Assembly: GCA_024639905.1 (NCBI GenBank)
Contig: JAHEGE010000002.1
Location: forward strand, 62,001-126,000
Direction: 5' to 3'
Source: Gammaproteobacteria bacterium
Lineage (GTDB): Bacteria; Pseudomonadota; Gammaproteobacteria; Pseudomonadales; Pseudohongiellaceae
DNA length: 64,000 nt
Part shown: positions 1-64,000 of the stretch, piece after piece
How the letters are laid out: each line of letters opens with the position of its first letter
Numbering within the stretch: the first letter of the stretch is position 1
Program-made: the position numbers and the translations under genes
Notes under the pieces: generated by a model
Seen by the model: the letters and a program-made list of their open reading frames with translations, nothing else
What the model was told of the DNA's origin: nothing
The model's database searches: none

Positions 1-57
1 ATCAACGAGTACCTGATCGGGAGCGGGGCGGTTATTGAGTTCTACATTGGCTGACAC
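1..57 (-). CDS. prpD: 2-methylcitrate dehydratase PrpD, N-terminal fragment
   Basis: Only the first 19 codons lie in the window and the gene continues past the left edge. The reading starts with GTG at 55-57 and gives VSANVELNNRPAPDQVLVD, which matches the usual PrpD N-terminus (MSANVDLNNRP-type). An AAGGAA ribosome site lies about 8 bases upstream. PrpD dehydrates 2-methylcitrate to 2-methyl-cis-aconitate in propionate breakdown. It follows prpC by 92 bases on the same strand, so it is probably the last gene of the gntR-prpB-prpC-prpD operon. Identity rests on a short stretch plus context; the catalytic part is not visible. Confidence 0.75.
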   Translation of the reverse strand, partial: MSANVELNNRPAPDQVLVD

Positions 58-149
58 TGAAGTATTCCTTTTTGATTAACGATCGGTTTGGTCTTTCAGC
101 CCAGCGCGCGTTCGCGCTGTGCTGTTGTGCTGTTCTCGCTCGGAGCTGG

Positions 150-1274
150 CTAGCGATCGGCGATGTCGACCCAGGTGGACGTCTCGGGGCCTGTGTAGTC
201 GGCGCTAGGTCGGATGATGCGGTTATTCGCGCGCTGCTCTTTTACGTGCGCTGCCCATCCTGTTAGGCGCGACATCACGAAGATCGGCGTGAATAATTTC
301 GTTGGGATATTCATGAAATGATAAGCCGAGGCGTGGAAAAAATCGGCATTGCAGAACAGTTTCTTCTCGCGCCACATAACCTCTTCACAGCGGACGGACA
401 CTGGGTAGAGCGTGGTATCGCCAACCTCGGCTGCGAGCTTTTCGCTCCACTGCTTAATAATGACGTTGCGCGGATCCGACTCGCTATAAATCGCGTGACC
501 GAAACCCATGATCTTGTCCTTGCGCGCGAGCATGCCCATGATCTCGGCTTCGGCCTGATCTGCGCTCGTCCAGTTTTCGATCATTTCCATGGCGGCTTCG
601 TTGGCGCCGCCGTGCAGTGGGCCGCGTAATGAGCCGATCGCTGCTGTGATGCACGAATGCATGTCTGATAGCGTCGACGCGCAGACGCGCGCGGTGAATG
701 TCGACGCATTAAACTCGTGTTCTGCGTAAAGAATGAGCGAAACATTCATGACCTGCGTGAATAGCGCACTCGGCGGGTCGCCGCCGAGCATGTGTAAGAA
801 ATGTGCGCCTATCGACTCGTCCTCTAATGCGGTGTCGATGCGGACGCCGTCGTGGGAGAAGCGATACCAGTAGCAAATTATTGCCGGCAGCGTCGCGAGT
901 AAGCGATCGATCGCGTCGTCCTGCTGGGCGAAATCGGTTTCGGTTTCGAGGTTGCCGAGCATGGAGCATCCCGTACGCATGACGTCCATCGGATGGGCGT
1001 CGGCTGGGATACGCTCAAGCACTTCTTTTAGTGCGTCGGGCAAGTTGCGTAGAGATTTTAATTTCGCGACGTAAGTATCGAATTCAGTCTGTGTCGGCAA
1101 GTGGCCTTTTAATAGCAGGAACGCGACTTCTTCGAACTGAGCTTTCTGAGCCAGCTCGCTAATGTCGTAGCCTCTGTAGGTTAGGCCTGTGCCGGTTTTG
1201 CCTACGGTGCACAGGGCAGTTTCGCCTGCGACTTGGCCGCGCAAGCCTGCGCCGCTCAGTTTTTTCTCTGCCAT
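150..1274 (-). CDS. prpC: 2-methylcitrate synthase
   Basis: Condenses propionyl-CoA with oxaloacetate to 2-methylcitrate, the first step of the methylcitrate cycle (cytoplasm). The 374-residue protein is a full-length citrate-synthase-family member. The catalytic triad is visible as His221 in GPLHGG, His260 in GFGHAIY and Asp311 in CNADFF, and the conserved SDPRN follows the second His. The short form lacking the N-terminal extension of hexameric GltA, together with the prpB neighbour, favours PrpC over GltA. ATG at 1274 has a strong AAGGAG ribosome site. It is preceded by prpB (67-base gap) and followed by prpD. Confidence 0.95.
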   Translation of the reverse strand: MAEKKLSGAGLRGQVAGETALCTVGKTGTGLTYRGYDISELAQKAQFEEVAFLLLKGHLPTQTEFDTYVAKLKSLRNLPDALKEVLERIPADAHPMDVMRTGCSMLGNLETETDFAQQDDAIDRLLATLPAIICYWYRFSHDGVRIDTALEDESIGAHFLHMLGGDPPSALFTQVMNVSLILYAEHEFNASTFTARVCASTLSDMHSCITAAIGSLRGPLHGGANEAAMEMIENWTSADQAEAEIMGMLARKDKIMGFGHAIYSESDPRNVIIKQWSEKLAAEVGDTTLYPVSVRCEEVMWREKKLFCNADFFHASAYHFMNIPTKLFTPIFVMSRLTGWAAHVKEQRANNRIIRPSADYTGPETSTWVDIADR

Positions 1275-1341
1275 GGTGTTTCTCCTTCTGTTTTTCTATC
1301 TCGTGGGATTGCTCGCTAGTGCCATGCGTTATTTCTGCGAC

Positions 1342-2223
1342 TTACTTGGCTTCCGCATCGAACAGGGCGTCCAGCTTGTTCTCATAAGCGTGGTAGCCCA
1401 GCACTTCATAGAGCTCCATACGTGTCTGCATTTTCTCCACGGCGGCGGTTTGGTCTCCGTTGATTGCAATGGTTTGGTAGACGTCTAACGCCGCCTTGCT
1501 CATGGCGCGGAAGGCGCTGAGCGGATACAACACCATGCCGACGCCTTGCTCGCCAAGCTCTTTGCAGTTGAACAGTGGAGTCTGGCCGAACTCGGTAATG
1601 TTGGCGAGGATAGGCACGTTAACAGCATCGGCAAACTGTTTGTATTGTGCGAGCTCGTTAATCGCTTCGGGGAAAATAGCATCTGCGCCGGCTTCTACGC
1701 AGGCAATGGCACGCTCTATCGCTGATTCCATGCCTTCAACGGCCAAGGCATCGGTGCGCGCCATAATCACGAAATCTTCATCGACTCGCGCATCTACAGC
1801 CGCCTTGACGCGATCGACCATTTCGGCCTGGGACACAATCGCTTTGTTCGGCCTGTGGCCGCAGCGTTTCTGTGCGACCTGATCTTCCAGATGGACAGCG
1901 GCGGCGCCTGCCTTCTCCATCGCCTGAATCGTGCGGGCGATGTTGAATGCGCCGCCCCAGCCAGTATCGATGTCGACCAGCAAGGGAAGGCTGCTGGCAT
2001 TGCTTATGCGTTCGACGTCGGCGATAACGTCATTGAGGCTAGTAATGCCTAAGTCGGGCAGGCCGTAGGAGGCATTGGCGACACCGCCGCCGGAAAGATA
2101 AATTGCCTTGTGACCTGCATTCTCTGCAAGCATAGCGCAGTAGGCGTTGATCGCGCCCACGACTTGGAGTGGATTGTTGTCTTTCAGTGCCTGGCGAAAT
2201 TTGGCGCCTTGGGATTGCTTCAT
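1342..2223 (-). CDS. prpB: 2-methylisocitrate lyase
   Basis: Cleaves 2-methylisocitrate to pyruvate and succinate, the last step of the methylcitrate cycle. The 293 residues are normal for the isocitrate lyase/PEP mutase superfamily. Visible motifs are the metal-binding VDIDTGWG (Asp85, Asp87) and the catalytic KRCGH loop with Cys121. The ATG at 2223 has a GAGGAG ribosome site eight bases upstream. It lies between a GntR regulator (62 bases upstream, same strand) and prpC, the standard order of proteobacterial prp operons. Confidence 0.95.
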
Positions 2224-2285
2224 GTCGTCTCTCCTCGGTTTCTATTCTGTCGGTTCTTGCAGTATGGGTTAGGTTGGCGCTGCGG

Positions 2286-2972
2286 CTACTCCGCGCTTGC
2301 TTCGTCGATTTGCTGCATTAATGTCGCTTTCGCGCTGGCGATATGACGACGCATCAATAGGTCGGCAAGTTCGGCATCTCCGTCCTCTATTGCATCGACG
2401 ATGCGGTGGTGTTCGCGAAAGGCTTGCGCGGGTCGAGAGGGTTGGCTGCTGGTCTGAACACGGTATAAACGCAGCAGATGGTAGAGCTCGTCACAGAGCA
2501 GTTTAAACAGTCGTGCATTGCCGCTGAGCGCAACGATCAAGTAATGGAAGTCGAGATCGCCTTCCTTTTGGTAATACACCTTGCCATCTTCGGACTCGAT
2601 CTCGCGCTCGTGCTTCGCGAGCAGGGCGCGCAGCTGCTCACAGTCTTGCGCCGTTGCCTGCTGTGCGGCGAGGCCGCAGGCTAGGCCTTCCAGTACCTCG
2701 CGAATCTCGTAGATCTCAACGGCTTGGCGGGCATCGAGCGAGACGACGCGGGCGCCGACATTAGGCGTGATCTCGACCAGCTTGCAGCCCTCGAGGCGCC
2801 TTATCGCTTCACGCAGCGGACCGCGGCTAATGCCAAAGTGCTTGCTAAGCTGGGGTTCGTTGATTTTCGAGCCGGGCGCGAGGTCGCCGCGCACTATTGC
2901 CGTGCGTATCTGGTCGAATACGGAGTCGGCGCGGGTGCCAGTCAGCGGGATATTGTTAACAATAATTGACAT
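2286..2972 (-). CDS. GntR-family (FadR subfamily) regulator of the prp operon
   Basis: A 228-residue transcription factor. Residues about 15-78 form a winged HTH (ISRGPLREAIRRLEG is the recognition-helix region). The rest is an all-helical FCD ligand domain (IREVLEGLACGLAA, later FREHHRIVDAIEDGD). GntR/FCD regulators head many prp operons and typically repress them until a methylcitrate-cycle acid is bound; that role here is inferred from position. No good Shine-Dalgarno precedes the ATG. A perfect 14-bp palindrome lies over codons 3-7 and a matching half-perfect site lies 62 bp upstream, which suggests autoregulation of the whole gntR-prpBCD unit. Confidence 0.88.
   Translation of the reverse strand: MSIIVNNIPLTGTRADSVFDQIRTAIVRGDLAPGSKINEPQLSKHFGISRGPLREAIRRLEGCKLVEITPNVGARVVSLDARQAVEIYEIREVLEGLACGLAAQQATAQDCEQLRALLAKHEREIESEDGKVYYQKEGDLDFHYLIVALSGNARLFKLLCDELYHLLRLYRVQTSSQPSRPAQAFREHHRIVDAIEDGDAELADLLMRRHIASAKATLMQQIDEASAE
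2951..2964. promoter_or_regulatory. candidate GntR operator inside the gntR start region
   Basis: TATTGTTAACAATA is a perfect 14-bp palindrome with the GT-N2-AC core typical of FadR-subfamily operators. It overlaps codons 3-7 of the GntR gene itself. A second copy of the core pattern ATTGTNNACAAT lies 62 bp away, centre to centre. Binding is inferred from symmetry and spacing. Confidence 0.6.
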
Positions 2973-3013
2973 CGGCGGCCATTATTCCGCTTTATTCACT
3001 AAATATCAAGATT

Positions 3014-3025
3014 ATTGTCTACAAT
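3014..3025. promoter_or_regulatory. second candidate GntR operator upstream of gntR
   Basis: ATTGTCTACAAT has perfect ATTGT/ACAAT arms around a two-base centre, the same pattern as the palindrome at 2951-2964. It sits upstream of the gntR start and just before the 3' end of ugd. The two centres are 62 bp apart, close to six helical turns, so both sites would face the same side of the DNA. Confidence 0.6.
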
Positions 3026-3047
3026 GTGCAGGCGTTACTGAGCGGAT

Positions 3048-4388
3048 TTATGTTCGATTTAGTGATTCGCCGCGACCGATCCCAAAGTAGTGAATCCCAC
3101 GCTCCCTAAGCTCGGCTGGGTCATATAAATTACGTCCGTCAAATATCACTGGCTGGCTCAGCGCTTTCTTGAATTTGTCGAGGTTAGGGGCCTTGAAGTG
3201 TTGCCATTCGGTACAAATTACCAAGGCATCTGCGCCAACCAACGCCTGATCCATTGTTCCTGCAAGAATCAGTTGTGGGTTATCTGGATAAAGCGCCTCC
3301 ACGGCATGCATCGCCTCCGGGTCATACGCCTGCATTGTTGCACCGGCCCGCCAGAGTGCTTCCATGAGTACGCGCGACGGGGCTTCACGTAGGTCATCAG
3401 TTTTCGGCTTAAATGCGAGCCCCCATAGCGCGATCGTTTTGCCGTGGAGTTCTGTACCAAAGTAAGCGGTTAGCATGTCGAATAGGCGGTTCTTTTGTCG
3501 CTCGTTGGCGGCCTCTACGGCACTGATAACACCGAGTTCGACCCCGTACTCTTTTGCCGTGGTGCTGAGGGCTCGTACGTCCTTGGGAAAGCAGGAGCCG
3601 CGATAACCGCAGCCCGCATAAATAAACTGATAGCCTATGCGAGGGTCTGAGCCTATTCCTTGTCGTACCTGCTCAATGTCGGCGCCCGCTTTTTCTGCCA
3701 AATTAGCGATTTCATTGATGAAACTTATTTTAGTTGCGAGCATCGCATTGGCTGCGTATTTCGTGAGCTCGGCTGCCCTCAAGTCCATGCACAGAATGCG
3801 GTCGTGATTGCGGTTGAAGGGAGCGTAGATTTTGCGCATGGTCGCCTTCGCCGTCTCAGAATGTGCACCGATGACGATGCGGTCGGGTTTCATGAAGTCA
3901 GCTACGGCAGCCCCTTCCTTCAGAAATTCTGGATTGGACACAAGCTGAATTTCTAGCGTCTTGCCGCGGGCTTGAACTTCTCGAGTAACGATGGCACCGA
4001 TTCGCTCAGAAGTACCTACCGGAACTGTGGATTTCGTAACCAAGGTTAGGGGGGTAGAGGCAAGACGGCCGATGTCTTGTGCGACAGCGTCTACGTCAGA
4101 AAGGTCGGGTTCACCGCTCTCTAGAGAAGGTGTGCCCACAGCGATAATGAACAGGGAACTGAATTTTATTGCCTCAGCGACATCATCGGTGAACGAGAGA
4201 TTGCCAGAAGCAAGGTTGCGCCGCACGACTTCATCCAAGCCAGGTTCAAAAATAGTGACTTCTGCGAGTTTCAGGCGTGAAATTTTCAGAGAATCCACGT
4301 CCATGCAAAGGACGTTATGGCCGACATCGGCAAGGCAGGCACCAGTAACAAGGCCGACGTAACCGGTTCCAAATACGGTGATATCCAT
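3048..4388 (-). CDS. ugd: UDP-glucose 6-dehydrogenase
   Basis: Oxidises UDP-glucose to UDP-glucuronate with two NAD+, feeding capsule, exopolysaccharide or LPS sugar synthesis. The 446-residue protein starts with the NAD-binding GTGYVG (residues 7-12). It has TVPVGTS near 121, SNPEFLKEG near 151 and the catalytic Cys266 in GYRGSCFPKD, followed by the C-terminal UDP-binding domain. It stands alone: no polysaccharide genes are next to it, and its 3' end reaches into the gntR upstream region. A beta-lactamase-like gene ends 137 bases upstream, with a terminator between. Confidence 0.95.
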   Translation of the reverse strand: MDITVFGTGYVGLVTGACLADVGHNVLCMDVDSLKISRLKLAEVTIFEPGLDEVVRRNLASGNLSFTDDVAEAIKFSSLFIIAVGTPSLESGEPDLSDVDAVAQDIGRLASTPLTLVTKSTVPVGTSERIGAIVTREVQARGKTLEIQLVSNPEFLKEGAAVADFMKPDRIVIGAHSETAKATMRKIYAPFNRNHDRILCMDLRAAELTKYAANAMLATKISFINEIANLAEKAGADIEQVRQGIGSDPRIGYQFIYAGCGYRGSCFPKDVRALSTTAKEYGVELGVISAVEAANERQKNRLFDMLTAYFGTELHGKTIALWGLAFKPKTDDLREAPSRVLMEALWRAGATMQAYDPEAMHAVEALYPDNPQLILAGTMDQALVGADALVICTEWQHFKAPNLDKFKKALSQPVIFDGRNLYDPAELRERGIHYFGIGRGESLNRT

Positions 4389-4474
4389 GTCTCGATCTCT
4401 GCACTTTAAAGCAGAAAAAGATACCCGCTGAGCGTGACAAGGTTATTAAGGGGGCATGACAAAACTGAAGCAAA

Positions 4475-4500
4475 ATTAAGGGCGCCGGAGCGCCCTTAAT
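4475..4500 (-). terminator. intrinsic terminator of the serine hydrolase gene
   Basis: A perfect 11-bp stem (ATTAAGGGCGC / GCGCCCTTAAT) with a 4-base loop lies just past the stop of the minus-strand hydrolase gene. In that direction it runs into TTTTG, giving a short U-tract. It separates the hydrolase transcript from ugd. Confidence 0.8.
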
Positions 4501-4525
4501 AGCATAGCCTTTATGTCAGGCGGGG

Positions 4526-5869
4526 TTAGATGCCGTTTGGCTCCATAATGGCCTGATAGAGCAGGCGGCGCGACGTGCCACGCACATCGGGGATGCCGTT
4601 GCCGAACTGCTGAATCATGCCAACGAAGACGATGTTCTCAACAGGGTCAACCCAGAACCAAGTGCCAGCTGCGCCTCCCCAGTAGTATTCGCCTTTGGAG
4701 TAGCCTTCGGCTTCGACAGGGTCTTCGACAATTGCGAAGTCGAGGCCGAAAGTCGTGCCGCGTGCGCCGAGGATAGTATCGCCAAGCCCTTTAGGAAGCT
4801 GGTTACGATGCATTAGCTCGACGGTGAGTGGAGCGAGAATGCGCGCGCCATCGAGCTCGCCTCCATTGAGTAGCATCTGGCTAAAGCGTAAATAGTCCAT
4901 TGCCGAACCGACGAGGCCGCCGCCACCGCCTTCAAACTGGTGCTCGACTAAGTAGCTCGGGCCGCCGGTGAAGCCTTCGCTCGCAAAAAGCTTGCCGTCG
5001 GGACCGTAGGCATAAACCTCGGCGAGGCGATCAGCCTTATCCGCTGGCACGAAGAAATCGGTGTCTACCATACCTAGGGGCTGGAAGATTCGCTGTTCGA
5101 GGAAATCGGAGAAACGCTGTCCTGAGAGTTTTTCGACGAGATAGCCTTGCACGTCGACAGAGACGCTGTAATGCCACAGAGAGCCAGGCTGCTGACGCAG
5201 AGGGATCTTCGCAAGCTTATCGATCATATCCTGCAGAGTTGAGTCGGGAGCTAAGACTTGGGCTTGATTGTAGAGATCGTCGACAGCAGATTGCGAGAAC
5301 AGGCCGTAAGTCAGGCCTCCCGTATGGTTCATCAGCTCTCGTATCGTCATGGGATGGTCTGCAGGCTCGGTCAGCATGGCGCCGCTTGCGTCTGTGCCGG
5401 CGTAGACCTGAAGGTTCTCGAATTCGGGGATGTACTTGGCGACGGGGTCTGAGAGTCTAAATTTGCCTTCTTCATAGAGCATCATCATCGCTACGCCGGT
5501 GATTGGCTTAGTCATCGAATAGATGCGGAACAGGTCGTCGTTCTCCATCGCGTCGCCCGCGGCTATGTCGCGTTGGCCGACGGATTCAAAATGAAAGATC
5601 TTGCCGTCGCGGGCAGCGGCTGTCACAACGCCTGCGAGTTTGCCTTCGTCGACAAATCCTTGCATGGCCTGTGTCACACGCTCGAGGCGTGCCGAGTCGA
5701 TGCCGACTGATTCAGGGCTCGCGTAGTCTAGGCCTGTAAGCGTGCGCAGGCTGCTGGGCTGGCTGGCGCAGGCGGCGAGCAGCGCAGTTGCCGCCACGAG
5801 CAGCGAGGCTTTGCGCCAGAGTGGTTGGGTGTTGCTGGGAGTTGGGGTGTGGTACGAAGTGGCACTCAT
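4526..5869 (-). CDS. lipoprotein serine hydrolase, class C beta-lactamase fold
   Basis: A 447-residue member of the beta-lactamase/penicillin-binding/esterase family. A long n-region is followed by a hydrophobic segment and lipobox LAAC (Cys34), so it is probably an outer-membrane lipoprotein facing the periplasm. The catalytic SxxK is SMTK at 118-121. The second motif reads Tyr234-Ser235-Val where true AmpC enzymes have YxN. NHTGGLTYG (181-) and GGAAGTWFW near the C-terminus are typical of EstB-like esterases. I therefore favour an esterase or D-aminopeptidase-like hydrolase over an antibiotic-hydrolysing lactamase. It is divergent from the DUF2239 gene, with a shared control region at 5870-6064. 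Confidence 0.85.
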   Translation of the reverse strand: MSATSYHTPTPSNTQPLWRKASLLVAATALLAACASQPSSLRTLTGLDYASPESVGIDSARLERVTQAMQGFVDEGKLAGVVTAAARDGKIFHFESVGQRDIAAGDAMENDDLFRIYSMTKPITGVAMMMLYEEGKFRLSDPVAKYIPEFENLQVYAGTDASGAMLTEPADHPMTIRELMNHTGGLTYGLFSQSAVDDLYNQAQVLAPDSTLQDMIDKLAKIPLRQQPGSLWHYSVSVDVQGYLVEKLSGQRFSDFLEQRIFQPLGMVDTDFFVPADKADRLAEVYAYGPDGKLFASEGFTGGPSYLVEHQFEGGGGGLVGSAMDYLRFSQMLLNGGELDGARILAPLTVELMHRNQLPKGLGDTILGARGTTFGLDFAIVEDPVEAEGYSKGEYYWGGAAGTWFWVDPVENIVFVGMIQQFGNGIPDVRGTSRRLLYQAIMEPNGI

Positions 5870-5986
5870 AGTCGATTCTCTGTTCGTGGGAGGGGATGGG
5901 TGATTTGGGCTGTGTGCAAAGAACTTTTCCGAGAATAGGACGCCGAGCGTCCGCTTGTCTAGGTTTGCTGGCTGAGAAGATTAAGG

Positions 5987-6037
5987 CCAAGGTATTATTA
6001 TTTAAACCATGGTAATTATATTATTGCCATGGTTTAA
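5987..6037. promoter_or_regulatory. operator array: three CCWWGG boxes at exact 20-bp spacing
   Basis: CCAAGG at 5987, CCATGG at 6007 and CCATGG at 6027 are exactly 20 bp apart and each is followed by AT-rich sequence. The last two lie within an inverted repeat with 15-base arms (6002-6016 and 6023-6037, one mismatch) around a TATATT centre. The array sits between divergent genes and overlaps candidate -10 elements on both strands. It looks like a multi-site operator. The bound protein is unknown; the membrane-anchored regulator at 6780-8225 is one candidate. Confidence 0.6.
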
Positions 6038-6043
6038 TGTTCA
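6015..6043 (-). promoter_or_regulatory. candidate promoter for the serine hydrolase gene
   Basis: Read on the minus strand: TGAACA (-35, 4 of 6 consensus bases), a 17-bp spacer, then a perfect TATAAT (-10, 6020-6015), pointing at the hydrolase gene 146 bases away. On the plus strand the overlapping TATATT (6017-6022) could be the -10 for the DUF2239 gene. Both lie inside the operator array. Confidence 0.45.
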
Positions 6044-6064
6044 TCACGTAACAGGAGCAGACCG

Positions 6065-6691
6065 ATGACAACAAGTAATGAGACGCCGTATTTCGCTTTC
6101 AAGGGCGATCGGCTCGTGGCAGAGGGCGCGCCCTCGCAAGTAGCACTGCAGCTAAAAGCCGAGCAAGGAGAAGAGCGTCTGCGACGCGGCGAGATTCTCG
6201 TCTTCAGCGGCAGTGACGGACGCCAGATTGACCTGCATTTGGTGGGTAGCGAGGCGGATGCTGACCTGCGCGTTCGCTTGGCCGTTACTGACGAGTTAGT
6301 CGCCGCGCCTGAGGGTGTTGCGGGGGCTATAGACACGGATCCACCCAAACGAGGGAGAGGAAGGCCCAGGCTTGGCGTGGTAGGCCGCGAAATCACCTTG
6401 CTGCCACGTCATTGGGAGTGGCTCGACCGGCAGCGCGGGGGGGCATCGGCAACGCTGCGCAGACTGGTCGATGCCGAGCGCAAGGCAACGGTGACACAGG
6501 ATGAGCAGCGCTTAAGCCAAGACCGCACTAATCACTTCCTCTCGGCCATGGCGGGTGACCTAGCGGGTTTCGAAGACGCCACGCGCGCGCTCTATGCGGG
6601 CGATCGAGCGGGATTCGAGGTGGCGAGTGTGTCGTGGTGTGCAGATATAAGGCGAGTGGCGATGCAGCTTGCGGATGCCGCCTTCGGCTAG
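6065..6691 (+). CDS. DUF2239 family protein
   Basis: A 208-residue protein of the uncharacterised DUF2239 family. An N-terminal domain (FKGDRLVAEG, residues 12-21; VFSGSDGRQIDLHL, about 46-59) is joined by a basic AT-hook-like segment KRGRGRPRLG (about 96-105). The family's most recognisable motif follows: REITLLPRHWEWL and then GGASATLRRLVD. The C-terminal 70 residues are helical. The GRGRPR element suggests nucleic-acid contact, but function is unknown. ATG at 6065 has an AGGAG site eight bases upstream. It is divergent from the serine hydrolase and followed by the membrane regulator. Confidence 0.85.
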   Translation: MTTSNETPYFAFKGDRLVAEGAPSQVALQLKAEQGEERLRRGEILVFSGSDGRQIDLHLVGSEADADLRVRLAVTDELVAAPEGVAGAIDTDPPKRGRGRPRLGVVGREITLLPRHWEWLDRQRGGASATLRRLVDAERKATVTQDEQRLSQDRTNHFLSAMAGDLAGFEDATRALYAGDRAGFEVASVSWCADIRRVAMQLADAAFG

Positions 6692-6718
6692 CCCTGCGCT
6701 GCTTCAGAGTCCAGCGGG

Positions 6719-6727
6719 TGATATACT
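6719..6727 (+). promoter_or_regulatory. extended -10 promoter element for the membrane regulator
   Basis: TGATATACT matches the extended -10 consensus TGnTATAAT at all but one position. It lies 28 bases after the DUF2239 stop. A start of transcription near 6734 would exclude the upstream in-frame ATG at 6669 and support the ATG at 6780, which has AGGG five bases ahead. Confidence 0.45.
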
Positions 6728-6779
6728 GCCGCAGCTGGGCGGCTTGGACGTCGTGATGTTGGATGTTTTTAGGGTTTTC

Positions 6780-8225
6780 ATGGCACAGATGCAAAGCGGC
6801 GATCAGTCTGCCGAACGACACGGGCGTAACGCTTCGAAGGCTAGCGATGAGTTAGGCGCGGTGGCTACCCCGTCGCTCGCCGCTGACGGCTTCGGGTCAG
6901 GCCCGCTGCGTGCACTTGGCGAGCGCATCGTCGCGAGCGGAGCTTTGGGGCGTTCGCAAACTTACGAGCGCCTGCTGAATTACCTCATCGATGCGAGTAT
7001 TAACGGCGAGACTCCACGCGAGTTAGACATCGCGCTCGGTGCGCTGGGGCGCGATGACAGTTTCGACGTGACTGCCGATTCGGCAGTGCGCGTCGCCATC
7101 CATCAGCTGCGTAAGAAGCTATCAGCGTATTATGCCGAGCACGAGCCGGCAGCCGAGTTATGTCTGGTGCTGCCCAAGGGGAGGCATAGTCTTTACGCCG
7201 AGGCCAAGCCTCGCGCCGCGATTGACGATTCGCTCACCACTAACGCTCTCCCTAACGCCCTCCCTAACGCCGCCATGCCGGGCGAGAATCGCTCGCCCGC
7301 GCGGCTGGCAAGCCTATTTACTTGGAATAGCTTAAGCCTTAACACAGCGCTATTAGTGATCGCTATCGTCTTGCTAGTAGGTAATTTGCTCCGCAGTGGC
7401 GCGCCTGAGATACAGCGCGTAAACGCAGTGGCAAGCATTGCCGGACATCCTCTCTGGGCGAGCGTGCTTGCAGACGACAAGCCGCTGCTTATTGTGATGG
7501 GTGATTACTACATTTTCGGCGAGCTTAGTGCGAACGGAAACGTGGCGCGTATGGTGCGCGAGTTCAATGTGAATTCGAGCACCGATCTCGAAGAGCTGCG
7601 CTTTAGCGACATCGAACACACCGAGAATTACCTCGACCTCGATCTCAGTTACATGCCAGAAGGGAGTGCGTTTGCTCTTGCCAGAATCGTTCCGCTTCTT
7701 CAGCAGAGCGGTAAGGTGATTAATATGACGATGATGTCAGACCTTACCACGGCAGACATACGCGCTAACCACCTGGTCTATATCGGCTACATCAGCGCAC
7801 TGGAGCGCCTCGCGAATTTGGCGTTCGCAGGATCCGGGCTTACCATCGGGCGCAGCTACGACGAGCTCATTGAACTCGAGACACAGCGCTATTTTACCAG
7901 TGATGCAGGCCTGCCAGAGCAGGGTGAGCCGTTTCGCGATTACGGGTTTTTCTCGAGTTTTCCTGCAAGCCGAGACACTCAGGTCATTTTAGTTGCTGGC
8001 ATGCGTGACGCTGGGCTTATGCACATGGCGCAGGCGCTGTCGGAGACAGAATCCTTAGACGAGTTGTTGGTATCAATCGATAATGATACCCATGAGGCGC
8101 TGGCAAGCCTTGAGGCGTTGTATGAAGTGTATGGAATAGACCGAATGAATTTCGATGCGAAGCTCGTTTACAGCCACTTGTTGGAGACGGGCAATCTGTG
8201 GGGAGCAGGGTCGAACGAGGAGTAG
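6780..8225 (+). CDS. membrane-anchored winged-helix-like regulator with periplasmic sensor domain
   Basis: A 481-residue protein counted from ATG 6780. An in-frame ATG at 6669 overlaps the previous gene and lies upstream of the likely promoter. Residues about 43-143 resemble the N-terminal DNA-binding-type domain found before adenylate cyclase or TPR parts in other bacteria: helical SQTYERLLNYLID, then DDSFDVTADSAVRVAIHQLR and KLSAYY, then the LPKGRHSL strand pair. An ALPN-repeat linker (a duplicated 12-mer at 7248-7271) precedes one transmembrane helix (about 187-204), so the remaining 275 residues would be periplasmic. I do not recognise that part. This is the layout of a ToxR/CadC-type one-component regulator, but it is not that family; function is inferred. 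Confidence 0.7.
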   Translation: MAQMQSGDQSAERHGRNASKASDELGAVATPSLAADGFGSGPLRALGERIVASGALGRSQTYERLLNYLIDASINGETPRELDIALGALGRDDSFDVTADSAVRVAIHQLRKKLSAYYAEHEPAAELCLVLPKGRHSLYAEAKPRAAIDDSLTTNALPNALPNAAMPGENRSPARLASLFTWNSLSLNTALLVIAIVLLVGNLLRSGAPEIQRVNAVASIAGHPLWASVLADDKPLLIVMGDYYIFGELSANGNVARMVREFNVNSSTDLEELRFSDIEHTENYLDLDLSYMPEGSAFALARIVPLLQQSGKVINMTMMSDLTTADIRANHLVYIGYISALERLANLAFAGSGLTIGRSYDELIELETQRYFTSDAGLPEQGEPFRDYGFFSSFPASRDTQVILVAGMRDAGLMHMAQALSETESLDELLVSIDNDTHEALASLEALYEVYGIDRMNFDAKLVYSHLLETGNLWGAGSNEE

Positions 8226-8236
8226 AGGTGTCGGGC

Positions 8237-8464
8237 TTAGGCGTGGGATGCCATGTGTTGGATGACGCCAGGTTTGCGGCTCTCCACCTTCGAGATCTTG
8301 TATTCGTAGTTGGCGGCGCAGGGGTCTATATCGAGCGCTTCATCGATAGCGGCGGTGAGGTCGGCCTGCGCGGCTTGACGTGTTAGATAGGGGCCGGAGA
8401 TACGAACCTGCAACGACTTATCTTGCGGGGCAGAGGCGACGATGTAGAAGTTTTTCGCGTTCAC
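8237..8464 (-). CDS. small protein of unknown function (75 residues)
   Basis: A compact soluble protein starting with GTG at 8464, with a GAGAG stretch 6-10 bases upstream. Two strand-like segments (KNFYIVASAP and SLQVRISGPY) are followed by a helix (TRQAAQADLTAAIDEALD) and a last strand (NYEYKISKVES), a plausible alpha/beta fold. I recognise no family. It is convergent with the membrane regulator (11 bases between stops). The opposite-strand frame here is poorer in composition, which favours this reading. Confidence 0.6.
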   Translation of the reverse strand: MNAKNFYIVASAPQDKSLQVRISGPYLTRQAAQADLTAAIDEALDIDPCAANYEYKISKVESRKPGVIQHMASHA

Positions 8465-8630
8465 TGAACTCTCTCTGTTCTTAGCACTCTGGCGCTGTAG
8501 AACATTAGAACATTGCTTTTACCCTACTCGGCGACTGGTTAGACAGGTAAGAGTGCGCCCAACTAGAGTAACTATCGGCCGCATAACCTGTTGCTCAAGC
8601 GCCGGCGGACGAGATTCTAACGCTTCCTAA

Positions 8631-10091
8631 ATGCCCTGCGCTAGCATTTTCGTGGCGATTTCCGGCGAGTCCTCAGAGCGGCTAGGAGAGTGTGGCTTGT
8701 CCTCAATGAATACCCCAATGCGCAGTCCTCGGCCGCGCCTCTCAGTCGTGATTCCAGTTCTCAATGAAGCGCCGTCGCTGACGCGTTTTTTGACACGCTT
8801 GCAACCGTGGCGAGAGGCCGGCCATGAGCTGATTGTCGTCGACGGGAAGAGCGAGGACGACAGCGCGGCGTCGGCTATTCCCTTGGCCGATAGTGTGAAG
8901 ATCGCCCCCCCCAGCAGGGCAGGCCAGATGCGAGTAGGGGCTGCACTCGCTAGCGGTGATCTACTCTTGTTTCTCCATGCGGATACCGACTTACCTCTCA
9001 ACGCGCCCGAGCTTATCGAAGGCGCACTGGAGCATGGAGCGGATTGGGGCTGGTTCGACGTCACACTCGACGCGCCGGGGCTCGCGTTTAGGATTATTGG
9101 TGCGGCGATGAATGCGCGTGCGCGGCTAACTCGTGTGTGCACTGGCGACCAAGCGCTTTTCGTGCGCCGCGAACTGTACTCTCGACTAGGAGGCTTTCCT
9201 CGTTATCCGCTCATGGAAGACGTCGCATTTAGCAAGCGCTTACGCGCCGTCGCCGCTGCAGGTGTCATCTCGACGCCAGGGATCACCTCGAGCAGGCGCT
9301 GGCAGAAGAAAGGGGTTCTGCGAACAGTCTTGCTTATGTGGGAACTGCGGCTGCGCTACTTCTTTGGCGAATCGCCCGTGTCTCTGCACCGACGCTATTA
9401 TCCAGCGAGCCGTCCGCAGGTGTTGAAGTACCCCCAAGCGCGCGTGCGCGTCTTCGCCAAAGAGCCTGTCGCCGGCCAAGTAAAGACTCGGCTCATTACT
9501 GCCCTTGGTGCCGAGCAAGCCATGGCGCTGCATTGTGCCATGGTAGGGCGGATAGCTGGGATGCTCAGCGGGTCGTCGCTTGCGCCTTGGGGGTTTTCCG
9601 TCGCCGGCGATCAGACTCATAAGCTTTTTAGCGGGCGCGGCGCTAGCCTAGCCGCGGTGCCGCAGCGTGGGTCAGATCTCGGCGAACGCATGGCGCTGGC
9701 TGCGCGAAACAGTCTAGCTGGCCTCGATGAAGTGGATCCCGGAGAAGCCAACCTCGATGAGGGGGCGGTTGGCGCCGTGGTGCTCTTGGGCGCAGACTGT
9801 CCCGCGCTCACGGCGGAGGTCTTAGAGCAGGCGCTGGCCTCACTAACCCAAGGCGCTGAGGTAGTCTTCGTGCCTGCAGTGGACGGGGGTTATGTGCTTC
9901 TGGGTATGACTCGATTTGTCCCCGAGCTGTTCGACAATATCGCCTGGGGAACGCCTGTGGTCTTAGCGCAGAGTCTTGAGCGTCTGCGTGGCGTTGGTAT
10001 AGAGGCCACCTGTCTGGCGCCGCTATGGGATGTGGATACTGAGGACGACTTGGTACGCCTAGAGGGCCTGGAACCGCCGCTCAGCTTTTAG
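8631..10091 (+). CDS. fused glycosyltransferase: TIGR04283-like domain + TIGR04282-like domain
   Basis: Two enzymes normally encoded separately are joined. Residues about 36-265 form a GT-A glycosyltransferase: LSVVIPVLNE, ELIVVDGKSEDDS, FLHADTDLP, the acceptor loop TGDQALFVRR, and GGFPRYPLMEDV. Residues about 270-486 form the DUF2064/TIGR04282-type nucleotidyl-sugar domain (VRVFAKEPVAGQVKTRL, LGADCPALT, PAVDGGYVLLGM, WDVDTEDDL). Both families carry the label arsenosugar biosynthesis glycosyltransferase, but no arsM or radical SAM arsenosugar gene is nearby, so the substrate is open. The start is uncertain: ATG 8631 is the outermost, while ATG 8706 or 8718 would leave both domains intact; none has a good ribosome site. 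Confidence 0.85.
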   Translation: MPCASIFVAISGESSERLGECGLSSMNTPMRSPRPRLSVVIPVLNEAPSLTRFLTRLQPWREAGHELIVVDGKSEDDSAASAIPLADSVKIAPPSRAGQMRVGAALASGDLLLFLHADTDLPLNAPELIEGALEHGADWGWFDVTLDAPGLAFRIIGAAMNARARLTRVCTGDQALFVRRELYSRLGGFPRYPLMEDVAFSKRLRAVAAAGVISTPGITSSRRWQKKGVLRTVLLMWELRLRYFFGESPVSLHRRYYPASRPQVLKYPQARVRVFAKEPVAGQVKTRLITALGAEQAMALHCAMVGRIAGMLSGSSLAPWGFSVAGDQTHKLFSGRGASLAAVPQRGSDLGERMALAARNSLAGLDEVDPGEANLDEGAVGAVVLLGADCPALTAEVLEQALASLTQGAEVVFVPAVDGGYVLLGMTRFVPELFDNIAWGTPVVLAQSLERLRGVGIEATCLAPLWDVDTEDDLVRLEGLEPPLSF

Positions 10092-10147
10092 AGAGGGTCT
10101 TCTAGAGAGGATCTTCTAGAGAGGGTCTTCGTCTAGAGAGAGTCTTC
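10089..10147. repeat. four 14-bp direct repeats between convergent genes
   Basis: TAGAGAGGGTCTTC-type units begin at 10089, 10103, 10117 and 10134. The first three are head to tail; the fourth comes after a 3-base insert. Units differ by single bases. The first unit holds the stop codon of the glycosyltransferase gene, and the CTA overlapping the start of the fourth holds the stop of the opposite FlgM-like gene. Confidence 0.9.
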
Positions 10148-10459
10148 GTCGTGGCTCTTGCCTGCATCCTTGCGGTCGAAATCGAGCATCTTGTCTGCGA
10201 GTTTTGAACTGTCGATCGTGAAATTGCCTTTTTCGAGTCTGTTATTCAGTTCGACTACTCGTGCCATGTCCATGCTTGGGAGTCCTTCGATTGCTGTTTT
10301 TAGCTCTGCGGTAAGCCGCTCGAGCTTGCGTAGTCCTGCTGCCAGATCCTCTGCACTGCGTGCCGAATCGGCGCGGCTCGCGCGCGCGTCACGCACCTTA
10401 GCGAGTACGCTCTGTAGCTCTGAGCTTGCGCTGCTCAATGAGTTTTCGACGTTGTCCAC
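10133..10459 (-). CDS. flgM: FlgM-like anti-sigma-28 factor
   Basis: A 108-residue, mostly helical, unstructured-looking protein. The C-terminal part, MDMARVVELNNRLEKGNF then TIDSSKLADKMLDF (about 63-95), follows the FlgM pattern D-x-x-R/K-V-x-x-I/L-(x)n-I-x-x-G-x-(F/Y)-x-I/V-(D/N)-x-x-x-(I/L)-A. FlgM holds sigma-28 (FliA) inactive until the flagellar hook is complete, then is exported. The start is GTG at 10459 with a weak ribosome site. Lying beside fleQ supports a flagellar role, yet no other flagellar gene is in the window. The last five residues are encoded by the adjacent repeat array. Confidence 0.6.
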   Translation of the reverse strand: MDNVENSLSSASSELQSVLAKVRDARASRADSARSAEDLAAGLRKLERLTAELKTAIEGLPSMDMARVVELNNRLEKGNFTIDSSKLADKMLDFDRKDAGKSHDEDSL

Positions 10460-10710
10460 AAGCGCTGCCCACTAAGTCATAACGAGTTGAGTCGAGTGCG
10501 GTGCCGGTGAGTGCCGACCACGCGTAGGGTCTTATCGCTCCGAACACGTCATCAAACGACGCCTCGAGCCTAATTTATAGCGTCGTCCAGCAGGATATCT
10601 TTAAGGCTTTGCGCGACAAGAGTGTTCGCTCACGCTCGCGAGGCCGCAGCGATTGACTCATGCACGCGTGCGATGTCTAATCCTACGCACACTGATACGC
10701 AAATACCCTC

Positions 10711-12315
10711 ATGACTTCTCCGACCCCCAGCGACAGCACACTCAGCGCCTCGTTGCCGCACAGCGCGGACACTAACGCCAGGTATTCTGAGTCTATTCTG
10801 CTGATAGAGGACTGTGCGGAGACCCGCCGCGACCTCATGACCGCGCTGAAATTCCTCGGCGAAAGGGCGCTCGCAGTGACCAGCGAAGAGGCTGAGGCGT
10901 CCATGAGCGCGCGATCTGAGGCCAGCGACCGAGTAGGGCTGGCGATCGTCGGCTCGAGTGTGCCCAACCTTATCCAGACGCTGAATACACTGTCTGAATG
11001 CGATTCGACCTTGCCGTTCCTGCTCATCGGCTCACAGGCAGAGGGCATGCTTGCCGCTCATCCTATGCTCGCTGCCAAGGTTGTCGCGCAGCTGGCACAC
11101 GACTGCGGTTTTCAACCCCTGCTCGACGCCATTCATAAGTCGCGACTCTACAACCAGCACTCCCAGAGATTGCGTGGCAGTTCGGCGGTGCGGGACTACA
11201 ACATGTTTCGCAGCCTGGTTGGCAGAAGCGATGAGATCGAGCGCGTGCGCAAGATGATGGGGCAGGTAGCGAACACCGAGGTGAGCGTGTTGATTACCGG
11301 CGAGTCGGGCACGGGCAAGGAAGTGGTCGCGCGCAATCTCCATAATAATTCTGCGCGAGCAGCTGGGGCGTTCGTGCCCATTAACTGCGGCGCGATTCCT
11401 CGTGAGCTCTTAGAGAGCGAGCTGTTTGGGCATGAAAAGGGCGCCTTTACCGGGGCCGTTGCCGCACGTAGTGGGCGTTTCGAGATCGCCGACGGTGGCA
11501 CGCTGTTTCTCGATGAGATCGGCGATATGCCGCTTGATATGCAGGTGAAACTGCTGCGCGTGCTACAGGAACGGAGCTTCGAGCGCGTCGGAGGGGTGGA
11601 GACGCTCACTGCGGACGTGCGCATCGTTGCCGCGACACACCGTGACTTAGAAAAAATGATTGAGTCGGGCGAATTTAGGCAGGATCTCTATTATCGACTG
11701 AACGTGTTCCCCATCGAGATGCCTGCACTGCGTGAGCGTCCGAATGACATACCGCTGCTACTGAATGAACTCATTGCGTCCTTAGAGCAGGAAGGGCGTG
11801 GTTCGGTGCGCTTCAACTCGGCTGCGATCGCTGCGCTGACGCTCCATTCCTGGCCCGGCAACGTCCGCGAGCTGGCGAACCTCGTGGAGCGCATGGCGAT
11901 CCTGCACCCACATGGCATCGTTGGTTTGAAAGACTTGCCGCAGAAGTTGAGGATGCTCGCAGAGACGCAGTCGCACAGTTTGCCAGAAGACCTGCCGCTC
12001 GAAGCGGCGCCGCCGTCGATGCCTGCGACCGCTCCTTCATCCCGTGCACTCTCTCTCACCGGCTTGGACTTGAAGGAGTATCTGGCGGGTTTGGAGCGCG
12101 ATCTCATTGAAAAAGCGCTCGACGATAGCCGCGGCGTAGTCACGCGTGCCGCCGATAGGCTGGGCATAGGGCGGACAACCCTGGTTGAAAAGATGCGGAA
12201 GTACAAACTGCCCCGCTTAGGGGATGAGAGCCACGAGCAACAAGGGCAGGACGAGGATAAAGACGGGGACAGCGAACACGCTAGGTTCAGTGATCCAGCG
12301 AGTCGCCTCCAGTAG
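10711..12315 (+). CDS. fleQ: sigma-54-dependent flagellar master regulator FleQ/FlrA
   Basis: A 534-residue enhancer-binding protein. The N-terminal domain ([15 protein letters not shown], about 28-150) is a degenerate receiver as in FleQ. The AAA+ domain has Walker A GESGTGKE (197-204), the sigma-54 contact loop GAFTGA (244-249) and Walker B FLDEIGD. The C-terminal Fis-type HTH is [36 protein letters not shown] and [18 protein letters not shown] track closely with FleQ of Pseudomonas and FlrA of Vibrio. It activates flagellar genes with RpoN and in Pseudomonas also responds to c-di-GMP. The extra 28-residue acidic tail after the HTH is unusual. It converges on purN with two bases between. 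Confidence 0.88.
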
Positions 12316-12317
12316 CG

Positions 12318-12977
12318 CTACTCGTCGCTGTGCGTCGTCGTCGGAAGATCCAGCTCTGAGTGCACTGCGCGCCCTTCTTCGAGTCGCAGACAACCCGTGG
12401 CAAACCAGCGCACTACGCGTGGATACAGTCGATGTTCCTCGACGAGTACCCGCGCTGCGAGGCTTGCCGCATCGTCCTCCCCGTTGACCGCGATGCTCTG
12501 CCTCGCGATTACCGGCCCTCCATCGAGCTCCTCCGTCACGAAATGCACGCTCGCACCGTGTCTAGAAACTCCCGCGTCTAAGGCGCGCTGATGGGTATTA
12601 ATGCCGGGGAAATCGGGGAGCAGGGAGGGGTGAATATTGAGTAGTCGTCCCGCATAGCGGTTCACGAATCCTGCCGTAAGGATGCGCATGAAGCCTGCGA
12701 GGACAAGCAGGTCTGGTTCATAGTTGTCGATGATTTGTGCGAGTTCGCCATCGAAGGCTTCGCGACTGTCGAAACCTAAGTGAGACAGCGAAGCGGTCGC
12801 TATCCCCGCTTGTTGAGCGCGTTGCAGCCCGAGCGCGTCGGGTTTGTTAGAGATGACCGCGGCTATGCGGTAGCCACCAGAGGCGGCATCATCGATTAGC
12901 GCCTGAAGATTGCTGCCGCTTCCCGAGATTAGGACAACGACTGCGCAAGTGCGCGTAGAGTGGGGCTGAAGGCTCAC
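12318..12977 (-). CDS. purN: phosphoribosylglycinamide formyltransferase
   Basis: Transfers formyl from 10-formyl-THF to GAR in purine synthesis. I choose GTG 12977, which gives 219 residues (the family is about 212) and a GTGA 4-base overlap with the purM stop, a translational-coupling arrangement. The in-frame extension further upstream is Arg-rich, antisense-like sequence inside purM and is rejected. Motifs: [16 protein letters not shown] near the start, the catalytic Asn and His in [12 protein letters not shown], and the catalytic Asp in ELDGGPVI. It is the second gene of a purM-purN operon. Confidence 0.93.
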
Positions 12978-14035
12978 GATTCGCCGATGAAAACCACTGA
13001 GTCGTCTCCGTCCGCCTTGTCGGCGACCTCGCCGAGACGGAAGGCTTTGATGCTGCCTAGCGCTAGGCTGGCGAGTGCGGCGTCGGCTTGGTCGGCGCTT
13101 AGACACAGAATCATGCCGACGCCGCAGTTAAATGTTCGCAGCATCTCGCTGTCGCTGATGTTGCCCTCTGTTTGCAACCAGTTGAAAATTTCAGGTCGTC
13201 GCCAGGCGCTTAAGTTGACGATGGCCTGAGTGTTGTCTGGCAACACGCGGGGGATGTTCTCGGTGAAGCCGCCGCCGGTAATGTGGGCGAGGGCATGCAA
13301 GTCGATCTCCTGCGGCAGCGCTGCGATCGTCTTGACGTAGATTTCTGTCGGCGCGAGCAGCGTCTCGCCAAGGGTGGAGTCGCCGAAAGCGGAATCTAGG
13401 CTGGCGCCGCTGCGCTGCAATACCTTGCGGATAAGCGAGTAACCGTTGGAGTGTGGGCCTGACGAGGCGAGTCCAATTAATACATCGCCACTGCGCACCT
13501 TGCTTGGGTCTATGATCTTCGATTTCTCGACAACCCCCACTGAAAAACCAGCGAGGTCGTAATCGTCGCCATCGTACATGCCCGGCATCTCTGCGGTCTC
13601 GCCGCCGATTAGCGCGCAGCCCGCGAGCTCGCAGCCCGCGCCTATGCCAGTCACGACATCGGTCGCGGTCTCTATGTTGAGGCCACCGGTGGCATAATAG
13701 TCGAGGAAAAAGAGGGGCTCTGCGCCACAGACGATTAAATCATTGACGCACATGGCGACGAGATCTATGCCGATTGTGTCGTGCTTTCCCATCTGCATGG
13801 CAAGCTTGAGCTTGGTGCCTACGCCGTCGGTGGCAGAGACTAGAACGGGCTGTTTATACCCTTCGGGGATCTCACACAGTGCGCCGAAACCGCCAATCTG
13901 AGACATGACCTCAGGGCGATGAGTGCGGCGCGTGACAGCCTTGATGTTTTCTACAAGCGCGTTGCCTGCATCGATATCGACGCCCGCGTCGCGATAGCTC
14001 AGGGCGGGCTTGTCGGTGTCGTTAGAGCGAGTCAT
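12974..14035 (-). CDS. purM: phosphoribosylformylglycinamidine cyclo-ligase
   Basis: AIR synthetase: ATP-driven ring closure of FGAM to AIR in purine synthesis. ATG 14035 has AAGGA about eight bases upstream and gives 353 residues, close to the usual 345; an earlier in-frame ATG at 14083 lacks support. Motifs: [13 protein letters not shown] at the N-terminus, the ATP-binding [26 protein letters not shown], and [11 protein letters not shown]. The following purN overlaps by 4 bases. I see no PurR-type box in the 124 bases before the gene. Confidence 0.95.
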
Positions 14036-14159
14036 GCGGGTCTTCCTTGGCGAGGGTTCTAAGTAGGGGGTGAATGGTAGCAAGAAGTCGCCCCGCAGTC
14101 AGGCATTTAGAGGCTCGCCTGTGGTGAGTCGCTAGGTTGGGCTTTGAGTTTGCAGTATC

Positions 14160-15296
14160 ATGCGCGGCATGACTGTTCTCTCTCTAAAGCGCTGGCTGCT
14201 GCAGCCTTTGCGCGCGCTCCCACAGTGCCTGTTGGTTGCCTCGCTATTAATGGTTTGTGCACCTAGCGCCAGCGCGGTGCAAGTTGAGGGGCTTTATAGC
14301 CATAGCCTGAGCATCGTTGATGAGTCCGATGTCGCGCGCAATGAAGCCTATTCCGCTGCGCTCGCGGCGGTGATTGTGAAACTCACGGGCGGTGTCGTTG
14401 CTCTCGAACTGCCGGGCGTTGACGACGCGCTCGATCAAGCGAGCGATTTCGTGGAGGGAGTAAGCTATGCAAGCACGCCGTCTGCGGCCGGCGCTAACGG
14501 GCCTGAGTCGAATCAGCGCTCTATTACCGTCGACTTCTCTCGCGGATTAGTCGACGCCCTGTTGGGACGCCTCGGAATACCCATCTGGAATAGTAACCGG
14601 CCGAGTGTGCTGGTATGGATGGCACAACAAGACGCGGATGGGCAGAGAAGACACCTAGATCCCGAACGCGACCTCGAGGCAGTTCGCCTACTCGAGGCGT
14701 TCGCTCGCACCCGCGGCCTGCCTTTACTCTTTCCACTTCTCGATTTCGAGGATCGGCAAAATCTGAGTGAATCCGATCTATGGGACCTTAGGGCCGATCA
14801 GATCGCGGTTGCCAGTCAACGTTATGGCGCCGACAGCATTTTGTCGGGCAGACTGTTATCGACGCCGAGTGGCGAACTCGTCGGCCTGTGGCAGTTTCAG
14901 TTCCAGGGCGAGGTGCGGTTGTTTGAAGGCTTGGCGACCGAGCTTGCCGACTATCTCGAAGCGCCGCTGGCCTCGGTTGCCGAGCAGTTGAGTCGCTATT
15001 TTGCGCTTCCCTCAGCGCTAGCCACTGAGCAATTCATTAGGCTGCGGGTGGATGGCATTCGCAGCCTAGGTGATTACGCTGCCCTGCTTGCTTATGTCAC
15101 TGCAATTGGGGTGGTGGCTGATTTTTCTCTGGCAAGTTTGGATGCGGAACGTCTCGAACTCGACCTGATCGTTAAGGGCGAGGGGACAAAGCTAAGCGAG
15201 CTCATCGCGCTCGACAGGGATCTGTTGCCCATCGACACTCTAAACCGAGGCGAGGTCGATGCGCCTAGCCTCCTGCATTACCGGTGGACCCGCTAG
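14160..15296 (+). CDS. DUF2066 family periplasmic protein
   Basis: A 378-residue protein with an N-terminal signal peptide (hydrophobic segment about 22-36, cleavage near SASA-VQ). The DUF2066 signature follows: VEGLYSHSLSIVDES, then AYSAALAAVIVKLTGG. Function is unknown. In many gammaproteobacteria it lies between purM and hda, as here. It is divergent from purM (124 bases) and runs directly into hda (2 bases). A second ATG lies nine bases in; neither has a strong ribosome site. Confidence 0.85.
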   Translation: MRGMTVLSLKRWLLQPLRALPQCLLVASLLMVCAPSASAVQVEGLYSHSLSIVDESDVARNEAYSAALAAVIVKLTGGVVALELPGVDDALDQASDFVEGVSYASTPSAAGANGPESNQRSITVDFSRGLVDALLGRLGIPIWNSNRPSVLVWMAQQDADGQRRHLDPERDLEAVRLLEAFARTRGLPLLFPLLDFEDRQNLSESDLWDLRADQIAVASQRYGADSILSGRLLSTPSGELVGLWQFQFQGEVRLFEGLATELADYLEAPLASVAEQLSRYFALPSALATEQFIRLRVDGIRSLGDYAALLAYVTAIGVVADFSLASLDAERLELDLIVKGEGTKLSELIALDRDLLPIDTLNRGEVDAPSLLHYRWTR

Positions 15297-15298
15297 AG

Positions 15299-16033
15299 AT
15301 GAGTCGCTCTGGGTCAGTCGAGGGGGATGCAGCGGGCATGGGGCAGTTGCCACTGGGCTTGGCGTTAGATGACTCTGCTTTATTCTCCAATTTCCTCGTC
15401 GCAGACGACAATGCGCTCGCCATCGCCTCGCTCAAGGGAGTGGGCCTGGGCGACTCGTCCGAGCGCTTCGTGTATCTCTGGGGTGAAGGCTCCCCGGGCC
15501 TTACCCATCTACTGCAAGCGAGTTGCCATGAAGCAACGGCATGCGGTCGTAGCGCGGTGTACTTGCCTTTAGCCGAGCTCGTAGAGCATGGGCCTGCAAT
15601 AATCGAAGGCCTAGACGAGCTAGACCTAGTCTGCCTCGACGGGTTGGAGGTGATTGCGGGGCTGGGGGCTTGGGAGTTCGCGCTATTCTCTGTGTTCAAT
15701 CGCCTTAAGGAGTCTGGCGGCGCACTGGTCGCCGCGTCGCGCTCGACCCCGCTCAATTTGCCTGTCGCGCTGGCGGATCTGAAGTCGCGATTGCAGTCTG
15801 GCCTGACGTTGCAGGTTCACGCGTTGGATGATCGGCAGAAACGCGAGGCGCTGATTCTGCGCGCTCGGCAACGCGGGATGCAGATGAGCGACGCCGTAGC
15901 AGACTACATTATGCTGCGCTCTGAACGCGGCTTGCCGGCACTGATCGACGTGTTGGACAGGCTCGATGCGAGTACGCTGCAGCAGCAACGTCAGCTAACG
16001 GTGCCGCTGGTTAAACAGACTCTTGGCTGGTGA
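15299..16033 (+). CDS. hda: DnaA regulatory inactivator Hda
   Basis: Hda with the DNA-loaded sliding clamp stimulates ATP hydrolysis by DnaA, preventing re-initiation. Counted from ATG 15299 it has 244 residues. The clamp-binding peptide QLPLGL lies near residue 15, and a DnaA-like AAA+ domain follows (FVYLWGEGSPGLTHLLQA as a modified Walker A, LDLVCLDGLEVIAG as Walker B, then RLQSGLTLQVHALDDRQK). The classic GKT of Walker A is replaced by GLTH, as is common in Hda proteins. It is translationally close to the DUF2066 gene. Confidence 0.88.
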   Translation: MSRSGSVEGDAAGMGQLPLGLALDDSALFSNFLVADDNALAIASLKGVGLGDSSERFVYLWGEGSPGLTHLLQASCHEATACGRSAVYLPLAELVEHGPAIIEGLDELDLVCLDGLEVIAGLGAWEFALFSVFNRLKESGGALVAASRSTPLNLPVALADLKSRLQSGLTLQVHALDDRQKREALILRARQRGMQMSDAVADYIMLRSERGLPALIDVLDRLDASTLQQQRQLTVPLVKQTLGW

Positions 16034-16086
16034 TAATCCTGAGGTAAGTTATCGCAGCGTATCGAGATGAGGCGAAAGGCTTATCG

Positions 16087-16478
16087 TCAGAGCGGTGTCT
16101 TGTAATGTTCGCGGTAGCTACGAATAAATAGGATTAGCGCGCAGAACAAGCCGGTACACAGCGTGATCTCAACAAGGCCCTGTAGAAGTTGCCCGCCTCG
16201 AAACGCCACCAATACGGCGTGCACAAAGTACAGCAATACAACGAAGCTCATCCAGCCGTAAGTCCGCAGCCTGGTGCGTTGTAAACCGGATGCGAATAGC
16301 AGCAGTGGGAGCGTCTGAACGAGGCTGATCGCCATCGTGCCGACACTCAGATTGCCTAACATCATCGGCGTAGAGATAAAGAAGAAGCCGATTAGCCCAT
16401 AATACGTGACGAGCACGCAGAGCCTGTAACGCGCGATAGTGTCAGGCAGCGCTTCTGTCCCGTTTACTATCCCGTTCA

Positions 16479-16479
<1 letters not shown>
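16087..16479 (-). CDS. DUF2069 family inner-membrane protein
   Basis: A 130-residue protein with about four transmembrane helices (near YGLIGFFFIS, SLVQTLPLLLF, MSFVVLLYFVHAVLVA and LCTGLFCALILFI), matching the DUF2069 family. I choose GTG 16479, whose G is shared with the TAG stop of wrbA (TAGTG), implying coupled translation. A wrbA-DUF2069 pair is common in pseudomonads. Function is unknown. A near-duplicate (GTGAACGGGATA / GTAAACGGGACA) lies at the first codons. Confidence 0.85.
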
Positions 16480-18939
<2,460 letters not shown>

Positions 18940-19025
18940 GGAAAGTGCATCCTTAATCGTGTGCTGCTAACGAGGCGTCGGCGTCTAATAAAGTGGGTTT
19001 GCGGAAACAGGCCGCATAATAAGCC

Positions 19026-19053
19026 AAAAAGGCAGCCCGTGGGCTGCCTTTTT
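19026..19053. terminator. intrinsic terminator (symmetric) downstream of the HU-like gene
   Basis: AAAAAGGCAGCCC and GGGCTGCCTTTTT form a 12-13-bp stem with a tiny loop. In the minus direction it ends the HU-like gene, about 97 bases after the stop, with a TTTTT tail. It also has a T-run on the plus strand. The proS start lies 87 bases beyond it, so proS is likely transcribed separately. Confidence 0.85.
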
Positions 19054-19149
19054 ACGCGAAACTCCGCGAGATTACGCGAGAGTCGCACAAGAGTGCTTAA
19101 TCATAGGCGCAAGTGGAGGGCTTGACCCGCCTGCAGCGCCGCTAAGACT

Positions 19150-19539
19150 CTAAATCGCGTAGTCTTTGAGCTTCTTCAAAGGAAGCACTTTGACGCGCGT
19201 AGTCGCTGGCTTCTTAGGGATATCCATAAGTTCGCCTGGCTTGAAAGGGTTGGGGACATTCTTGCGTGCAGGGCGCGCAGGACGAACGACAGACTTGATC
19301 TTAAGCAGGCCTGGGAGTGTGAACTCGCCAACGGCACGTTTCTTAATGTGACGCTCGATCAAAACTGAGAGCTCGTCGATTACCGCAGCTACATCTTTCT
19401 TGCTGAGTTCGGTGTTACCGGCGATCTCGTTAAGGATTTCGGTTTTCGTGTATTTTTTAGAAATAGCAGGTGCCTTGCGAACAGCAGGCGCTGCTTTTAC
19501 TTTTGCCGCAGCTTTCTTAGGAGATTTTTTTACAGCCAT
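19150..19539 (-). CDS. HU-family DNA-binding protein with lysine-rich N-terminal tail
   Basis: A 129-residue protein. Residues 1-30 are a basic Lys/Ala/Pro tail (AVKKSPKKAAAKVKAAPAV) like a histone H1 tail. Residues about 30-125 are an HU/IHF fold (TKTEILNEIAGNTELSKKDV, then a beta-arm region RPARPARKNVPNPFKPGE and VKVLPLKKLKD). The arm differs from HupA/B (no GRNPxTG), resembling the divergent HU-like proteins sometimes labelled viral histone-like. It probably compacts DNA. It has its own promoter (19625-19653) and terminator, so it is monocistronic. Confidence 0.88.
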   Translation of the reverse strand: MAVKKSPKKAAAKVKAAPAVRKAPAISKKYTKTEILNEIAGNTELSKKDVAAVIDELSVLIERHIKKRAVGEFTLPGLLKIKSVVRPARPARKNVPNPFKPGELMDIPKKPATTRVKVLPLKKLKDYAI

Positions 19540-19907
19540 GCCCAGTCTCTTCTTTGTCAGTCATTGGTAAAGGTTGTTTTACTAGTGCGGCTCTCACCGA
19601 GGGTTTAAGACTCGCAACGTCGCCTTTATAGAACATTCGGCAAGTGCTAGCAAGCGCAAACGCCTAAGTTTTTCGACCAATTTGCGGCTTAGTCAATTTT
19701 CTTTCCAATGCTTACAAAATAGAGTCGTAAACGAGTAATTTGGTAACCCTTAGTCGGCGGCTGCTTAGGGCTTAACGACATTTAGGCCGGGAAGGGTCGT
19801 CCTGTCATTTTGCTAATCCGAGCCATTCATGGGTGCTGCGGTTTTGGTATCTAGGTTATACTCCTCTGTTGGTCATGGCGTGGACTATTTATTAGGAACA
19901 TTTTTTT
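19540..19907. other. 368-base divergent intergenic region
   Basis: This is the only gap over 300 bases. It holds the HU-like gene promoter on the minus strand and, near 19857-19862, a TATACT that could be the -10 for fmdB, though no matching -35 is visible. An ACGAC...GTCGT hairpin near 19780 is weak. I see no coding frame or RNA gene. Confidence 0.6.
19625..19653 (-). promoter_or_regulatory. sigma-70 promoter for the HU-like gene
   Basis: On the minus strand: TTGCTA (-35), exactly 17 bases, then TATAAA (-10, 19630-19625). Transcription would start near 19618, about 79 bases before the ATG. Confidence 0.6.
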
Positions 19908-20180
19908 ATGCCAATTTACGAATATCGATGTGATGGCTGCGGGCATGCTTTAGAGGCATTGCAGCGCATGAGTGATGCGCCACTGACGCTGTGTCCCGCG
20001 TGCGGCAAGGAGCAGCTGAGCAAGCAGATCTCCGCGGCGAGTTTCCGCCTCAAAGGTGGCGGCTGGTACGAGACCGATTTTAAGACGGGCAAAAAGAAGC
20101 AATTAGCAGATTCTGATTCGGGATCGCCTGCCAAGGGCACGTCCGCCCCTAAAGACTCGCCGACCAAGGCGGCCTCTTAG
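19908..20180 (+). CDS. FmdB-family zinc-ribbon protein
   Basis: A 90-residue protein with two CxxC knuckles (Cys8/Cys11 and Cys29/Cys32), starting PIYEYRCDGCGH, the FmdB regulatory-protein family pattern. The SAASFRLKGGGWYETDF motif is typical, and the Ser/Lys/Pro tail is likely disordered. The molecular role is unclear. It commonly precedes aspS in gammaproteobacteria, as here (90-base gap). Confidence 0.9.
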   Translation: MPIYEYRCDGCGHALEALQRMSDAPLTLCPACGKEQLSKQISAASFRLKGGGWYETDFKTGKKKQLADSDSGSPAKGTSAPKDSPTKAAS

Positions 20181-20270
20181 CCGCTTCGAGGTGGCTAATA
20201 CAGCTAGATCACCTAGCCCCTATTCAATTTAGTAACACGCCCCTCGGTGGGGTGGAGATAAGGAAGCACT

Positions 20271-22049
20271 ATGCGCAGCAACTATTGCGGAGAACTAAAC
20301 GAGACCTTCGTCGGCCAACAAGTAGAGATCTGCGGCTGGGTGCATCGCCGCCGTGACCACGGAGGCGTTATCTTCCTAGACGTGCGCGATCGTGAGGGCT
20401 TGGCACAGGTAGTGTTTGACCCCGATACGGTAGAGGCCTTCGCCCTAGCCGAGACGGTGCGCAATGAGTTTGTGGTTAAGGTGACGGGTCTTGTGCGTCC
20501 ACGTCCGGAAGGCACATCAAACAGCGGCCTCGGCACCGGCGCTATTGAGGTGCTGGGTAAGCAGCTCGAGATCCTTAATGCGGCCGCCACGCCTCCGTTC
20601 CAGCTAGATGAACACGCGGCGGTGGGAGAGGACGTGCGACTGCGGTATCGCTATGTGGATTTGCGTCGCCCAGAGATGACTGAGCGTCTGCGGTTCCGTT
20701 CGAAGGTCACGAATACTGTGCGCAATTTCTTTGATGATAATGGGTTCATCGATGTGGAAACGCCACTGCTTACCAAGGCCACGCCCGAGGGTGCGCGCGA
20801 TTACCTCGTTCCGAGCCGCACTCACCCGAACCGTTTCTTCGCGCTACCTCAATCGCCGCAGCTGTTTAAACAGATCCTCATGGCCGCGGGTATGGATCGC
20901 TATTATCAAATCGCTAAGTGCTTCCGCGATGAAGATTTGCGCGCCGATCGTCAGCCCGAGTTCACACAGATAGACGTCGAGACGTCTTTCATGGACGAAG
21001 AACAGATCATGTCGACCATGGAAGGCATGATTAAGGGCGTATTTAAGAAGCATTTGGACGTAGATCTCGGTGAGTTCCCGCGTATGCCATTCTCTGAGGC
21101 GATGAATCGTTACGGCTCCGATAAGCCGGATCTGCGCATTGACCTCGAGCTGGTTGATATTGCCGATCTGATGAAAGAGGTCGATTTCAAGGTGTTCAGT
21201 GGCCCGGCCAACGATCCGGCGAGCCGCGTGGTGGCGCTGCGCGTGCCCAACGGTGTTGAGATCAGCCGCAAGGTCATCGATGAATACACCAAGTATGTTT
21301 CGATCTTCGGCGCCAAGGGGCTGGCTTGGGTGAAGGTGAACGACCTGGCTGCGGGCCTGGAAGGGCTCCAATCGCCAATTCTTAAGTTTATGCCCGACGC
21401 TGCCGTCGACGCGCTCCTGGCCAAGCTTGGTGCACAGACCGGAGACATCATCTTCTTCGGCGCCGACAAAGCTAAGATCGTGAACGAAGCGCTCGGCGCC
21501 CTGCGCATAAAGGTGGCAGAAGACCTCGGGCAGGTTAAAGACGTGTGGGCTCCGCTGTGGGTTGTGGACTTTCCCATGTTCGAAACCAACGGTGAGGGTA
21601 ATCTGACGTCATTGCATCACCCCTTTACCGCGCCAGCCTGCTCCGTAGAAGAGCTGAAGAATAAGCCGGCCGAGGCGCTGTCGCGTGCCTACGATATGGT
21701 GCTTAACGGCACTGAGCTTGGCGGAGGCTCGATTCGTATCAACAAGCCCGATATGCAGCAGTCGGTCTTCGAGGTGCTTGGCATCGGCGAGGAAGAGGCG
21801 CAGGAGAAGTTTGGCTTCCTGCTCGACGCTCTAAGTTTCGGCTGTCCTCCCCACGGCGGCATCGCCTTCGGCCTAGACCGCCTGATCATGTTAATGACTG
21901 GTGCGACCTCTATCCGTGACGTGATCGCCTTCCCCAAGACGCAGTCGGCAGCGTGTCCGCTTACCGAGGCGCCAGGCGAGGTGTCTGCCAAGCAGCTGCG
22001 TGAGCTCAACATCCGCCTGCGTGAACAGCCCAAGCCAGATGCCGAGTGA
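20271..22049 (+). CDS. aspS: aspartyl-tRNA synthetase, probably non-discriminating
   Basis: Charges tRNA-Asp and, by its residues, probably also tRNA-Asn. The 592 residues comprise an OB-fold anticodon domain ([20 protein letters not shown]), class II motif 2 ([16 protein letters not shown]), the bacterial GAD insert and motif 3 ([16 protein letters not shown]). The anticodon-domain positions reading His30 and Gly81 correspond to the residues that make P. aeruginosa AspRS accept tRNA-Asn; E. coli has Leu and Lys there. ATG 20271 has AAGGAAG six bases ahead. It is followed by yebC and ruvCAB. Confidence 0.95.
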
Positions 22050-22124
22050 GTTTCGTGAGTCGATGACACGAGAGTGAATCAGTAAGGGTATCGAAGAAGA
22101 GAGTATTAAAGCAGGGAGACGAGC

Positions 22125-22868
22125 ATGGCAGGTCACAGTAAATGGGCGAATATTAAGCACCGCAAAGCAGGACAAGATGCGAAGCGGGGCAAGGTGTTCA
22201 CTAAAATCATCCGTGAGCTGACAATCGCGGCGAAGATGGGCGGAGGCAATGTAGCCGACAATCCGCGCCTTCGCGCGATCGTCGATAAGGCGCTAGCCGC
22301 CAATATGACGCGGGATACTATCGACCGTGCGGTGGCGCGCGGTGCCGGCACTGCAGAGAACGAAAATCTCGAAGAGCTCGATTACGAAGGTTACGGGCCT
22401 GGCGGCGTCGCGATCCTCGTCGAAACCCTCACAGACAACAAGAACCGGACTGTCGCCGAGGTGCGTCATTGCTTTAGCAAATACGGCGGCAGTCTCGGCA
22501 CCAACGGCTCGGTCGCCTACCTCTTCGAGCGTACGGGTATTATCAGCTTCGCAGAGGGTGCTGACGAAGAGCAGATCATGGAGATCGCACTTGAAGCGGG
22601 CGCGCATGACATCACGACTAACGAAGACACGAGTATCGATGTGCTAACTACCCTCGAGACCTTCGGCGCGGTGCAGGACGCACTTAAGACAGCTGGGTTG
22701 GAGTGGGTAAACGCCGAGATGACCATGCTCGCCTCAACCCACGCTGATCTCGATCTCGGCGGCGCCGAATCTCTGCTGAAGATGATCGATCACATGGAAG
22801 ATCTCGACGACGTGCAAAATGTCTATCACAACGGCAATATCTCCGACGAGATCGCCGCACAGCTCTAA
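22125..22868 (+). CDS. yebC: YebC/PmpR-family transcriptional regulator
   Basis: A 247-residue member of the TACO1/YebC family. The start [22 protein letters not shown] is diagnostic, followed by [16 protein letters not shown] and [12 protein letters not shown]. Members act as DNA-binding regulators in some bacteria, and YebC-type proteins have been linked to translation of polyproline stretches. Its place between aspS and ruvC is conserved. AGGGAG seven bases before the ATG supports the start. Confidence 0.95.
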
Positions 22869-22918
22869 GCAGAGCGCGATGAGGCTGGCTCCCGGGTTGT
22901 CAACGAACGGCATAAGCT

Positions 22919-23437
22919 ATGGCTATTTTTTTGGGTATCGATCCGGGTTCGCGCATTACCGGTTATGGCTTGGTGAACTCGGTAGCCAATCGGCTCGAGT
23001 TTGTCGGCTGTGGTCGCATAAAGACCGAGGGTGATTCCCAGCCCGAACGGTTGAAGATGATTTTCGAGGGTGTCTGCCAGATCATCGAGGAGTTCTCTCC
23101 TCAGTATGCCGCTATCGAAGAGGTGTTTATGGGCAGAAACGCCGCCTCTGCACTGAAGCTCGGGCAGGCACGCGGCAGTGCCATGGTGGCGTGCTTGCAC
23201 CATGACCTGTCGGTTGATGAGTACTCGGCGCGTGCGGTGAAGCTTGCCGTGGTGGGCTCGGGCGCTGCAGGTAAAGATCAGGTTCAGCACATGGTGAAGT
23301 CGCTGTTACGCATCGATGATACACTCGCTGAAGATGCGGCTGACGGACTGGCAATTGCCATCTGTCACGCCAACACGCAGGCCAGTCTCATTAAGCTCGC
23401 CGGCGCCACACGCTATAGCAGGAAAAGGCTGAGGTAA
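22919..23437 (+). CDS. ruvC: Holliday junction resolvase RuvC
   Basis: Endonuclease that cuts Holliday junctions bound by RuvAB. The 172 residues have the RNase H-like acidic active site: Asp8 (LGIDPGSRITGYG), Glu67 (AIEEVFMGRN), and Asp139 and Asp142 (EDAADGLAIA). The length matches E. coli (173). It is the first gene of ruvC-ruvA-ruvB; ruvA starts eight bases after the stop. No SOS box is evident in the short gap upstream. Confidence 0.96.
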   Translation: MAIFLGIDPGSRITGYGLVNSVANRLEFVGCGRIKTEGDSQPERLKMIFEGVCQIIEEFSPQYAAIEEVFMGRNAASALKLGQARGSAMVACLHHDLSVDEYSARAVKLAVVGSGAAGKDQVQHMVKSLLRIDDTLAEDAADGLAIAICHANTQASLIKLAGATRYSRKRLR

Positions 23438-23445
23438 GAGCTAAG

Positions 23446-24060
23446 GTGATAGGACGCATTCGCGGCACGTTAATAGAAAAATCTCCGCCCGATATTCAGG
23501 TAGAAACTGGCGGCCTTGCCTACGAGCTGCAAGTGCCGATGAGCACACTCTTCAAATTGCCCGAACTCGGCGAGGCGGTAACCCTTCATACTCATTTCGT
23601 GGTGCGGGAAGATGCCCAGCAGCTATTCGGCTTCATTGATGCCAAAGACAAGGCGCTGTTCCGCACGCTGATCAAGGTCAATGGAGTTGGCCCGAAGATG
23701 GCCTTGGGCATCCTCTCCAGTGTCGAATCCGACGAGTTGGTCGCGCTGGTGCTCAACAACGACATCGCTGCGCTGGTTGCCATGCCAGGAATAGGCAAGA
23801 AGACGGCAGAGCGCTTGGTTATCGAGCTGCGTGACCGCATTAAGGATTGGGATACGGGCGGCGCTGTGGGCGCTGCAACGAGCGCGGCAAGCAAAGCGGG
23901 TGCCGACAAGGCCGCAGCGCTTGAGGCCGAAACAGCGCTCATTAGCCTTGGCTATAAGCCTGCTCAGGCCGCGCGGGCGATTGCCACTGCGCTTAAGGAG
24001 CAGCCCGAGTTAATCCGTAGTGACGAGCTTATCCGTCATGCGCTTAAGAACATGGTTTAG
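23446..24060 (+). CDS. ruvA: Holliday junction branch-migration protein RuvA
   Basis: DNA-binding tetramer that targets RuvB to Holliday junctions. The 204 residues start at GTG (IGRIRGTLIEKSP). It has an OB fold, then two helix-hairpin-helix motifs (VNGVGPKMALGILS and MPGIGKKTAERLVIEL), a flexible acid/alanine linker, and the C-terminal RuvB-contact domain (EAETALISLGYKPAQAARAI). It sits eight bases after ruvC and 21 before ruvB. Confidence 0.96.
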   Translation: MIGRIRGTLIEKSPPDIQVETGGLAYELQVPMSTLFKLPELGEAVTLHTHFVVREDAQQLFGFIDAKDKALFRTLIKVNGVGPKMALGILSSVESDELVALVLNNDIAALVAMPGIGKKTAERLVIELRDRIKDWDTGGAVGAATSAASKAGADKAAALEAETALISLGYKPAQAARAIATALKEQPELIRSDELIRHALKNMV

Positions 24061-24081
24061 CACCAATAGGCAGAATGACAC

Positions 24082-25119
24082 ATGATAGAAGATAGGTTGA
24101 TCTCTGCTGATAGCATCCAGAGCGAAGAATCGCACGATCGCGCTATTCGTCCCCTCTCTCTGTATGACTACATCGGGCAGGCTGAGGTTAAGCAGCAGAT
24201 GGAAATCTTCATCCAGGCGGCCCGCGGTCGCGGCGAGCCTCTGGATCATACTCTCGTGTTTGGGCCTCCGGGTCTTGGCAAGACGACGTTAGCCAACATT
24301 ATCGCGAATGAGTTAAACGCGTCGATTAAGACGACCTCGGGTCCCGTGCTCGAGAAGGCAGGGGATCTCGCGGCGATGCTGACGAATCTCGAGGCAGGTG
24401 ACGTCTTGTTTATCGATGAGATCCACCGCATGAGCCCCGCCATCGAAGAGATTCTGTATCCGGCGATGGAGGATTATCAGCTCGATATCATGATCGGCGA
24501 GGGGCCCGCTGCGCGTTCAATTAAACTCGACCTGCCACCATTCACCTTGGTAGGAGCGACAACTCGCGCGGGGCTTCTCACGTCGCCGCTGCGTGATCGT
24601 TTCGGGATAATTCAGCGATTGGAGTTTTATTCGCTGGGAGAGCTCACCACAATCGTCACCCGTTCTGCGCGCATTCTTGGCTGTGTAATCAGTCCAGACG
24701 GCGCCTCCGAGATCGCGCGTCGCTCGCGCGGCACTCCCCGTATCGCTAACCGTTTACTGCGCAGGGTTAGAGACTATTCTCAGGTTAAATCAGATGGTGC
24801 GATTGGTGCGTCAGAGGCAGCCGGCGCTCTAGATATGCTGAGCATCGATGACAATGGCTTTGATCACATGGATCGACGGCTGCTTATGACGATGATCGAA
24901 AAATTCGACGGAGGGCCAGTCGGCATCGACAGTCTTGCGGCAGCGATTAGCGAGGAGCGCGACACCATCGAAGATGTGCTCGAGCCCTATTTGATCCAAC
25001 AGGGTTTCATCATGCGCACGCCGCGGGGCAGGGTGGTCACCCAACACGCCTACCGCCATTTTGGTATGGCGCCTAGCGTGGCCGCTGCGGATCTCTTTTG
25101 CACTGAGCCTGGCGCCTAA
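24082..25119 (+). CDS. ruvB: Holliday junction DNA helicase RuvB
   Basis: AAA+ motor for branch migration. The 345 residues show Walker A GPPGLGKT (61-68), Walker [10 protein letters not shown] (109-117), sensor 1 in [20 protein letters not shown] and a C-terminal winged helix ([23 protein letters not shown]). It completes the ruvCAB cluster. In many relatives ybgC follows; here tolQ comes next after 178 bases with no ybgC. Confidence 0.97.
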
Positions 25120-25297
25120 ACAGGCCGCCCTGCGGGTCGCGCTCTCGCGATCTATCGCTAAATTCATCAAACTATTTTTCGGCTCTGCCGACATCTTCTT
25201 GTGAAGCTGCGGATAGCCGCGGACATCGCGGTGTCTAAAATGCACTCCTTAGTGTGCGGCTTCCCCTCGAACAGCATGAGAACTCGGAGAAAATGGT

Positions 25298-25984
25298 GTG
25301 AACGAAGCGATTAGTCCTATTACCCTCATACTCGAGGCGACCCTTCCTGTTCAGCTGGTGATGCTGTCGCTTTTAGGGCTTTCGATACTTTCTTGGGTCA
25401 TGATCGTGCAGCGCGCGATGGTGCTCAATGCGGCCAGCCGTGGCGTGCTGAGTTTCGAGGAGCGCTTTTGGAGTGGGATGGATCTGAGCCAGCTCTACAA
25501 AGAAGGCACGCAGATGCAGCGCGATGAGATCCCCATCGTCGGCCTCGAGAATATCTTCCGAGCAGGATTTAAGGAATTCATGCGGCTGCGCCAGCAGTCG
25601 TCAGTGGACCGAGAGGCGATCATGGAAGGCGCACAGCGTGCGATGCGAGTGGCGTATTCGCGCGAGGAAGAGAAGCTTGAGCGTCATCTCGCGTTTCTCG
25701 CCTCGGTAGGCTCGGTGTCGCCTTATGTCGGCCTGTTTGGCACGGTTATCGGCATCATGAACTCCTTTATCGGGCTCGCAAGCCAAAACCAAGCGACCCT
25801 TCAGGTTGTCGCACCAGGCATCGCGGAGGCGCTTATTGCCACTGCGATGGGGCTCTTCGCGGCAATTCCCGCGGTCGTGGCATATAACCGCTACGCTTCT
25901 TCAGTGGAAACCATCACCGGCAGCTACATTACGTTTACCGATGAGTTCTCCAGCATCCTGCACCGTCAGGTTCACAGCGAATAA
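25298..25984 (+). CDS. tolQ: Tol-Pal system protein TolQ
   Basis: Inner-membrane proton-channel subunit (MotA/TolQ/ExbB family) that with TolR energises TolA during outer-membrane constriction. The 228 residues have three membrane segments (about 15-37; then PYVGLFGTVIGIMNSF and GIAEALIATAMGLFAAIPAVVAYN in the second half). The start is GTG 25298 with GGAGA upstream. It leads the tolQRAB-pal-cpoB operon; tolR begins 10 bases after its stop. Confidence 0.95.
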   Translation: MNEAISPITLILEATLPVQLVMLSLLGLSILSWVMIVQRAMVLNAASRGVLSFEERFWSGMDLSQLYKEGTQMQRDEIPIVGLENIFRAGFKEFMRLRQQSSVDREAIMEGAQRAMRVAYSREEEKLERHLAFLASVGSVSPYVGLFGTVIGIMNSFIGLASQNQATLQVVAPGIAEALIATAMGLFAAIPAVVAYNRYASSVETITGSYITFTDEFSSILHRQVHSE

Positions 25985-25994
25985 CGAGCGCGAC

Positions 25995-26435
25995 ATGGAC
26001 ATTATTCAACGCAAGAAGCGAAAACCGATGGGCGACATCAATGTCGTCCCTTACATCGACGTCATGCTTGTGCTGCTCATCGTCTTCATGGTGACGGCGC
26101 CGCTGCTGAATCAAGGCATCGATGTGGAGTTGCCACAAGCGAACAATGAGCCTCTGAGTATCGATGAGAATCAGGCGACTCTCGTGGTATCGATTACCGC
26201 CGCTGGGGAATATTACTTAAGCCTCGGAGCAACCGGCGATGATCGTCAGTCGACTAGCCTCGAAGGAGTAGGGGAGCAGGTGGCCAAGATCGTTAGTGCC
26301 AATCCGGAGATTCAAGTGCTGGTTGAAGGCGATACGTCTGCCGATTGGGGCGCGATGATCCAGCTGCTCACCACATTGCAGGCTGCGGGTGTCGCGAACC
26401 CGAATTTCATCACAAAGCCCCTCGAGTCGCTGTAA
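25995..26435 (+). CDS. tolR: Tol-Pal system protein TolR
   Basis: Partner of TolQ (ExbD/TolR family) with one N-terminal transmembrane helix (MLVLLIVFMVTAPLL, about 24-38) and a periplasmic domain. INVVPYIDVMLVLLIVFMV carries the conserved proton-path Asp. I use ATG 25995 (146 residues, the family length); the frame stays open further upstream inside tolQ, but that part is not TolR-like. It is followed by tolA after 17 bases. Confidence 0.95.
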   Translation: MDIIQRKKRKPMGDINVVPYIDVMLVLLIVFMVTAPLLNQGIDVELPQANNEPLSIDENQATLVVSITAAGEYYLSLGATGDDRQSTSLEGVGEQVAKIVSANPEIQVLVEGDTSADWGAMIQLLTTLQAAGVANPNFITKPLESL

Positions 26436-26452
26436 TTTTAGGAACAAAGTCA

Positions 26453-27313
26453 ATGCGATCACTGCGTGAGCAATTAGGATTCGGCGAGGGGGAGCTTACT
26501 CCCAAACTCGTCATCCTCAATGGCTACCCGATCGCCGTGGTGACGGCGGTGACGCTGCACATTGTCCTTCTCGCCGGGCTGCTTTATTTGCAAACTAGCA
26601 GCCAATCCCAAGCCCTCGAGTTGGTGCAACCAACGGTGATTAAAGCATTGTTGATCGACGAGAACCCACAGGTTACTAATCAGCGCAATCAAGAGCGGCG
26701 CCGGGTCGAGGATCAGCGCCGCAAGAACGAGCAGGCTGCGGCGGCGCAAAAACGACGTGAAGACGCTGCTGCGCAGAAGCGCCGCGATGAGGCGGCGGCA
26801 CAAAAGAAAGCGACAGAGGAGCGTCAGCGCGTCGCGGATGCGAAAGCCCGAACAGAGCGTGAAACGCGAGAGCGAGAAGACGCTGCCCGAGCAGAGGCTC
26901 TGCGGCAGGATAAGCTCGCCGAGGAGGCACGAGAGCGCCGCGAGGAGCAAGCGCGTAGAGAGCGTGAAGCGACAGCTGACGCTGCAGCGGCCGAGGCGGC
27001 GAGCAGCGAATTCGAGCTAATTCAAAGCGCGACAGGGCTGATTCAGCAACTGGTGACTGAAAATTGGTCGCGTCCACCGAGTGCTCGCAACGGGATGCGG
27101 GCGGTCATTCAGATTCGGATGCTGCCTACGGGCGAACTCATCGATGCCACCATTACCCAATCAAGCGGCGACCCCGCTTTCGATCGCTCGGCGGAAAACG
27201 CCGTGTATCGTGCGGCGCCATTTAGCGAGTTAACTGCGTTACCTATCCGCGTATTCAATCAGAATTTTCGCACCCTCTCACTCATTTTCCAGCCAGAGGA
27301 TTTACTCAACTAA
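26453..27313 (+). CDS. tolA: Tol-Pal system protein TolA
   Basis: Links the TolQR motor to TolB/Pal across the periplasm. From ATG 26453 (AGGAA nine bases ahead) it has 286 residues. A transmembrane helix (IAVVTAVTLHIVLLAGLLYL, about 26-46) is followed by a long Ala/Arg/Glu/Lys coiled coil (about 75-180, many QKRRDEAAA-like steps) and a C-terminal TonB-like domain (MRAVIQIRMLPTGELIDATI and SSGDPAFDRSAENAVYRA). The stop overlaps the tolB start (TAATG). Confidence 0.94.
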   Translation: MRSLREQLGFGEGELTPKLVILNGYPIAVVTAVTLHIVLLAGLLYLQTSSQSQALELVQPTVIKALLIDENPQVTNQRNQERRRVEDQRRKNEQAAAAQKRREDAAAQKRRDEAAAQKKATEERQRVADAKARTERETREREDAARAEALRQDKLAEEARERREEQARREREATADAAAAEAASSEFELIQSATGLIQQLVTENWSRPPSARNGMRAVIQIRMLPTGELIDATITQSSGDPAFDRSAENAVYRAAPFSELTALPIRVFNQNFRTLSLIFQPEDLLN

Positions 27314-28644
27314 TGAACCCTAAGCGCATGCCCCAAGCCCTTCTCTCCGCTTTTTTTCTCGTAGCCGCGCTACTAAGCCTGTCCGCACGCGCAGAGTTGA
27401 GCATCCAAATCACGCAGGGCATCGACAATCCGATTCCCATAGCGATCGTTCCCTTTTCATGGGAAGGCAGCGGTGTATTGAGTGAGGATATTGCCGAAAT
27501 CGTCACCAGCGACCTGCAGCAGGTCGGTGAATTCCGGGCGCTGTCACCCTCGAATATGTTAGCGATGCCGCGGGAGGAGAGGGAGGTTTATTTCCGTGAC
27601 TGGAACGTGCTGGCGCAGGACTACCTGCTTGTCGGTAAGATTCAACGCTCACCGGGTAGCGCCTTGGTGCAGGTGCAATATGAATTCTTTGATATTAATC
27701 GCGAAATTAAACTAGCCGGTGAGGTGCTGACAGGGGATGCGTCGCAGCTCCGCGACATAGGGCATGAAATCAGCAACGTCGTCTTCGAACTCGTCACCGG
27801 GATGCGCGGTGCGTTCACTACCGAAATATTGTATGTGGTGAGCGATTACATCAGCCCCGAGTTGAGCTATTTTCGCCTCGAAAAATCGGACTACGATGGC
27901 CGACGAGCGCAAGTGCTGCTCGAGTCGCGTGAGCCGATTATGTCGCCAAGTTGGTCACCTAACGGCCAAGACATCGCTTATGTGTCGTTCGAGACCGACC
28001 TGCCACGCATATACACGCAGAATATCGCTACCGGTCAGCGTCGCCAGATCACCAATTACCCCAACATCAACAGCTCGCCAGTATGGTCGCCCGATGGCAC
28101 AAAGTTAGCGATGGTCTTATCCAAAGACGGTAGCCCTGACATCTATGTGCACGACCTTCTGAATAATCAGCTTACACGCATCACCGATCATCCGGCGATC
28201 GACACCGAGCCGGCTTGGTCGCGCGATGGCCGTTCATTGGTGTTTATGTCCGACCGCACCGGCCAGCCGCAGATCTATCAGATTGAGATAGGCGCCAGCA
28301 CCTACGAGGTCGAGCGTCTGACCTATGACTGTTTCCATTGTGCGAAGGGGCAGTTCTTGCCAGATGGAGTCAACCTCGTTCATGTGCGACGCGAGACGCG
28401 GCAGAGCCCGCAGTATCAGATTGCCATCATGAATACCGAGACCCTTCGGGTTATCTCGCTAACCTCGACCTCACTGGATGAGTCGCCAAGTGTCGCGCCC
28501 AATGGCAGCATGATTATGTACGGCACTAAATACAATGGTCGCGGCGTGCTCGATGCGGTCTCGATCGACGGTAGGGTTAAGTTTAGACTGCCGTCATCGC
28601 AGGGTGATGTCCGTGAGCCAGCATGGTCGCCTTTTCTTAATTAG
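27313..28644 (+). CDS. tolB: Tol-Pal system protein TolB
   Basis: Periplasmic protein that shuttles between Pal and OmpA-type partners during cell constriction. The 443 residues have a signal peptide (LLSAFFLVAALLSLSARA), an N-terminal alpha/beta domain (NPIPIAIVPFSWEGSG) and a six-bladed propeller with SPSWSPNGQDIAYVSFE-type repeats (SPVWSPDGTKLAMVLS, EPAWSRDGRSLVFMSD). The start overlaps the tolA stop. Confidence 0.96.
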   Translation: MNPKRMPQALLSAFFLVAALLSLSARAELSIQITQGIDNPIPIAIVPFSWEGSGVLSEDIAEIVTSDLQQVGEFRALSPSNMLAMPREEREVYFRDWNVLAQDYLLVGKIQRSPGSALVQVQYEFFDINREIKLAGEVLTGDASQLRDIGHEISNVVFELVTGMRGAFTTEILYVVSDYISPELSYFRLEKSDYDGRRAQVLLESREPIMSPSWSPNGQDIAYVSFETDLPRIYTQNIATGQRRQITNYPNINSSPVWSPDGTKLAMVLSKDGSPDIYVHDLLNNQLTRITDHPAIDTEPAWSRDGRSLVFMSDRTGQPQIYQIEIGASTYEVERLTYDCFHCAKGQFLPDGVNLVHVRRETRQSPQYQIAIMNTETLRVISLTSTSLDESPSVAPNGSMIMYGTKYNGRGVLDAVSIDGRVKFRLPSSQGDVREPAWSPFLN

Positions 28645-28850
28645 GCAGAATGTGGCTCTCGGGCCATGGCTGGGGAATAAGAGAGAAAGTTTTCGGCATG
28701 ACCGCCGATCTTAAAGATTTAGAGGTTGAGGATTTTGAGGGTGAGCTAGGCGCTTACCCCTTGCGGTCCGCATCACTAATTACACACAACTCGTTTCATA
28801 CAACCAAGTCCACTAAGCGAAGTGAGACAAACATCACAGGATTAATCGAT

Positions 28851-29393
28851 ATGCGAGTCAGCAAACAAGTAGTGAAGGGCGCAGTCCTGGGCTTTGCCCT
28901 GATGAGCCTAGCGGCATGTAAGTCTTCGAGCGACGCCGAATCGGACGTGGTCGACGCCGGTATGGGCACGGAATCGAGCGCATCTTCAGCGTCATCTGCA
29001 CAGGCGAGCGGTGCGGGAACTAGTGGCCGCCTCACGCAAGAGCAGATCCAGGCTGAGAATGCGCTACGCCAGACAGTCTTTTACTTTGACTTCGATATTG
29101 CAGAATTCCGCGGTGCCGACCGTGAAACGCTGATGTATCACGCCCGTGATCTCGCTGCGAACCCAAGCAAGCGCCTGCGCCTCGAAGGGCATGCCGACGA
29201 GCGCGGCACGCGGGAATACAATCTCGCGCTCGGCGAGCGTCGCGCCAATAGCATCCTCAACTATCTTATCGTCAATGGCGCTGCACGCTCGCAGATAGAA
29301 GTGGTCAGCTACGGTGAAGAGCGTCCGGCGATGACGGGACAGTCCGAGACTGTGTACAATCGCAATCGTCGTGTCGAAGTCGTTGCAAGGTAA
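28851..29393 (+). CDS. pal: peptidoglycan-associated lipoprotein Pal
   Basis: Outer-membrane lipoprotein that binds peptidoglycan and TolB. From ATG 28851 it has 180 residues: signal and lipobox LAAC (Cys23), an Ala/Ser linker, and an OmpA-like domain (VFYFDFDIAEFRGADRETL, LEGHADERGTREYNLALGE and RRANSILNYL). The gap after tolB is long (206 bases) and stays open in the pal frame from an ATG at 28650. I reject that start because it would bury the lipobox. Confidence 0.94.
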   Translation: MRVSKQVVKGAVLGFALMSLAACKSSSDAESDVVDAGMGTESSASSASSAQASGAGTSGRLTQEQIQAENALRQTVFYFDFDIAEFRGADRETLMYHARDLAANPSKRLRLEGHADERGTREYNLALGERRANSILNYLIVNGAARSQIEVVSYGEERPAMTGQSETVYNRNRRVEVVAR

Positions 29394-29429
29394 TTGTGGC
29401 GAGACGCAAGCAATCACATTCACGAAAGG

Positions 29430-30194
29430 ATGAGTCTCTTGGCAATGCCCCGCCTGCTTGATACCTCTGCCGCGCAGCGCTTTGTCGCAGCCGCGTTAAC
29501 TATCGCTCTTATTATCGCGAGCTCTGCCGTGGCGGCCCAATCCAGTGACGGTCTTGCGCTGTTGCTCGAGCAGAATCAGCAGCTGCAAGCGGAAATTCAG
29601 GCGCTGCGTCGCCAACTCGATGAGCAAGGCTTCGAATTGAAGAAGCTACAGCGTGACTCACTGAATCGGTACACGGATGTCGATCAACGGCTCAGTGACC
29701 TAGAGTCAGGAGCGCCTGCGGTTACGGCTACGCCGGCTGCGCCAAAGTCAGCTAGGCAGGCTCAGACGCAGGAACCGGCCGCTGCATCACCGCGTGCGCG
29801 TGGGACGCTAGAGCCGGCAGTGTTAAGCGAACAGCAACTTTATCAGATGGCTTATGACTCGGTGATTAATAGCCAGTTCGAGCGATCGATCGCAGAGTTC
29901 GATCAGTACCTAAGTCTCTACGCGAATGGTCGCTTCGTCGCCAACGCGCATTATTGGAAAGGGCAAGCCTACCTCTACTTAGATCGCTTTGAGGAGGCTC
30001 GCGCGGCTTACGACATTATCCTCGATCAGTACCCTGACTCGAACAAGCTGCCCGATGCGATGTACGGCCTCGGGCTTGCCTATCAGGGCATGGGGAACGT
30101 CCAGCGCGCGCGCCAACTGCTGACTGACATCAAGCGCCGCTTCCCTAATACGGGGGTCGCAAACTTAGCTGATACTCGACTCCTGTCGCTATGA
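29430..30194 (+). CDS. cpoB: cell-division coordinator CpoB (YbgF)
   Basis: Periplasmic protein of the Tol-Pal operon that coordinates peptidoglycan synthesis with outer-membrane constriction. It has a signal peptide (FVAAALTIALIIASSAVAAQ), a short coiled coil for trimerisation (LEQNQQLQAEIQALRRQLDEQ), a Pro/Ala linker, and three TPRs (YDSVINSQFERSIAEFDQYL, HYWKGQAYLYLDRFEEARAA, MYGLGLAYQGMGNVQRARQL). The start is uncertain: ATG 29430, ATG 29445 and an upstream TTG 29394 are all possible. It overlaps queE by four bases. Confidence 0.92.
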   Translation: MSLLAMPRLLDTSAAQRFVAAALTIALIIASSAVAAQSSDGLALLLEQNQQLQAEIQALRRQLDEQGFELKKLQRDSLNRYTDVDQRLSDLESGAPAVTATPAAPKSARQAQTQEPAAASPRARGTLEPAVLSEQQLYQMAYDSVINSQFERSIAEFDQYLSLYANGRFVANAHYWKGQAYLYLDRFEEARAAYDIILDQYPDSNKLPDAMYGLGLAYQGMGNVQRARQLLTDIKRRFPNTGVANLADTRLLSL

Positions 30195-30844
30195 CCGCGT
30201 CGGTGAGCCTCCGCCTTACGGAGATATTCCATTCTCTGCAGGGCGAGGCGCGCAGCGTCGGCAGGCCCACGGTGTTTATCCGTCTTACCGGCTGCCCACT
30301 GCGCTGCCTTTACTGCGACACTGCCTATGCCTTCGAAGGGGGCCAGCAGCATTCACTTGACTCTATTTTGGCTCAGGTCGCTGAATACGGCGCGGAATAC
30401 GTCTGCGTGACCGGAGGCGAGCCGCTTGCGCAGCCGGCCGCGCTGCCGCTTATGCAAGCGTTATGCGACAAAGGCTACCGCGTATCGATAGAGACGAGTG
30501 GTGCAATGTCCATTGCCGAGGTCGACGAGCGTGTCTCCATAGTGCTCGACCTTAAGACGCCCGCGTCCGGCGAATGCGACAGGAATTTGTACTCTAATTT
30601 GCCGCTCTTGCGGGGCAAGGATCAGGTTAAATTCGTGATCTGCGATCGGGGCGATTATGAGTGGTCTAAGTCTATGGTGCAGATGCACGATCTCGTCGCC
30701 TGCGTCGATGATGTTCTGTTCTCGCCTTCGTTCGAGCAATTGCCTGCGGCGACGCTCGCCGAGTGGGTTCTCGAGGATAGGCTGCGTGTACGTATGCAAA
30801 TGCAGCTACACAAACAAATTTGGGGCGAAGAGAAAGGGCGTTAG
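30191..30844 (+). CDS. queE: 7-carboxy-7-deazaguanine synthase QueE
   Basis: Radical SAM enzyme making 7-carboxy-7-deazaguanine from carboxytetrahydropterin, in the queuosine pathway. The 217 residues have the short cluster motif Cys35-x3-Cys39-x2-Cys42 ([15 protein letters not shown]) and the SAM-binding [12 protein letters not shown]. The start overlaps the cpoB stop by four bases (ATGA), and queC begins 29 bases later; queD is about 19 kb away. Confidence 0.95.
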
Positions 30845-30873
30845 TCCACTCGGCGAGAAGAAAGGTTTTGGTC

Positions 30874-31554
30874 ATGGATCATGAAAAGCGTGCAATCGTC
30901 CTCGTGTCTGGGGGGCTGGATTCCGCAACTTGCCTGGCAATCGCGCAGGCCGAAGGCTATGCGTGTTACGCGCTGAGTTTCGATTACGGCCAGCGCTCGG
31001 TCAGTGAGTTGCGCGCCGCCGAGCGTTTGGCAGAGGCCGCGGGAGTCGCGGAGCATAGGACGTTGCCCATCGATATGGGCGCAATCGGCGGCTCTGCGCT
31101 CACGGATCGCGCGATCGCCGTGCCTGAGGAGGAGACCGAGGGGATTCCGGTAACTTACGTTCCCGCGCGCAATACAGTGTTTCTGAGTTATGCGCTGGCT
31201 TGGGCCGAGGTCGTTGAAGCCGATGCGATTTTCATCGGGGTCAATGCGCTCGACTATTCTGGGTATCCTGATTGCCGTCCAGAATACATTAACGCGTTTC
31301 AGGCATTGATGGACCTCGCGACGAAAGCCGGGGTCGAGGGCGACACTATCGAGCTGCGCACCCCGCTGATAGACCTCACCAAGGCTGAAATCATCGAGGT
31401 CGGGCTACAGCTGGGTGTCGACTACTCCGCAACGGTTTCGTGCTACCAGGCAGATGAGCAGGGACGGGCTTGCGGGCTTTGCGACAGCTGTAGGCTGCGC
31501 AAGAAGGGCTTCGCAGATGCCGGCGGCGAAGATCCTACGCGTTACCGTGAATAG
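30874..31554 (+). CDS. queC: 7-cyano-7-deazaguanine synthase QueC
   Basis: Converts 7-carboxy-7-deazaguanine to preQ0 with ATP and ammonia. ATG 30874 is chosen because AAAGG lies eight bases ahead and the earlier in-frame start is inside queE; this gives 226 residues. The PP-loop is SGGLDS (12-17). Zinc ligands are Cys190, Cys200, Cys203 and Cys206 ([17 protein letters not shown]). It is the last gene of the long tol/que operon before tRNA-Lys. Confidence 0.95.
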
Positions 31555-31591
31555 TCTTCGCTTCAATGACGGAAAAAGTGGCGATTCGGGC

Positions 31592-31619
31592 TTGTCTTTT
31601 TTTCATTTGATAGTAGTAT
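31592..31619 (+). promoter_or_regulatory. candidate promoter of tRNA-Lys
   Basis: TTGTCT (-35), 16 bases, TAGTAT (-10), with a start expected near 31626, seven bases before the mature tRNA. Each hexamer matches consensus at four positions, so this is moderate. Confidence 0.45.
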
Positions 31620-31632
31620 ACCGCACCTTCAC

Positions 31633-31708
31633 GGGCCGTTAGCTCAGTCGGTAGAGCAGTTGGCTTTTAACCAATTGGTCGTGCGTTCGAGTCGCACACG
31701 GCCCACCA
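31633..31708 (+). tRNA. tRNA-Lys (anticodon UUU)
   Basis: A 76-base cloverleaf with CCA encoded: acceptor stem GGGCCGT/ACGGCCC, D-arm AGCTCAGTCGGTAGAGC, anticodon loop CTTTTAA (TTT at the wobble set), and T-arm GTGCGTTCGAGTCGCAC. It is a substrate of the MnmE/G-MnmC wobble modification; mnmC is in this window. Confidence 0.97.
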
Positions 31709-31817
31709 TTTTCCCCGTGACCCGTAAGCGCCCTGAGCAATCTTGCTCGGCGGCGAATTGCTGACCCCACAGCTTACTCTTGGTAGAATCGTCCCAACGC
31801 CTTCCAGAGAGCTCGAC

Positions 31818-32939
31818 ATGCCGTCATCTGCACAACCTCCTGCTAGCCACGATACAACGCAGCGCCTCGCTGCAGACACTCAGATAGTGCGCGCCTATCT
31901 CGATAAGATCGACAGCCGAGAAACGCAGGCAATGAGCGCAGCAGTTGAGCGCGATTATAAGCTGCGTATCCTCGATGCGCTGAAGGCGAGAGGCGCTGCT
32001 CTCGTTGCTCACTACTATACCGACCCCCTGTTGCAAGACCTCGCTGAGGAGAGTGGGGGCTTCGTTGGCGATAGCCTCGAGATGGCGCGGTTTGGGCGTG
32101 AATGCGACGAGCAGACCTTGGTCGTTGCGGGTGTGCGCTTTATGGGCGAATCGGCGAAGATTTTAAGCCCTGCCAAGCGGGTCATTATGCCGACACTAGA
32201 GGCAACATGTTCTCTGGATATCGCTTGCCCGATTGAAGAATTCTCCGCATTTTGCGACGCGCACCCCGATCGCACTGTAGTGGTTTATGCGAACACGTCT
32301 GCCGCGGTGAAGGCGCGTGCCGACTGGGTCGTCACCTCGAGTATTGCCCTGGATATCGTCGAACACCTGATCGACAAGGGCGAGAAAATCCTCTGGGCGC
32401 CAGACCGCCATCTGGGCAATTACATTCAGCGCACCACTGGCGCAGACATGCTGCTATGGGACTCGGCGTGTATCGTACACGAAGAATTCAAGGCGCGTGG
32501 GCTACGAGACATGCGGGCACTTTATCCCGACGCGGCAATTCTTGCGCATCCAGAATCGCCGAGCGACGTGTTAGAGATTGCTGATGTTGTCGGCTCGACC
32601 ACGCAGATTATCAAGGCATCCCAATCGTTGCCTCACAGCCAGTTTATAGTGGCAACTGACCAGGGGATCTTCCACAAGCTACAACAGCTTTCGCCGGACA
32701 AAGAGTTTATCGTCGCGCCTACCGGCGGCACGGAGGCGACTTGCCGCAGCTGTGCGAGCTGTCCGTGGATGGGAATGAACACGCTGCCAAGGCTGCTTGA
32801 CGCCTTGGAAGCGGCACCTGGCGCCGTGTTGAACGAGGTAGAGGTCGCGCCTGATGTGGCAGCGAAGGCGATGATACCTTTGCAGCGCATGCTCGATTTT
32901 GCGGCAGAGAATCAGCTCAAGGTGCGCGGCAAGGCTTAG
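31818..32939 (+). CDS. nadA: quinolinate synthase NadA
   Basis: Iron-sulfur enzyme condensing iminoaspartate with DHAP to quinolinate in de novo NAD synthesis. ATG 31818 (GAGAG upstream) gives 373 residues; an earlier in-frame start at 31743 lies just after the tRNA and lacks support. Visible: [20 protein letters not shown], the cluster-ligand regions [22 protein letters not shown] and [14 protein letters not shown]. Its stop overlaps the stop of bepA by four bases on the other strand. Confidence 0.94.
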
Positions 32940-34420
32940 CCCTGAAATTCGCGCTGCTCGTCCTCAAGCGTGTTGATACGCTCTCTTAACCGCGCCTCTA
33001 CAGCGCCACCGCTGCCGTTGTCGACCTCTATGCGCAGCGCGAATTGCAATTGCTGACGCGCGTTGCGAAAGTCGCCTAAAAGGCGGAAGTATTCCGCTCG
33101 CGCCTGATGGACCTCACTGATATTACCTGCCTGTCCCTGAGTTTCCGCCAACATCGCCCACAGATGATGGTCGTCTGCTCGAGTCGCCGTATGGCGCTGC
33201 AGGACGTCCGCCGCCTCGGTGTAGTTCCGGGCTTCGATAAGCGCGTCCGCGTAGGCGATGGTCAGCGCATGATTGCCGGGATTGATTTGTAGGTGGCGAG
33301 TAAGGAAGTCGCGGGCCTGTCCGGGTTCATTCTGCTTGGTGAGTATTTCCGCCTGCGTGACGACGAAGCTTATTCGATTGGGGTCTTTGGCGAGTAGGGG
33401 CGCGAGTGCTGCGCTGGCGTTGGCATAGTTTTCAGCCTCCCAGTAGGCAATCGCTAACGCATAGCGGTTAGCGTCTCGGTCAAAAGAAGTCACACTGTTG
33501 CTCAAGGCGCGTCGAGTTTCCGCCACGAGTGCTTGTTTGTCTTCCGCGTAATGTCCGACCACCCGAGCACGGGCGATCTGATAATCGAGATTATTATCGT
33601 AGCTGCGATCGGGGTAACGAAATTCTCTGCTGCGCGCGTCGGAAATCCGTGATTCGGTTATCGGATGCGACAGGAGAAATTCGGGAGGGCGTCGGCCGAA
33701 GCGGTTGATGGCGATGAGGCGCTCGAACAACGAAGACATGCCTTGCGGGTCGAAGCCGGCGTTAAACATGGTGTCTTGTCCGATGCGGTCTGCCTCGGCT
33801 TCGTTGCTGCGACTGAAGCGGAGTTGGTTCTCCAGCGCTCGGCCCTGCGCCGCCGCCAGTGCTGCCGCACCATGTCCTGAGTCTGAGGTTGCCATCACGG
33901 CGACACTCGCGAGTATCGCTGCCATCTGAGGTATGCGGCCTGATTGTGCCTCGTCGATGCCGCGGGCGAAATGGCGTTGACTCACGTGGGAAATCTCATG
34001 GGCCATCACCGAGGCGAACTCGGCTTCAGTGCGCGCGTTGAGGAAGAGGCCGGTATTGACGCCGATTATGCCGCCGGGCGCCGCGAACGCGTTAAGCTCT
34101 TCGCTGTCTATGATCACGAAAGATAAGCGGTGATCTTGAAGTTGACTGCGGGAGGCGAGCTTATAGGTCACGCCTTCGAGATAACTATTAAGCAGTGGGT
34201 CTGGAATCGTCGGAGCACCACGCCTAATGCTGGCGAGGAATTGCTGGCCTATTTGGTATTCCTGATCGATAGAGACCGTGCCAGAAATACGGTCTCCAAG
34301 CGTTGGTAGTGCCTCCTGCGAAAGTGCCAGCGGCGCTATACTGAGGCTAATCAGCAGCCATAAGTGGCGCGCGGAGAAGGGGGTGGCAAGGGCTTGGGCG
34401 AACCGGTCGAGGTGGCGCAT
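32936..34420 (-). CDS. bepA: periplasmic M48 metalloprotease/chaperone BepA (YfgC)
   Basis: Quality-control protease and chaperone for outer-membrane proteins such as LptD. The 494 residues have a signal peptide ([16 protein letters not shown]), an M48 zinc motif HEISH in [17 protein letters not shown] with the downstream [10 protein letters not shown] third-ligand helix, and a C-terminal TPR region ([40 protein letters not shown]). It is divergent from tusA and tail-to-tail with nadA. Confidence 0.93.
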
Positions 34421-34528
34421 AGTATGGCTCGAATTTCCTGATGGCGCGGCAAACAGCGCTTTAACGTCAGTTTACTCAAAAGCACCAACAATTAAAGCCT
34501 TAGATCATAGGCAATCTAGCGCAATGCT

Positions 34529-34537
34529 TGATAAAAT
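34529..34537 (+). promoter_or_regulatory. extended -10 element immediately before tusA
   Basis: TGATAAAAT fits the extended -10 pattern TGnTATAAT with one mismatch. It ends seven bases before the tusA ATG, so transcription would begin at or next to the start codon. No Shine-Dalgarno precedes that ATG. Confidence 0.4.
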
Positions 34538-34543
34538 AACGCA

Positions 34544-34777
34544 ATGACCATTGAGTGTGACACAGAAATCGATCTTAGCGGCTTGCAATGCCCCATGCCA
34601 TTGCTAAAGGCGAAGTTAGCCCTGAATGCCCTGCAATCCGACCAGATATTGAAGGTCATCGCGACCGACCCGGCCTCGGAGAAAGACTTCAAGCTGTTCG
34701 CGACCCAAAGCAATAACGAGATCGTTGGCTTCGAGAAGAACGCTGCGGCCTATTTCTACTGGATCCGCAAGGCGTAG
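34544..34777 (+). CDS. tusA: TusA-family sulfurtransferase
   Basis: A 77-residue SirA/TusA/YedF fold protein. The active-site Cys16 lies in the family motif LSGLQCPMPLLKAK. TusA relays persulfide sulfur for tRNA 2-thiouridine (s2U34) and other uses. The gene is followed by perM and dapA, a common order in pseudomonads. The ATG has no ribosome site, and an extended -10 lies only seven bases away, suggesting a leaderless message. A YedF-like role cannot be excluded. Confidence 0.88.
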   Translation: MTIECDTEIDLSGLQCPMPLLKAKLALNALQSDQILKVIATDPASEKDFKLFATQSNNEIVGFEKNAAAYFYWIRKA

Positions 34778-34803
34778 TAGCCGGCCCGATGGAGGGCCAA
34801 ACA

Positions 34804-35886
34804 ATGAAAAAGCTCGTGCATGACTTCTTCGATCGGTATTTTCATGATGAAGAGTCCATTATTCTCGTGTTGCTGCTGTCGGTGGCCCTGCTCGTACTCT
34901 TGAGTCTGGGAAACGTTCTCGCGCCACTTCTCACTGCAATCGTCGTCGCCTACTTGATGCAGGGCCTGGTCAACGTGGTCCTCAAATACGGTCTCTCGGC
35001 ACGCGCCGCGTTCGGCCTAGTCTACGCGCTATTTTTCGGACTCTTCCTCATAGGCCTTTTTTACCTTTTGCCGCGGGCGTGGGATCAGCTGCGGCGCCTC
35101 GTAGGCGAATTGCCAAATCTCCTTAGCGAGTGGCAAGCCTCTCTCATGCTGCTGCCGGAGCGATACCCCAGCCTGTTTTCTGAAGAGCAGATACAAGAAT
35201 TTATCCTAGGCGTGCGAGGTGAACTAGGCAGCTACGGTCAGTTTATCTTGGAGTATTCACTCGCCAGTATTCCCGGAATAATCAACTGGATCATTTTTAT
35301 CATCTTGGTGCCTATCCTCGTCTTCTTCGTCATGAAGGATAAGTCGCAGTTGATCGAGTGGGCCGGCAATTTTCTGCCGCGCAATAGGCCCTTGATGAGT
35401 AAAATTTGGGTGGAAATGGATCATCAGATTGCGAACTACGTGCGTGGTAAAGGTCTCGAAATCCTTATTCTTGGGCTGGCGAGTTTCTTCCTATTCGAAG
35501 TCTTGGGCCTTAACTACGCGCTATTACTCTCAGTTCTCGTCGGCTTGTCGGTGGTTGTGCCTTACATAGGCGCCACCGTCGTTACGGTGCCAGTTGCAGC
35601 AATAGCTTATGTACAGTGGGGTATGGGGGGTGAGTTTTACACGGCGATTATCGCCTACGGCATCCTGCAGCTCATAGACGGCAACGTGCTAGTACCGATC
35701 ATCTTCTCGGAGGCAGTAAACTTGCATCCGGTCGCGATCATCGCTTCCGTGTTAGTCTTCGGCGGCATCTGGGGGCTCGGCGGTGTCTTCTTCGCCATCC
35801 CACTTGCGACTTTGGTTAAGGCGGTCATTAATTCTTGGCCCAGCAAGGTTGCTCACGGCGAGCTGCAACATACTCAAGAGGGATAA
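34804..35886 (+). CDS. AI-2E family transporter (PerM-like)
   Basis: A 360-residue inner-membrane protein of the AI-2E/PerM exporter family. ATG 34804 has GGAGGG seven bases ahead. About eight hydrophobic helices are visible (ILVLLLSVALLVLLS, FGLVYALFFGLFLIGLFYLL, WIIFIILVPILVFFVM, ILILGLASFFLFEVLG, SVLVGLSVVVPYIGAT and others). The soluble stretch between helices 3 and 4 is typical. The substrate is unknown; the AI-2 name is inherited from one family member. Confidence 0.9.
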   Translation: MKKLVHDFFDRYFHDEESIILVLLLSVALLVLLSLGNVLAPLLTAIVVAYLMQGLVNVVLKYGLSARAAFGLVYALFFGLFLIGLFYLLPRAWDQLRRLVGELPNLLSEWQASLMLLPERYPSLFSEEQIQEFILGVRGELGSYGQFILEYSLASIPGIINWIIFIILVPILVFFVMKDKSQLIEWAGNFLPRNRPLMSKIWVEMDHQIANYVRGKGLEILILGLASFFLFEVLGLNYALLLSVLVGLSVVVPYIGATVVTVPVAAIAYVQWGMGGEFYTAIIAYGILQLIDGNVLVPIIFSEAVNLHPVAIIASVLVFGGIWGLGGVFFAIPLATLVKAVINSWPSKVAHGELQHTQEG

Positions 35887-35895
35887 GAGTCTTAG

Positions 35896-36819
35896 ATGAC
35901 GACTTCAACTAAATTAGCCAGTGCCCCTAAGGGCAGTCTCGTCGCCGTAGTGACGCCAATGGATTCGGCAGGCGGATTGGATCTTCTTGCTTTCGATGCG
36001 CTGCTCGATTGGCATGTGGAGCAGGGCACCCACGGCATCGTGGTCGTTGGCACGACGGGTGAGTCTGCTACGCTGAGTTCGGAAGAGCATATTGGGCTCA
36101 TAGAGCACTGTGTAAAGCGGATCGCGGGCAAGATTCCTGTCATCGCGGGGACCGGGTCAAACAATACGGCAGAGGCGTTGATGTTTACCCGTGAGGCCAA
36201 GGCGCGCGGTGCAGATGCTTGTCTATTGGTCACGCCTTACTACACTAAACCGTCGCAACGCGGGCTCTACGCTCACTTTAAGACACTCGCTGAAGGCGTC
36301 GATATTCCGCAAATTCTCTACAATGTCCCTGGGCGCACGATGTGCGACCTTGAGCTTGAGACCGTAGATAAATTGGCAGATCTCGAGAACATCGTCGGCA
36401 TTAAAGATGCGACTGGTGATAAAGAGCGAGGCCTCGCGCTCATCGCTCGATGTAGCGATAGGCTCGCCGTGTATTCTGGCGAGGATGCTCTAAACTGCGA
36501 ACTCATGCTCGCCGGTGCACGCGGCGCAATCTCTGTTACTGCCAATGCGGCGCCGGCGCAGATGGCTGCGCTGTGTACCGCGGCGCTTGCGGGCGATGCG
36601 CAGGAGGCACGGAGTATCGACCAAGGGCTGAGAGATTTGCACAGAGACCTCTTCCTCGAGGCGAATCCGGTGCCGATTAAATGGGCGCTACACCAGATGG
36701 GACGCATTGGAAGCGGTATTCGCCTGCCCTTAATGGAACTCGACGGGCAATATCACGTCAAAGTCCTAGAAGCACTTCTCGCCGCCGGAATCTCGGTTGG
36801 CAACACTGAAATTGGTTAG
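35896..36819 (+). CDS. dapA: 4-hydroxy-tetrahydrodipicolinate synthase
   Basis: Condenses pyruvate with aspartate semialdehyde, the committed step of lysine/diaminopimelate synthesis. The 307 residues form a TIM barrel with Schiff-base Lys170 (VGIKDATGD), catalytic Tyr142 (LYNVPGRT), TTGES (53-57) and LLVTPYYTKPSQRG. A 12-residue N-terminal extension precedes the family start. It is followed by bamC after ten bases, the conserved dapA-bamC pair. Confidence 0.96.
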   Translation: MTTSTKLASAPKGSLVAVVTPMDSAGGLDLLAFDALLDWHVEQGTHGIVVVGTTGESATLSSEEHIGLIEHCVKRIAGKIPVIAGTGSNNTAEALMFTREAKARGADACLLVTPYYTKPSQRGLYAHFKTLAEGVDIPQILYNVPGRTMCDLELETVDKLADLENIVGIKDATGDKERGLALIARCSDRLAVYSGEDALNCELMLAGARGAISVTANAAPAQMAALCTAALAGDAQEARSIDQGLRDLHRDLFLEANPVPIKWALHQMGRIGSGIRLPLMELDGQYHVKVLEALLAAGISVGNTEIG

Positions 36820-36829
36820 GGAATTAGCA

Positions 36830-37945
36830 ATGGTTTTTCACCGGCTGCGCCAAGCACGAACGTCCGTCGCGCTCGTATCACTCCTTCCCGTTCTCGGGGC
36901 CTGTGGTATTCCTGGGTTGGACAAGATCGGGCTGACAGGTGAGGAGGGGATTATTCGAGATCGCGTCGGAGACTACCGTGACTCACCGGTCCTGCCGGCG
37001 ATGTCAGTGCCCTCTGAATTGGATAGCTACACGATTGATGCACTTTATGTCATACCTGAGGCCGTGGCGTCCGCTAGCGATGCCGAGGTGTTCGACAGCG
37101 TGCCGATGCCTAAGCCCATGGAGACGGCTAGACGCGAGGGCGTCATTATTCAGAACCTTGGAGACAGCCGTTGGATCTTGCTCGATGCGACGCCTGCGCA
37201 GGTTTGGCCGCTGGTACGCGACTTCTGGTCGCGCCTGAATGTGGCGCTGGACTATGAAAATCCCAGCAGCGGCATAGCCGAAACCGCTTGGGTGGAGGTG
37301 AATGCAGAGCCTACGCTGCGACACAAATACCGTATAAGCATCGAGCCTGGCCTGCATTCGGGCTATTCCGAAATCTACGTCACCCATTTGTCTGACCTGC
37401 GTTCTGAGCCGATTCCTATTGTTGTCACGTGGCCCGAGATGTCGGACTCCGAGGATCGTGAGCGTCAAATCCTAGACGCCTTGTCGCAATACCTAGCGGA
37501 TCGCAACGATGTTTATCAGGCGTCTGCGTCCAGCTTACTTGCCGGCAGTATTCAGTCTGCCCGCAAAGCCAACCTTATCGAGAGCGCGAGCGGACAAGAG
37601 TTGCTTGAACTGCGTATTAATTACGGCCGTGCTTGGGTACAGGTGCGGCAGTCGATAGAGCGCTCCGAAGTTGAGATCGTAGAAGCTAATCGCGATCAGG
37701 CGGTAATCAGCGTACGTTTTGCTGGCATACAAGAAGAGCTTGATGAGCCCGGTTTCTTCGGCAGAATGCTCGGGCGAGGGCGGGGTGCTGGCGCAGCAGA
37801 GCTCAAAGATTTTGCCGTGCGTCTCTCTGAACAAGGCGATACCGTTGAGGTGTCGATCGAGCGTCTCGGTGAGGCCAGCGGGGGCGATGAGGACGGCGAT
37901 TTAGACTCACAGCTTTTGAGCGTGATTAACGACAATTTGACCTAG
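36830..37945 (+). CDS. bamC: outer-membrane assembly lipoprotein BamC
   Basis: Accessory lipoprotein of the BAM complex. From ATG 36830 (AGGGA upstream) it has 371 residues: signal and lipobox LGAC (Cys25), a flexible N-terminal segment with IIRDRVGDYRDSPVLPAM, then two helix-grip domains (RWILLDATPAQVWPLVRDFW at about 112, and LELRINYGRAWVQVRQSIE in the second half). It ends with an acidic tail. Located after dapA as in most gammaproteobacteria. Confidence 0.9.
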   Translation: MVFHRLRQARTSVALVSLLPVLGACGIPGLDKIGLTGEEGIIRDRVGDYRDSPVLPAMSVPSELDSYTIDALYVIPEAVASASDAEVFDSVPMPKPMETARREGVIIQNLGDSRWILLDATPAQVWPLVRDFWSRLNVALDYENPSSGIAETAWVEVNAEPTLRHKYRISIEPGLHSGYSEIYVTHLSDLRSEPIPIVVTWPEMSDSEDRERQILDALSQYLADRNDVYQASASSLLAGSIQSARKANLIESASGQELLELRINYGRAWVQVRQSIERSEVEIVEANRDQAVISVRFAGIQEELDEPGFFGRMLGRGRGAGAAELKDFAVRLSEQGDTVEVSIERLGEASGGDEDGDLDSQLLSVINDNLT

Positions 37946-38016
37946 GATGAGCCGGCTAGGCTGAGTCTTTCTCGGTCGAGATTTTCCGAACCGTAATTTT
38001 CCCGATAGGGGCATCG

Positions 38017-39399
38017 ATGAACGACCCAGCATTCATTGGGATTCTTCTGCTTAGCATCGTCGCCACGGCCAGTGCGGCGATGCTCGCTTTTCGACTGCAG
38101 GCAAGCCGGCTCGAGTCAGCTGCAGCCAAGGCGAACCTGGTGTCTGCTGAGACGGCCGCGCGCCTTGCCGCCCAGGACGCCGCAACCTCCGCAAATACTC
38201 TCAACGCCGCCAAAGCGGAAGTCTCTTCCTTACGCGAGCGCCTCGTTGTCGCTGAGAATACGCTGCAGCTTGAAAGAGGGCAGTTCGACGAGAAGATCGC
38301 TTTATTGAAAGAGTCTAAGCAGGAGCTAAGCCTACAGTTCAAGAATCTCGCGAATGAGATCTTCGATGACAAGAGCAAACGCTTCGAGGAAAAAAACCAA
38401 CAAAGCCTCTCGGCTCTGCTTAACCCTCTGCAAGACAAGATTAAGACTTTCGAGAAACGCGTCGAAGAGAGCTATAACTCAGAGGCCCGGGAGCGCCACT
38501 CTCTGGGTAATGAAATTAAGAAGCTGCACGAACTCAATGATCGGCTCGGGGTTGAGGCGGCAAATCTCGTTCAGGCCTTGAAAGGCGATAACAAATCCCA
38601 GGGCAACTGGGGCGAGATGATTCTGACTAAGCTGCTCGAGCGTTCGGGTCTGACGAAGGGCAAAGAATACGAAGTGCAAATGAGCTTGAATGCAGAGGAC
38701 GGTAGTCGCCTGCAGCCAGATGTTGTCGTGCATTTACCTGAGGCGCGTGAGCTCATCATCGATTCTAAGGTCTCCCTCAAGGCGTGGGAGGCCTATACGA
38801 GCGCCGAGTCGCCCGAAGACAAGGCGGCCCATATTAAGGCGCATGTGCAGTCTGTGCGTGCGCATGTGCGCGGTCTGTCATCAAAAAATTATCAGAACTT
38901 AATCGGCGTCAACACGCTGGACTATGTCTTCCTTTTCATGCCAATCGAGGCCGCCTATTCGATTGCGATACAGGAAGATCCCGACATCAATCACGATGCC
39001 TTTGAGAAGAACGTCATCTTCGTCGGCCCAACCACCTTGCTCACTACTCTGAAGACGGTACAAAACCTCTGGCGTTTCGAGCAGCAGAATCAGAACGCCA
39101 AGCAGATTGCCGAGACTGCGGGCAAGCTGTACGACAAATTTGTCGCTTTTAGCGAAGACATCGAAGACCTTGGAAAGAAAATCAAAGCGACGAACGAGAG
39201 TTACGACAAAGCGCATAACAAGCTCAAGAGTGGTCGTGGAAATCTGATTTCACGCACCGAGAAGCTGCGTCTGCTTGGCGCGAAAACGGCGAAACAGCAC
39301 AAGCAAGAGGTGCTGCAGGAAGCGCTCGCAGACGAAATCGCTACGGATTCCGACACCCAAAGCATTGGCCTCGATGACGCGAGCAGAGATGATGTCTGA
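38017..39399 (+). CDS. rmuC: DNA recombination protein RmuC
   Basis: A 460-residue RmuC-family protein: an N-terminal membrane helix (AFIGILLLSIVATASAAMLAF), a long coiled coil (about 30-170) and a PD-(D/E)XK-like nuclease core (NWGEMILTKLLERSGL, LQPDVVVHLPEARELIIDSK, FLFMPIEAAYSIA). It limits certain DNA rearrangements in E. coli; the exact activity is unclear. Its last codons overlap the miaE start. Confidence 0.93.
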   Translation: MNDPAFIGILLLSIVATASAAMLAFRLQASRLESAAAKANLVSAETAARLAAQDAATSANTLNAAKAEVSSLRERLVVAENTLQLERGQFDEKIALLKESKQELSLQFKNLANEIFDDKSKRFEEKNQQSLSALLNPLQDKIKTFEKRVEESYNSEARERHSLGNEIKKLHELNDRLGVEAANLVQALKGDNKSQGNWGEMILTKLLERSGLTKGKEYEVQMSLNAEDGSRLQPDVVVHLPEARELIIDSKVSLKAWEAYTSAESPEDKAAHIKAHVQSVRAHVRGLSSKNYQNLIGVNTLDYVFLFMPIEAAYSIAIQEDPDINHDAFEKNVIFVGPTTLLTTLKTVQNLWRFEQQNQNAKQIAETAGKLYDKFVAFSEDIEDLGKKIKATNESYDKAHNKLKSGRGNLISRTEKLRLLGAKTAKQHKQEVLQEALADEIATDSDTQSIGLDDASRDDV

Positions 39400-40030
39400 T
39401 GCGCTAACCAATCTCCTCGCGCCGATTAGGGCCTTTCTGCAATGCGCTACGCCCGAGAGCTGGCTGCGAGCGGCCTGTGAGAACCAGACTCTATTGCTGA
39501 TCGACCACGCCAACTGCGAGAAGAAGGCTGCGTCGACCGCGATGAATCTCATGTACAAGTTCACCGATCGCCCGGAGCTGCTCAAAAAAATGTCACAGCT
39601 CGCACGCGAAGAGCTGCTGCATTTTCAGCAGGTAGTCGAGATCATGCAGGCTCGCGGTATCGCTTACGAGGGGGTGAGCGCCTCCCGCTATGCGTCTTCG
39701 CTTAGGGCGCTTTCGACAGCCAAAGGCGAAGCCCAGCTAGTCGACACCTTGCTGATAGGTGCAATTATCGAGGCGAGGTCCTGTGAACGCTTTGCAGTTC
39801 TCGCACCACGGCTAGATGCGGAGTTGGCGAAGTTTTATCGTAGTCTCCTGAAATCCGAGGCGCGCCACTACGAGGATTACCTTAGCCTCGCTGCCACGTA
39901 TGCCCCGGACGCGGGCGTTGATCTTGATGCTCGCCTGAGTGAGCTGCTGGCTGGCGAAACGCTGCTTGTTCAAGGCGGCGACGATCAGTTCCGGTTCCAT
40001 TCCGGCGACCCGAGCGCTGCTGCGCATTAG
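39392..40030 (+). CDS. miaE: tRNA-(ms2io6A)-hydroxylase MiaE
   Basis: Non-haem diiron monooxygenase that hydroxylates ms2i6A37 of tRNAs. ATG 39392 overlaps the rmuC stop by eight bases and gives 212 residues. The ferritin-like diiron ligands are visible as EELLH (73-77) and SEARHYEDYL later, with ARSCERF supplying another Glu. Wide in gammaproteobacteria but absent from E. coli. Coupled to rmuC by overlap. Confidence 0.92.
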   Translation: MSDALTNLLAPIRAFLQCATPESWLRAACENQTLLLIDHANCEKKAASTAMNLMYKFTDRPELLKKMSQLAREELLHFQQVVEIMQARGIAYEGVSASRYASSLRALSTAKGEAQLVDTLLIGAIIEARSCERFAVLAPRLDAELAKFYRSLLKSEARHYEDYLSLAATYAPDAGVDLDARLSELLAGETLLVQGGDDQFRFHSGDPSAAAH

Positions 40031-40054
40031 CAGGCGTTGAAAGGTCTTTTCGTG

Positions 40055-40582
40055 TTACGGAGCGCAGCGTAGCGGGGCTGTAAAATTAGCACCTAACCTA
40101 TTCTTCAGCGCCTCAATGTCAGCGCAGGGTATCGAGTTATTGCCTTCGAGGCTGAGCGAGCTCAAGGTTTTGATGCGCAGCAGTGGTGAGACGTCCTCTA
40201 TCTCATTGTTATTAAGGTTGAGCCCGCTGAGCTTGGTGAGTAGCTCCAGCGGAGAGAGGTTGGCTATGCGGTTGTTGCCCAGGTCGAGGAAGCGCAGGTT
40301 GCCCAGCGTCGAGATGTTGGTCAGCTCGGTCACCTCGGAGTTTGCGCACGCGAGTATCTGCAGTGCGTCGGGCGATTCGACTTCCTGTTGGCGGAGCGCA
40401 AAATTGATGCAGCCTTGAAGGTCTGCATTGCGCACCTCCCCGGTATAGAGCCTGTCTTGTGGGTCGAACACGGCGTTGTTGTTCACCGAGACGCTATATG
40501 GGGTAGAGCAGGCGCTTAGGCCTGCGACAAACAGCAACAGCGAGATCGTTTGTGCGTAATGGCGAATGCGTGGGGCGTGCAC
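40055..40582 (-). CDS. leucine-rich-repeat lipoprotein
   Basis: A 175-residue protein with a lipobox LSAC (Cys25) and three 21-22-residue bacterial LRRs of the internalin type (LRFLDLGNNRIANLSPLELL, LSGLNLNNNEIEDVSPLL, LSSLSLEGNN), capped by a Cys pair (IPCADIEALKNRLG ... PLRC). The N-terminal 60 residues include FALRQQEVESPDALQILAC. It is probably an outer-membrane or periplasmic binding protein of unknown partner, convergent with miaE (24 bases). Confidence 0.87.
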   Translation of the reverse strand: MHAPRIRHYAQTISLLLFVAGLSACSTPYSVSVNNNAVFDPQDRLYTGEVRNADLQGCINFALRQQEVESPDALQILACANSEVTELTNISTLGNLRFLDLGNNRIANLSPLELLTKLSGLNLNNNEIEDVSPLLRIKTLSSLSLEGNNSIPCADIEALKNRLGANFTAPLRCAP

Positions 40583-40774
40583 GGCGTTCCTCCCGAAGTT
40601 AGGTGTTCTTTCGTTACGGCTCAGTGTATCACTACGGCACAGCGAGTGGCTGGCATTTCACGTCAATCCTAGCTAGACTGCGCTACGCTTTGAATAGGAG
40701 TGCGCGTCGCTCAATTTTTCAAATAAAATACAATCAAACCAATGCATTAAGTAGCATATTCAAAGGACTTATTC

Positions 40775-41497
40775 ATGTCGAAGTTTCAATACAATCGCGT
40801 CGTCATACGCCCGATTCGCTCTGTACTGGGTGGCCTCGCCCTGGCCAGTATCGCCTCCTACGCGTCAGCACAGGCGGATATCGACCTTAGCGTTGAAGAC
40901 AATCGCATCGGCTATTCTATCGGCGTGAACATCGGGCAGAACCTGGTCGCTCAGGGCATTATCTCCGACATTGATATGGACAGCTTCGTTGCTGGCATGC
41001 GTGATGCGGCGGGCGACGCGGTCCAGCTGAGCAATGACGAATTGTTCGCGGCCATCCAGCTCTTTCAGGATCGTATGGCGGCTGCTGCACAGGCTGAGAT
41101 GGAGGCTAATGCAGCCTCGACGCAAGCGTTTCTGTTGGACAATGGCGCTAAAGACGGTGTCATTACGACCGCGTCTGGCCTGCAATACACTGTGCTGAAC
41201 AGTGGAGAAGAGGGTGGTGCGTCACCAACAACAAGCGATTCGGTGCTCGCTCATTACCACGGTACATTAATCGACGGCACGGTTTTCGACAGCTCTGTCG
41301 ACCGTGGTGAGCCGGCCGAGTTCGGTTTGTCGCAGGTTATCAGCGGTTGGACAGAGGCGCTGCAGTTGATGAAAGTTGGCGACAAGTGGCGCCTGTTCTT
41401 GCCACCCAACCTGGCCTATGGCGAACAGTCTCCGACGCCTGCCATTCCCCCCAACTCTGCGTTGATCTTTGATGTCGAGCTGCTCGAGATCCGCTAG
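40775..41497 (+). CDS. FKBP-type peptidyl-prolyl isomerase (Mip/FkpA type)
   Basis: A 240-residue exported prolyl isomerase/chaperone: signal peptide ending SYASAQA, a helical dimerisation domain (IGYSIGVNIGQNLVAQGI, FVAGMRDAAGDA, about 43-130), then a C-terminal FKBP domain (VLAHYHGTLIDGTVFDSS, VISGWTEALQLMKVGDKW, LPPNLAYGE, ALIFDVELLEI). Layout equals Mip/FkpA/FklB. AAAGGA eight bases before ATG. A hairpin follows the stop. Confidence 0.93.
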   Translation: MSKFQYNRVVIRPIRSVLGGLALASIASYASAQADIDLSVEDNRIGYSIGVNIGQNLVAQGIISDIDMDSFVAGMRDAAGDAVQLSNDELFAAIQLFQDRMAAAAQAEMEANAASTQAFLLDNGAKDGVITTASGLQYTVLNSGEEGGASPTTSDSVLAHYHGTLIDGTVFDSSVDRGEPAEFGLSQVISGWTEALQLMKVGDKWRLFLPPNLAYGEQSPTPAIPPNSALIFDVELLEIR

Positions 41498-41537
41498 CGT
41501 TTCGCAGGAGCCTTAGCTCGCGGGCTTAGGATAGTAG

Positions 41538-41564
41538 ATAGGGCTCCCGCTAACGGAGCCCTAT
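41538..41564 (+). terminator. hairpin after the FKBP gene
   Basis: A 10-bp perfect stem ATAGGGCTCC/GGAGCCCTAT with a 7-base loop lies 41 bases after the stop. No T-run follows immediately; a T7 run appears about 20 bases later, so termination is probable but not certain. Confidence 0.55.
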
Positions 41565-41608
41565 TGCGTTGTGAGACACGTCTTTTTTTGAATGAGAAAT
41601 AATCGACT

Positions 41609-42898
41609 ATGAGTAGTGACTTTAATGCGAGCCTCTTACAATTTTTGGATAACAGCCCCACGCCTTTTCATGCGGTTTCGTCGCTAGTAGAGCGCTTCGT
41701 TGCTGCGGGTTTTACGCGTCTTGAAGACGGCGAGAGTTGGTCTTTGCAGAAGGGCGTGAGCTATTTCGTGACGCGCAATGACTCAGCAATTGTCGCCTTT
41801 CACTACGGCAATCAGTCGCTAGTTGATCACGGTGTGCGCGTTGCTGGTGCGCACACCGACAGCCCCTGTTTGAAGCTCAAGCCGGCGCCAGTTATCGCAA
41901 AAAAAGGCTATGTGCAGCTTGGCGTCGAGGTTTACGGCGGAGCGCTACTCTATCCGTGGTTCGATAGAGACTTGTCGCTTGCCGGCCGCGTGGATTTCGC
42001 CTGTGCAGACGGGCAGCTGCATTCGGCGCTTGTCGATGCGCGGACGCCTATCGCCTTTATCCCAAGTCTGGCGATTCATTTAGACAGGCTCGCTAACGAG
42101 GGGCGTAAGATCAATCCTCAGACAGAGATGGCGCCGATCGTGCAGTTGGGGGCTGAGGGTGAGAAATTCGATTTCGATGCGTTCATCCTCGGGTTAGTCG
42201 AGGACGCTGGCGTAGAACCGACGACACTGCTTTCCCATGAACTGATGTTTTATGACACGCAGCCGGCGGCTTTGGTTGGTTTGCACCAGGAGTTTCTTGT
42301 CTCGGGGCGGCTTGATAATTTATTGAGCTGTTTCCTCTGTGCCGAATCGCTGATCGGTTGCGAGGACGAGTACACCTCGATTGTGGTCTGCAATGATCAC
42401 GAAGAGGTGGGGAGTGTGTCGACAAGCGGTGCACAGGGGCCTTTCCTCAAAGCGGTTATCGAACGCCTGCTGCTTGCCGAAGGCGCATCGGCAGACGGAT
42501 TCGATCGCCTCGCCAGCCATTCAGCGATGCTGTCTATCGATAATGCCCACGGCGTGCATCCGAGTTTCGTCGATCGCCATGATGATTCTCACGGCCCGCA
42601 GCTCAACGCGGGTCCCGTGATTAAAATTAATGCAAATCAACGCTACGCGAGTAATTCTCACTCTGTCGCTCAGTTTAAACACTACTGCGCAAAGGCAGGC
42701 GTTGAGACGCAGTCCTTTGCAATGCGTGCCGACATGGCGTGTGGCAGCACTATCGGCCCAATTACGTCGGCGTCTCTCGGCATCGAGACCGTTGATGTGG
42801 GCGTGCCAACCTTCGGTATGCATTCGATTCGCGAATTGGCAGGAAGCGATGACGCGCAGTCAATGGCGAAGGCTGTCAGCGCGTTCTTTTCGCGTTAG
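41609..42898 (+). CDS. M18 family aminopeptidase
   Basis: A 429-residue cytosolic metallo-aminopeptidase (aspartyl aminopeptidase type). SPTPFHAV near the N-terminus, GAHTDSPCLKLKP (metal His and Asp), GRLDNLLSCF, VVCNDHEEVGSVSTSGAQGP (catalytic Glu and metal ligands) and NAHGVHPSF, with a final FGMHSIRELAG His, are all M18 signatures. It removes N-terminal residues from peptides. Its TAG stop overlaps the mnmC stop by four bases. Confidence 0.93.
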   Translation: MSSDFNASLLQFLDNSPTPFHAVSSLVERFVAAGFTRLEDGESWSLQKGVSYFVTRNDSAIVAFHYGNQSLVDHGVRVAGAHTDSPCLKLKPAPVIAKKGYVQLGVEVYGGALLYPWFDRDLSLAGRVDFACADGQLHSALVDARTPIAFIPSLAIHLDRLANEGRKINPQTEMAPIVQLGAEGEKFDFDAFILGLVEDAGVEPTTLLSHELMFYDTQPAALVGLHQEFLVSGRLDNLLSCFLCAESLIGCEDEYTSIVVCNDHEEVGSVSTSGAQGPFLKAVIERLLLAEGASADGFDRLASHSAMLSIDNAHGVHPSFVDRHDDSHGPQLNAGPVIKINANQRYASNSHSVAQFKHYCAKAGVETQSFAMRADMACGSTIGPITSASLGIETVDVGVPTFGMHSIRELAGSDDAQSMAKAVSAFFSR

Positions 42899-44970
42899 AC
42901 GCGCTGCTTCTTTAAATCACGTAGCAAAAAGCGTGCGGGCTGAATCAGTGTGCTTTCGGCCTGCGTGAGTGGCGAGGGAGCCGCGCAGATGAGACTGGCG
43001 ATGTATTCGCCGCACAGCGGCGTCGTTGCCAGTCCGTTGGAGCCATGCCCCACGTTGATGTAAAGCCCAGCAATGCCTTTGGCCTCGCCCTGAATATCGG
43101 TCTGCGCATTACGCCGTAAGGCGGCAAAGTCGTTAACGATATCAGCGACAGCCGGCGCCGCGCCAACCACCGGTAAAAAGTCCTCCCCCGCGCTACGAAT
43201 CGCAACCTGCGGTGAGTGTTGCCTCTGCGTCAATTCAGTTAGCCCCACGTCTCCAGCTAACATACCCTCTATCCCTGCAAGGTTCGCCGAGTCATCCTCG
43301 GCCTGCGGCGCTAGCGAGGTAGATTCTCTGCGGTAGCTCGCGGCAATCGTATGCTGGCCTTCGAGGGCGGGGAATAGACTTCGCTGTGCACAGACGACGC
43401 TGCGTAGTGCGCAGCTCGCCCCATTGCTGCCCACTGCGCTGACCTGTCCACGTGCCGACTGCAAGCGCACTCCCGAGTCTGGTAGTAAGGCATCGAGCGC
43501 ATGGGAATTGCAGAGCACGATGTTGTTAGCGTGGAGCTCGGTGCCCTCCGCGGTGATCGCCGTCCACAGGCTCGAGGTCGAAGATTCTGGTGCGCGCAGT
43601 GCAGCGATTTGGGTGCCTAGGCTTAGCTGGAAAAGCGAGTCGGGCTCGTCGGTTGGGGAGGCGAGTGACTGCAACGAGGCGCCGAAACGCTGAGTGTCTA
43701 ACCAGCCGCCCTCGGCGAAAAAGAGTCCGCCGGCGGCGAGTGGCAGGCCGCATACTGTTTCTGCTTCCGCCTTGCTTAGGCTGCGCAATAAGCGTTCATC
43801 GTAGAGCGCTTCGAATGCGGAGAAAGCCTCGGGCAACTGGGCGTGTTTACTGTTCATCGCATCGGCGCCCTGAATGACACCGCTCGGATGCCAGCCATTC
43901 GTGTGACTTCCTTCTGTCAGCTGCCTGTGTGCGTAGGCGAAGGCCTTTGCGAAGAACGTTGCGGCGCTGCTAGCGCTGCGGAATAGGCGGGGTCGAAGGG
44001 CGAGCTGTCCTATGCCAGAGGCGCCTTGGAAAATTTTGGAAGCAGAATCAACCAGTAGCACGCGCTGGTCTTGCCGGAGCAAGGCAAGGGCCGTCATGAA
44101 GCCCGCAAGACCTGCGCCCACGATTAGAGTGAGTTCGGATTGCCTGTGTTCAATGTCACTTTGCCGCTCTTGAGTGTTGAGGCGTGCTCGTAGACAGTGA
44201 CGCTTGGTGCCGAATCCGGCGCGTTTTTCGACAGAGAAACCGGCCTCGGTGAGTGCGCGGCGGGCACTGCCGGCCACGCTGTAGCTCACAGCACTTGCGC
44301 GTGGCTTGCTGCGAGAGGCGATTGCCTTGGCGATATCGATATCCCAAAGCTGGGGATTGAGTGCCGGGCTGAAGCCGTCGAGATACCAAGCGTGCACACG
44401 CGTCTCTTCAGACATCGATCTGAGGCTGTCTAAGGCGTCTCCGTAATAGAGGTCGAGCACGACGCCGGAATCCAAATGCAGGCGATGGCAGCCTGCCCCG
44501 TATTCTGGATAGTTGGCGAGTAAGCGGGCACTAAGGGGTTCTAGGTCAGGCCATTGTTCCAGCACGCGGCGTAGATCGCTGTGCCGCAGGGGGTGTTTCT
44601 CGAATGCGATGTAATGGAGGCGGCGCGGACGATGCGTGCTCTGCTGCCACAGACGCCAAGTCTCGAGAAAATTGAGCCCGCAGCCGAAACCCAGTTCGCC
44701 GATGACGAAGGCATCAGCCTGAGACTGCAGAGCCAAGCGTGCAGCCAAGTCGCTACCGTCGAGGAAGATAAAGCGCGATTCTGCCTGCGCTCCTGCAGCC
44801 GAGTGATAGGTGTCTTCAAAATCGAGGGAGTAGGGCAGGCCGGATTCCAGCCAGCGTAAGCGCGCATTCGTCACACGCAAAATGCTTTCTGCTTGGTTGA
44901 GAGCGGCTGGGGGCTCTGAGTGCATACGAGTGCCTGTGTAGTTTGGGGCTTTCACTGCAAAGTCTATCAT
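42895..44970 (-). CDS. mnmC: bifunctional tRNA mnm5s2U biosynthesis protein MnmC
   Basis: Completes mnm5(s2)U34 in tRNA-Lys, -Glu, -Gln and others. ATG 44970 gives 691 residues. The N-terminal MnmC2 methyltransferase has GELGFGCGLNFLETWRLW as SAM loop and VHAWYLDGFSPALNPQLWD. The C-terminal MnmC1 FAD oxidoreductase has LIVGAGLAGFMTALALLRQD and ends with LYINVGHGSNGLATTPLCGE. A GTG three codons upstream is an alternative start. Convergent with the M18 peptidase, divergent from prfB. Confidence 0.94.
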   Translation of the reverse strand: MIDFAVKAPNYTGTRMHSEPPAALNQAESILRVTNARLRWLESGLPYSLDFEDTYHSAAGAQAESRFIFLDGSDLAARLALQSQADAFVIGELGFGCGLNFLETWRLWQQSTHRPRRLHYIAFEKHPLRHSDLRRVLEQWPDLEPLSARLLANYPEYGAGCHRLHLDSGVVLDLYYGDALDSLRSMSEETRVHAWYLDGFSPALNPQLWDIDIAKAIASRSKPRASAVSYSVAGSARRALTEAGFSVEKRAGFGTKRHCLRARLNTQERQSDIEHRQSELTLIVGAGLAGFMTALALLRQDQRVLLVDSASKIFQGASGIGQLALRPRLFRSASSAATFFAKAFAYAHRQLTEGSHTNGWHPSGVIQGADAMNSKHAQLPEAFSAFEALYDERLLRSLSKAEAETVCGLPLAAGGLFFAEGGWLDTQRFGASLQSLASPTDEPDSLFQLSLGTQIAALRAPESSTSSLWTAITAEGTELHANNIVLCNSHALDALLPDSGVRLQSARGQVSAVGSNGASCALRSVVCAQRSLFPALEGQHTIAASYRRESTSLAPQAEDDSANLAGIEGMLAGDVGLTELTQRQHSPQVAIRSAGEDFLPVVGAAPAVADIVNDFAALRRNAQTDIQGEAKGIAGLYINVGHGSNGLATTPLCGEYIASLICAAPSPLTQAESTLIQPARFLLRDLKKQRV

Positions 44971-45098
44971 GGCCCACACCTAAGGGACTTTATCTGCTGC
45001 GGTCACAGGTTCGTATCCTGAGCCGGTTTCGAGTAAAATACCGAGCTTTCCTGCGCTTGGCTTCGGCCTGGGCGTAACCCGATATCGGATTGCCAAGC

Positions 45099-46197
45099 AT
45101 GCTAGAGATCAACGCCCACCTCACTCAGCTCCGCGACCTGCGAGCACGTTCTGCGTCGCTTAGGGGGTATCTTTGACTACGATACTAAACGTGAACGACT
45201 CACCGAAGTAGAGCTCGAGCTAGGCGAGTCGGCGGTGTGGGATAAGCCTGAATACGCTCAGGCGTTGGGCAAAGAACGGGCTGCGCTTGAACTGGTCGTG
45301 AAGACGATCGAAGGGTTGGAGGGCAGCCTTAACGATATCGAAGACTTACTAAACCTTGCCAGCGAAGAGGACGACACGGAGCTCTTCGAGGAAGCCAAGA
45401 GCGATTTAAGCCTTCGTACCAAGAGCCTCGAGGCGCTGGAGTTTAGGCGTATGTTCTCGGGAGCAATGGATGCGAACAATGCCTTCCTTGAAATTCAGGC
45501 GGGCTCTGGTGGCACCGAGGCGCAAGACTGGGCCGAAATGCTGCTACGGATGTACCTGCGCTGGGCGGAGGCGAAAGATTTCGACGCCGAGGTGCTCGAG
45601 GTGTCTGGCGGTGACGTAGCAGGGATCAAGAGTGCCTCTCTGCACATCAAGGGCGAGTTCGCCTTCGGCTGGCTTCGCACCGAGACCGGTGTGCATCGCT
45701 TAGTGCGTAAATCGCCGTTCGACTCAGGCAGTCGCCGACACACATCCTTCGCCTCTGTGTTTCTGTCTCCAGAAATTGATGACGATATCGAAGTCGAATT
45801 AGATATGTCGAAGGTGAGGGTAGATACTTACCGCTCGAGCGGGGCCGGTGGTCAGCACGTGAACAAGACTGATTCGGCGGTGCGGCTCACGCACGAGCCT
45901 AGCGGCATCGTGGTGCAGTGCCAGAGCCAGCGATCGCAGCACAAGAACAAGGATGCGGCGATTAAGCAGCTCAAAGCCAAGCTCTACGAGATGGAAGAGC
46001 TTAAGCGCAAGGATGCGGCGCAGGAAACCGAGGACAATAAGGCGGACATCGGATGGGGCAGCCAGATCCGCTCTTACGTGCTTGATCAGTCGCGTATTAA
46101 GGACCTGCGCACCAATATCGAATCGAGCAACACCGGAGCGGTGTTGGATGGCGACCTCGATAAATTTATTGAGGCCAGCCTAAAAATGGGCTTGTAA
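45099..46197 (+). CDS. prfB: peptide chain release factor 2 (programmed +1 frameshift)
   Basis: Reads UGA and UAA stop codons. The gene is in two frames: ATG 45099 codes 25 residues ([20 protein letters not shown]...) up to an in-frame TGA at 45174. A +1 slip at CUU-U then continues from GAC 45175 ([11 protein letters not shown]) to the stop at 46195-46197, giving 365 residues, the E. coli length. Specificity tripeptide SPF lies in [14 protein letters not shown] and the catalytic GGQ (250-252) in [19 protein letters not shown]. It is followed by lysS, the conserved prfB-lysS order. Confidence 0.97.
45162..45176 (+). promoter_or_regulatory. prfB +1 frameshift site
   Basis: AGGGGG TAT CTT TGA C: an internal Shine-Dalgarno-like AGGGGG three bases before the slippery CTT, then the UGA read by RF2 itself. 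The sequence is the same as the classic E. coli site. Low RF2 lets ribosomes slip, so the factor controls its own level. Confidence 0.97.
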
Positions 46198-46261
46198 AGG
46201 CAGCATAGCCAGCCCGCACTTTCATACCACTTAGAACCATTACTTAATTGCCGAGCCAACA

Positions 46262-47761
46262 ATGACTAAAGACAACAACGACACTATCGACCTCGCCGAT
46301 GAAAATAAGCTGATCGCTGCGCGTCGCGAGAAGCTCACGGCGATCCGCGGTAAGCGTGTTGCGTTTCCCAATGACTTTAGTCCGGATGCAGACTCGTCGA
46401 ATCTGATCAATGACTACGATTCATTGGATAAAGAGGCGTTAGAAGAGGCTGCTGTGAATGTCGCGCTGGCCGGGCGCATCGTGCGTATGCGTGGACCGTT
46501 CACAGTAATTCAGGATGGCGCGGTGCAGATGCAGCTGTACATGAACAATAAGTCTTTTGGTGAAGCGTTGGCAGAAGAGTTTAAAGGGCTCGACCTGGGG
46601 GACATCATCGGCGTCCGCGGCGAGTTGTTTAAAACGGGGAAGAATGAGCTTACGGTAAGGGTTGCGGACTTTACGCTGCTCACCAAATCGTTGCGACCGC
46701 TGCCCGATAAATTCAAAGGGCTAACTGATACTGAGATGCGCTATCGCCAGCGCTATGTCGACCTGATCGTCAACGAAGACTCGCGCCGCATCTTCGCCAT
46801 GCGCTCGAAGATAGTGCGCTGCATACGCGACTATTTCGAGGCGCATCAATTTATGGAAGTGGAAACGCCGATGATGCAGGTAATCCCAGGCGGCGCCACA
46901 GCGCGGCCGTTTATTACCCATCACAATGCGCTCGACCAGGATATGTATCTGCGCGTCGCGCCAGAGCTCTATCTTAAGCGTTTGGTTGTCGGTGGCTTCG
47001 ATCGCGTGTTCGAGCTTAACCGTAATTTCCGTAACGAGGGTTTGTCTACGCGGCACAATCCAGAGTTTACGATGCTCGAATTTTATCAGGCCTACGCACG
47101 CTATACCGACCTTATCGATCTTACCGAAGACCTTTTCAAAACCATCGCACAGAACGTGTTGGGTACGACCAAGGTAAGTTATCAGGGCTCTGAATACGAT
47201 TTTTCCAAGCCTTTCGAAAGGCTCTCGGTTGTCGACTCGATCAAAAAATATTGCGGCGCTGGCGATGCGGTTTTCGAGAGCAAAGACTCTCTCATGGCCT
47301 TCGCAGACAGTCTTGGGATTCAGTATGACAAGGCCTGGGGCAAGGGCAAGATCCTCATGGAGATCTTCGACGAGAAGGTTGAACATGAGCTGGATCAGCC
47401 GACGTTTATTACCGAATACCCTATCGAGGTATCGCCCCTTGCACGCCGCAACGAAAACAATCCTGATATTACCGATCGGTTTGAGCTCATCATCGGCAGG
47501 CGCGAACTCGCAAACGGCTTCTCCGAGCTTAACGACCCCGAAGACCAAGCGGAGCGCTTCCGTGCTCAGGTTGAGCAGAAAGAGTCAGGCGACAATGAGG
47601 CGATGCATTTCGACGAAGACTATATTCGGGCCCTGGAATACGGCATGCCGCCAACGGCAGGCGAGGGCATTGGCATAGACCGGCTCGTCATGCTGTTCAC
47701 AGACAGTGCGTCGATAAAAGACGTGCTGTTGTTCCCGCATATGCGCCCACTGCACGACTAG
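46262..47761 (+). CDS. lysS: lysyl-tRNA synthetase, class II
   Basis: Charges tRNA-Lys. The 499 residues have an N-terminal OB-fold anticodon domain ([20 protein letters not shown]) and class II core: motif 1 near [17 protein letters not shown], motif 2 [20 protein letters not shown], and motif 3 [20 protein letters not shown]. It ends [12 protein letters not shown] as is typical. It follows prfB by 64 bases. Confidence 0.97.
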
Positions 47762-47770
47762 GCACGCACC

Positions 47771-48469
47771 GTGACGGCGTTAGCTCAGCTCTTGCCTGTC
47801 AAATGGCTTCAATGCCTCGCCCAGTTGCCGGCGCAAGACGAGGGCAGTGTCCTGGGCCTTCTCGCAGAAATCGAGCGCGCCCTTGGCGCAGAGGAGCGAG
47901 CTGGGGCAACGGTCTTTCCAGCGCGCGTAGAGATGTTTCGCGCGTTTGAACTAACTGCGCCGGCGCAGGTAAGAGCGGTCATACTCGGTCAAGACCCGTA
48001 CCACGGCGGGCAGGCGCACGGCCTGAGTTTTTCTGTTCAGGACGGCGTTAAGCGGCCGCCTTCGCTGCGCAATATACTCGCCGAGCTAGAATCCGATTGC
48101 GGGATCGCCGTTGCGCAGGACACAAGTAATTTAAGCCTGTGGGCGCAGCGTGGGGTGTTGCTATTGAACAGTGCGCTCAGTGTGCGAGCAGGCGAGGCCG
48201 GTTCGCACGCGGCCATAGGCTGGCAGGCTTTCTCCGACCTAGTAATTAGCGCGGTCGCGGCGCAGCAACAAGCCTGCGTCTTTTTCCTTTGGGGGCGCTA
48301 TGCCGCGAGCAAGTCGCCACTGATCGACACGACACGACATTTAATCATCGAGGGCGCGCATCCTTCGCCGCTCTCGGCTTATCGAGGCTTCTTTGGTAGT
48401 AGGCCCTTTTCACGCTGCAATGTGTTTCTGCAAAACAAGCAGCGCGCGAGTATAGACTGGTCTTTGTAG
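47771..48469 (+). CDS. ung: uracil-DNA glycosylase, family 1
   Basis: Removes uracil from DNA. The 232 residues contain the catalytic water-activating loop GQDPYHGGQAHGLSFSV (Asp75) and the leucine-intercalation loop HPSPLSAYRGFFGSRPFS with its catalytic His; LLLNSALSVRAGEAGSH is also standard. The start is GTG 47771, nine bases after lysS; the ribosome site is weak. E. coli Ung is 229 residues. Confidence 0.94.
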   Translation: MTALAQLLPVKWLQCLAQLPAQDEGSVLGLLAEIERALGAEERAGATVFPARVEMFRAFELTAPAQVRAVILGQDPYHGGQAHGLSFSVQDGVKRPPSLRNILAELESDCGIAVAQDTSNLSLWAQRGVLLLNSALSVRAGEAGSHAAIGWQAFSDLVISAVAAQQQACVFFLWGRYAASKSPLIDTTRHLIIEGAHPSPLSAYRGFFGSRPFSRCNVFLQNKQRASIDWSL

Positions 48470-48510
48470 ACGCAGCTCTCTCAACCACACCGGATTCGAG
48501 GATGAACACC

Positions 48511-49737
48511 ATGAGTAACCACACTTGTATCGTCGTAGGCGCAAGCCACGCAGGCACGACCCTCGCGCTGCAGCTGCGTCGAGAAGGCTGGGAAGGCCCG
48601 ATCATACTGATCAGTGAAGAGAGCGAGCTGCCTTATCATAGGCCGCCTCTATCCAAGGAGTTGCTCGCAGGTGCTAAGACGCTCGACGAGATTCGCCTGC
48701 GCCCCGCGAAATTGTTCGATGACAATAATGTCGAGCTTAGGCTCAATACGCGTGTCGAGTCTATCGACCGCAGCAACAAGACAGTGCAGCTGGCCGATGG
48801 CGCCATACTGCCCTATGCCAAGTTAGCGCTGTGCACAGGTGCCAGCGTTCGCCTACTGCCCGGCAGCGAGCGTTTCGATAATGTCTTCACCATTCGCAAT
48901 GCTGCTGACATCGAAGCGTTTCGTCCGCTAGCGCGAGAGGGAAGCAGGGTGGTTATCGTCGGTGGCGGCTATATCGGCCTCGAGGCTGCCGCTGTGCTGC
49001 GCAAAATGGGTTTGCATGTGACCGTGATCGAGGCGGCTTCACGCGTGCTCGAGCGTGTGACCAGCGAAGTATTGTCCGCCTATATGACTCAGTTACACGG
49101 CAGCAAAGGGGTGGAAATCGTCACTGACACGCTCGTGCAAGAGCTGCGTGGCGAAAGCTCGGTAGAGCTCGTAGTGTGTGCGGATGGCAGCGAATACCCT
49201 GCAGACTTCGTGATTGCCGGCATCGGCGTTATTCCCAATACGCGATTGGCGGAACAGGCGGGTTTGGCGACAGAGAGAGGTATTCTGGTTGACGAAAATG
49301 CCCAGTCTACGGACGCGGACATCTATGCTGCAGGCGATTGTACTCGACATCCCAGTGCTTTGTATAAGCGTCCGCTACTATTAGAGTCGGTGCAGAATGC
49401 CACTGACCAGTCGCGAGTTGCTGCCGCCAATATCTGCGGCAAGCCCACAGCCTATGATGCCGTGCCTTGGTTTTGGTCTGATCAATATGAGATCAAGTTG
49501 CAGATGGTAGGCATAAGCGAAGGCTTCGACGAGCTTGCCGTGCGTGGAAATCCTGAGGTGGGGGCAGAGGGCGGTTTCGCCGTGTTCTATCTTAAAGAGG
49601 GCGTTGTCATCGCAGCAGACTGTGTGGGCCGACCGAAGGAATTTATGGTGGCGAAGAAGCTGGTCGGCCAGCGCGTAGCGGTCGCTGTCGATCGCTTAGC
49701 CGACGAGTCTGTCGAGGCGGCGGCACTCATAGCCTAG
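48511..49737 (+). CDS. FAD-dependent ferredoxin/rubredoxin reductase family protein
   Basis: A 408-residue pyridine-nucleotide-disulfide-type reductase. FAD loop [20 protein letters not shown] near the start, [13 protein letters not shown], the NADH loop [21 protein letters not shown] (about 150), and FAD-binding [12 protein letters not shown]. The C-terminal [16 protein letters not shown] matches rubredoxin/ferredoxin reductases of Rieske oxygenase systems. GAGGA eight bases before ATG 48511 decides this start over ATG 48502. No ferredoxin or oxygenase gene is next to it, so the redox partner is unknown. Confidence 0.88.
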
Positions 49738-50090
49738 TCGCCGTAATACACGCAGCCGCTTGTGCAGGTCTCGCGAATCTCTACCACGCTGAGCTCGGGT
49801 AGTGATGGCGCCAGTTCGCGCCAGATCCAGCGCGCGAGATTCTCGCTAGTAGGGTTCTCGAGGCCGGGTATTTCGTTGAGATAGAAATGATCCAGTCGGT
49901 TATAGAGAGGCTTGAATGCGGCCTTAATATCCCCAAAATCCATCACCCAACCACTCTCGTCGCCTACGGGGCCATCGACGCTGAGGCGAACTACAAACGA
50001 ATGCCCGTGGAGGCGCGCGCATTTGTGCCCTTCGGGCACGTTGGGCAGCCGGTGGGCGGCTTCGAAGGTGAACTCTTTGAACAAGCGCAT
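49734..50090 (-). CDS. queD: 6-carboxytetrahydropterin synthase QueD
   Basis: Converts dihydroneopterin triphosphate to carboxytetrahydropterin, the step before QueE in queuosine synthesis. The 118 residues show zinc ligands His13 (FEAAHRL) and His28/His30 (ARLHGHSF), catalytic Cys24, and [10 protein letters not shown] and [12 protein letters not shown]. It overlaps the reductase stop by four bases tail to tail. queE and queC are near 30-31 kb. Confidence 0.95.
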
Positions 50091-50200
50091 GCGGAACTCA
50101 AGGTAGTGTAATAACGAGTTTCATTTTACCGGCTTGCCCTCTGCCTGTATATCATCGGCCGTCCGTCTCATGTTTGTGCGCAACTATCGTCAGAGCTCTA

Positions 50201-50228
50201 TTGACATACCCCTCATTGTCGGTAAAAT
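50201..50228 (+). promoter_or_regulatory. promoter of the tRNA-Val/tRNA-Asp unit
   Basis: Perfect TTGACA (-35), 16 bases, TAAAAT (-10), followed by a GC-rich GCGCC discriminator as in stringently controlled tRNA promoters. The start would lie near 50235, about 13 bases before tRNA-Val. Confidence 0.8.
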
Positions 50229-50247
50229 GCGCCTCTCTCTGTGACAC

Positions 50248-50323
50248 GGGTGATTAGCTCAGTTGGGAGAGCGTCGCCCTTACAAGGCGAATGTCGGGGG
50301 TTCAAATCCCTCATCACCCACCA
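50248..50323 (+). tRNA. tRNA-Val (anticodon UAC)
   Basis: A 76-base cloverleaf with CCA encoded: acceptor GGGTGAT/ATCACCC, anticodon loop CTTACAA in a CGCC/GGCG-containing stem, T-loop TTCAAAT. It precedes tRNA-Asp by 116 bases in what looks like one transcript. Confidence 0.97.
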
Positions 50324-50439
50324 ATTTTTTAGAGAAGTCCTACGGGCCTCGCCTAAAGAATCGGAGCCAAGCAGTAGCCGGAAACGAGCCGAACAACTCG
50401 CTTTCACCCACAGGCTACGCAAGGCATTGCAAGTTATGC

Positions 50440-50516
50440 GGACCGGTAGTTCAGCTGGTTAGAATACCGGCCTGTCACGCCGGGGGTCGCGGGTTCGAGT
50501 CCCGTCCGGTCCGCCA
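50440..50516 (+). tRNA. tRNA-Asp (anticodon GUC)
   Basis: A 77-base cloverleaf with CCA encoded: acceptor GGACCGG/CCGGTCC, G discriminator, anticodon loop CTGTCAC in a CCGGC/GCCGG stem, T-arm TCGCGGGTTCGAGTCCCG. GUC is a queuosine-carrying anticodon; queD lies about 350 bases upstream and aspS is in the window. A hairpin with AGCCGAC/GTCGGCT arms at about 50583-50626 may end the transcript, but lacks a clear U-run. Confidence 0.97.
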
Positions 50517-50652
50517 TTTACTTCAAGCAGTAAACCTATCTCTAAACTTACCTCGAAACAGTCAAAGCCCTGCAAGCAAATAGCCGACTATTTTGCTCAT
50601 TTCAGCAATGTCGGCTTATTCGCGTTGTCGGAGAATGATTGCAGGTCCCGTG

Positions 50653-52569
50653 TTATCCCGCCTGTACTCGAGCAATCCACTCGTCAACCATAGTCTCAAG
50701 CACGCCGAGTGGCACCGCACCGCCGCCCAGCACGGCATCATGAAAGCCGCGAATATCGAACTGATCGCCTAGAGCCTGTTCAGCTTTCGCGCGTAATTCC
50801 AAGATTTTCAGCATGCCAATTTTGTAGCTTGTAGCCTGCCCAGGCAGCACTAGGTAGCGCTGCACTTCCGAGCGGGCCTGCGCTTCGGTGATGGCGGAAT
50901 TGGCGAGGAAGTATTGAACCGCCTGTTCCTCAGTCCAGCCCTTTGCGTGCAAGCCGGTGTCTAACACCAGGCGGATAGCGCGCCAAATTTCTGAGCCAAG
51001 TCGACCAAAGTCTGAGTAGGAATCGGTATACGTGCCCTCCATTTCCTTCGCTAACAACTCGGAGTAAAGCCCCCAGCCTTCTGAGTAGGCAGTAAACCCG
51101 GCTTGGGTGCGAAAGGTGGGTACACTCTCCAGCTCTTGCTGGATAGCGATCTGCATGTGATGGCCTGGCAGACCCTCATGGTAGGCGATCACTTCTAGCT
51201 CGCCTTTCGGCATCGCTGTCATATCAGAGAGGTGTGCATAGTAGATTCCAGGGCGACTGCCATTTGGCGTGCCGGGGAAATAATGCTGAGCCGCGCCGGG
51301 CTGCTCACGAAATGGCTCTACGCGTCTAACCTCCAGATCGGCCTTGGGCAGAATGCCAAAATAGGCTGGAAGTTCGGTTTTGATATTCTCGATCGCCGCG
51401 GTGGCATCATCGATATAGGCCTGGCGACCCTCGTCAGTATCTGGATAGTAGTGGAGGCGGTCGTCTTTGCTGTCGCGCAGCATGGAAAAGAACGCCTGCA
51501 GATCGCCTTCAAAACCAACGCTATTCTTAATCGCCTCCATCTCGGCCTTCAGTCGAGAGACTTCATCAAGGCCAATCTGGTGAATCTCATCCGCGGTCAG
51601 ATCTGTGGTGGTCTGGTTGGCAAGGCGCTCATTGTAGTATGCCTCACCCTCAGGCAGCGTGCCGACCCCTTGGGAGGTCTCGCTGGTATTGAGGATGTCT
51701 TCTTGTTGCCATGCGATCAGGCGCTCGTAGGCAGGTTGCCAGTGGTCGACCAGCGCCGTACGGGCGGCATTGGCTAATGCGTCGGCCTGCGCCTGATTGA
51801 TCGTTTCACTTTCCTTAAGCGTTTCGATTTTTTGCTGGGTATCCGCCCAGATCGCGCTGTCCTCACCTTGGGTGAAAGGCGCACCGGTAATTATCTGGCC
51901 AGCGCTATCGATAACACTGTCGAAAGCAAAGCGCGGTGGCCGCACGCCCGCGGCGGCGGCTTCCTGCGAAAGCGTAATTAGCTGATCAAGTGCCACCTCG
52001 GTCGCTTCAATACGAGAGATATAGGCCTGCATATCGTCGGCATCTTCAACGGTATGAAAGGCGATTAACAGCTGCGGAAAAAACGAGTGGACGGCGTTCA
52101 TCTGCTCAAAAATGTAGTCGTTAGTACGGAACTGCTCGGTCGCTTCGGCAGCGGCCAGCTGATATTCCCAGAGGTCGTAGGAAATTTTTGCGTCCGCGTT
52201 AAGCTGGTCGTAGTCGAAACTGGTCCTCATCTCAGCAACGCTGTCGCGCTTCCAGTTCAACTGCTCACGCTGCGCCTCGAGTGAAAAGTCGTCAATCTGG
52301 TCGTTATTTTCGGTAACCCCGAGGAAAGTTTGCTGGATCGGGCTGAACGCCAACTCTTCCTCAAATTGCTCTTCGAACCAGGCGTTGAGGCGGGCGCTCT
52401 CGTCCAGGGCGTCACCTGCCGATTCAGAGGACGCTATTGGGGTCGGGACAGAGGCGGCAGCGTCTTTCGCAGCCGGAGTCTGTGCGGCGTTGTCCGCCGG
52501 TTCGCAGGCGCTAAGCATCGCGGATGCGGCTACGGACAATAAAAGGCGGAATAAAAGGTGTCGTTTCAT
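50653..52569 (-). CDS. DUF885 family lipoprotein, putative metallopeptidase
   Basis: A 638-residue protein with lipobox LSAC (Cys22), so probably anchored in the outer membrane. The DUF885 core includes the zinc-site sequence YHEGLPGHHMQIAIQQEL (HExxGHH), preceded by RPGIYYAHLSDM, and followed by AYSEGWGLYSELLAKEM with the likely third ligand Glu. The family is thought to be metallo-carboxypeptidase-like. An acidic linker (about 25-70) follows the lipid anchor. It stands alone, divergent from the PLP enzyme gene. Confidence 0.88.
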   Translation of the reverse strand: MKRHLLFRLLLSVAASAMLSACEPADNAAQTPAAKDAAASVPTPIASSESAGDALDESARLNAWFEEQFEEELAFSPIQQTFLGVTENNDQIDDFSLEAQREQLNWKRDSVAEMRTSFDYDQLNADAKISYDLWEYQLAAAEATEQFRTNDYIFEQMNAVHSFFPQLLIAFHTVEDADDMQAYISRIEATEVALDQLITLSQEAAAAGVRPPRFAFDSVIDSAGQIITGAPFTQGEDSAIWADTQQKIETLKESETINQAQADALANAARTALVDHWQPAYERLIAWQQEDILNTSETSQGVGTLPEGEAYYNERLANQTTTDLTADEIHQIGLDEVSRLKAEMEAIKNSVGFEGDLQAFFSMLRDSKDDRLHYYPDTDEGRQAYIDDATAAIENIKTELPAYFGILPKADLEVRRVEPFREQPGAAQHYFPGTPNGSRPGIYYAHLSDMTAMPKGELEVIAYHEGLPGHHMQIAIQQELESVPTFRTQAGFTAYSEGWGLYSELLAKEMEGTYTDSYSDFGRLGSEIWRAIRLVLDTGLHAKGWTEEQAVQYFLANSAITEAQARSEVQRYLVLPGQATSYKIGMLKILELRAKAEQALGDQFDIRGFHDAVLGGGAVPLGVLETMVDEWIARVQAG

Positions 52570-52806
52570 AGGATTTACTCAGGGCAGGAGATCGTTAGCC
52601 AAAGACAGTCGCACGTTGAATGCGCTTATTCATTAGTGAGTGTAACAGCCTCTAATTTGTCTATGTAAGTGATTTTCAGATTTCAGGTATAAGCTGGGTT
52701 GTGCCGAAACCAGTGGATCACTACACTGGCTCAAAGAGTCTTTCCATAGTCCAAACGCTAGCGAGAGGGCGACCTGCCACATTCGCGTAGAAACGACGCG
52801 CACGAA

Positions 52807-53775
52807 ATGATCGAGATCGCCGCACCACAGCTCCAATTGCTGGATGTAAATTCCTATGCCGCGCGCGGCGTCTCGGTGGCGGTGCTTAGGCTAGATGCTA
52901 TGCATCCAACTATTCATGGCAACAAATGGTTTAAGCTGAAATACAATCTGGCGGAGTTTCAGTCTCGGGGCCTGAGTCAGGTGGTCAGTGTGGGTGGCGC
53001 GTATTCGAATCACCTTGCGGCTCTGGCTGCAGCGGGCGCTGCGCAGGGGTTTAAGACGGTTGGCATTGTCCGCGGCGAGATCATCGAGCCGCTGAATCCT
53101 GTGCTGCACTTTGCTCGGGAACAGGGCATGACCCTTATACCGCTTTCCCGTAAGGCCTATCGAGAGCTGCGGGAGTCTATCGATCCCATCGATAACGACC
53201 CGACCCTGAATTCACTGCGCACGAGGCTGGGCGATTTCGCCTTTCTGCCAGAAGGGGGCGCGAATTTTCGCGCTGTCGCAGGGTGTGCGGAGATCGTCGA
53301 CTCTATCGATTGGTCCGTGTTCGACGCGCATGTCGCCACCGAGCGGGTCGTTGCGTTGGCCTGCGGCACGGCAACAACCCTTGCTGGGATAGTGTGCGGC
53401 TTGCAGCTTGCTCGCAGCAATGAAGCGCCTCGTGTTAAGTCCCCCCGAGTGCTAGGCATAGCCGCGTTAAAGGGCGAAGGCTATCTGGTTGCCGAGGCGA
53501 ATCGATGGATCGAAGCGGGGCCCAAGGCAGACACTGCCGCAACTCGTATCGATTGGGCAATAGACGAGAGATTTCACTGTGGCGGTTACGCCAAGGTTAC
53601 GCCCTCGCTAATGCGCTTTGTTCAGCTTTTCGGTATCGAGACTGGCATGGCTGTAGAGCCGGTTTACACCGGCAAGCTCTTCTTTGCGCTTCACCAGCAA
53701 ATTCTTGCTGGCGAATACCCTCGGGGCACGCAGATTGTCGCGCTACACACTGGTGGAATATTTTCCCACGCCTAA
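52807..53775 (+). CDS. PLP-dependent enzyme, ACC deaminase/D-cysteine desulfhydrase family
   Basis: A 322-residue fold-type II PLP protein. HGNKWFKLKYNL (Lys40 is the likely cofactor lysine) and VVSVGGAYSNHLAALAAAG are the family motifs, with the phosphate-binding region ACGTATTLAGIVCGL. The order of residues is closer to D-cysteine desulfhydrase/uncharacterised relatives than to true ACC deaminase. The substrate cannot be told from sequence alone. ATG 52807 lacks a strong ribosome site. The next gene starts 13 bases later. Confidence 0.85.
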   Translation: MIEIAAPQLQLLDVNSYAARGVSVAVLRLDAMHPTIHGNKWFKLKYNLAEFQSRGLSQVVSVGGAYSNHLAALAAAGAAQGFKTVGIVRGEIIEPLNPVLHFAREQGMTLIPLSRKAYRELRESIDPIDNDPTLNSLRTRLGDFAFLPEGGANFRAVAGCAEIVDSIDWSVFDAHVATERVVALACGTATTLAGIVCGLQLARSNEAPRVKSPRVLGIAALKGEGYLVAEANRWIEAGPKADTAATRIDWAIDERFHCGGYAKVTPSLMRFVQLFGIETGMAVEPVYTGKLFFALHQQILAGEYPRGTQIVALHTGGIFSHA

Positions 53776-53788
53776 GTAAACTCGGCGT

Positions 53789-56101
53789 ATGACAACCGCC
53801 AGTGCGCTGCGACATCGCCTGATTTCCTCCCCTCGTGGTGCCTGCGCGGCATGGGGTCGATCCCTGTTTGCTGGCGTGGTTGTCACGACACTCTCTGTAG
53901 TCTCTGCGCTCTCAGTGGCCCCGCCTGCCGCTGCGATCGAGCAGGCGCCTACTCCGTTCTTGTTTTCCCTTCTCGATGCGCCGCCAGCAGCGGTCGCTAG
54001 GCCTGACCACGTCGACATCGCCCACGCGGTGTCGCTCGATTTCGACTCCCTGACGAACGCCAGAGTAGGGGCGCAGATAGCCTTCGCACTCTCGTCCGAC
54101 ACAACGGTCCAACTGCGCATTGATCGCGTGGATACTCTGGCTAATGGCGACAGCGTCATCGCAGCGAGGGGCTTGGTAGGTGGCGATGAGGTTGGTTTCA
54201 CTATGACGTTCAGCGAGGCCAGTGTGTATGGCTACTTGCAGGCTTCGGGGGTTGTTTATCAGCTTAGCGCAGCCGGTGGGCCTGATGCTTCGCGCTATGA
54301 AGGTTGGTTCTACCGTGCTCAGGGTTTCGACGCGGCGCGGCTGCAGAATGACTCGGTTATCCTGCCGCAGGCTGGGCAAGTGACGCGCCCCACGCCGTTA
54401 TCGCTGGCGCCGTTATCTCTTAGCTCTGCGGCGCGTCTGGATGAGACGAGGTCGACAGACAAGGCAGGGCTCGGCATCACAGTCGCGCATACCTTTGGGC
54501 GCCGCGCCGTGCGCCGCGGCGAAAGTGTCGCTGTCAGCGTGCGCCTTTCGAATACGACTTCGCAGACGCGCAGGGCTCAGGTGTTTGATATCTATTTTCT
54601 TGCCGAGTCTGGTGAGCTTAGTTGGGGTGCTGCCGATTGCAATAGTGTCATCAGCGATTCTGCGCAGCAGGTGGTGCGTTGCAATGTCGGTGTTCTCGAC
54701 GCTAGGTCGTCGATCACCGTGCCACTTACCTTTGTAGCGACGTCTTCCTCTCCGCGACTTGTTCAGAGCACAGTGCTGGTGAATGGAGAGGATCGCGCCG
54801 ACGCGGTCTTGCGCGTCGTAAGCGATGTGCGCAGCGACACCGATGGCGACGGTCTCAGCGACTTTAATGAGGCGCTCTTGGGCACTGCTGCGGACGATGC
54901 GCAGTCGGTCGACCTTGCGCCTACTGTCATCGATATTATTGCGCTGCACTCGCAAGAGTCAGCTAGCCTGTATCCGTTCGGCGCGGAGACGCGGATTAAT
55001 CAGCTAGTAGCGGTCGCCAATCAAGTCTTCATCGACAGTGGGGCAGATGTCCGTCTGCGTGTGGTTTATCACGGCGCTGCGGGCTTGGCAGGCGCGGATG
55101 ACATGGGTGCTACCTTGGAGTCGATGCTGGAGCGGGAAGGTGCGTTTGGTTCAATTGAGACGCTGCGTTCCGAGTTCGGGGGGGATATTGTCCTCTATTT
55201 TAGGCCGCTTGAATTTGCAGCCTCGCGCTGCGGTCTTGCGCCTGTTGGAGGCTATGCGTCTGAGGGTGATTTCAGCGATCCCGGTGAACGCTTTAATGCG
55301 ACAGCCGTCGTCGCAATAGACTGCCCATTAGATATCGTTGTCGCGCACGAAGTAGGGCATCTTTTGGGGTTAACGCACTCTCTGCGTGAGGAGGGCGAGG
55401 GCGGCACATTTGAATTCTCCACCGGCCATGGCGTGACTAATCAGTTCGCCACATTGATGGCACTGCCCAATGCCTTTGGCAGCGCGGAACGTGCCAGTGT
55501 TTTTTCATCGCCGTTATTGCGCTGCGGCGATTTACCCTGCGGTATCGCCGAAGGTGCGCCTAACGCCGCGGATGCGGTCGCCACCTTGAATCTTGTGCGC
55601 CATCAAATTGGCCGCTACTCCGAAGCGATAACGGTACAGTTAAACACTGTGTCAGTCGCTACGCTGACTGGTGCAAGCAGCAAGGCGAAGATAGCAGTAG
55701 GTGCGAGTAGTGACGGTTACCGCAGTCTAACCACCCAGGTATCAGGCACGGATTTGGTCAGCGTGGCTGCAGAAGTGCAGGTTGATCCTGTTCATATTGG
55801 GCGCAAGGGGGGCGTGATTGTTCTGCTCGCGCTGGAAGGTGCTAGCGAGATTTACCAGCTCGATACCGAAGGCAGAGTGGTGATGTGGGATGGCTCGCTT
55901 ACGGGATTACAAAGTTTTGGCGGCACGTCGTCGCTGCGCGCCGTTGAGCATCTCACTATCCTCAATCGCCTGCGGCTTGGCGACATTCTCCCGGGCGCAA
56001 AACTGGGTGTGTTTATCGCCTATCAGGTAGAGTCAGCGCGCGGAGACACGGACGAGATCGTGTATCCCAACGATCCTTTCTGGCTGAGTGTCGCGCCCTA
56101 G
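53789..56101 (+). CDS. secreted metzincin-type zinc metalloprotease with TSP3-like calcium motif
   Basis: A 770-residue exported protein: an Arg-containing n-region and hydrophobic segment ending PPAAA. An N-terminal beta-rich region follows (about 60-200), then a stretch resembling an Ig-like domain (about 235-345). A calcium-binding thrombospondin-3-like motif DTDGDGLSDFNEALLG starts at residue 350. The catalytic domain carries HEVGHLLGLTH (520-530, HExxHxxGxxH) and a possible Met-turn ATLMALP. The C-terminal 150 residues are beta-rich, of unknown type. The zinc motif places it in the metzincins (reprolysin-like). The substrate is unknown. It is probably transcribed with the PLP gene. Confidence 0.82.
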   Translation: MTTASALRHRLISSPRGACAAWGRSLFAGVVVTTLSVVSALSVAPPAAAIEQAPTPFLFSLLDAPPAAVARPDHVDIAHAVSLDFDSLTNARVGAQIAFALSSDTTVQLRIDRVDTLANGDSVIAARGLVGGDEVGFTMTFSEASVYGYLQASGVVYQLSAAGGPDASRYEGWFYRAQGFDAARLQNDSVILPQAGQVTRPTPLSLAPLSLSSAARLDETRSTDKAGLGITVAHTFGRRAVRRGESVAVSVRLSNTTSQTRRAQVFDIYFLAESGELSWGAADCNSVISDSAQQVVRCNVGVLDARSSITVPLTFVATSSSPRLVQSTVLVNGEDRADAVLRVVSDVRSDTDGDGLSDFNEALLGTAADDAQSVDLAPTVIDIIALHSQESASLYPFGAETRINQLVAVANQVFIDSGADVRLRVVYHGAAGLAGADDMGATLESMLEREGAFGSIETLRSEFGGDIVLYFRPLEFAASRCGLAPVGGYASEGDFSDPGERFNATAVVAIDCPLDIVVAHEVGHLLGLTHSLREEGEGGTFEFSTGHGVTNQFATLMALPNAFGSAERASVFSSPLLRCGDLPCGIAEGAPNAADAVATLNLVRHQIGRYSEAITVQLNTVSVATLTGASSKAKIAVGASSDGYRSLTTQVSGTDLVSVAAEVQVDPVHIGRKGGVIVLLALEGASEIYQLDTEGRVVMWDGSLTGLQSFGGTSSLRAVEHLTILNRLRLGDILPGAKLGVFIAYQVESARGDTDEIVYPNDPFWLSVAP

Positions 56102-56176
56102 CGAACTCGGAAACTCCTCCCTGCATGCTATACTTTCCCCATCGGATTTATTGCGTATCGTGAGGACGGCCCCGCC

Positions 56177-57067
56177 ATGACCCCATTTAAACATATCGGC
56201 CTCGTCGGCCGTCCTGGGCATGCAGGCGTCGTCGACTCCTTAGAGCGAGTGCTCGATTTCCTGCAACGCCGAGATCTGGTTGCTGTGCTCGATACCCAGA
56301 CGGCGGGTCTGGTTGATGGCCGAGGCGATATTCATTGTGACGGCTCGGAATTAGGTGAGCGCTGCGATCTCGTTGTGGTCGTGGGCGGCGACGGTAGCAT
56401 GCTGCATGTCGCTAAGGCGATTACCGCCGCACAGCTGCCGGTTATCGGGATTAATCGTGGCAAGCTGGGTTTCCTTACGGACATCCCACCGAGCAAGATC
56501 GAGGCGGGGCTCGAAGAGGTCTTAAGTGGCAACTTCAGTGTCGATCGGCGTTTTCTGCTCGAGGCGAACAAGCGCGAGAGCGACGGCAGCCTGCGCGCGC
56601 TCGGCGCTGCGCTTAACGACGTGGTGTTGCATCCCGGCAACGCAGCCCAGATGATTGAGTTCGAACTCTTCGTCGATGGCAGGTTTGTCTATAGCCTCGC
56701 CTCAGATGGCCTGATCGTAGCCACCCCTACCGGTTCCACCGCGTATTCTCTCTCGGCGGGTGGGCCTATTATGCATCCCACGCTTAACGCGATCGTGTTG
56801 GTGCCGATGTATCCCCATAGCCTCAACAGCCGCCCGATCGTCGTCGACGGGGACAGTGAGATAAGACTCGTTGTGTCGGCAACAGAAGACCTGCGCCCGC
56901 AGATCAGCTGCGATGGTCAGGAGGTGTTTTCTGCAAAGGCTGGCGACGAGATTGTTATTCGCAAGTCTGCAAGTTCGCTGAAACTCATTCATCCGCTCGA
57001 GCATTCTTTCTATGGCGCTTGCCGATCTAAACTTGGCTGGGGCAACCGGCTAGAGAAAGAAGACTAG
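56177..57067 (+). CDS. nadK: NAD kinase
   Basis: Phosphorylates NAD+ to NADP+. The 296 residues contain the ATP/metal motif VVVVGGDGSMLHVAK (GGDGS at 70-74), GINRGKLGFLTD, and the NAD-site sequence TPTGSTAYSLSAGGPIMHP. Length as in E. coli (292). The rhomboid gene begins two bases after its stop, so the pair is probably translated together. Confidence 0.96.
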   Translation: MTPFKHIGLVGRPGHAGVVDSLERVLDFLQRRDLVAVLDTQTAGLVDGRGDIHCDGSELGERCDLVVVVGGDGSMLHVAKAITAAQLPVIGINRGKLGFLTDIPPSKIEAGLEEVLSGNFSVDRRFLLEANKRESDGSLRALGAALNDVVLHPGNAAQMIEFELFVDGRFVYSLASDGLIVATPTGSTAYSLSAGGPIMHPTLNAIVLVPMYPHSLNSRPIVVDGDSEIRLVVSATEDLRPQISCDGQEVFSAKAGDEIVIRKSASSLKLIHPLEHSFYGACRSKLGWGNRLEKED

Positions 57068-57069
57068 CC

Positions 57070-57969
57070 GTGCTGCGGGCGGCGAGCGTTCCCCTAACAA
57101 CCGATTTGCGGTCACTGCTCGCTGTGCTGCGCGTGCAGGGTGTTCAGGTTCGCGTCAGCGAAGAGGCTGGCGAGCAGGTGGTATGGGCGCGCGATGAGCG
57201 CGACGTTGAAGCGGTAGCACAGGCACTTGTAGCGCTGGAGAGGGGCGAGATTGCTCGCGCAGCAGAAGGTGCTGCGCAGGCAAGAAGAGGGCTCGGCGAC
57301 ACGCTCGAAGGGCCAAACAGTGCTCCTCTCGTTAATCAAGCAGCGGGGATTGTGTGGCGCCTTGCACGCTTCTCACGCCGTTGCCCCCTTACGGCCTCAC
57401 TTGTGCTCGCGACATTGATCGTGGCCTTGCTCAGTCGTAACGGACGGGACGTTGCGGGCGTGGCTATGCTGTTTTTCCCTGCGCTGCCTTTCGTAAGCGC
57501 TACAGACCTGTTTCTCCAACTCCTGTCGCCGTGGCTGCTCCTGCGTAGCGTTACGCCGGCATTGCTACACTTCGGCGAGTTGCACCTGGTGTTTAACTTG
57601 CTTTGGCTTCTCTATTTTGGCCGCCAGCTCGAACGAGTGCAGCCAGCAGTGCTCGTGTTTCTGGTGTATGTGCTGACAGCCTTCGCTGGTAACTTTGTGC
57701 AGTATTACACGGGCGGATCTGCCGCCTTCGGTGGGTTGTCTGGGTTAATCTATGGCCTTGTGGGCTATACTTGGCTGCTCGGCGTTATGGCTCCCAATAG
57801 TGGTGTACAGCTTCGCACTAGCACCTTCGCTGTCTTCGTCATCGCCTTGCTTGCCATGGCTATCTTCGCAAGCGATAGCATCGCCTCAGGCGCTCACCTT
57901 GGTGGGCTGGTCGCCGGTTTGGCCTGCGCTGCGATCGTAAAGTTGGGATATACACTCCGGCGCGTTTAA
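57070..57969 (+). CDS. rhomboid family intramembrane serine protease (GlpG-like)
   Basis: A 299-residue protein with a cytosolic N-terminal domain (about 1-95) and six hydrophobic helices. Catalytic Ser224 is in FGGLSGLIYG, catalytic His276 in GAHLGGLVAG, and His172 and Asn176 in LHLVFNLLW form the oxyanion-side cluster of GlpG. LLRSVTPALLHF precedes the L1 region. The N-terminal domain is helical and Ala/Arg/Glu rich. It starts with GTG 57070. It follows nadK by two bases. Confidence 0.9.
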   Translation: MLRAASVPLTTDLRSLLAVLRVQGVQVRVSEEAGEQVVWARDERDVEAVAQALVALERGEIARAAEGAAQARRGLGDTLEGPNSAPLVNQAAGIVWRLARFSRRCPLTASLVLATLIVALLSRNGRDVAGVAMLFFPALPFVSATDLFLQLLSPWLLLRSVTPALLHFGELHLVFNLLWLLYFGRQLERVQPAVLVFLVYVLTAFAGNFVQYYTGGSAAFGGLSGLIYGLVGYTWLLGVMAPNSGVQLRTSTFAVFVIALLAMAIFASDSIASGAHLGGLVAGLACAAIVKLGYTLRRV

Positions 57970-58019
57970 GGTTAATTCTCTTAGAATGTGCTGCTCTCAA
58001 AACAAATAGTGAGATAAGT

Positions 58020-58274
58020 ATGGAAAATCCGATTCCTCAGATTCCTTTCGACCGGCCCGACAGCGTCGAGGCGCTTATCGAGGCTATGACGCCGACGATT
58101 TACGAGAACCTCAAAACGGCAATTGAGCTTGGCAAGTGGGGCGACGGCACTCGACTAAGCGCAGAGCAGGTTGAGTCATGCCTGCAAACCATTATTTTGT
58201 ATGAAGCGAAGCATGTAGAGGCAGAAGCGCGGATCGAAGCCACACTGCCAACCGGCTGCTCCAAAGATTCCTAG
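58020..58274 (+). CDS. DUF1315 (YeaC-like) protein
   Basis: An 84-residue protein matching the YeaC/DUF1315 family: VEALIEAMTPTIYENLKTA, ELGKWGDGTRLSAEQVE, and QTIILYEAKH. Function is unknown. In pseudomonads it also sits beside a DUF2797 gene, which follows here after 68 bases. Confidence 0.85.
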   Translation: MENPIPQIPFDRPDSVEALIEAMTPTIYENLKTAIELGKWGDGTRLSAEQVESCLQTIILYEAKHVEAEARIEATLPTGCSKDS

Positions 58275-58342
58275 AGTGTGTGAAGCGCGACTAAGACCAC
58301 TCCAGATTCAGATCAAAACCCTTCAAGGTAAGAGAATTCACT

Positions 58343-59170
58343 ATGCAGGAACAGGCTCGGGGCATCGTCCGTAAGATGAGTAGCAGGCTCGAAGAAACCG
58401 TGGCCTATTCGCTGCGTTTGGGCGACGCTAAGTTGCCAGCCAATGGCTTAATTGGCGCGCCGCTCAAGCTCGAATTCAGCGGTGATATCTATTGTGTCGA
58501 GTGTGCTCGAAAAACTAATAAGAGTTTTAACCAGGGCTTCTGCTACCCGTGTTTTCAGAAACTCGCTGCCTGCGACAGCTGCATAATCCATCCCGAGCGC
58601 TGTCATTTCGATCAAGGCACCTGTCGTGAACCAGCTTGGGGTGAGCAGTTCTGCCTGCAAGATCACATCGTTTACTTGGCCAATTCATCGGGGCTCAAGG
58701 TTGGCATTACCCGCGCGACGCAAGTGCCCACACGATGGATAGACCAAGGCGCGACACAGGCGCTACCTATCCTTCGTGTACGTTCGCGTCTTCAATCAGG
58801 CGCGGTAGAAGTTGCGTTCAAGCAGCATGTCGCTGACAAGACTAATTGGCGCGACATGCTCAAAGGCGCTGCAGATTCGCTAGAATTGACTGCGGAACGC
58901 GATCGATTGGTCGCGCTATGCGAAGAGGACTTAGCTTCATTGCGGGAGAATTTCGGTGACTTCGCCGTGAGCGCGATAAACGGCGTAGAACCTACTGAAA
59001 TCCGCTATCCGGTAGCGCGCTATCTCGACAAGATTGCCTCACATAATTTCGACAAGAACCCAGTCGTCGAAGGTGAGCTACTCGGCATAAAAGGGCAGTA
59101 CCTCATCTTCGATACCGGCGTGATTAATCTACGCCGATTCTCAGGCTATGAAGTCGCCGCAAGCTTTTAG
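58343..59170 (+). CDS. DUF2797 protein with Cys-rich zinc-ribbon-like part and GIY-YIG-like signature
   Basis: A 275-residue DUF2797 family protein. The N-terminal half has nine cysteines, including CxxC pairs at 51/54, 67/70 and 77/80 and singles at 87, 94 and 104, so it likely binds zinc. The next part reads HIVYLANSSGLKVGITR (108-124), then RWIDQGATQA and Glu156 in VEVAFKQHV. That is the layout of the GIY-YIG/T5orf172 fold: VY, then KxGIT, then Arg, then Glu. Function is not established; a nuclease-like role is my inference. Confidence 0.85.
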   Translation: MQEQARGIVRKMSSRLEETVAYSLRLGDAKLPANGLIGAPLKLEFSGDIYCVECARKTNKSFNQGFCYPCFQKLAACDSCIIHPERCHFDQGTCREPAWGEQFCLQDHIVYLANSSGLKVGITRATQVPTRWIDQGATQALPILRVRSRLQSGAVEVAFKQHVADKTNWRDMLKGAADSLELTAERDRLVALCEEDLASLRENFGDFAVSAINGVEPTEIRYPVARYLDKIASHNFDKNPVVEGELLGIKGQYLIFDTGVINLRRFSGYEVAASF

Positions 59171-59251
59171 CAGCCAGCCTAATTGGCACACTGACGACCG
59201 CGCATAGCGACTCTCCGCAGCGCCTACTCACTTTTGCAAGGGACCACATTC

Positions 59252-61981
59252 ATGAAAGACGCCGCCGCGAAGACCATTTATCTTAAAGACTATGCGCCCA
59301 CACCCTATTTAATAGAGACCACTGAGCTGAGTTTCGACTTGTACGAAGAGCATGCCGACGTCTATTCGGTCCTGCGTTTCGTCGTCAACCCTGCAGCAGC
59401 GCCGAGTGACCGCATCGAACTGCATGGTCAAGATCTCACTCTGTGTAAGCTCGAGATCGGCGAGACGGGCGCTCTGCGTCTCGTTCCCGAAGACCAGTAT
59501 ACGGTGGACGGAGAGTCTCTCGTGTTGCATTCGCTGTCGGCGCTTCTAGGCGAGGCCACCCAGGCCTTCGAGCTACGCTGCCACACTCGCATTGAGCCGC
59601 AGAACAATACGGCGCTCGAGGGCTTGTATAAATCGAAGAAGATGTTCTGCACCCAATGTGAGGCCGAGGGTTTCCGGCGCATTACCTATTACTATGATCG
59701 CCCCGATGTGATGTCGAGTTTTACCACGCGCATCGCAGCCAATAAGGCGCGCTATCCGGTTCTTTTGTCCAATGGCAATAACATTGCTGAGGGCGAGGTT
59801 GAGGGCAGCAATGGCGAGAGACACTGGGTGCAGTGGGAAGACCCATTTAAGAAGCCGAGCTATCTCTTCGCTCTGGTTGCGGGAGATCTTTCGAGTATTG
59901 ACGACAGCTTTGTGACAGCGAGCGGACGTGACGTTGCATTACGCATTTTTGTCGAGAACAAGGACTTGGATAAATGCGACCACGCGATGGATTCCCTCAA
60001 GCGCTCCATGCGCTGGGACGAAGAGGTCTACGGTCGGGAATACGACCTCGACATCTTCATGATCGTCGCCGTCGACGACTTCAATATGGGTGCGATGGAA
60101 AACAAGGGGCTCAATATTTTCAACACCTCTTGCGTATTGGCGAATCCTAAAACGACAACAGATGCGGCCTTTCAGCGTGTCGAGGCCGTGGTCGCACATG
60201 AGTACTTCCATAACTGGTCGGGCAACCGTGTAACGTGTCGAGATTGGTTTCAGCTAAGCCTAAAAGAGGGTTTCACGGTTTATCGTGATGCGGAGTTCTC
60301 CGCCGACATGGGATCGCGCACGGTGAAGCGTGTGGAAGACGCCGCTTTCTTGCAAACTGTTCAGTTCGCAGAAGATGCGGGCCCGATGGCACACTCGATA
60401 CGCCCCGAATCGTTCATGGAAATCTCGAATTTTTACACCGTAACGATCTACGAGAAGGGCGCTGAGGTCGTGCGCATGATCAATCTGTTGCTCGGTGATG
60501 ATAAATTCCGAGCCGGCTCGGATCTTTATTTCGAGCGCCACGACGGTCAGGCCGTCACCACCGAAGATTTTGTCAAAGCGATGGAAGACGCAAGCGGCGT
60601 CGACCTTACCCAGTTCCGCCGGTGGTATTCTCAGGCCGGTACGCCGCGCCTCAGCGTTGCGGGCGACTACGATGCGTCTGCAAAAACTTACACTTTGACG
60701 GTTAAGCAGAGCTGCCCGGCAACTCCCGGACAGCCCGATAAACAGCCTTTCCATCTGCCGTTCAGCCTAGGCCTGCTCGCCGACGACGGCTCTGAGTTTG
60801 AACTCACACTCGCAGGCGAAGGCGAGGGCGAGAGCAGCGAAGTGGGCGCCACCTCACGTACGCTTTCCGTGACAAGCGCCGAGCAGCGCTTCGTCTTCGA
60901 AGGCATTTGCGAGGCGCCAACTCCGTCGCTGCTGCGCGGCTTCAGCGCCCCAGTGCGCTTGGAATTCGCCTATACACCTGCTCAGCTGCAAACCCTCGCG
61001 GTGCATGATAGCGACGGCTTCAATCGCTGGAACGCAGCGCAGCAGTTGGCCATCGGCGTGATTGACGCGGGTCTGGCTGCGCGTGCCGCAGGCGCTGAGG
61101 TGCAGCTGCCAGGGCTATTAAGGGACGCCTTCGCCGGTGTGCTTGCAATAGTGAAGCAAGATCCCACGTTCGACAAAGCCATGGCCGCGCATATGCTCGT
61201 GCTGCCGACAACCGCATTCCTCATCGAGCGCGCGGAAACCGCCGATGTCGAAGGTATCCACGCCGTTCGCGAAGCTTTGGCTGACCAGCTCGCGCTCGCA
61301 CTAGAGCTGCAGTTCGCGGCGATCTACGCAGCGAATGCGACTCAAGCGGACGCTGAATTCAGTGCCAATGCCGATGCCATGGCGCGGCGCGCTATCGCCA
61401 ATCTCGCGCTTAGTTATTTAGTCCGCACGGGCAAGCCCGAATGGCTCGCTGCGTGCACGGCGCAGTTCGAGGACGCGAGCAACATGACCGATCAGGCCGC
61501 CGCGCTGCGCTGCCTCGTTAACAGCACGACCGCAGCCGGCCGCGACGCATGCGAAACGGCGCTGGCCTCATTCCACAGCCAGTGGCAGCACGAGGCGCTT
61601 GTGGTGGATCAGTGGTTCGCCATTCAGGCCACTAGCACGGCGACTGGTGCGTTAGCGCGTGTGGAGGCGCTAATGCAGCACGCCGATTTCGATATTAAAA
61701 ATCCCAACAAGGTGCGCTCGCTTATTGGTGCCTTCTGCGGGCAGAACCACGTCGGTTTCCACGCTGCCGACGGCAGCGGCTACCGCTTCCTCGCCGATCG
61801 CGTGCTCGAGCTGGACAAACTCAATCCTCAGATTGCCTCGCGCTTACTAACGCCGCTCACCCGTTTCGGCAAGTTCGCGCCCGAAAAGCGGGCGATGATG
61901 CAGGCGGAGCTTGCGCGTCTTAAGGCTGCGGAGGGGCTGTCGCGGGATGTGTTTGAGGTCGTGGAGAAGAGCACAGCATAG
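59252..61981 (+). CDS. pepN: aminopeptidase N (M1 family)
   Basis: Broad-specificity cytosolic aminopeptidase. ATG 59252 has AAGGGA about eight bases upstream and gives 909 residues; an earlier in-frame start (59234) has none. GAMENKGLNIFN, the exopeptidase motif, lies near residue 283. The zinc site VVAHEYFHNWSGNRVTCRDW with downstream SLKEGFTVYRDAEFS lies near 313. The length and a C-terminal helical domain match E. coli PepN (870) with some extra residues. Confidence 0.96.
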   Translation: MKDAAAKTIYLKDYAPTPYLIETTELSFDLYEEHADVYSVLRFVVNPAAAPSDRIELHGQDLTLCKLEIGETGALRLVPEDQYTVDGESLVLHSLSALLGEATQAFELRCHTRIEPQNNTALEGLYKSKKMFCTQCEAEGFRRITYYYDRPDVMSSFTTRIAANKARYPVLLSNGNNIAEGEVEGSNGERHWVQWEDPFKKPSYLFALVAGDLSSIDDSFVTASGRDVALRIFVENKDLDKCDHAMDSLKRSMRWDEEVYGREYDLDIFMIVAVDDFNMGAMENKGLNIFNTSCVLANPKTTTDAAFQRVEAVVAHEYFHNWSGNRVTCRDWFQLSLKEGFTVYRDAEFSADMGSRTVKRVEDAAFLQTVQFAEDAGPMAHSIRPESFMEISNFYTVTIYEKGAEVVRMINLLLGDDKFRAGSDLYFERHDGQAVTTEDFVKAMEDASGVDLTQFRRWYSQAGTPRLSVAGDYDASAKTYTLTVKQSCPATPGQPDKQPFHLPFSLGLLADDGSEFELTLAGEGEGESSEVGATSRTLSVTSAEQRFVFEGICEAPTPSLLRGFSAPVRLEFAYTPAQLQTLAVHDSDGFNRWNAAQQLAIGVIDAGLAARAAGAEVQLPGLLRDAFAGVLAIVKQDPTFDKAMAAHMLVLPTTAFLIERAETADVEGIHAVREALADQLALALELQFAAIYAANATQADAEFSANADAMARRAIANLALSYLVRTGKPEWLAACTAQFEDASNMTDQAAALRCLVNSTTAAGRDACETALASFHSQWQHEALVVDQWFAIQATSTATGALARVEALMQHADFDIKNPNKVRSLIGAFCGQNHVGFHAADGSGYRFLADRVLELDKLNPQIASRLLTPLTRFGKFAPEKRAMMQAELARLKAAEGLSRDVFEVVEKSTA

Positions 61982-61985
61982 GGTT

Positions 61986-62023
61986 AAAAAAAATGCCCCA
62001 GCAACCTAAGCTACTGGGGCATT
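61986..62023 (-). terminator. intrinsic terminator of acnB
   Basis: AATGCCCCAG/CTGGGGCATT forms a 10-bp stem with a 12-base loop. In the minus direction it is followed by a run of eight T, giving a strong U-tract, 27 bases after the acnB stop. It lies between the convergent pepN and acnB genes. The plus-strand side lacks a T-run, so pepN termination is less clear. Confidence 0.88.
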
Positions 62024-62049
62024 GTTGTAACTAAAATCGAGTTTTAGTG

Positions 62050-64000
62050 TTAAACAGCAACATCCTGAATGCTCGTCAGCGGAATCGACTTGGCGCGATC
62101 TGCTGCCTTCATATACGACTCAATCTCATTGAAGTTCAGGTAGCGGTAAATGCTGTCTGCCATCGTGTCGATGTTGCCCATAAACGAGAGATACTCCTCC
62201 ATCGTGGGGATCTTGCCCAGCGCGGCGCTAACAGCGGCAAGCTCTGACGAGGCGAGGTACACGTTCGCGCCTTGACCGAGACGATTCGGGAAGTTGCGCG
62301 TGGAGGTCGACACAACCGTCGAGTTCGGTGCTACGCGTGCCTGGTTGCCCATGCATAGCGAGCAGCCCGGCATCTCGGTGCGTGCGCCGGAGACACCGAA
62401 CACGTTGTAAATGCCTTCCTCTGTGAGCTGATGCTCGTCCATCTTGGTAGGTGGGGCGATCCACAGCTTGGTGGGTAGCGCGCCGTCCACTTGCTTGAGC
62501 ACTTCGCTTGCGGCGCGGAAATGGCCGATGTTGGTCATGCACGAACCGATGAACACTTCGTCGATCTTAGTGTTCTGAACCTCAGACAGTGGCTTCACGT
62601 CGTCTGGATCGTTCGGACAGGCGAGCAGCGGCTCTTTGATCTCGTTGAGATCGATCTCGATGATCTTGTGGTATTCTGCGTCGGCGTCTGGCTCCATGAG
62701 CTCCGGGTTAGCCAGCCAAGCTTCCATGGCTTGAGCGCGACGCTCTAATGTTCGCGCATCTTGGTAGCCCTGTTCGATCATCCAGCGCAGCATAGTGATG
62801 TTGGAGCGGAAATACTCTTCGATCGGTGCGCGACCGAGGCGAATGGTACAGCCGCCGGCAGAGCGTTCAGCAGAGGCGTCTGAAATTTCAAATGCCTGTT
62901 CCACCTTGAGGTCAGGCAAGCCTTCGATCTCGAGGATGCGGCCTGAAAAGATGTTTTTCTTGCCTTTCTTCTCAAGAGTCAGATCGCCGCTCTGCAGCGC
63001 CGCATAAGGAATGGCGTTAACCAGATCGCGCAGGGTGATGCCCGGTTGCATCTCGCCCTTAAATCGCACGAGCACAGATTCCGGCATGTCCAATGGCATA
63101 ACGCCCGTAGCAGCGGCGAAGGCAACGAGGCCAGAGCCGGCAGGGAAGGAGATACCGATGGGGAAGCGGGTGTGTGAGTCGCCGCCGGTACCCACCGTGT
63201 CAGGCAGCAGCATTCGGTTAAGCCACGAGTGGATAATGCCGTCGCCGGGCCGCAAAGAAACGCCGCCGCGCGTATGAATAAAGTCTGGCAGCGTGTGCTG
63301 GGTCTCGATGTCGACTGGCTTTGGATAGGCTGCGGTGTGACAAAACGACTGCATAACCAGATCGGCTGAGAAGCCGAGGCAGGCGAGGTCTTTGAGTTCG
63401 TCGCGGGTCATGGGGCCGGTGGTGTCTTGGCTGCCTACCGTGGTCATGCGCGGTTCGCAGTAGTCGCCTGGGCGCACGCCTGGGACGTTACAGGCCTTGC
63501 CAACCATCTTCTGCGCTAGCGTGAAGCCTTTGCTGGAGGCGGCGACTGGGACCATTGAGCGGAACGCGGTAGAGGCTTCGAGGCCGAGCTCTTCGCGCGC
63601 ACGCTGAGTGAGACCGCGGCCGATAATCAGTGGGATGCGGCCGCCTGCGCGGACTTCGTCCAGAAGGACTTCGGTTTTGAGTTCGAACTCGGTAACGAGT
63701 TCACCGCTGCCGTTGCGTGTGATCTTGCCGGCGTACACATCGATGTCGATGATGTCGCCGGTATTGAGGTCGTCAACATCGCATTCGAAGGGAAGGGCGC
63801 CGGCGTCTTCCATGGTGTTGAAAAAGATAGGGGCGATTTTGCCGCCGATGCATACGCCGCCGTCACGCTTGTTTGGGATGTACGGGATGTCGTCGCCGAT
63901 ATACCACAGCACCGAGTTGGTGGCGGATTTGCGTGAGGAGCCTGTGCCCATGACGTCGCCAACAATGGCGACCGGGTGGCCAGTGGCTTCGAGCTCTTCG
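62050..64000 (-). CDS. acnB: bifunctional aconitate hydratase 2 / 2-methylisocitrate dehydratase AcnB, 5' end missing
   Basis: The last 650 residues of AcnB; the gene runs off the right edge in an open frame ([20 protein letters not shown] precedes the internal ATG at 63951). The visible AcnB signatures include [61 protein letters not shown] and [13 protein letters not shown], which hold the [4Fe-4S] cysteines. It interconverts citrate and isocitrate. AcnB also hydrates 2-methyl-cis-aconitate in enteric bacteria, which could supply the step left open by the lack of AcnD next to prpBC. Confidence 0.96.

Follow-up and report, generated by a model that had tools for sequence, protein, structure and literature searches.

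Repressors of efflux of the TetR/MarR type are autoregulated through a palindrome over their own promoter, and their targets are efflux-pump and detoxifying-enzyme genes that may be adjacent or distant. The DUF2239 protein encoded in the 64-kb stretch of DNA analysed here (the window) shares with them, as judged from sequence comparisons, a palindrome over its own promoter and efflux and detoxifying genes as candidate targets, but differs in that DUF2239 (PF09998; 206.4 bits against a curated cut-off of 25) is its sole Pfam match at E ≤ 1 and in having its own kind of two-site operator. It also recalls ribbon-helix-helix (RHH) repressors, as inspection by eye of its core, REITLLPRHWEWLDRQ-GGASATLRRLV, suggests a strand-helix-turn-helix, although Pfam and profile comparisons give no support and the monomer is modelled as a long helix. 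The next gene encodes a 481-residue protein, here called REG, which resembles the ToxR/CadC-type transmembrane transcription regulators (TTRs) described by Demey et al. (2023; PMC10269533) in combining a cytoplasmic winged helix, one membrane helix and a C-terminal periplasmic domain, but departs from them in that this last domain is BcsB/glucuronidase-N-domain-like and that distant REGs are linked to TonB-dependent receptors and PepSY; nor did any partner resembling ToxS or VtrC come to notice. The modelled fold of the periplasmic domain resembles that of BcsB, the periplasmic cellulose-synthase subunit, with which it has no significant sequence relation. The favoured reading, with a probability of about two in three, is that two unrelated regulators stand side by side, DUF2239 being an operator-binding autoregulator and REG a separate regulator of the ToxR/CadC type.

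Genes and features of the locus

The locus comprises a divergent pair of ORFs followed by a third (Table 1). As the sequence-only reading had proposed, a serine hydrolase is divergent from a DUF2239 gene, the ORFs, PF00144 and PF09998 being in agreement, and GRGRPR is present in the DUF2239 protein (as RGRGRPR). The hydrolase contains the lipobox LLAAC and the sequence SMTK (SxxK motif), both seen by eye, and its class C beta-lactamase fold is assigned from the PF00144 profile match together with the SxxK motif. The best NCBIfam model is AcmB (E 7e-55), which scores 186 bits where its cut-off is 550, and the NCBIfam equivalog bla_class_C is matched at 55 bits, short of the cut-off of 415 for a resistance-enzyme class C beta-lactamase. 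The promoter-like sequence towards the hydrolase is one of 6 such sites in 4.3 kb, where shuffles give a mean of 2.3.

Table 1. Positions, strands and supporting evidence of the features of the locus
Feature	Position	Strand	Evidence
Serine hydrolase, class C beta-lactamase/esterase fold, predicted lipoprotein	4526..5869	-	PF00144, E 5e-71
Two-site palindromic operator (TTAAACCATGGTAATTAT / ATTATTGCCATGGTTTAA)	6002..6037	.	Repeat and pattern searches; similar layout in relatives
Sigma-70-like promoter towards hydrolase, TGAACA-17-TATAAT, 10/12	6015..6043	-	Consensus match only; spans operator
DUF2239 protein, 208 aa	6065..6691	+	PF09998, E 4e-61
Highly conserved basic core of DUF2239, residues 98-135 (RGRPRLGVVGREITLLPRHWEWLDRQRGGASATLRRLV)	6356..6469	+	Family conservation
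Extended -10 promoter-like element GTGATATACT of REG gene	6718..6727	+	Found in 29/38 loci
REG, putative transmembrane transcription regulator, 481 aa	6780..8225	+	Profile, model, fold comparison
REG residues 40-142, OmpR/PhoB-type winged helix	6897..7205	+	Model; VIA; Trans_reg_C in homologues
REG residues 187-221, single hydrophobic helix, predicted membrane span	7338..7442	+	Model and sequence
REG residues 222-474, periplasmic domain, BcsB/glucuronidase-N-domain-like fold	7443..8201	+	VIA

The palindromic operator and the DUF2239 protein

The hydrolase and DUF2239 do have a control region in common, but the "phased operator array" described there is really one 36-bp palindrome between the divergent genes (arms 6002-6019 and 6020-6037, 89% complementary), with CCATGG in each arm and 20 bp between the two centres; no direct-repeat family was detected. 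Within the window, the arm is matched with up to 3 mismatches at these two places only (0.01 expected), and a chance occurrence of the palindrome is excluded. The full operator pattern has its sole place in the window genome in the DUF2239/hydrolase control region, and elsewhere in that genome the arm has one further match, with 3 mismatches, inside another gene. Four relatives carry a CCATGG pair at the same 20-bp distance between the same two genes. Sensitive blastn of the window against these four gives an alignment ending at about 5736 and none again before 6370, so the palindrome stands out as a footprint amid DNA that does not otherwise align. Long coding stretches do align, at 66-80%, and the idea that the window and these relatives have almost no DNA in common is rejected. 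Between the window and relative L030, the flanking proteins are 83% (hydrolase), 59% (DUF2239) and 63% (REG) identical.

Similar two-site operators (TTTACCCGGGTAA) accompany DUF2239 genes in other genomes that have no REG near them. The two sites of a pair, which precede DUF2239 or regulon genes, are in most cases separated by 18-29 bp. With a PWM from 18 distant loci, the best site scores above every shuffle for 16 of the 18 upstream regions held out, a half that is not fully blind since the operator seed was picked after DUF2239 loci had been viewed; for close relatives, 14/15 are above the 95th percentile and 9/15 above every shuffle. In 209 kb around 20 DUF2239 genes, PWM hits of at least 16 are confined to the DUF2239/GIY control region, which contains one at 18 of the 20 loci. 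No site within 180 bp upstream was found at 4 of 42 distant DUF2239 loci, three of which (L174, L164 and L175) have a site further upstream, leaving L178 as the exception. Loss of the operator where DUF2239 decays is not borne out, as in L093 weak sequences resembling the site persist roughly 400 bp upstream of the DUF2239 fragment.

Of 398 genomes sampled from the phylum, 43 contain the DUF2239 family. Caulobacter vibrioides, a laboratory alphaproteobacterium whose genome served as a control, has the family. The operator motif was matched 193 times in 43 DUF2239-positive genomes, a count that takes in the sites of DUF2239 itself and palindromes read on both strands, against 35 for the reversed control; the figures are 109 vs 116 in 23 DUF2239-negative genomes, which come mostly from other families, the comparison being unmatched for family or base composition. 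Where control counts are low, the motif and control give 158 vs 16 in 40 positive genomes and 35 vs 11 in 15 negative ones, so DUF2239-negative genomes also show some excess.

Sites away from DUF2239 were judged at ≤1 mismatch, and 16 of the 23 lie at GIY-YIG-like (8), MATE-efflux (5) or FAD-monooxygenase (3) genes, with 1 at an alpha/beta hydrolase gene and 6 at other or unclear ones. Part of the 2-mismatch matches was also looked at, and several of these (L269, L270, L279-L285, L256 and L257) gave no consistent target. GST is the upstream neighbour of DUF2239 in 10/42 cases and MATE the downstream neighbour in 9/38, the downstream scan of 42 proteins consisting of 38 neighbours and 4 off-site targets and its 11 MATE proteins of 9 neighbours and 2 off-site ones (BLAST). 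A GIY-like gene occurs at 13/42 DUF2239 loci. The label "GIY-YIG-like" rests on a reading of G-I-Y...W-V-G; none of 8 such proteins matches Pfam GIY-YIG at E ≤ 0.5, and 4 of 5 tested weakly match the NCBIfam group I intron endonuclease model (E 0.0014-0.046). Neighbours were taken from a basic ORF caller that used a GC3 score, and some gene calls may be wrong. One listed neighbour in the downstream scan matches the general families Methyltransf_11/23/25.

Residue 107 of DUF2239 covaries with the operator centre: Gly occupies the position in both distant genomes whose operator is centred on AA or TT, and the remaining 36 distant genomes with a site have Ala or Pro (hypergeometric p 0.004, including the exception L165, with a CT centre and Ala). 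The core is modelled with low confidence (pLDDT<50 at residues 76-112), and Foldseek gave no PDB match at E below 1. Pfam RHH families were not matched by 14 DUF2239 members at E ≤ 10 with HMMER filters on, hhalign against 5 RHH proteins gave an insignificant probability of 0.6%, and VIA returned at best a helical match (Z 7.0), which is uninformative for RHH.

From the operator upstream of homologues, its enrichment in DUF2239-positive genomes and the families of the off-site targets, we infer DUF2239 to be a DNA-binding protein that regulates its own gene; it would probably repress detoxification genes, among which the divergent hydrolase is its candidate local target. DUF2239 would bind the two-site palindrome over its own promoter, and as the palindrome here also covers the putative hydrolase promoter, binding would silence both genes until a probably toxic small molecule acts as inducer and releases DUF2239. 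Operators of this kind also lie ahead of MATE-efflux, GIY-YIG-like and FAD-monooxygenase genes in other Proteobacteria. The chances are about even that DUF2239 founds an undescribed transcription-factor family with two TTTACCNNGGTAAA sites, a xenobiotic-defence regulon and a residue 107 that helps to read the operator centre. If so, the regulon would join MATE efflux, GIY-YIG-like proteins, FAD monooxygenases, GST and ester-/beta-lactam-fold hydrolases in a xenobiotic-defence switch across Gammaproteobacteria and other classes of the phylum, and the DUF2239 family would receive its first function, with a testable operator and an efflux/detoxifying regulon. In the open-access literature, DUF2239 searched by name gave no hit, operator strings and COG3644 gave only hits unrelated by title, and DUF2239 with MATE/GIY-YIG gave nothing by title and abstract start.

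DUF2239 could instead be merely a regulon member, with an unlinked transcription factor binding the operators, as it has no recognised DNA-binding fold and the same sites occur at GIY-YIG-like, MATE and monooxygenase genes. This is unlikely, however, as DUF2239 is the one gene seen with the operator in all these lineages, the window genome has the operator at the DUF2239/hydrolase region only, the motif is not enriched overall in DUF2239-negative genomes, and residue 107 covaries with the operator centre.

The predicted transmembrane regulator REG

The winged helix, single hydrophobic helix and C-terminal domain attributed to the third gene are all found in the structure model, where the N-terminal domain models as a winged helix, and the ToxR/CadC-like layout is borne out by Trans_reg_C, which is matched at E ≤ 0.1 by 56 of 60 family members (best 1.6e-7), and by the folds of SaeR, PhoB and CadC. 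The VIA Z values of these folds (7.2, 6.6 and 6.2, respectively) are below 8, which by the tool's own note possibly denotes a common arrangement. The window REG alone matches Trans_reg_C at 12.7 bits (E 0.14), below the cut-off of 26.2. Sequence searches of the PDB gave no firm match: SaeR reached only E 0.22-0.54, and a hit to a cytochrome chain (E 0.0016) is taken for chance.

The periplasmic domain, said to be unrecognised, is indeed so for sequence libraries, but not for fold comparison, in which it is BcsB-like (VIA against 6yg8_B: Z 12.2, rmsd 3.0, 167 aligned). Foldseek with REG gave no match at E ≤ 0.001, the best being BcsB at 8e-3, and hhalign of the domain against 5 BcsB sequences gave a probability of 0.5% (E 0.12); the window's genome contains no BcsB family match. 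Conserved DYY, DYG and RD residues occur in this part of the protein. In the model, REG has the make-up of a ToxR/CadC-like transmembrane regulator whose periplasmic domain is BcsB-like.

An element of the GTGATATACT type is present within 110 bp at 29 of 38 loci, which are the window and 37 close loci, hitless ones included (shuffles mean 0.10, max 2). REG as a mere second gene of the DUF2239 transcript is rejected on account of this promoter-like element of its own. Tandem GTTAC repeats occur upstream at 21/43 distant REG loci (shuffles max 2), a Phenylobacterium receptor gene being one that carries such repeats, while 1 of 37 close loci has a hit of the repeat pattern; both the repeat and the -10 patterns were written after the sequences had been viewed. 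TonB-dependent receptors make up 28 of 76 scanned REG neighbours in distant relatives, which were hand-chosen from 48/80 loci as the nearest ORFs, some short ones being omitted, and PepSY is found at 12/43 distant REG loci. The box GTTATTAACAGTTATTTAC (0-1 mismatch) lies 118-170 bp before a receptor gene at 4 close REG loci; a profile of the receptors at three of these does not match the fourth, that of L085. The window has neither a GTTAC repeat box nor the 19-bp box of close relatives, and no receptor adjoins REG.

REG, expressed from its own putative promoter, may sense a ligand with its periplasmic BcsB-like domain and bind tandem direct repeats with its cytoplasmic winged helix; in many distant relatives the likely target is the neighbouring gene for a TonB-dependent receptor, after which a PepSY membrane protein is often encoded. 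If true, a second regulator family would be named, which is transmembrane, has a cellulose-synthase-like periplasmic domain and is tied to TonB-dependent receptors. By title and abstract start, the open-access literature yielded nothing on ToxR-like regulators with TonB receptors or PepSY, and the BcsB topic nothing on these families.

One system or two

The sequence-only reading took the three genes as one signalling system, in which REG as receptor-regulator binds the operator array and controls the hydrolase and DUF2239 as output. The hydrolase-DUF2239-REG trio is found in 6 other relatives, contiguous in 4 and interrupted by a malonyl-CoA decarboxylase gene in 2, so the three genes are co-located in other genomes within the clade, but no trio was found outside it. 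REG is near DUF2239 at none of 32 loci of about 3.5 kb (reach ~1.5 kb each side) and at none of 20 longer loci of 8.7-10.7 kb, partly from the same genomes; conversely, DUF2239 occurs at 13 of 38 close REG loci, plus one fragment, and at 0/42 distant ones. The single-system model, consistent with the ToxR/CadC-like nature of REG and with the trios, is thus highly improbable, as the operators accompany DUF2239 into genomes without REG nearby, REG is mostly without DUF2239 and has its own promoter-like element, and distant REG relatives have direct repeats instead of this palindrome. REG as owner of the palindrome is rejected in view of the REG-less DUF2239 loci with similar operators and of the separate promoter-like element, and on these sequence comparisons the palindrome 6002-6037 is assigned to DUF2239, not REG.

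It is barely conceivable that the palindrome is a non-transcriptional site, such as a restriction-modification or DNA-processing target on which the GIY-YIG-like protein acts, as the CCATGG/CCCGGG palindromes and the weak similarity of this neighbour to the intron endonuclease model might suggest, since the sites are paired at the spacing given above upstream of DUF2239 or regulon genes and a DNA-methyltransferase family is absent among the 25 neighbour families listed upstream and likewise downstream.

The locus and its palindrome

The three genes described in the sequence-only reading, a PF00144 serine hydrolase, a DUF2239 protein and the transmembrane regulator REG, are all present as described by open reading frames and profile matches, and the features observed there are real. 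The single three-gene signalling system built from them joins two systems into one, and DUF2239, a bystander in that reading, is the more interesting half of the locus. The supposed phased operator array is instead a single near-perfect 36-bp palindrome, within which two CCATGG sites are spaced 20 bp centre to centre.

Features of the locus (nucleotide positions in the window; residues of REG from the structure model)
Feature	Position	Strand or basis
Serine hydrolase, PF00144, lipoprotein-like	4526-5869	minus
Palindrome	6002-6037	
DUF2239	6065-6691	plus
Extended -10 element upstream of REG	6718-6727	
REG, 481 residues	6780-8225	plus
REG winged helix	residues 40-142	model
REG long single helix	residues 187-221	model
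REG alpha/beta domain	residues 222-474	model

In the window, the palindrome arm matches at its two places only (0.01 expected), and in the 2.67 Mb genome the whole pattern (up to 3 mismatches) matches nowhere else, while the arm has one further match, with 3 mismatches, within a gene. A sigma-70-like predicted promoter directed to the hydrolase overlaps the palindrome. Paired CCATGG sites likewise lie between hydrolase and DUF2239 in four related loci (L030, L061, L062 and L094), with which sensitive blastn aligned no window DNA from about 5736 to 6370, so the palindrome is conspicuous against its surroundings. Protein identity between the window and L030 is 83% for the hydrolase, 59% for DUF2239 and 63% for REG. 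A family-2 glycosyltransferase and DUF2064 are fused in one ORF of the window (8631-10091) and are separate ORFs in several relatives.

DUF2239, its probable operator and a candidate regulon

With the window's genome counted each time, DUF2239 is present in 10 of the 58 relatives, in 2 of the 274 genomes sampled from the class and in 43 of the 398 sampled from the phylum. It is decaying, with internal stops, in G007 (L048/L093), and broken into two ORFs in G031 (G031:C221). No window-type REG, decarboxylase or hydrolase adjoins it in 32 loci of about 3.5 kb from other genomes, and the same holds for 20 longer loci (8.7-10.7 kb), some of them from the same genomes. Upstream of DUF2239 in other genomes, TTTACCCGGGTAATAT-like sites are frequent, mostly two, and mostly spaced 25-29 bp (18-20 bp in L176, L183 and L184); the spacing is mostly 20-21 bp in the window's clade. 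When a PWM built from 18 distant, non-redundant loci was applied to 18 others, the best site ranked above every shuffle in 16, and in the clade 14/15 loci exceeded the 95th percentile and 9/15 every shuffle. Within 209 kb around 20 DUF2239 genes, scores of at least 16 occur in the control region of DUF2239 or a GIY-YIG-like gene in 18 of the 20, and nowhere outside it. No site was found within 180 bp of DUF2239 in four of 42 distant loci (L164, L174, L175 and L178); in L174 and L164 the sites precede a GIY-YIG-like gene lying 5' of DUF2239 in the same orientation, and L175 has its site about 200 bp upstream. Weak site-like sequences are retained in L093, about 400 bp ahead of its DUF2239 fragment.

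The operator pattern gave 193 matches, DUF2239's own sites included, vs 35 for the reversed control in DUF2239-positive genomes (all 42 others of the phylum sample plus G246), and 109 vs 116 in 23 genomes lacking such a protein by profile match. Among 23 places away from DUF2239 with at most one mismatch, eight are upstream of a GIY-YIG-like gene, five of a MATE gene (the G509 site has a GFA-like gene on its other side, those of G638 and G612 have metG), three of an FAD-monooxygenase gene and one of an alpha/beta hydrolase closest to macrolide-esterase models, though far under their cut-offs; the remaining six concern other or unclear genes. Beside DUF2239 itself, GST accounts for 10/42 upstream and MATE for 9/38 downstream neighbours, and a GIY-like gene is adjacent in 13/42 loci. 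The common theme of these DUF2239-linked and operator-linked genes is efflux and detoxification, and the window's hydrolase would be a fitting local target of the operator. Paired operators of this type lie upstream of an SDR-like gene (G570:C8:73586-73632), between kinase-like and Ppx-like genes (G664:C1:567086-567127; named by eye), and upstream of a macrolide-esterase-like hydrolase (G512:C35:44563-44608).

DUF2239 is a candidate binder of the operator, as the operator occurs in the window's genome solely at the DUF2239 locus, the motif shows no enrichment in DUF2239-negative genomes, and its core RGRPKLGVV-REVTLLPRHWEWL is almost invariant; against it, all attempts at fold assignment were without success. 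A further point in favour concerns the residue preceding REVT, number 107 in the window's protein: the two distant genomes whose sites are AA- or TT-centred have Gly there, and the 36 others with a site have Ala or Pro (p 0.004), L165 (CT centre with Ala) being the one exception to the pairing. The residue is Gly throughout the clade while operator centres vary, evidence weakened because clade members are related.

REG and its neighbourhood

As modelled (mean pLDDT 85.5, 60 sequences), REG has the layout of the ToxR/CadC-like type originally proposed. Foldseek returned nothing at E<=0.001 (best rows BcsB, E 8e-3); in a second fold comparison the first domain was nearest to SaeR, PhoB and CadC (Z 6.2-7.2), and the last to BcsB (Z 12.2, rmsd 3.0, 167 aligned), with further neighbours at Z about 6-9.5 among the N-terminal domains of GH67/GH115/GH84 enzymes. 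Trans_reg_C is matched at E<=0.1 by 56 of 60 family members, the window protein lying outside these. REG is present in 20/58 relatives, all within the window's genus.

In 38 close loci (L061-L098), REG is preceded by malonyl-CoA decarboxylase in 26 and by DUF2239 in 13, plus one fragment, and followed by a TonB-dependent receptor with PepSY in four; L085 has a different receptor downstream. Distant loci, mainly from Caulobacterales and Sphingomonadales, contain PepSY proteins in 12/43, and among 76 neighbour proteins taken from 48 mostly distant loci, 28 are TonB-dependent receptors. In 21/43 distant loci (shuffles <=2), GTTAC-type repeats lie in tandem upstream of REG with a period of 9-11 bp, often in intergenic space common to REG and a divergent receptor gene; OmpR/PhoB-type winged helices would be expected to bind such sites. 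GTTATTAACAGTTATTTAC (0-1 mismatch) occurs in four close loci, 118-170 bp upstream of the receptor gene, including that of L085, which is unmatched by the profile of the other three receptors. Neither element was found in the window, which is among the 29 of 38 loci (the window and 37 close ones) with an extended -10 element upstream of REG.

In most close relatives the gene for a small AP2-domain protein (PF00847) lies 3' of REG in the reverse orientation (e.g. L031:8712-9086, L033:10834-11268); no such gene was found next to the window's REG. A BlaR1-type M56 metallopeptidase (4/76 neighbour proteins) lies immediately 3' of REG in some relatives (L034:10750-12606, with TPR repeats; L063:11480-13585). 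REG homologues of two Catenovulum plasmids (L026 and L027) adjoin c-type cytochrome, beta-galactosidase, DUF1553 and DUF1501 genes, not TonB receptors, with a GH115 gene nearby in L027. In two sphingomonads, a window-like hydrolase adjoins the REG homologue (L029:9202-10599; L138:11449-12852).
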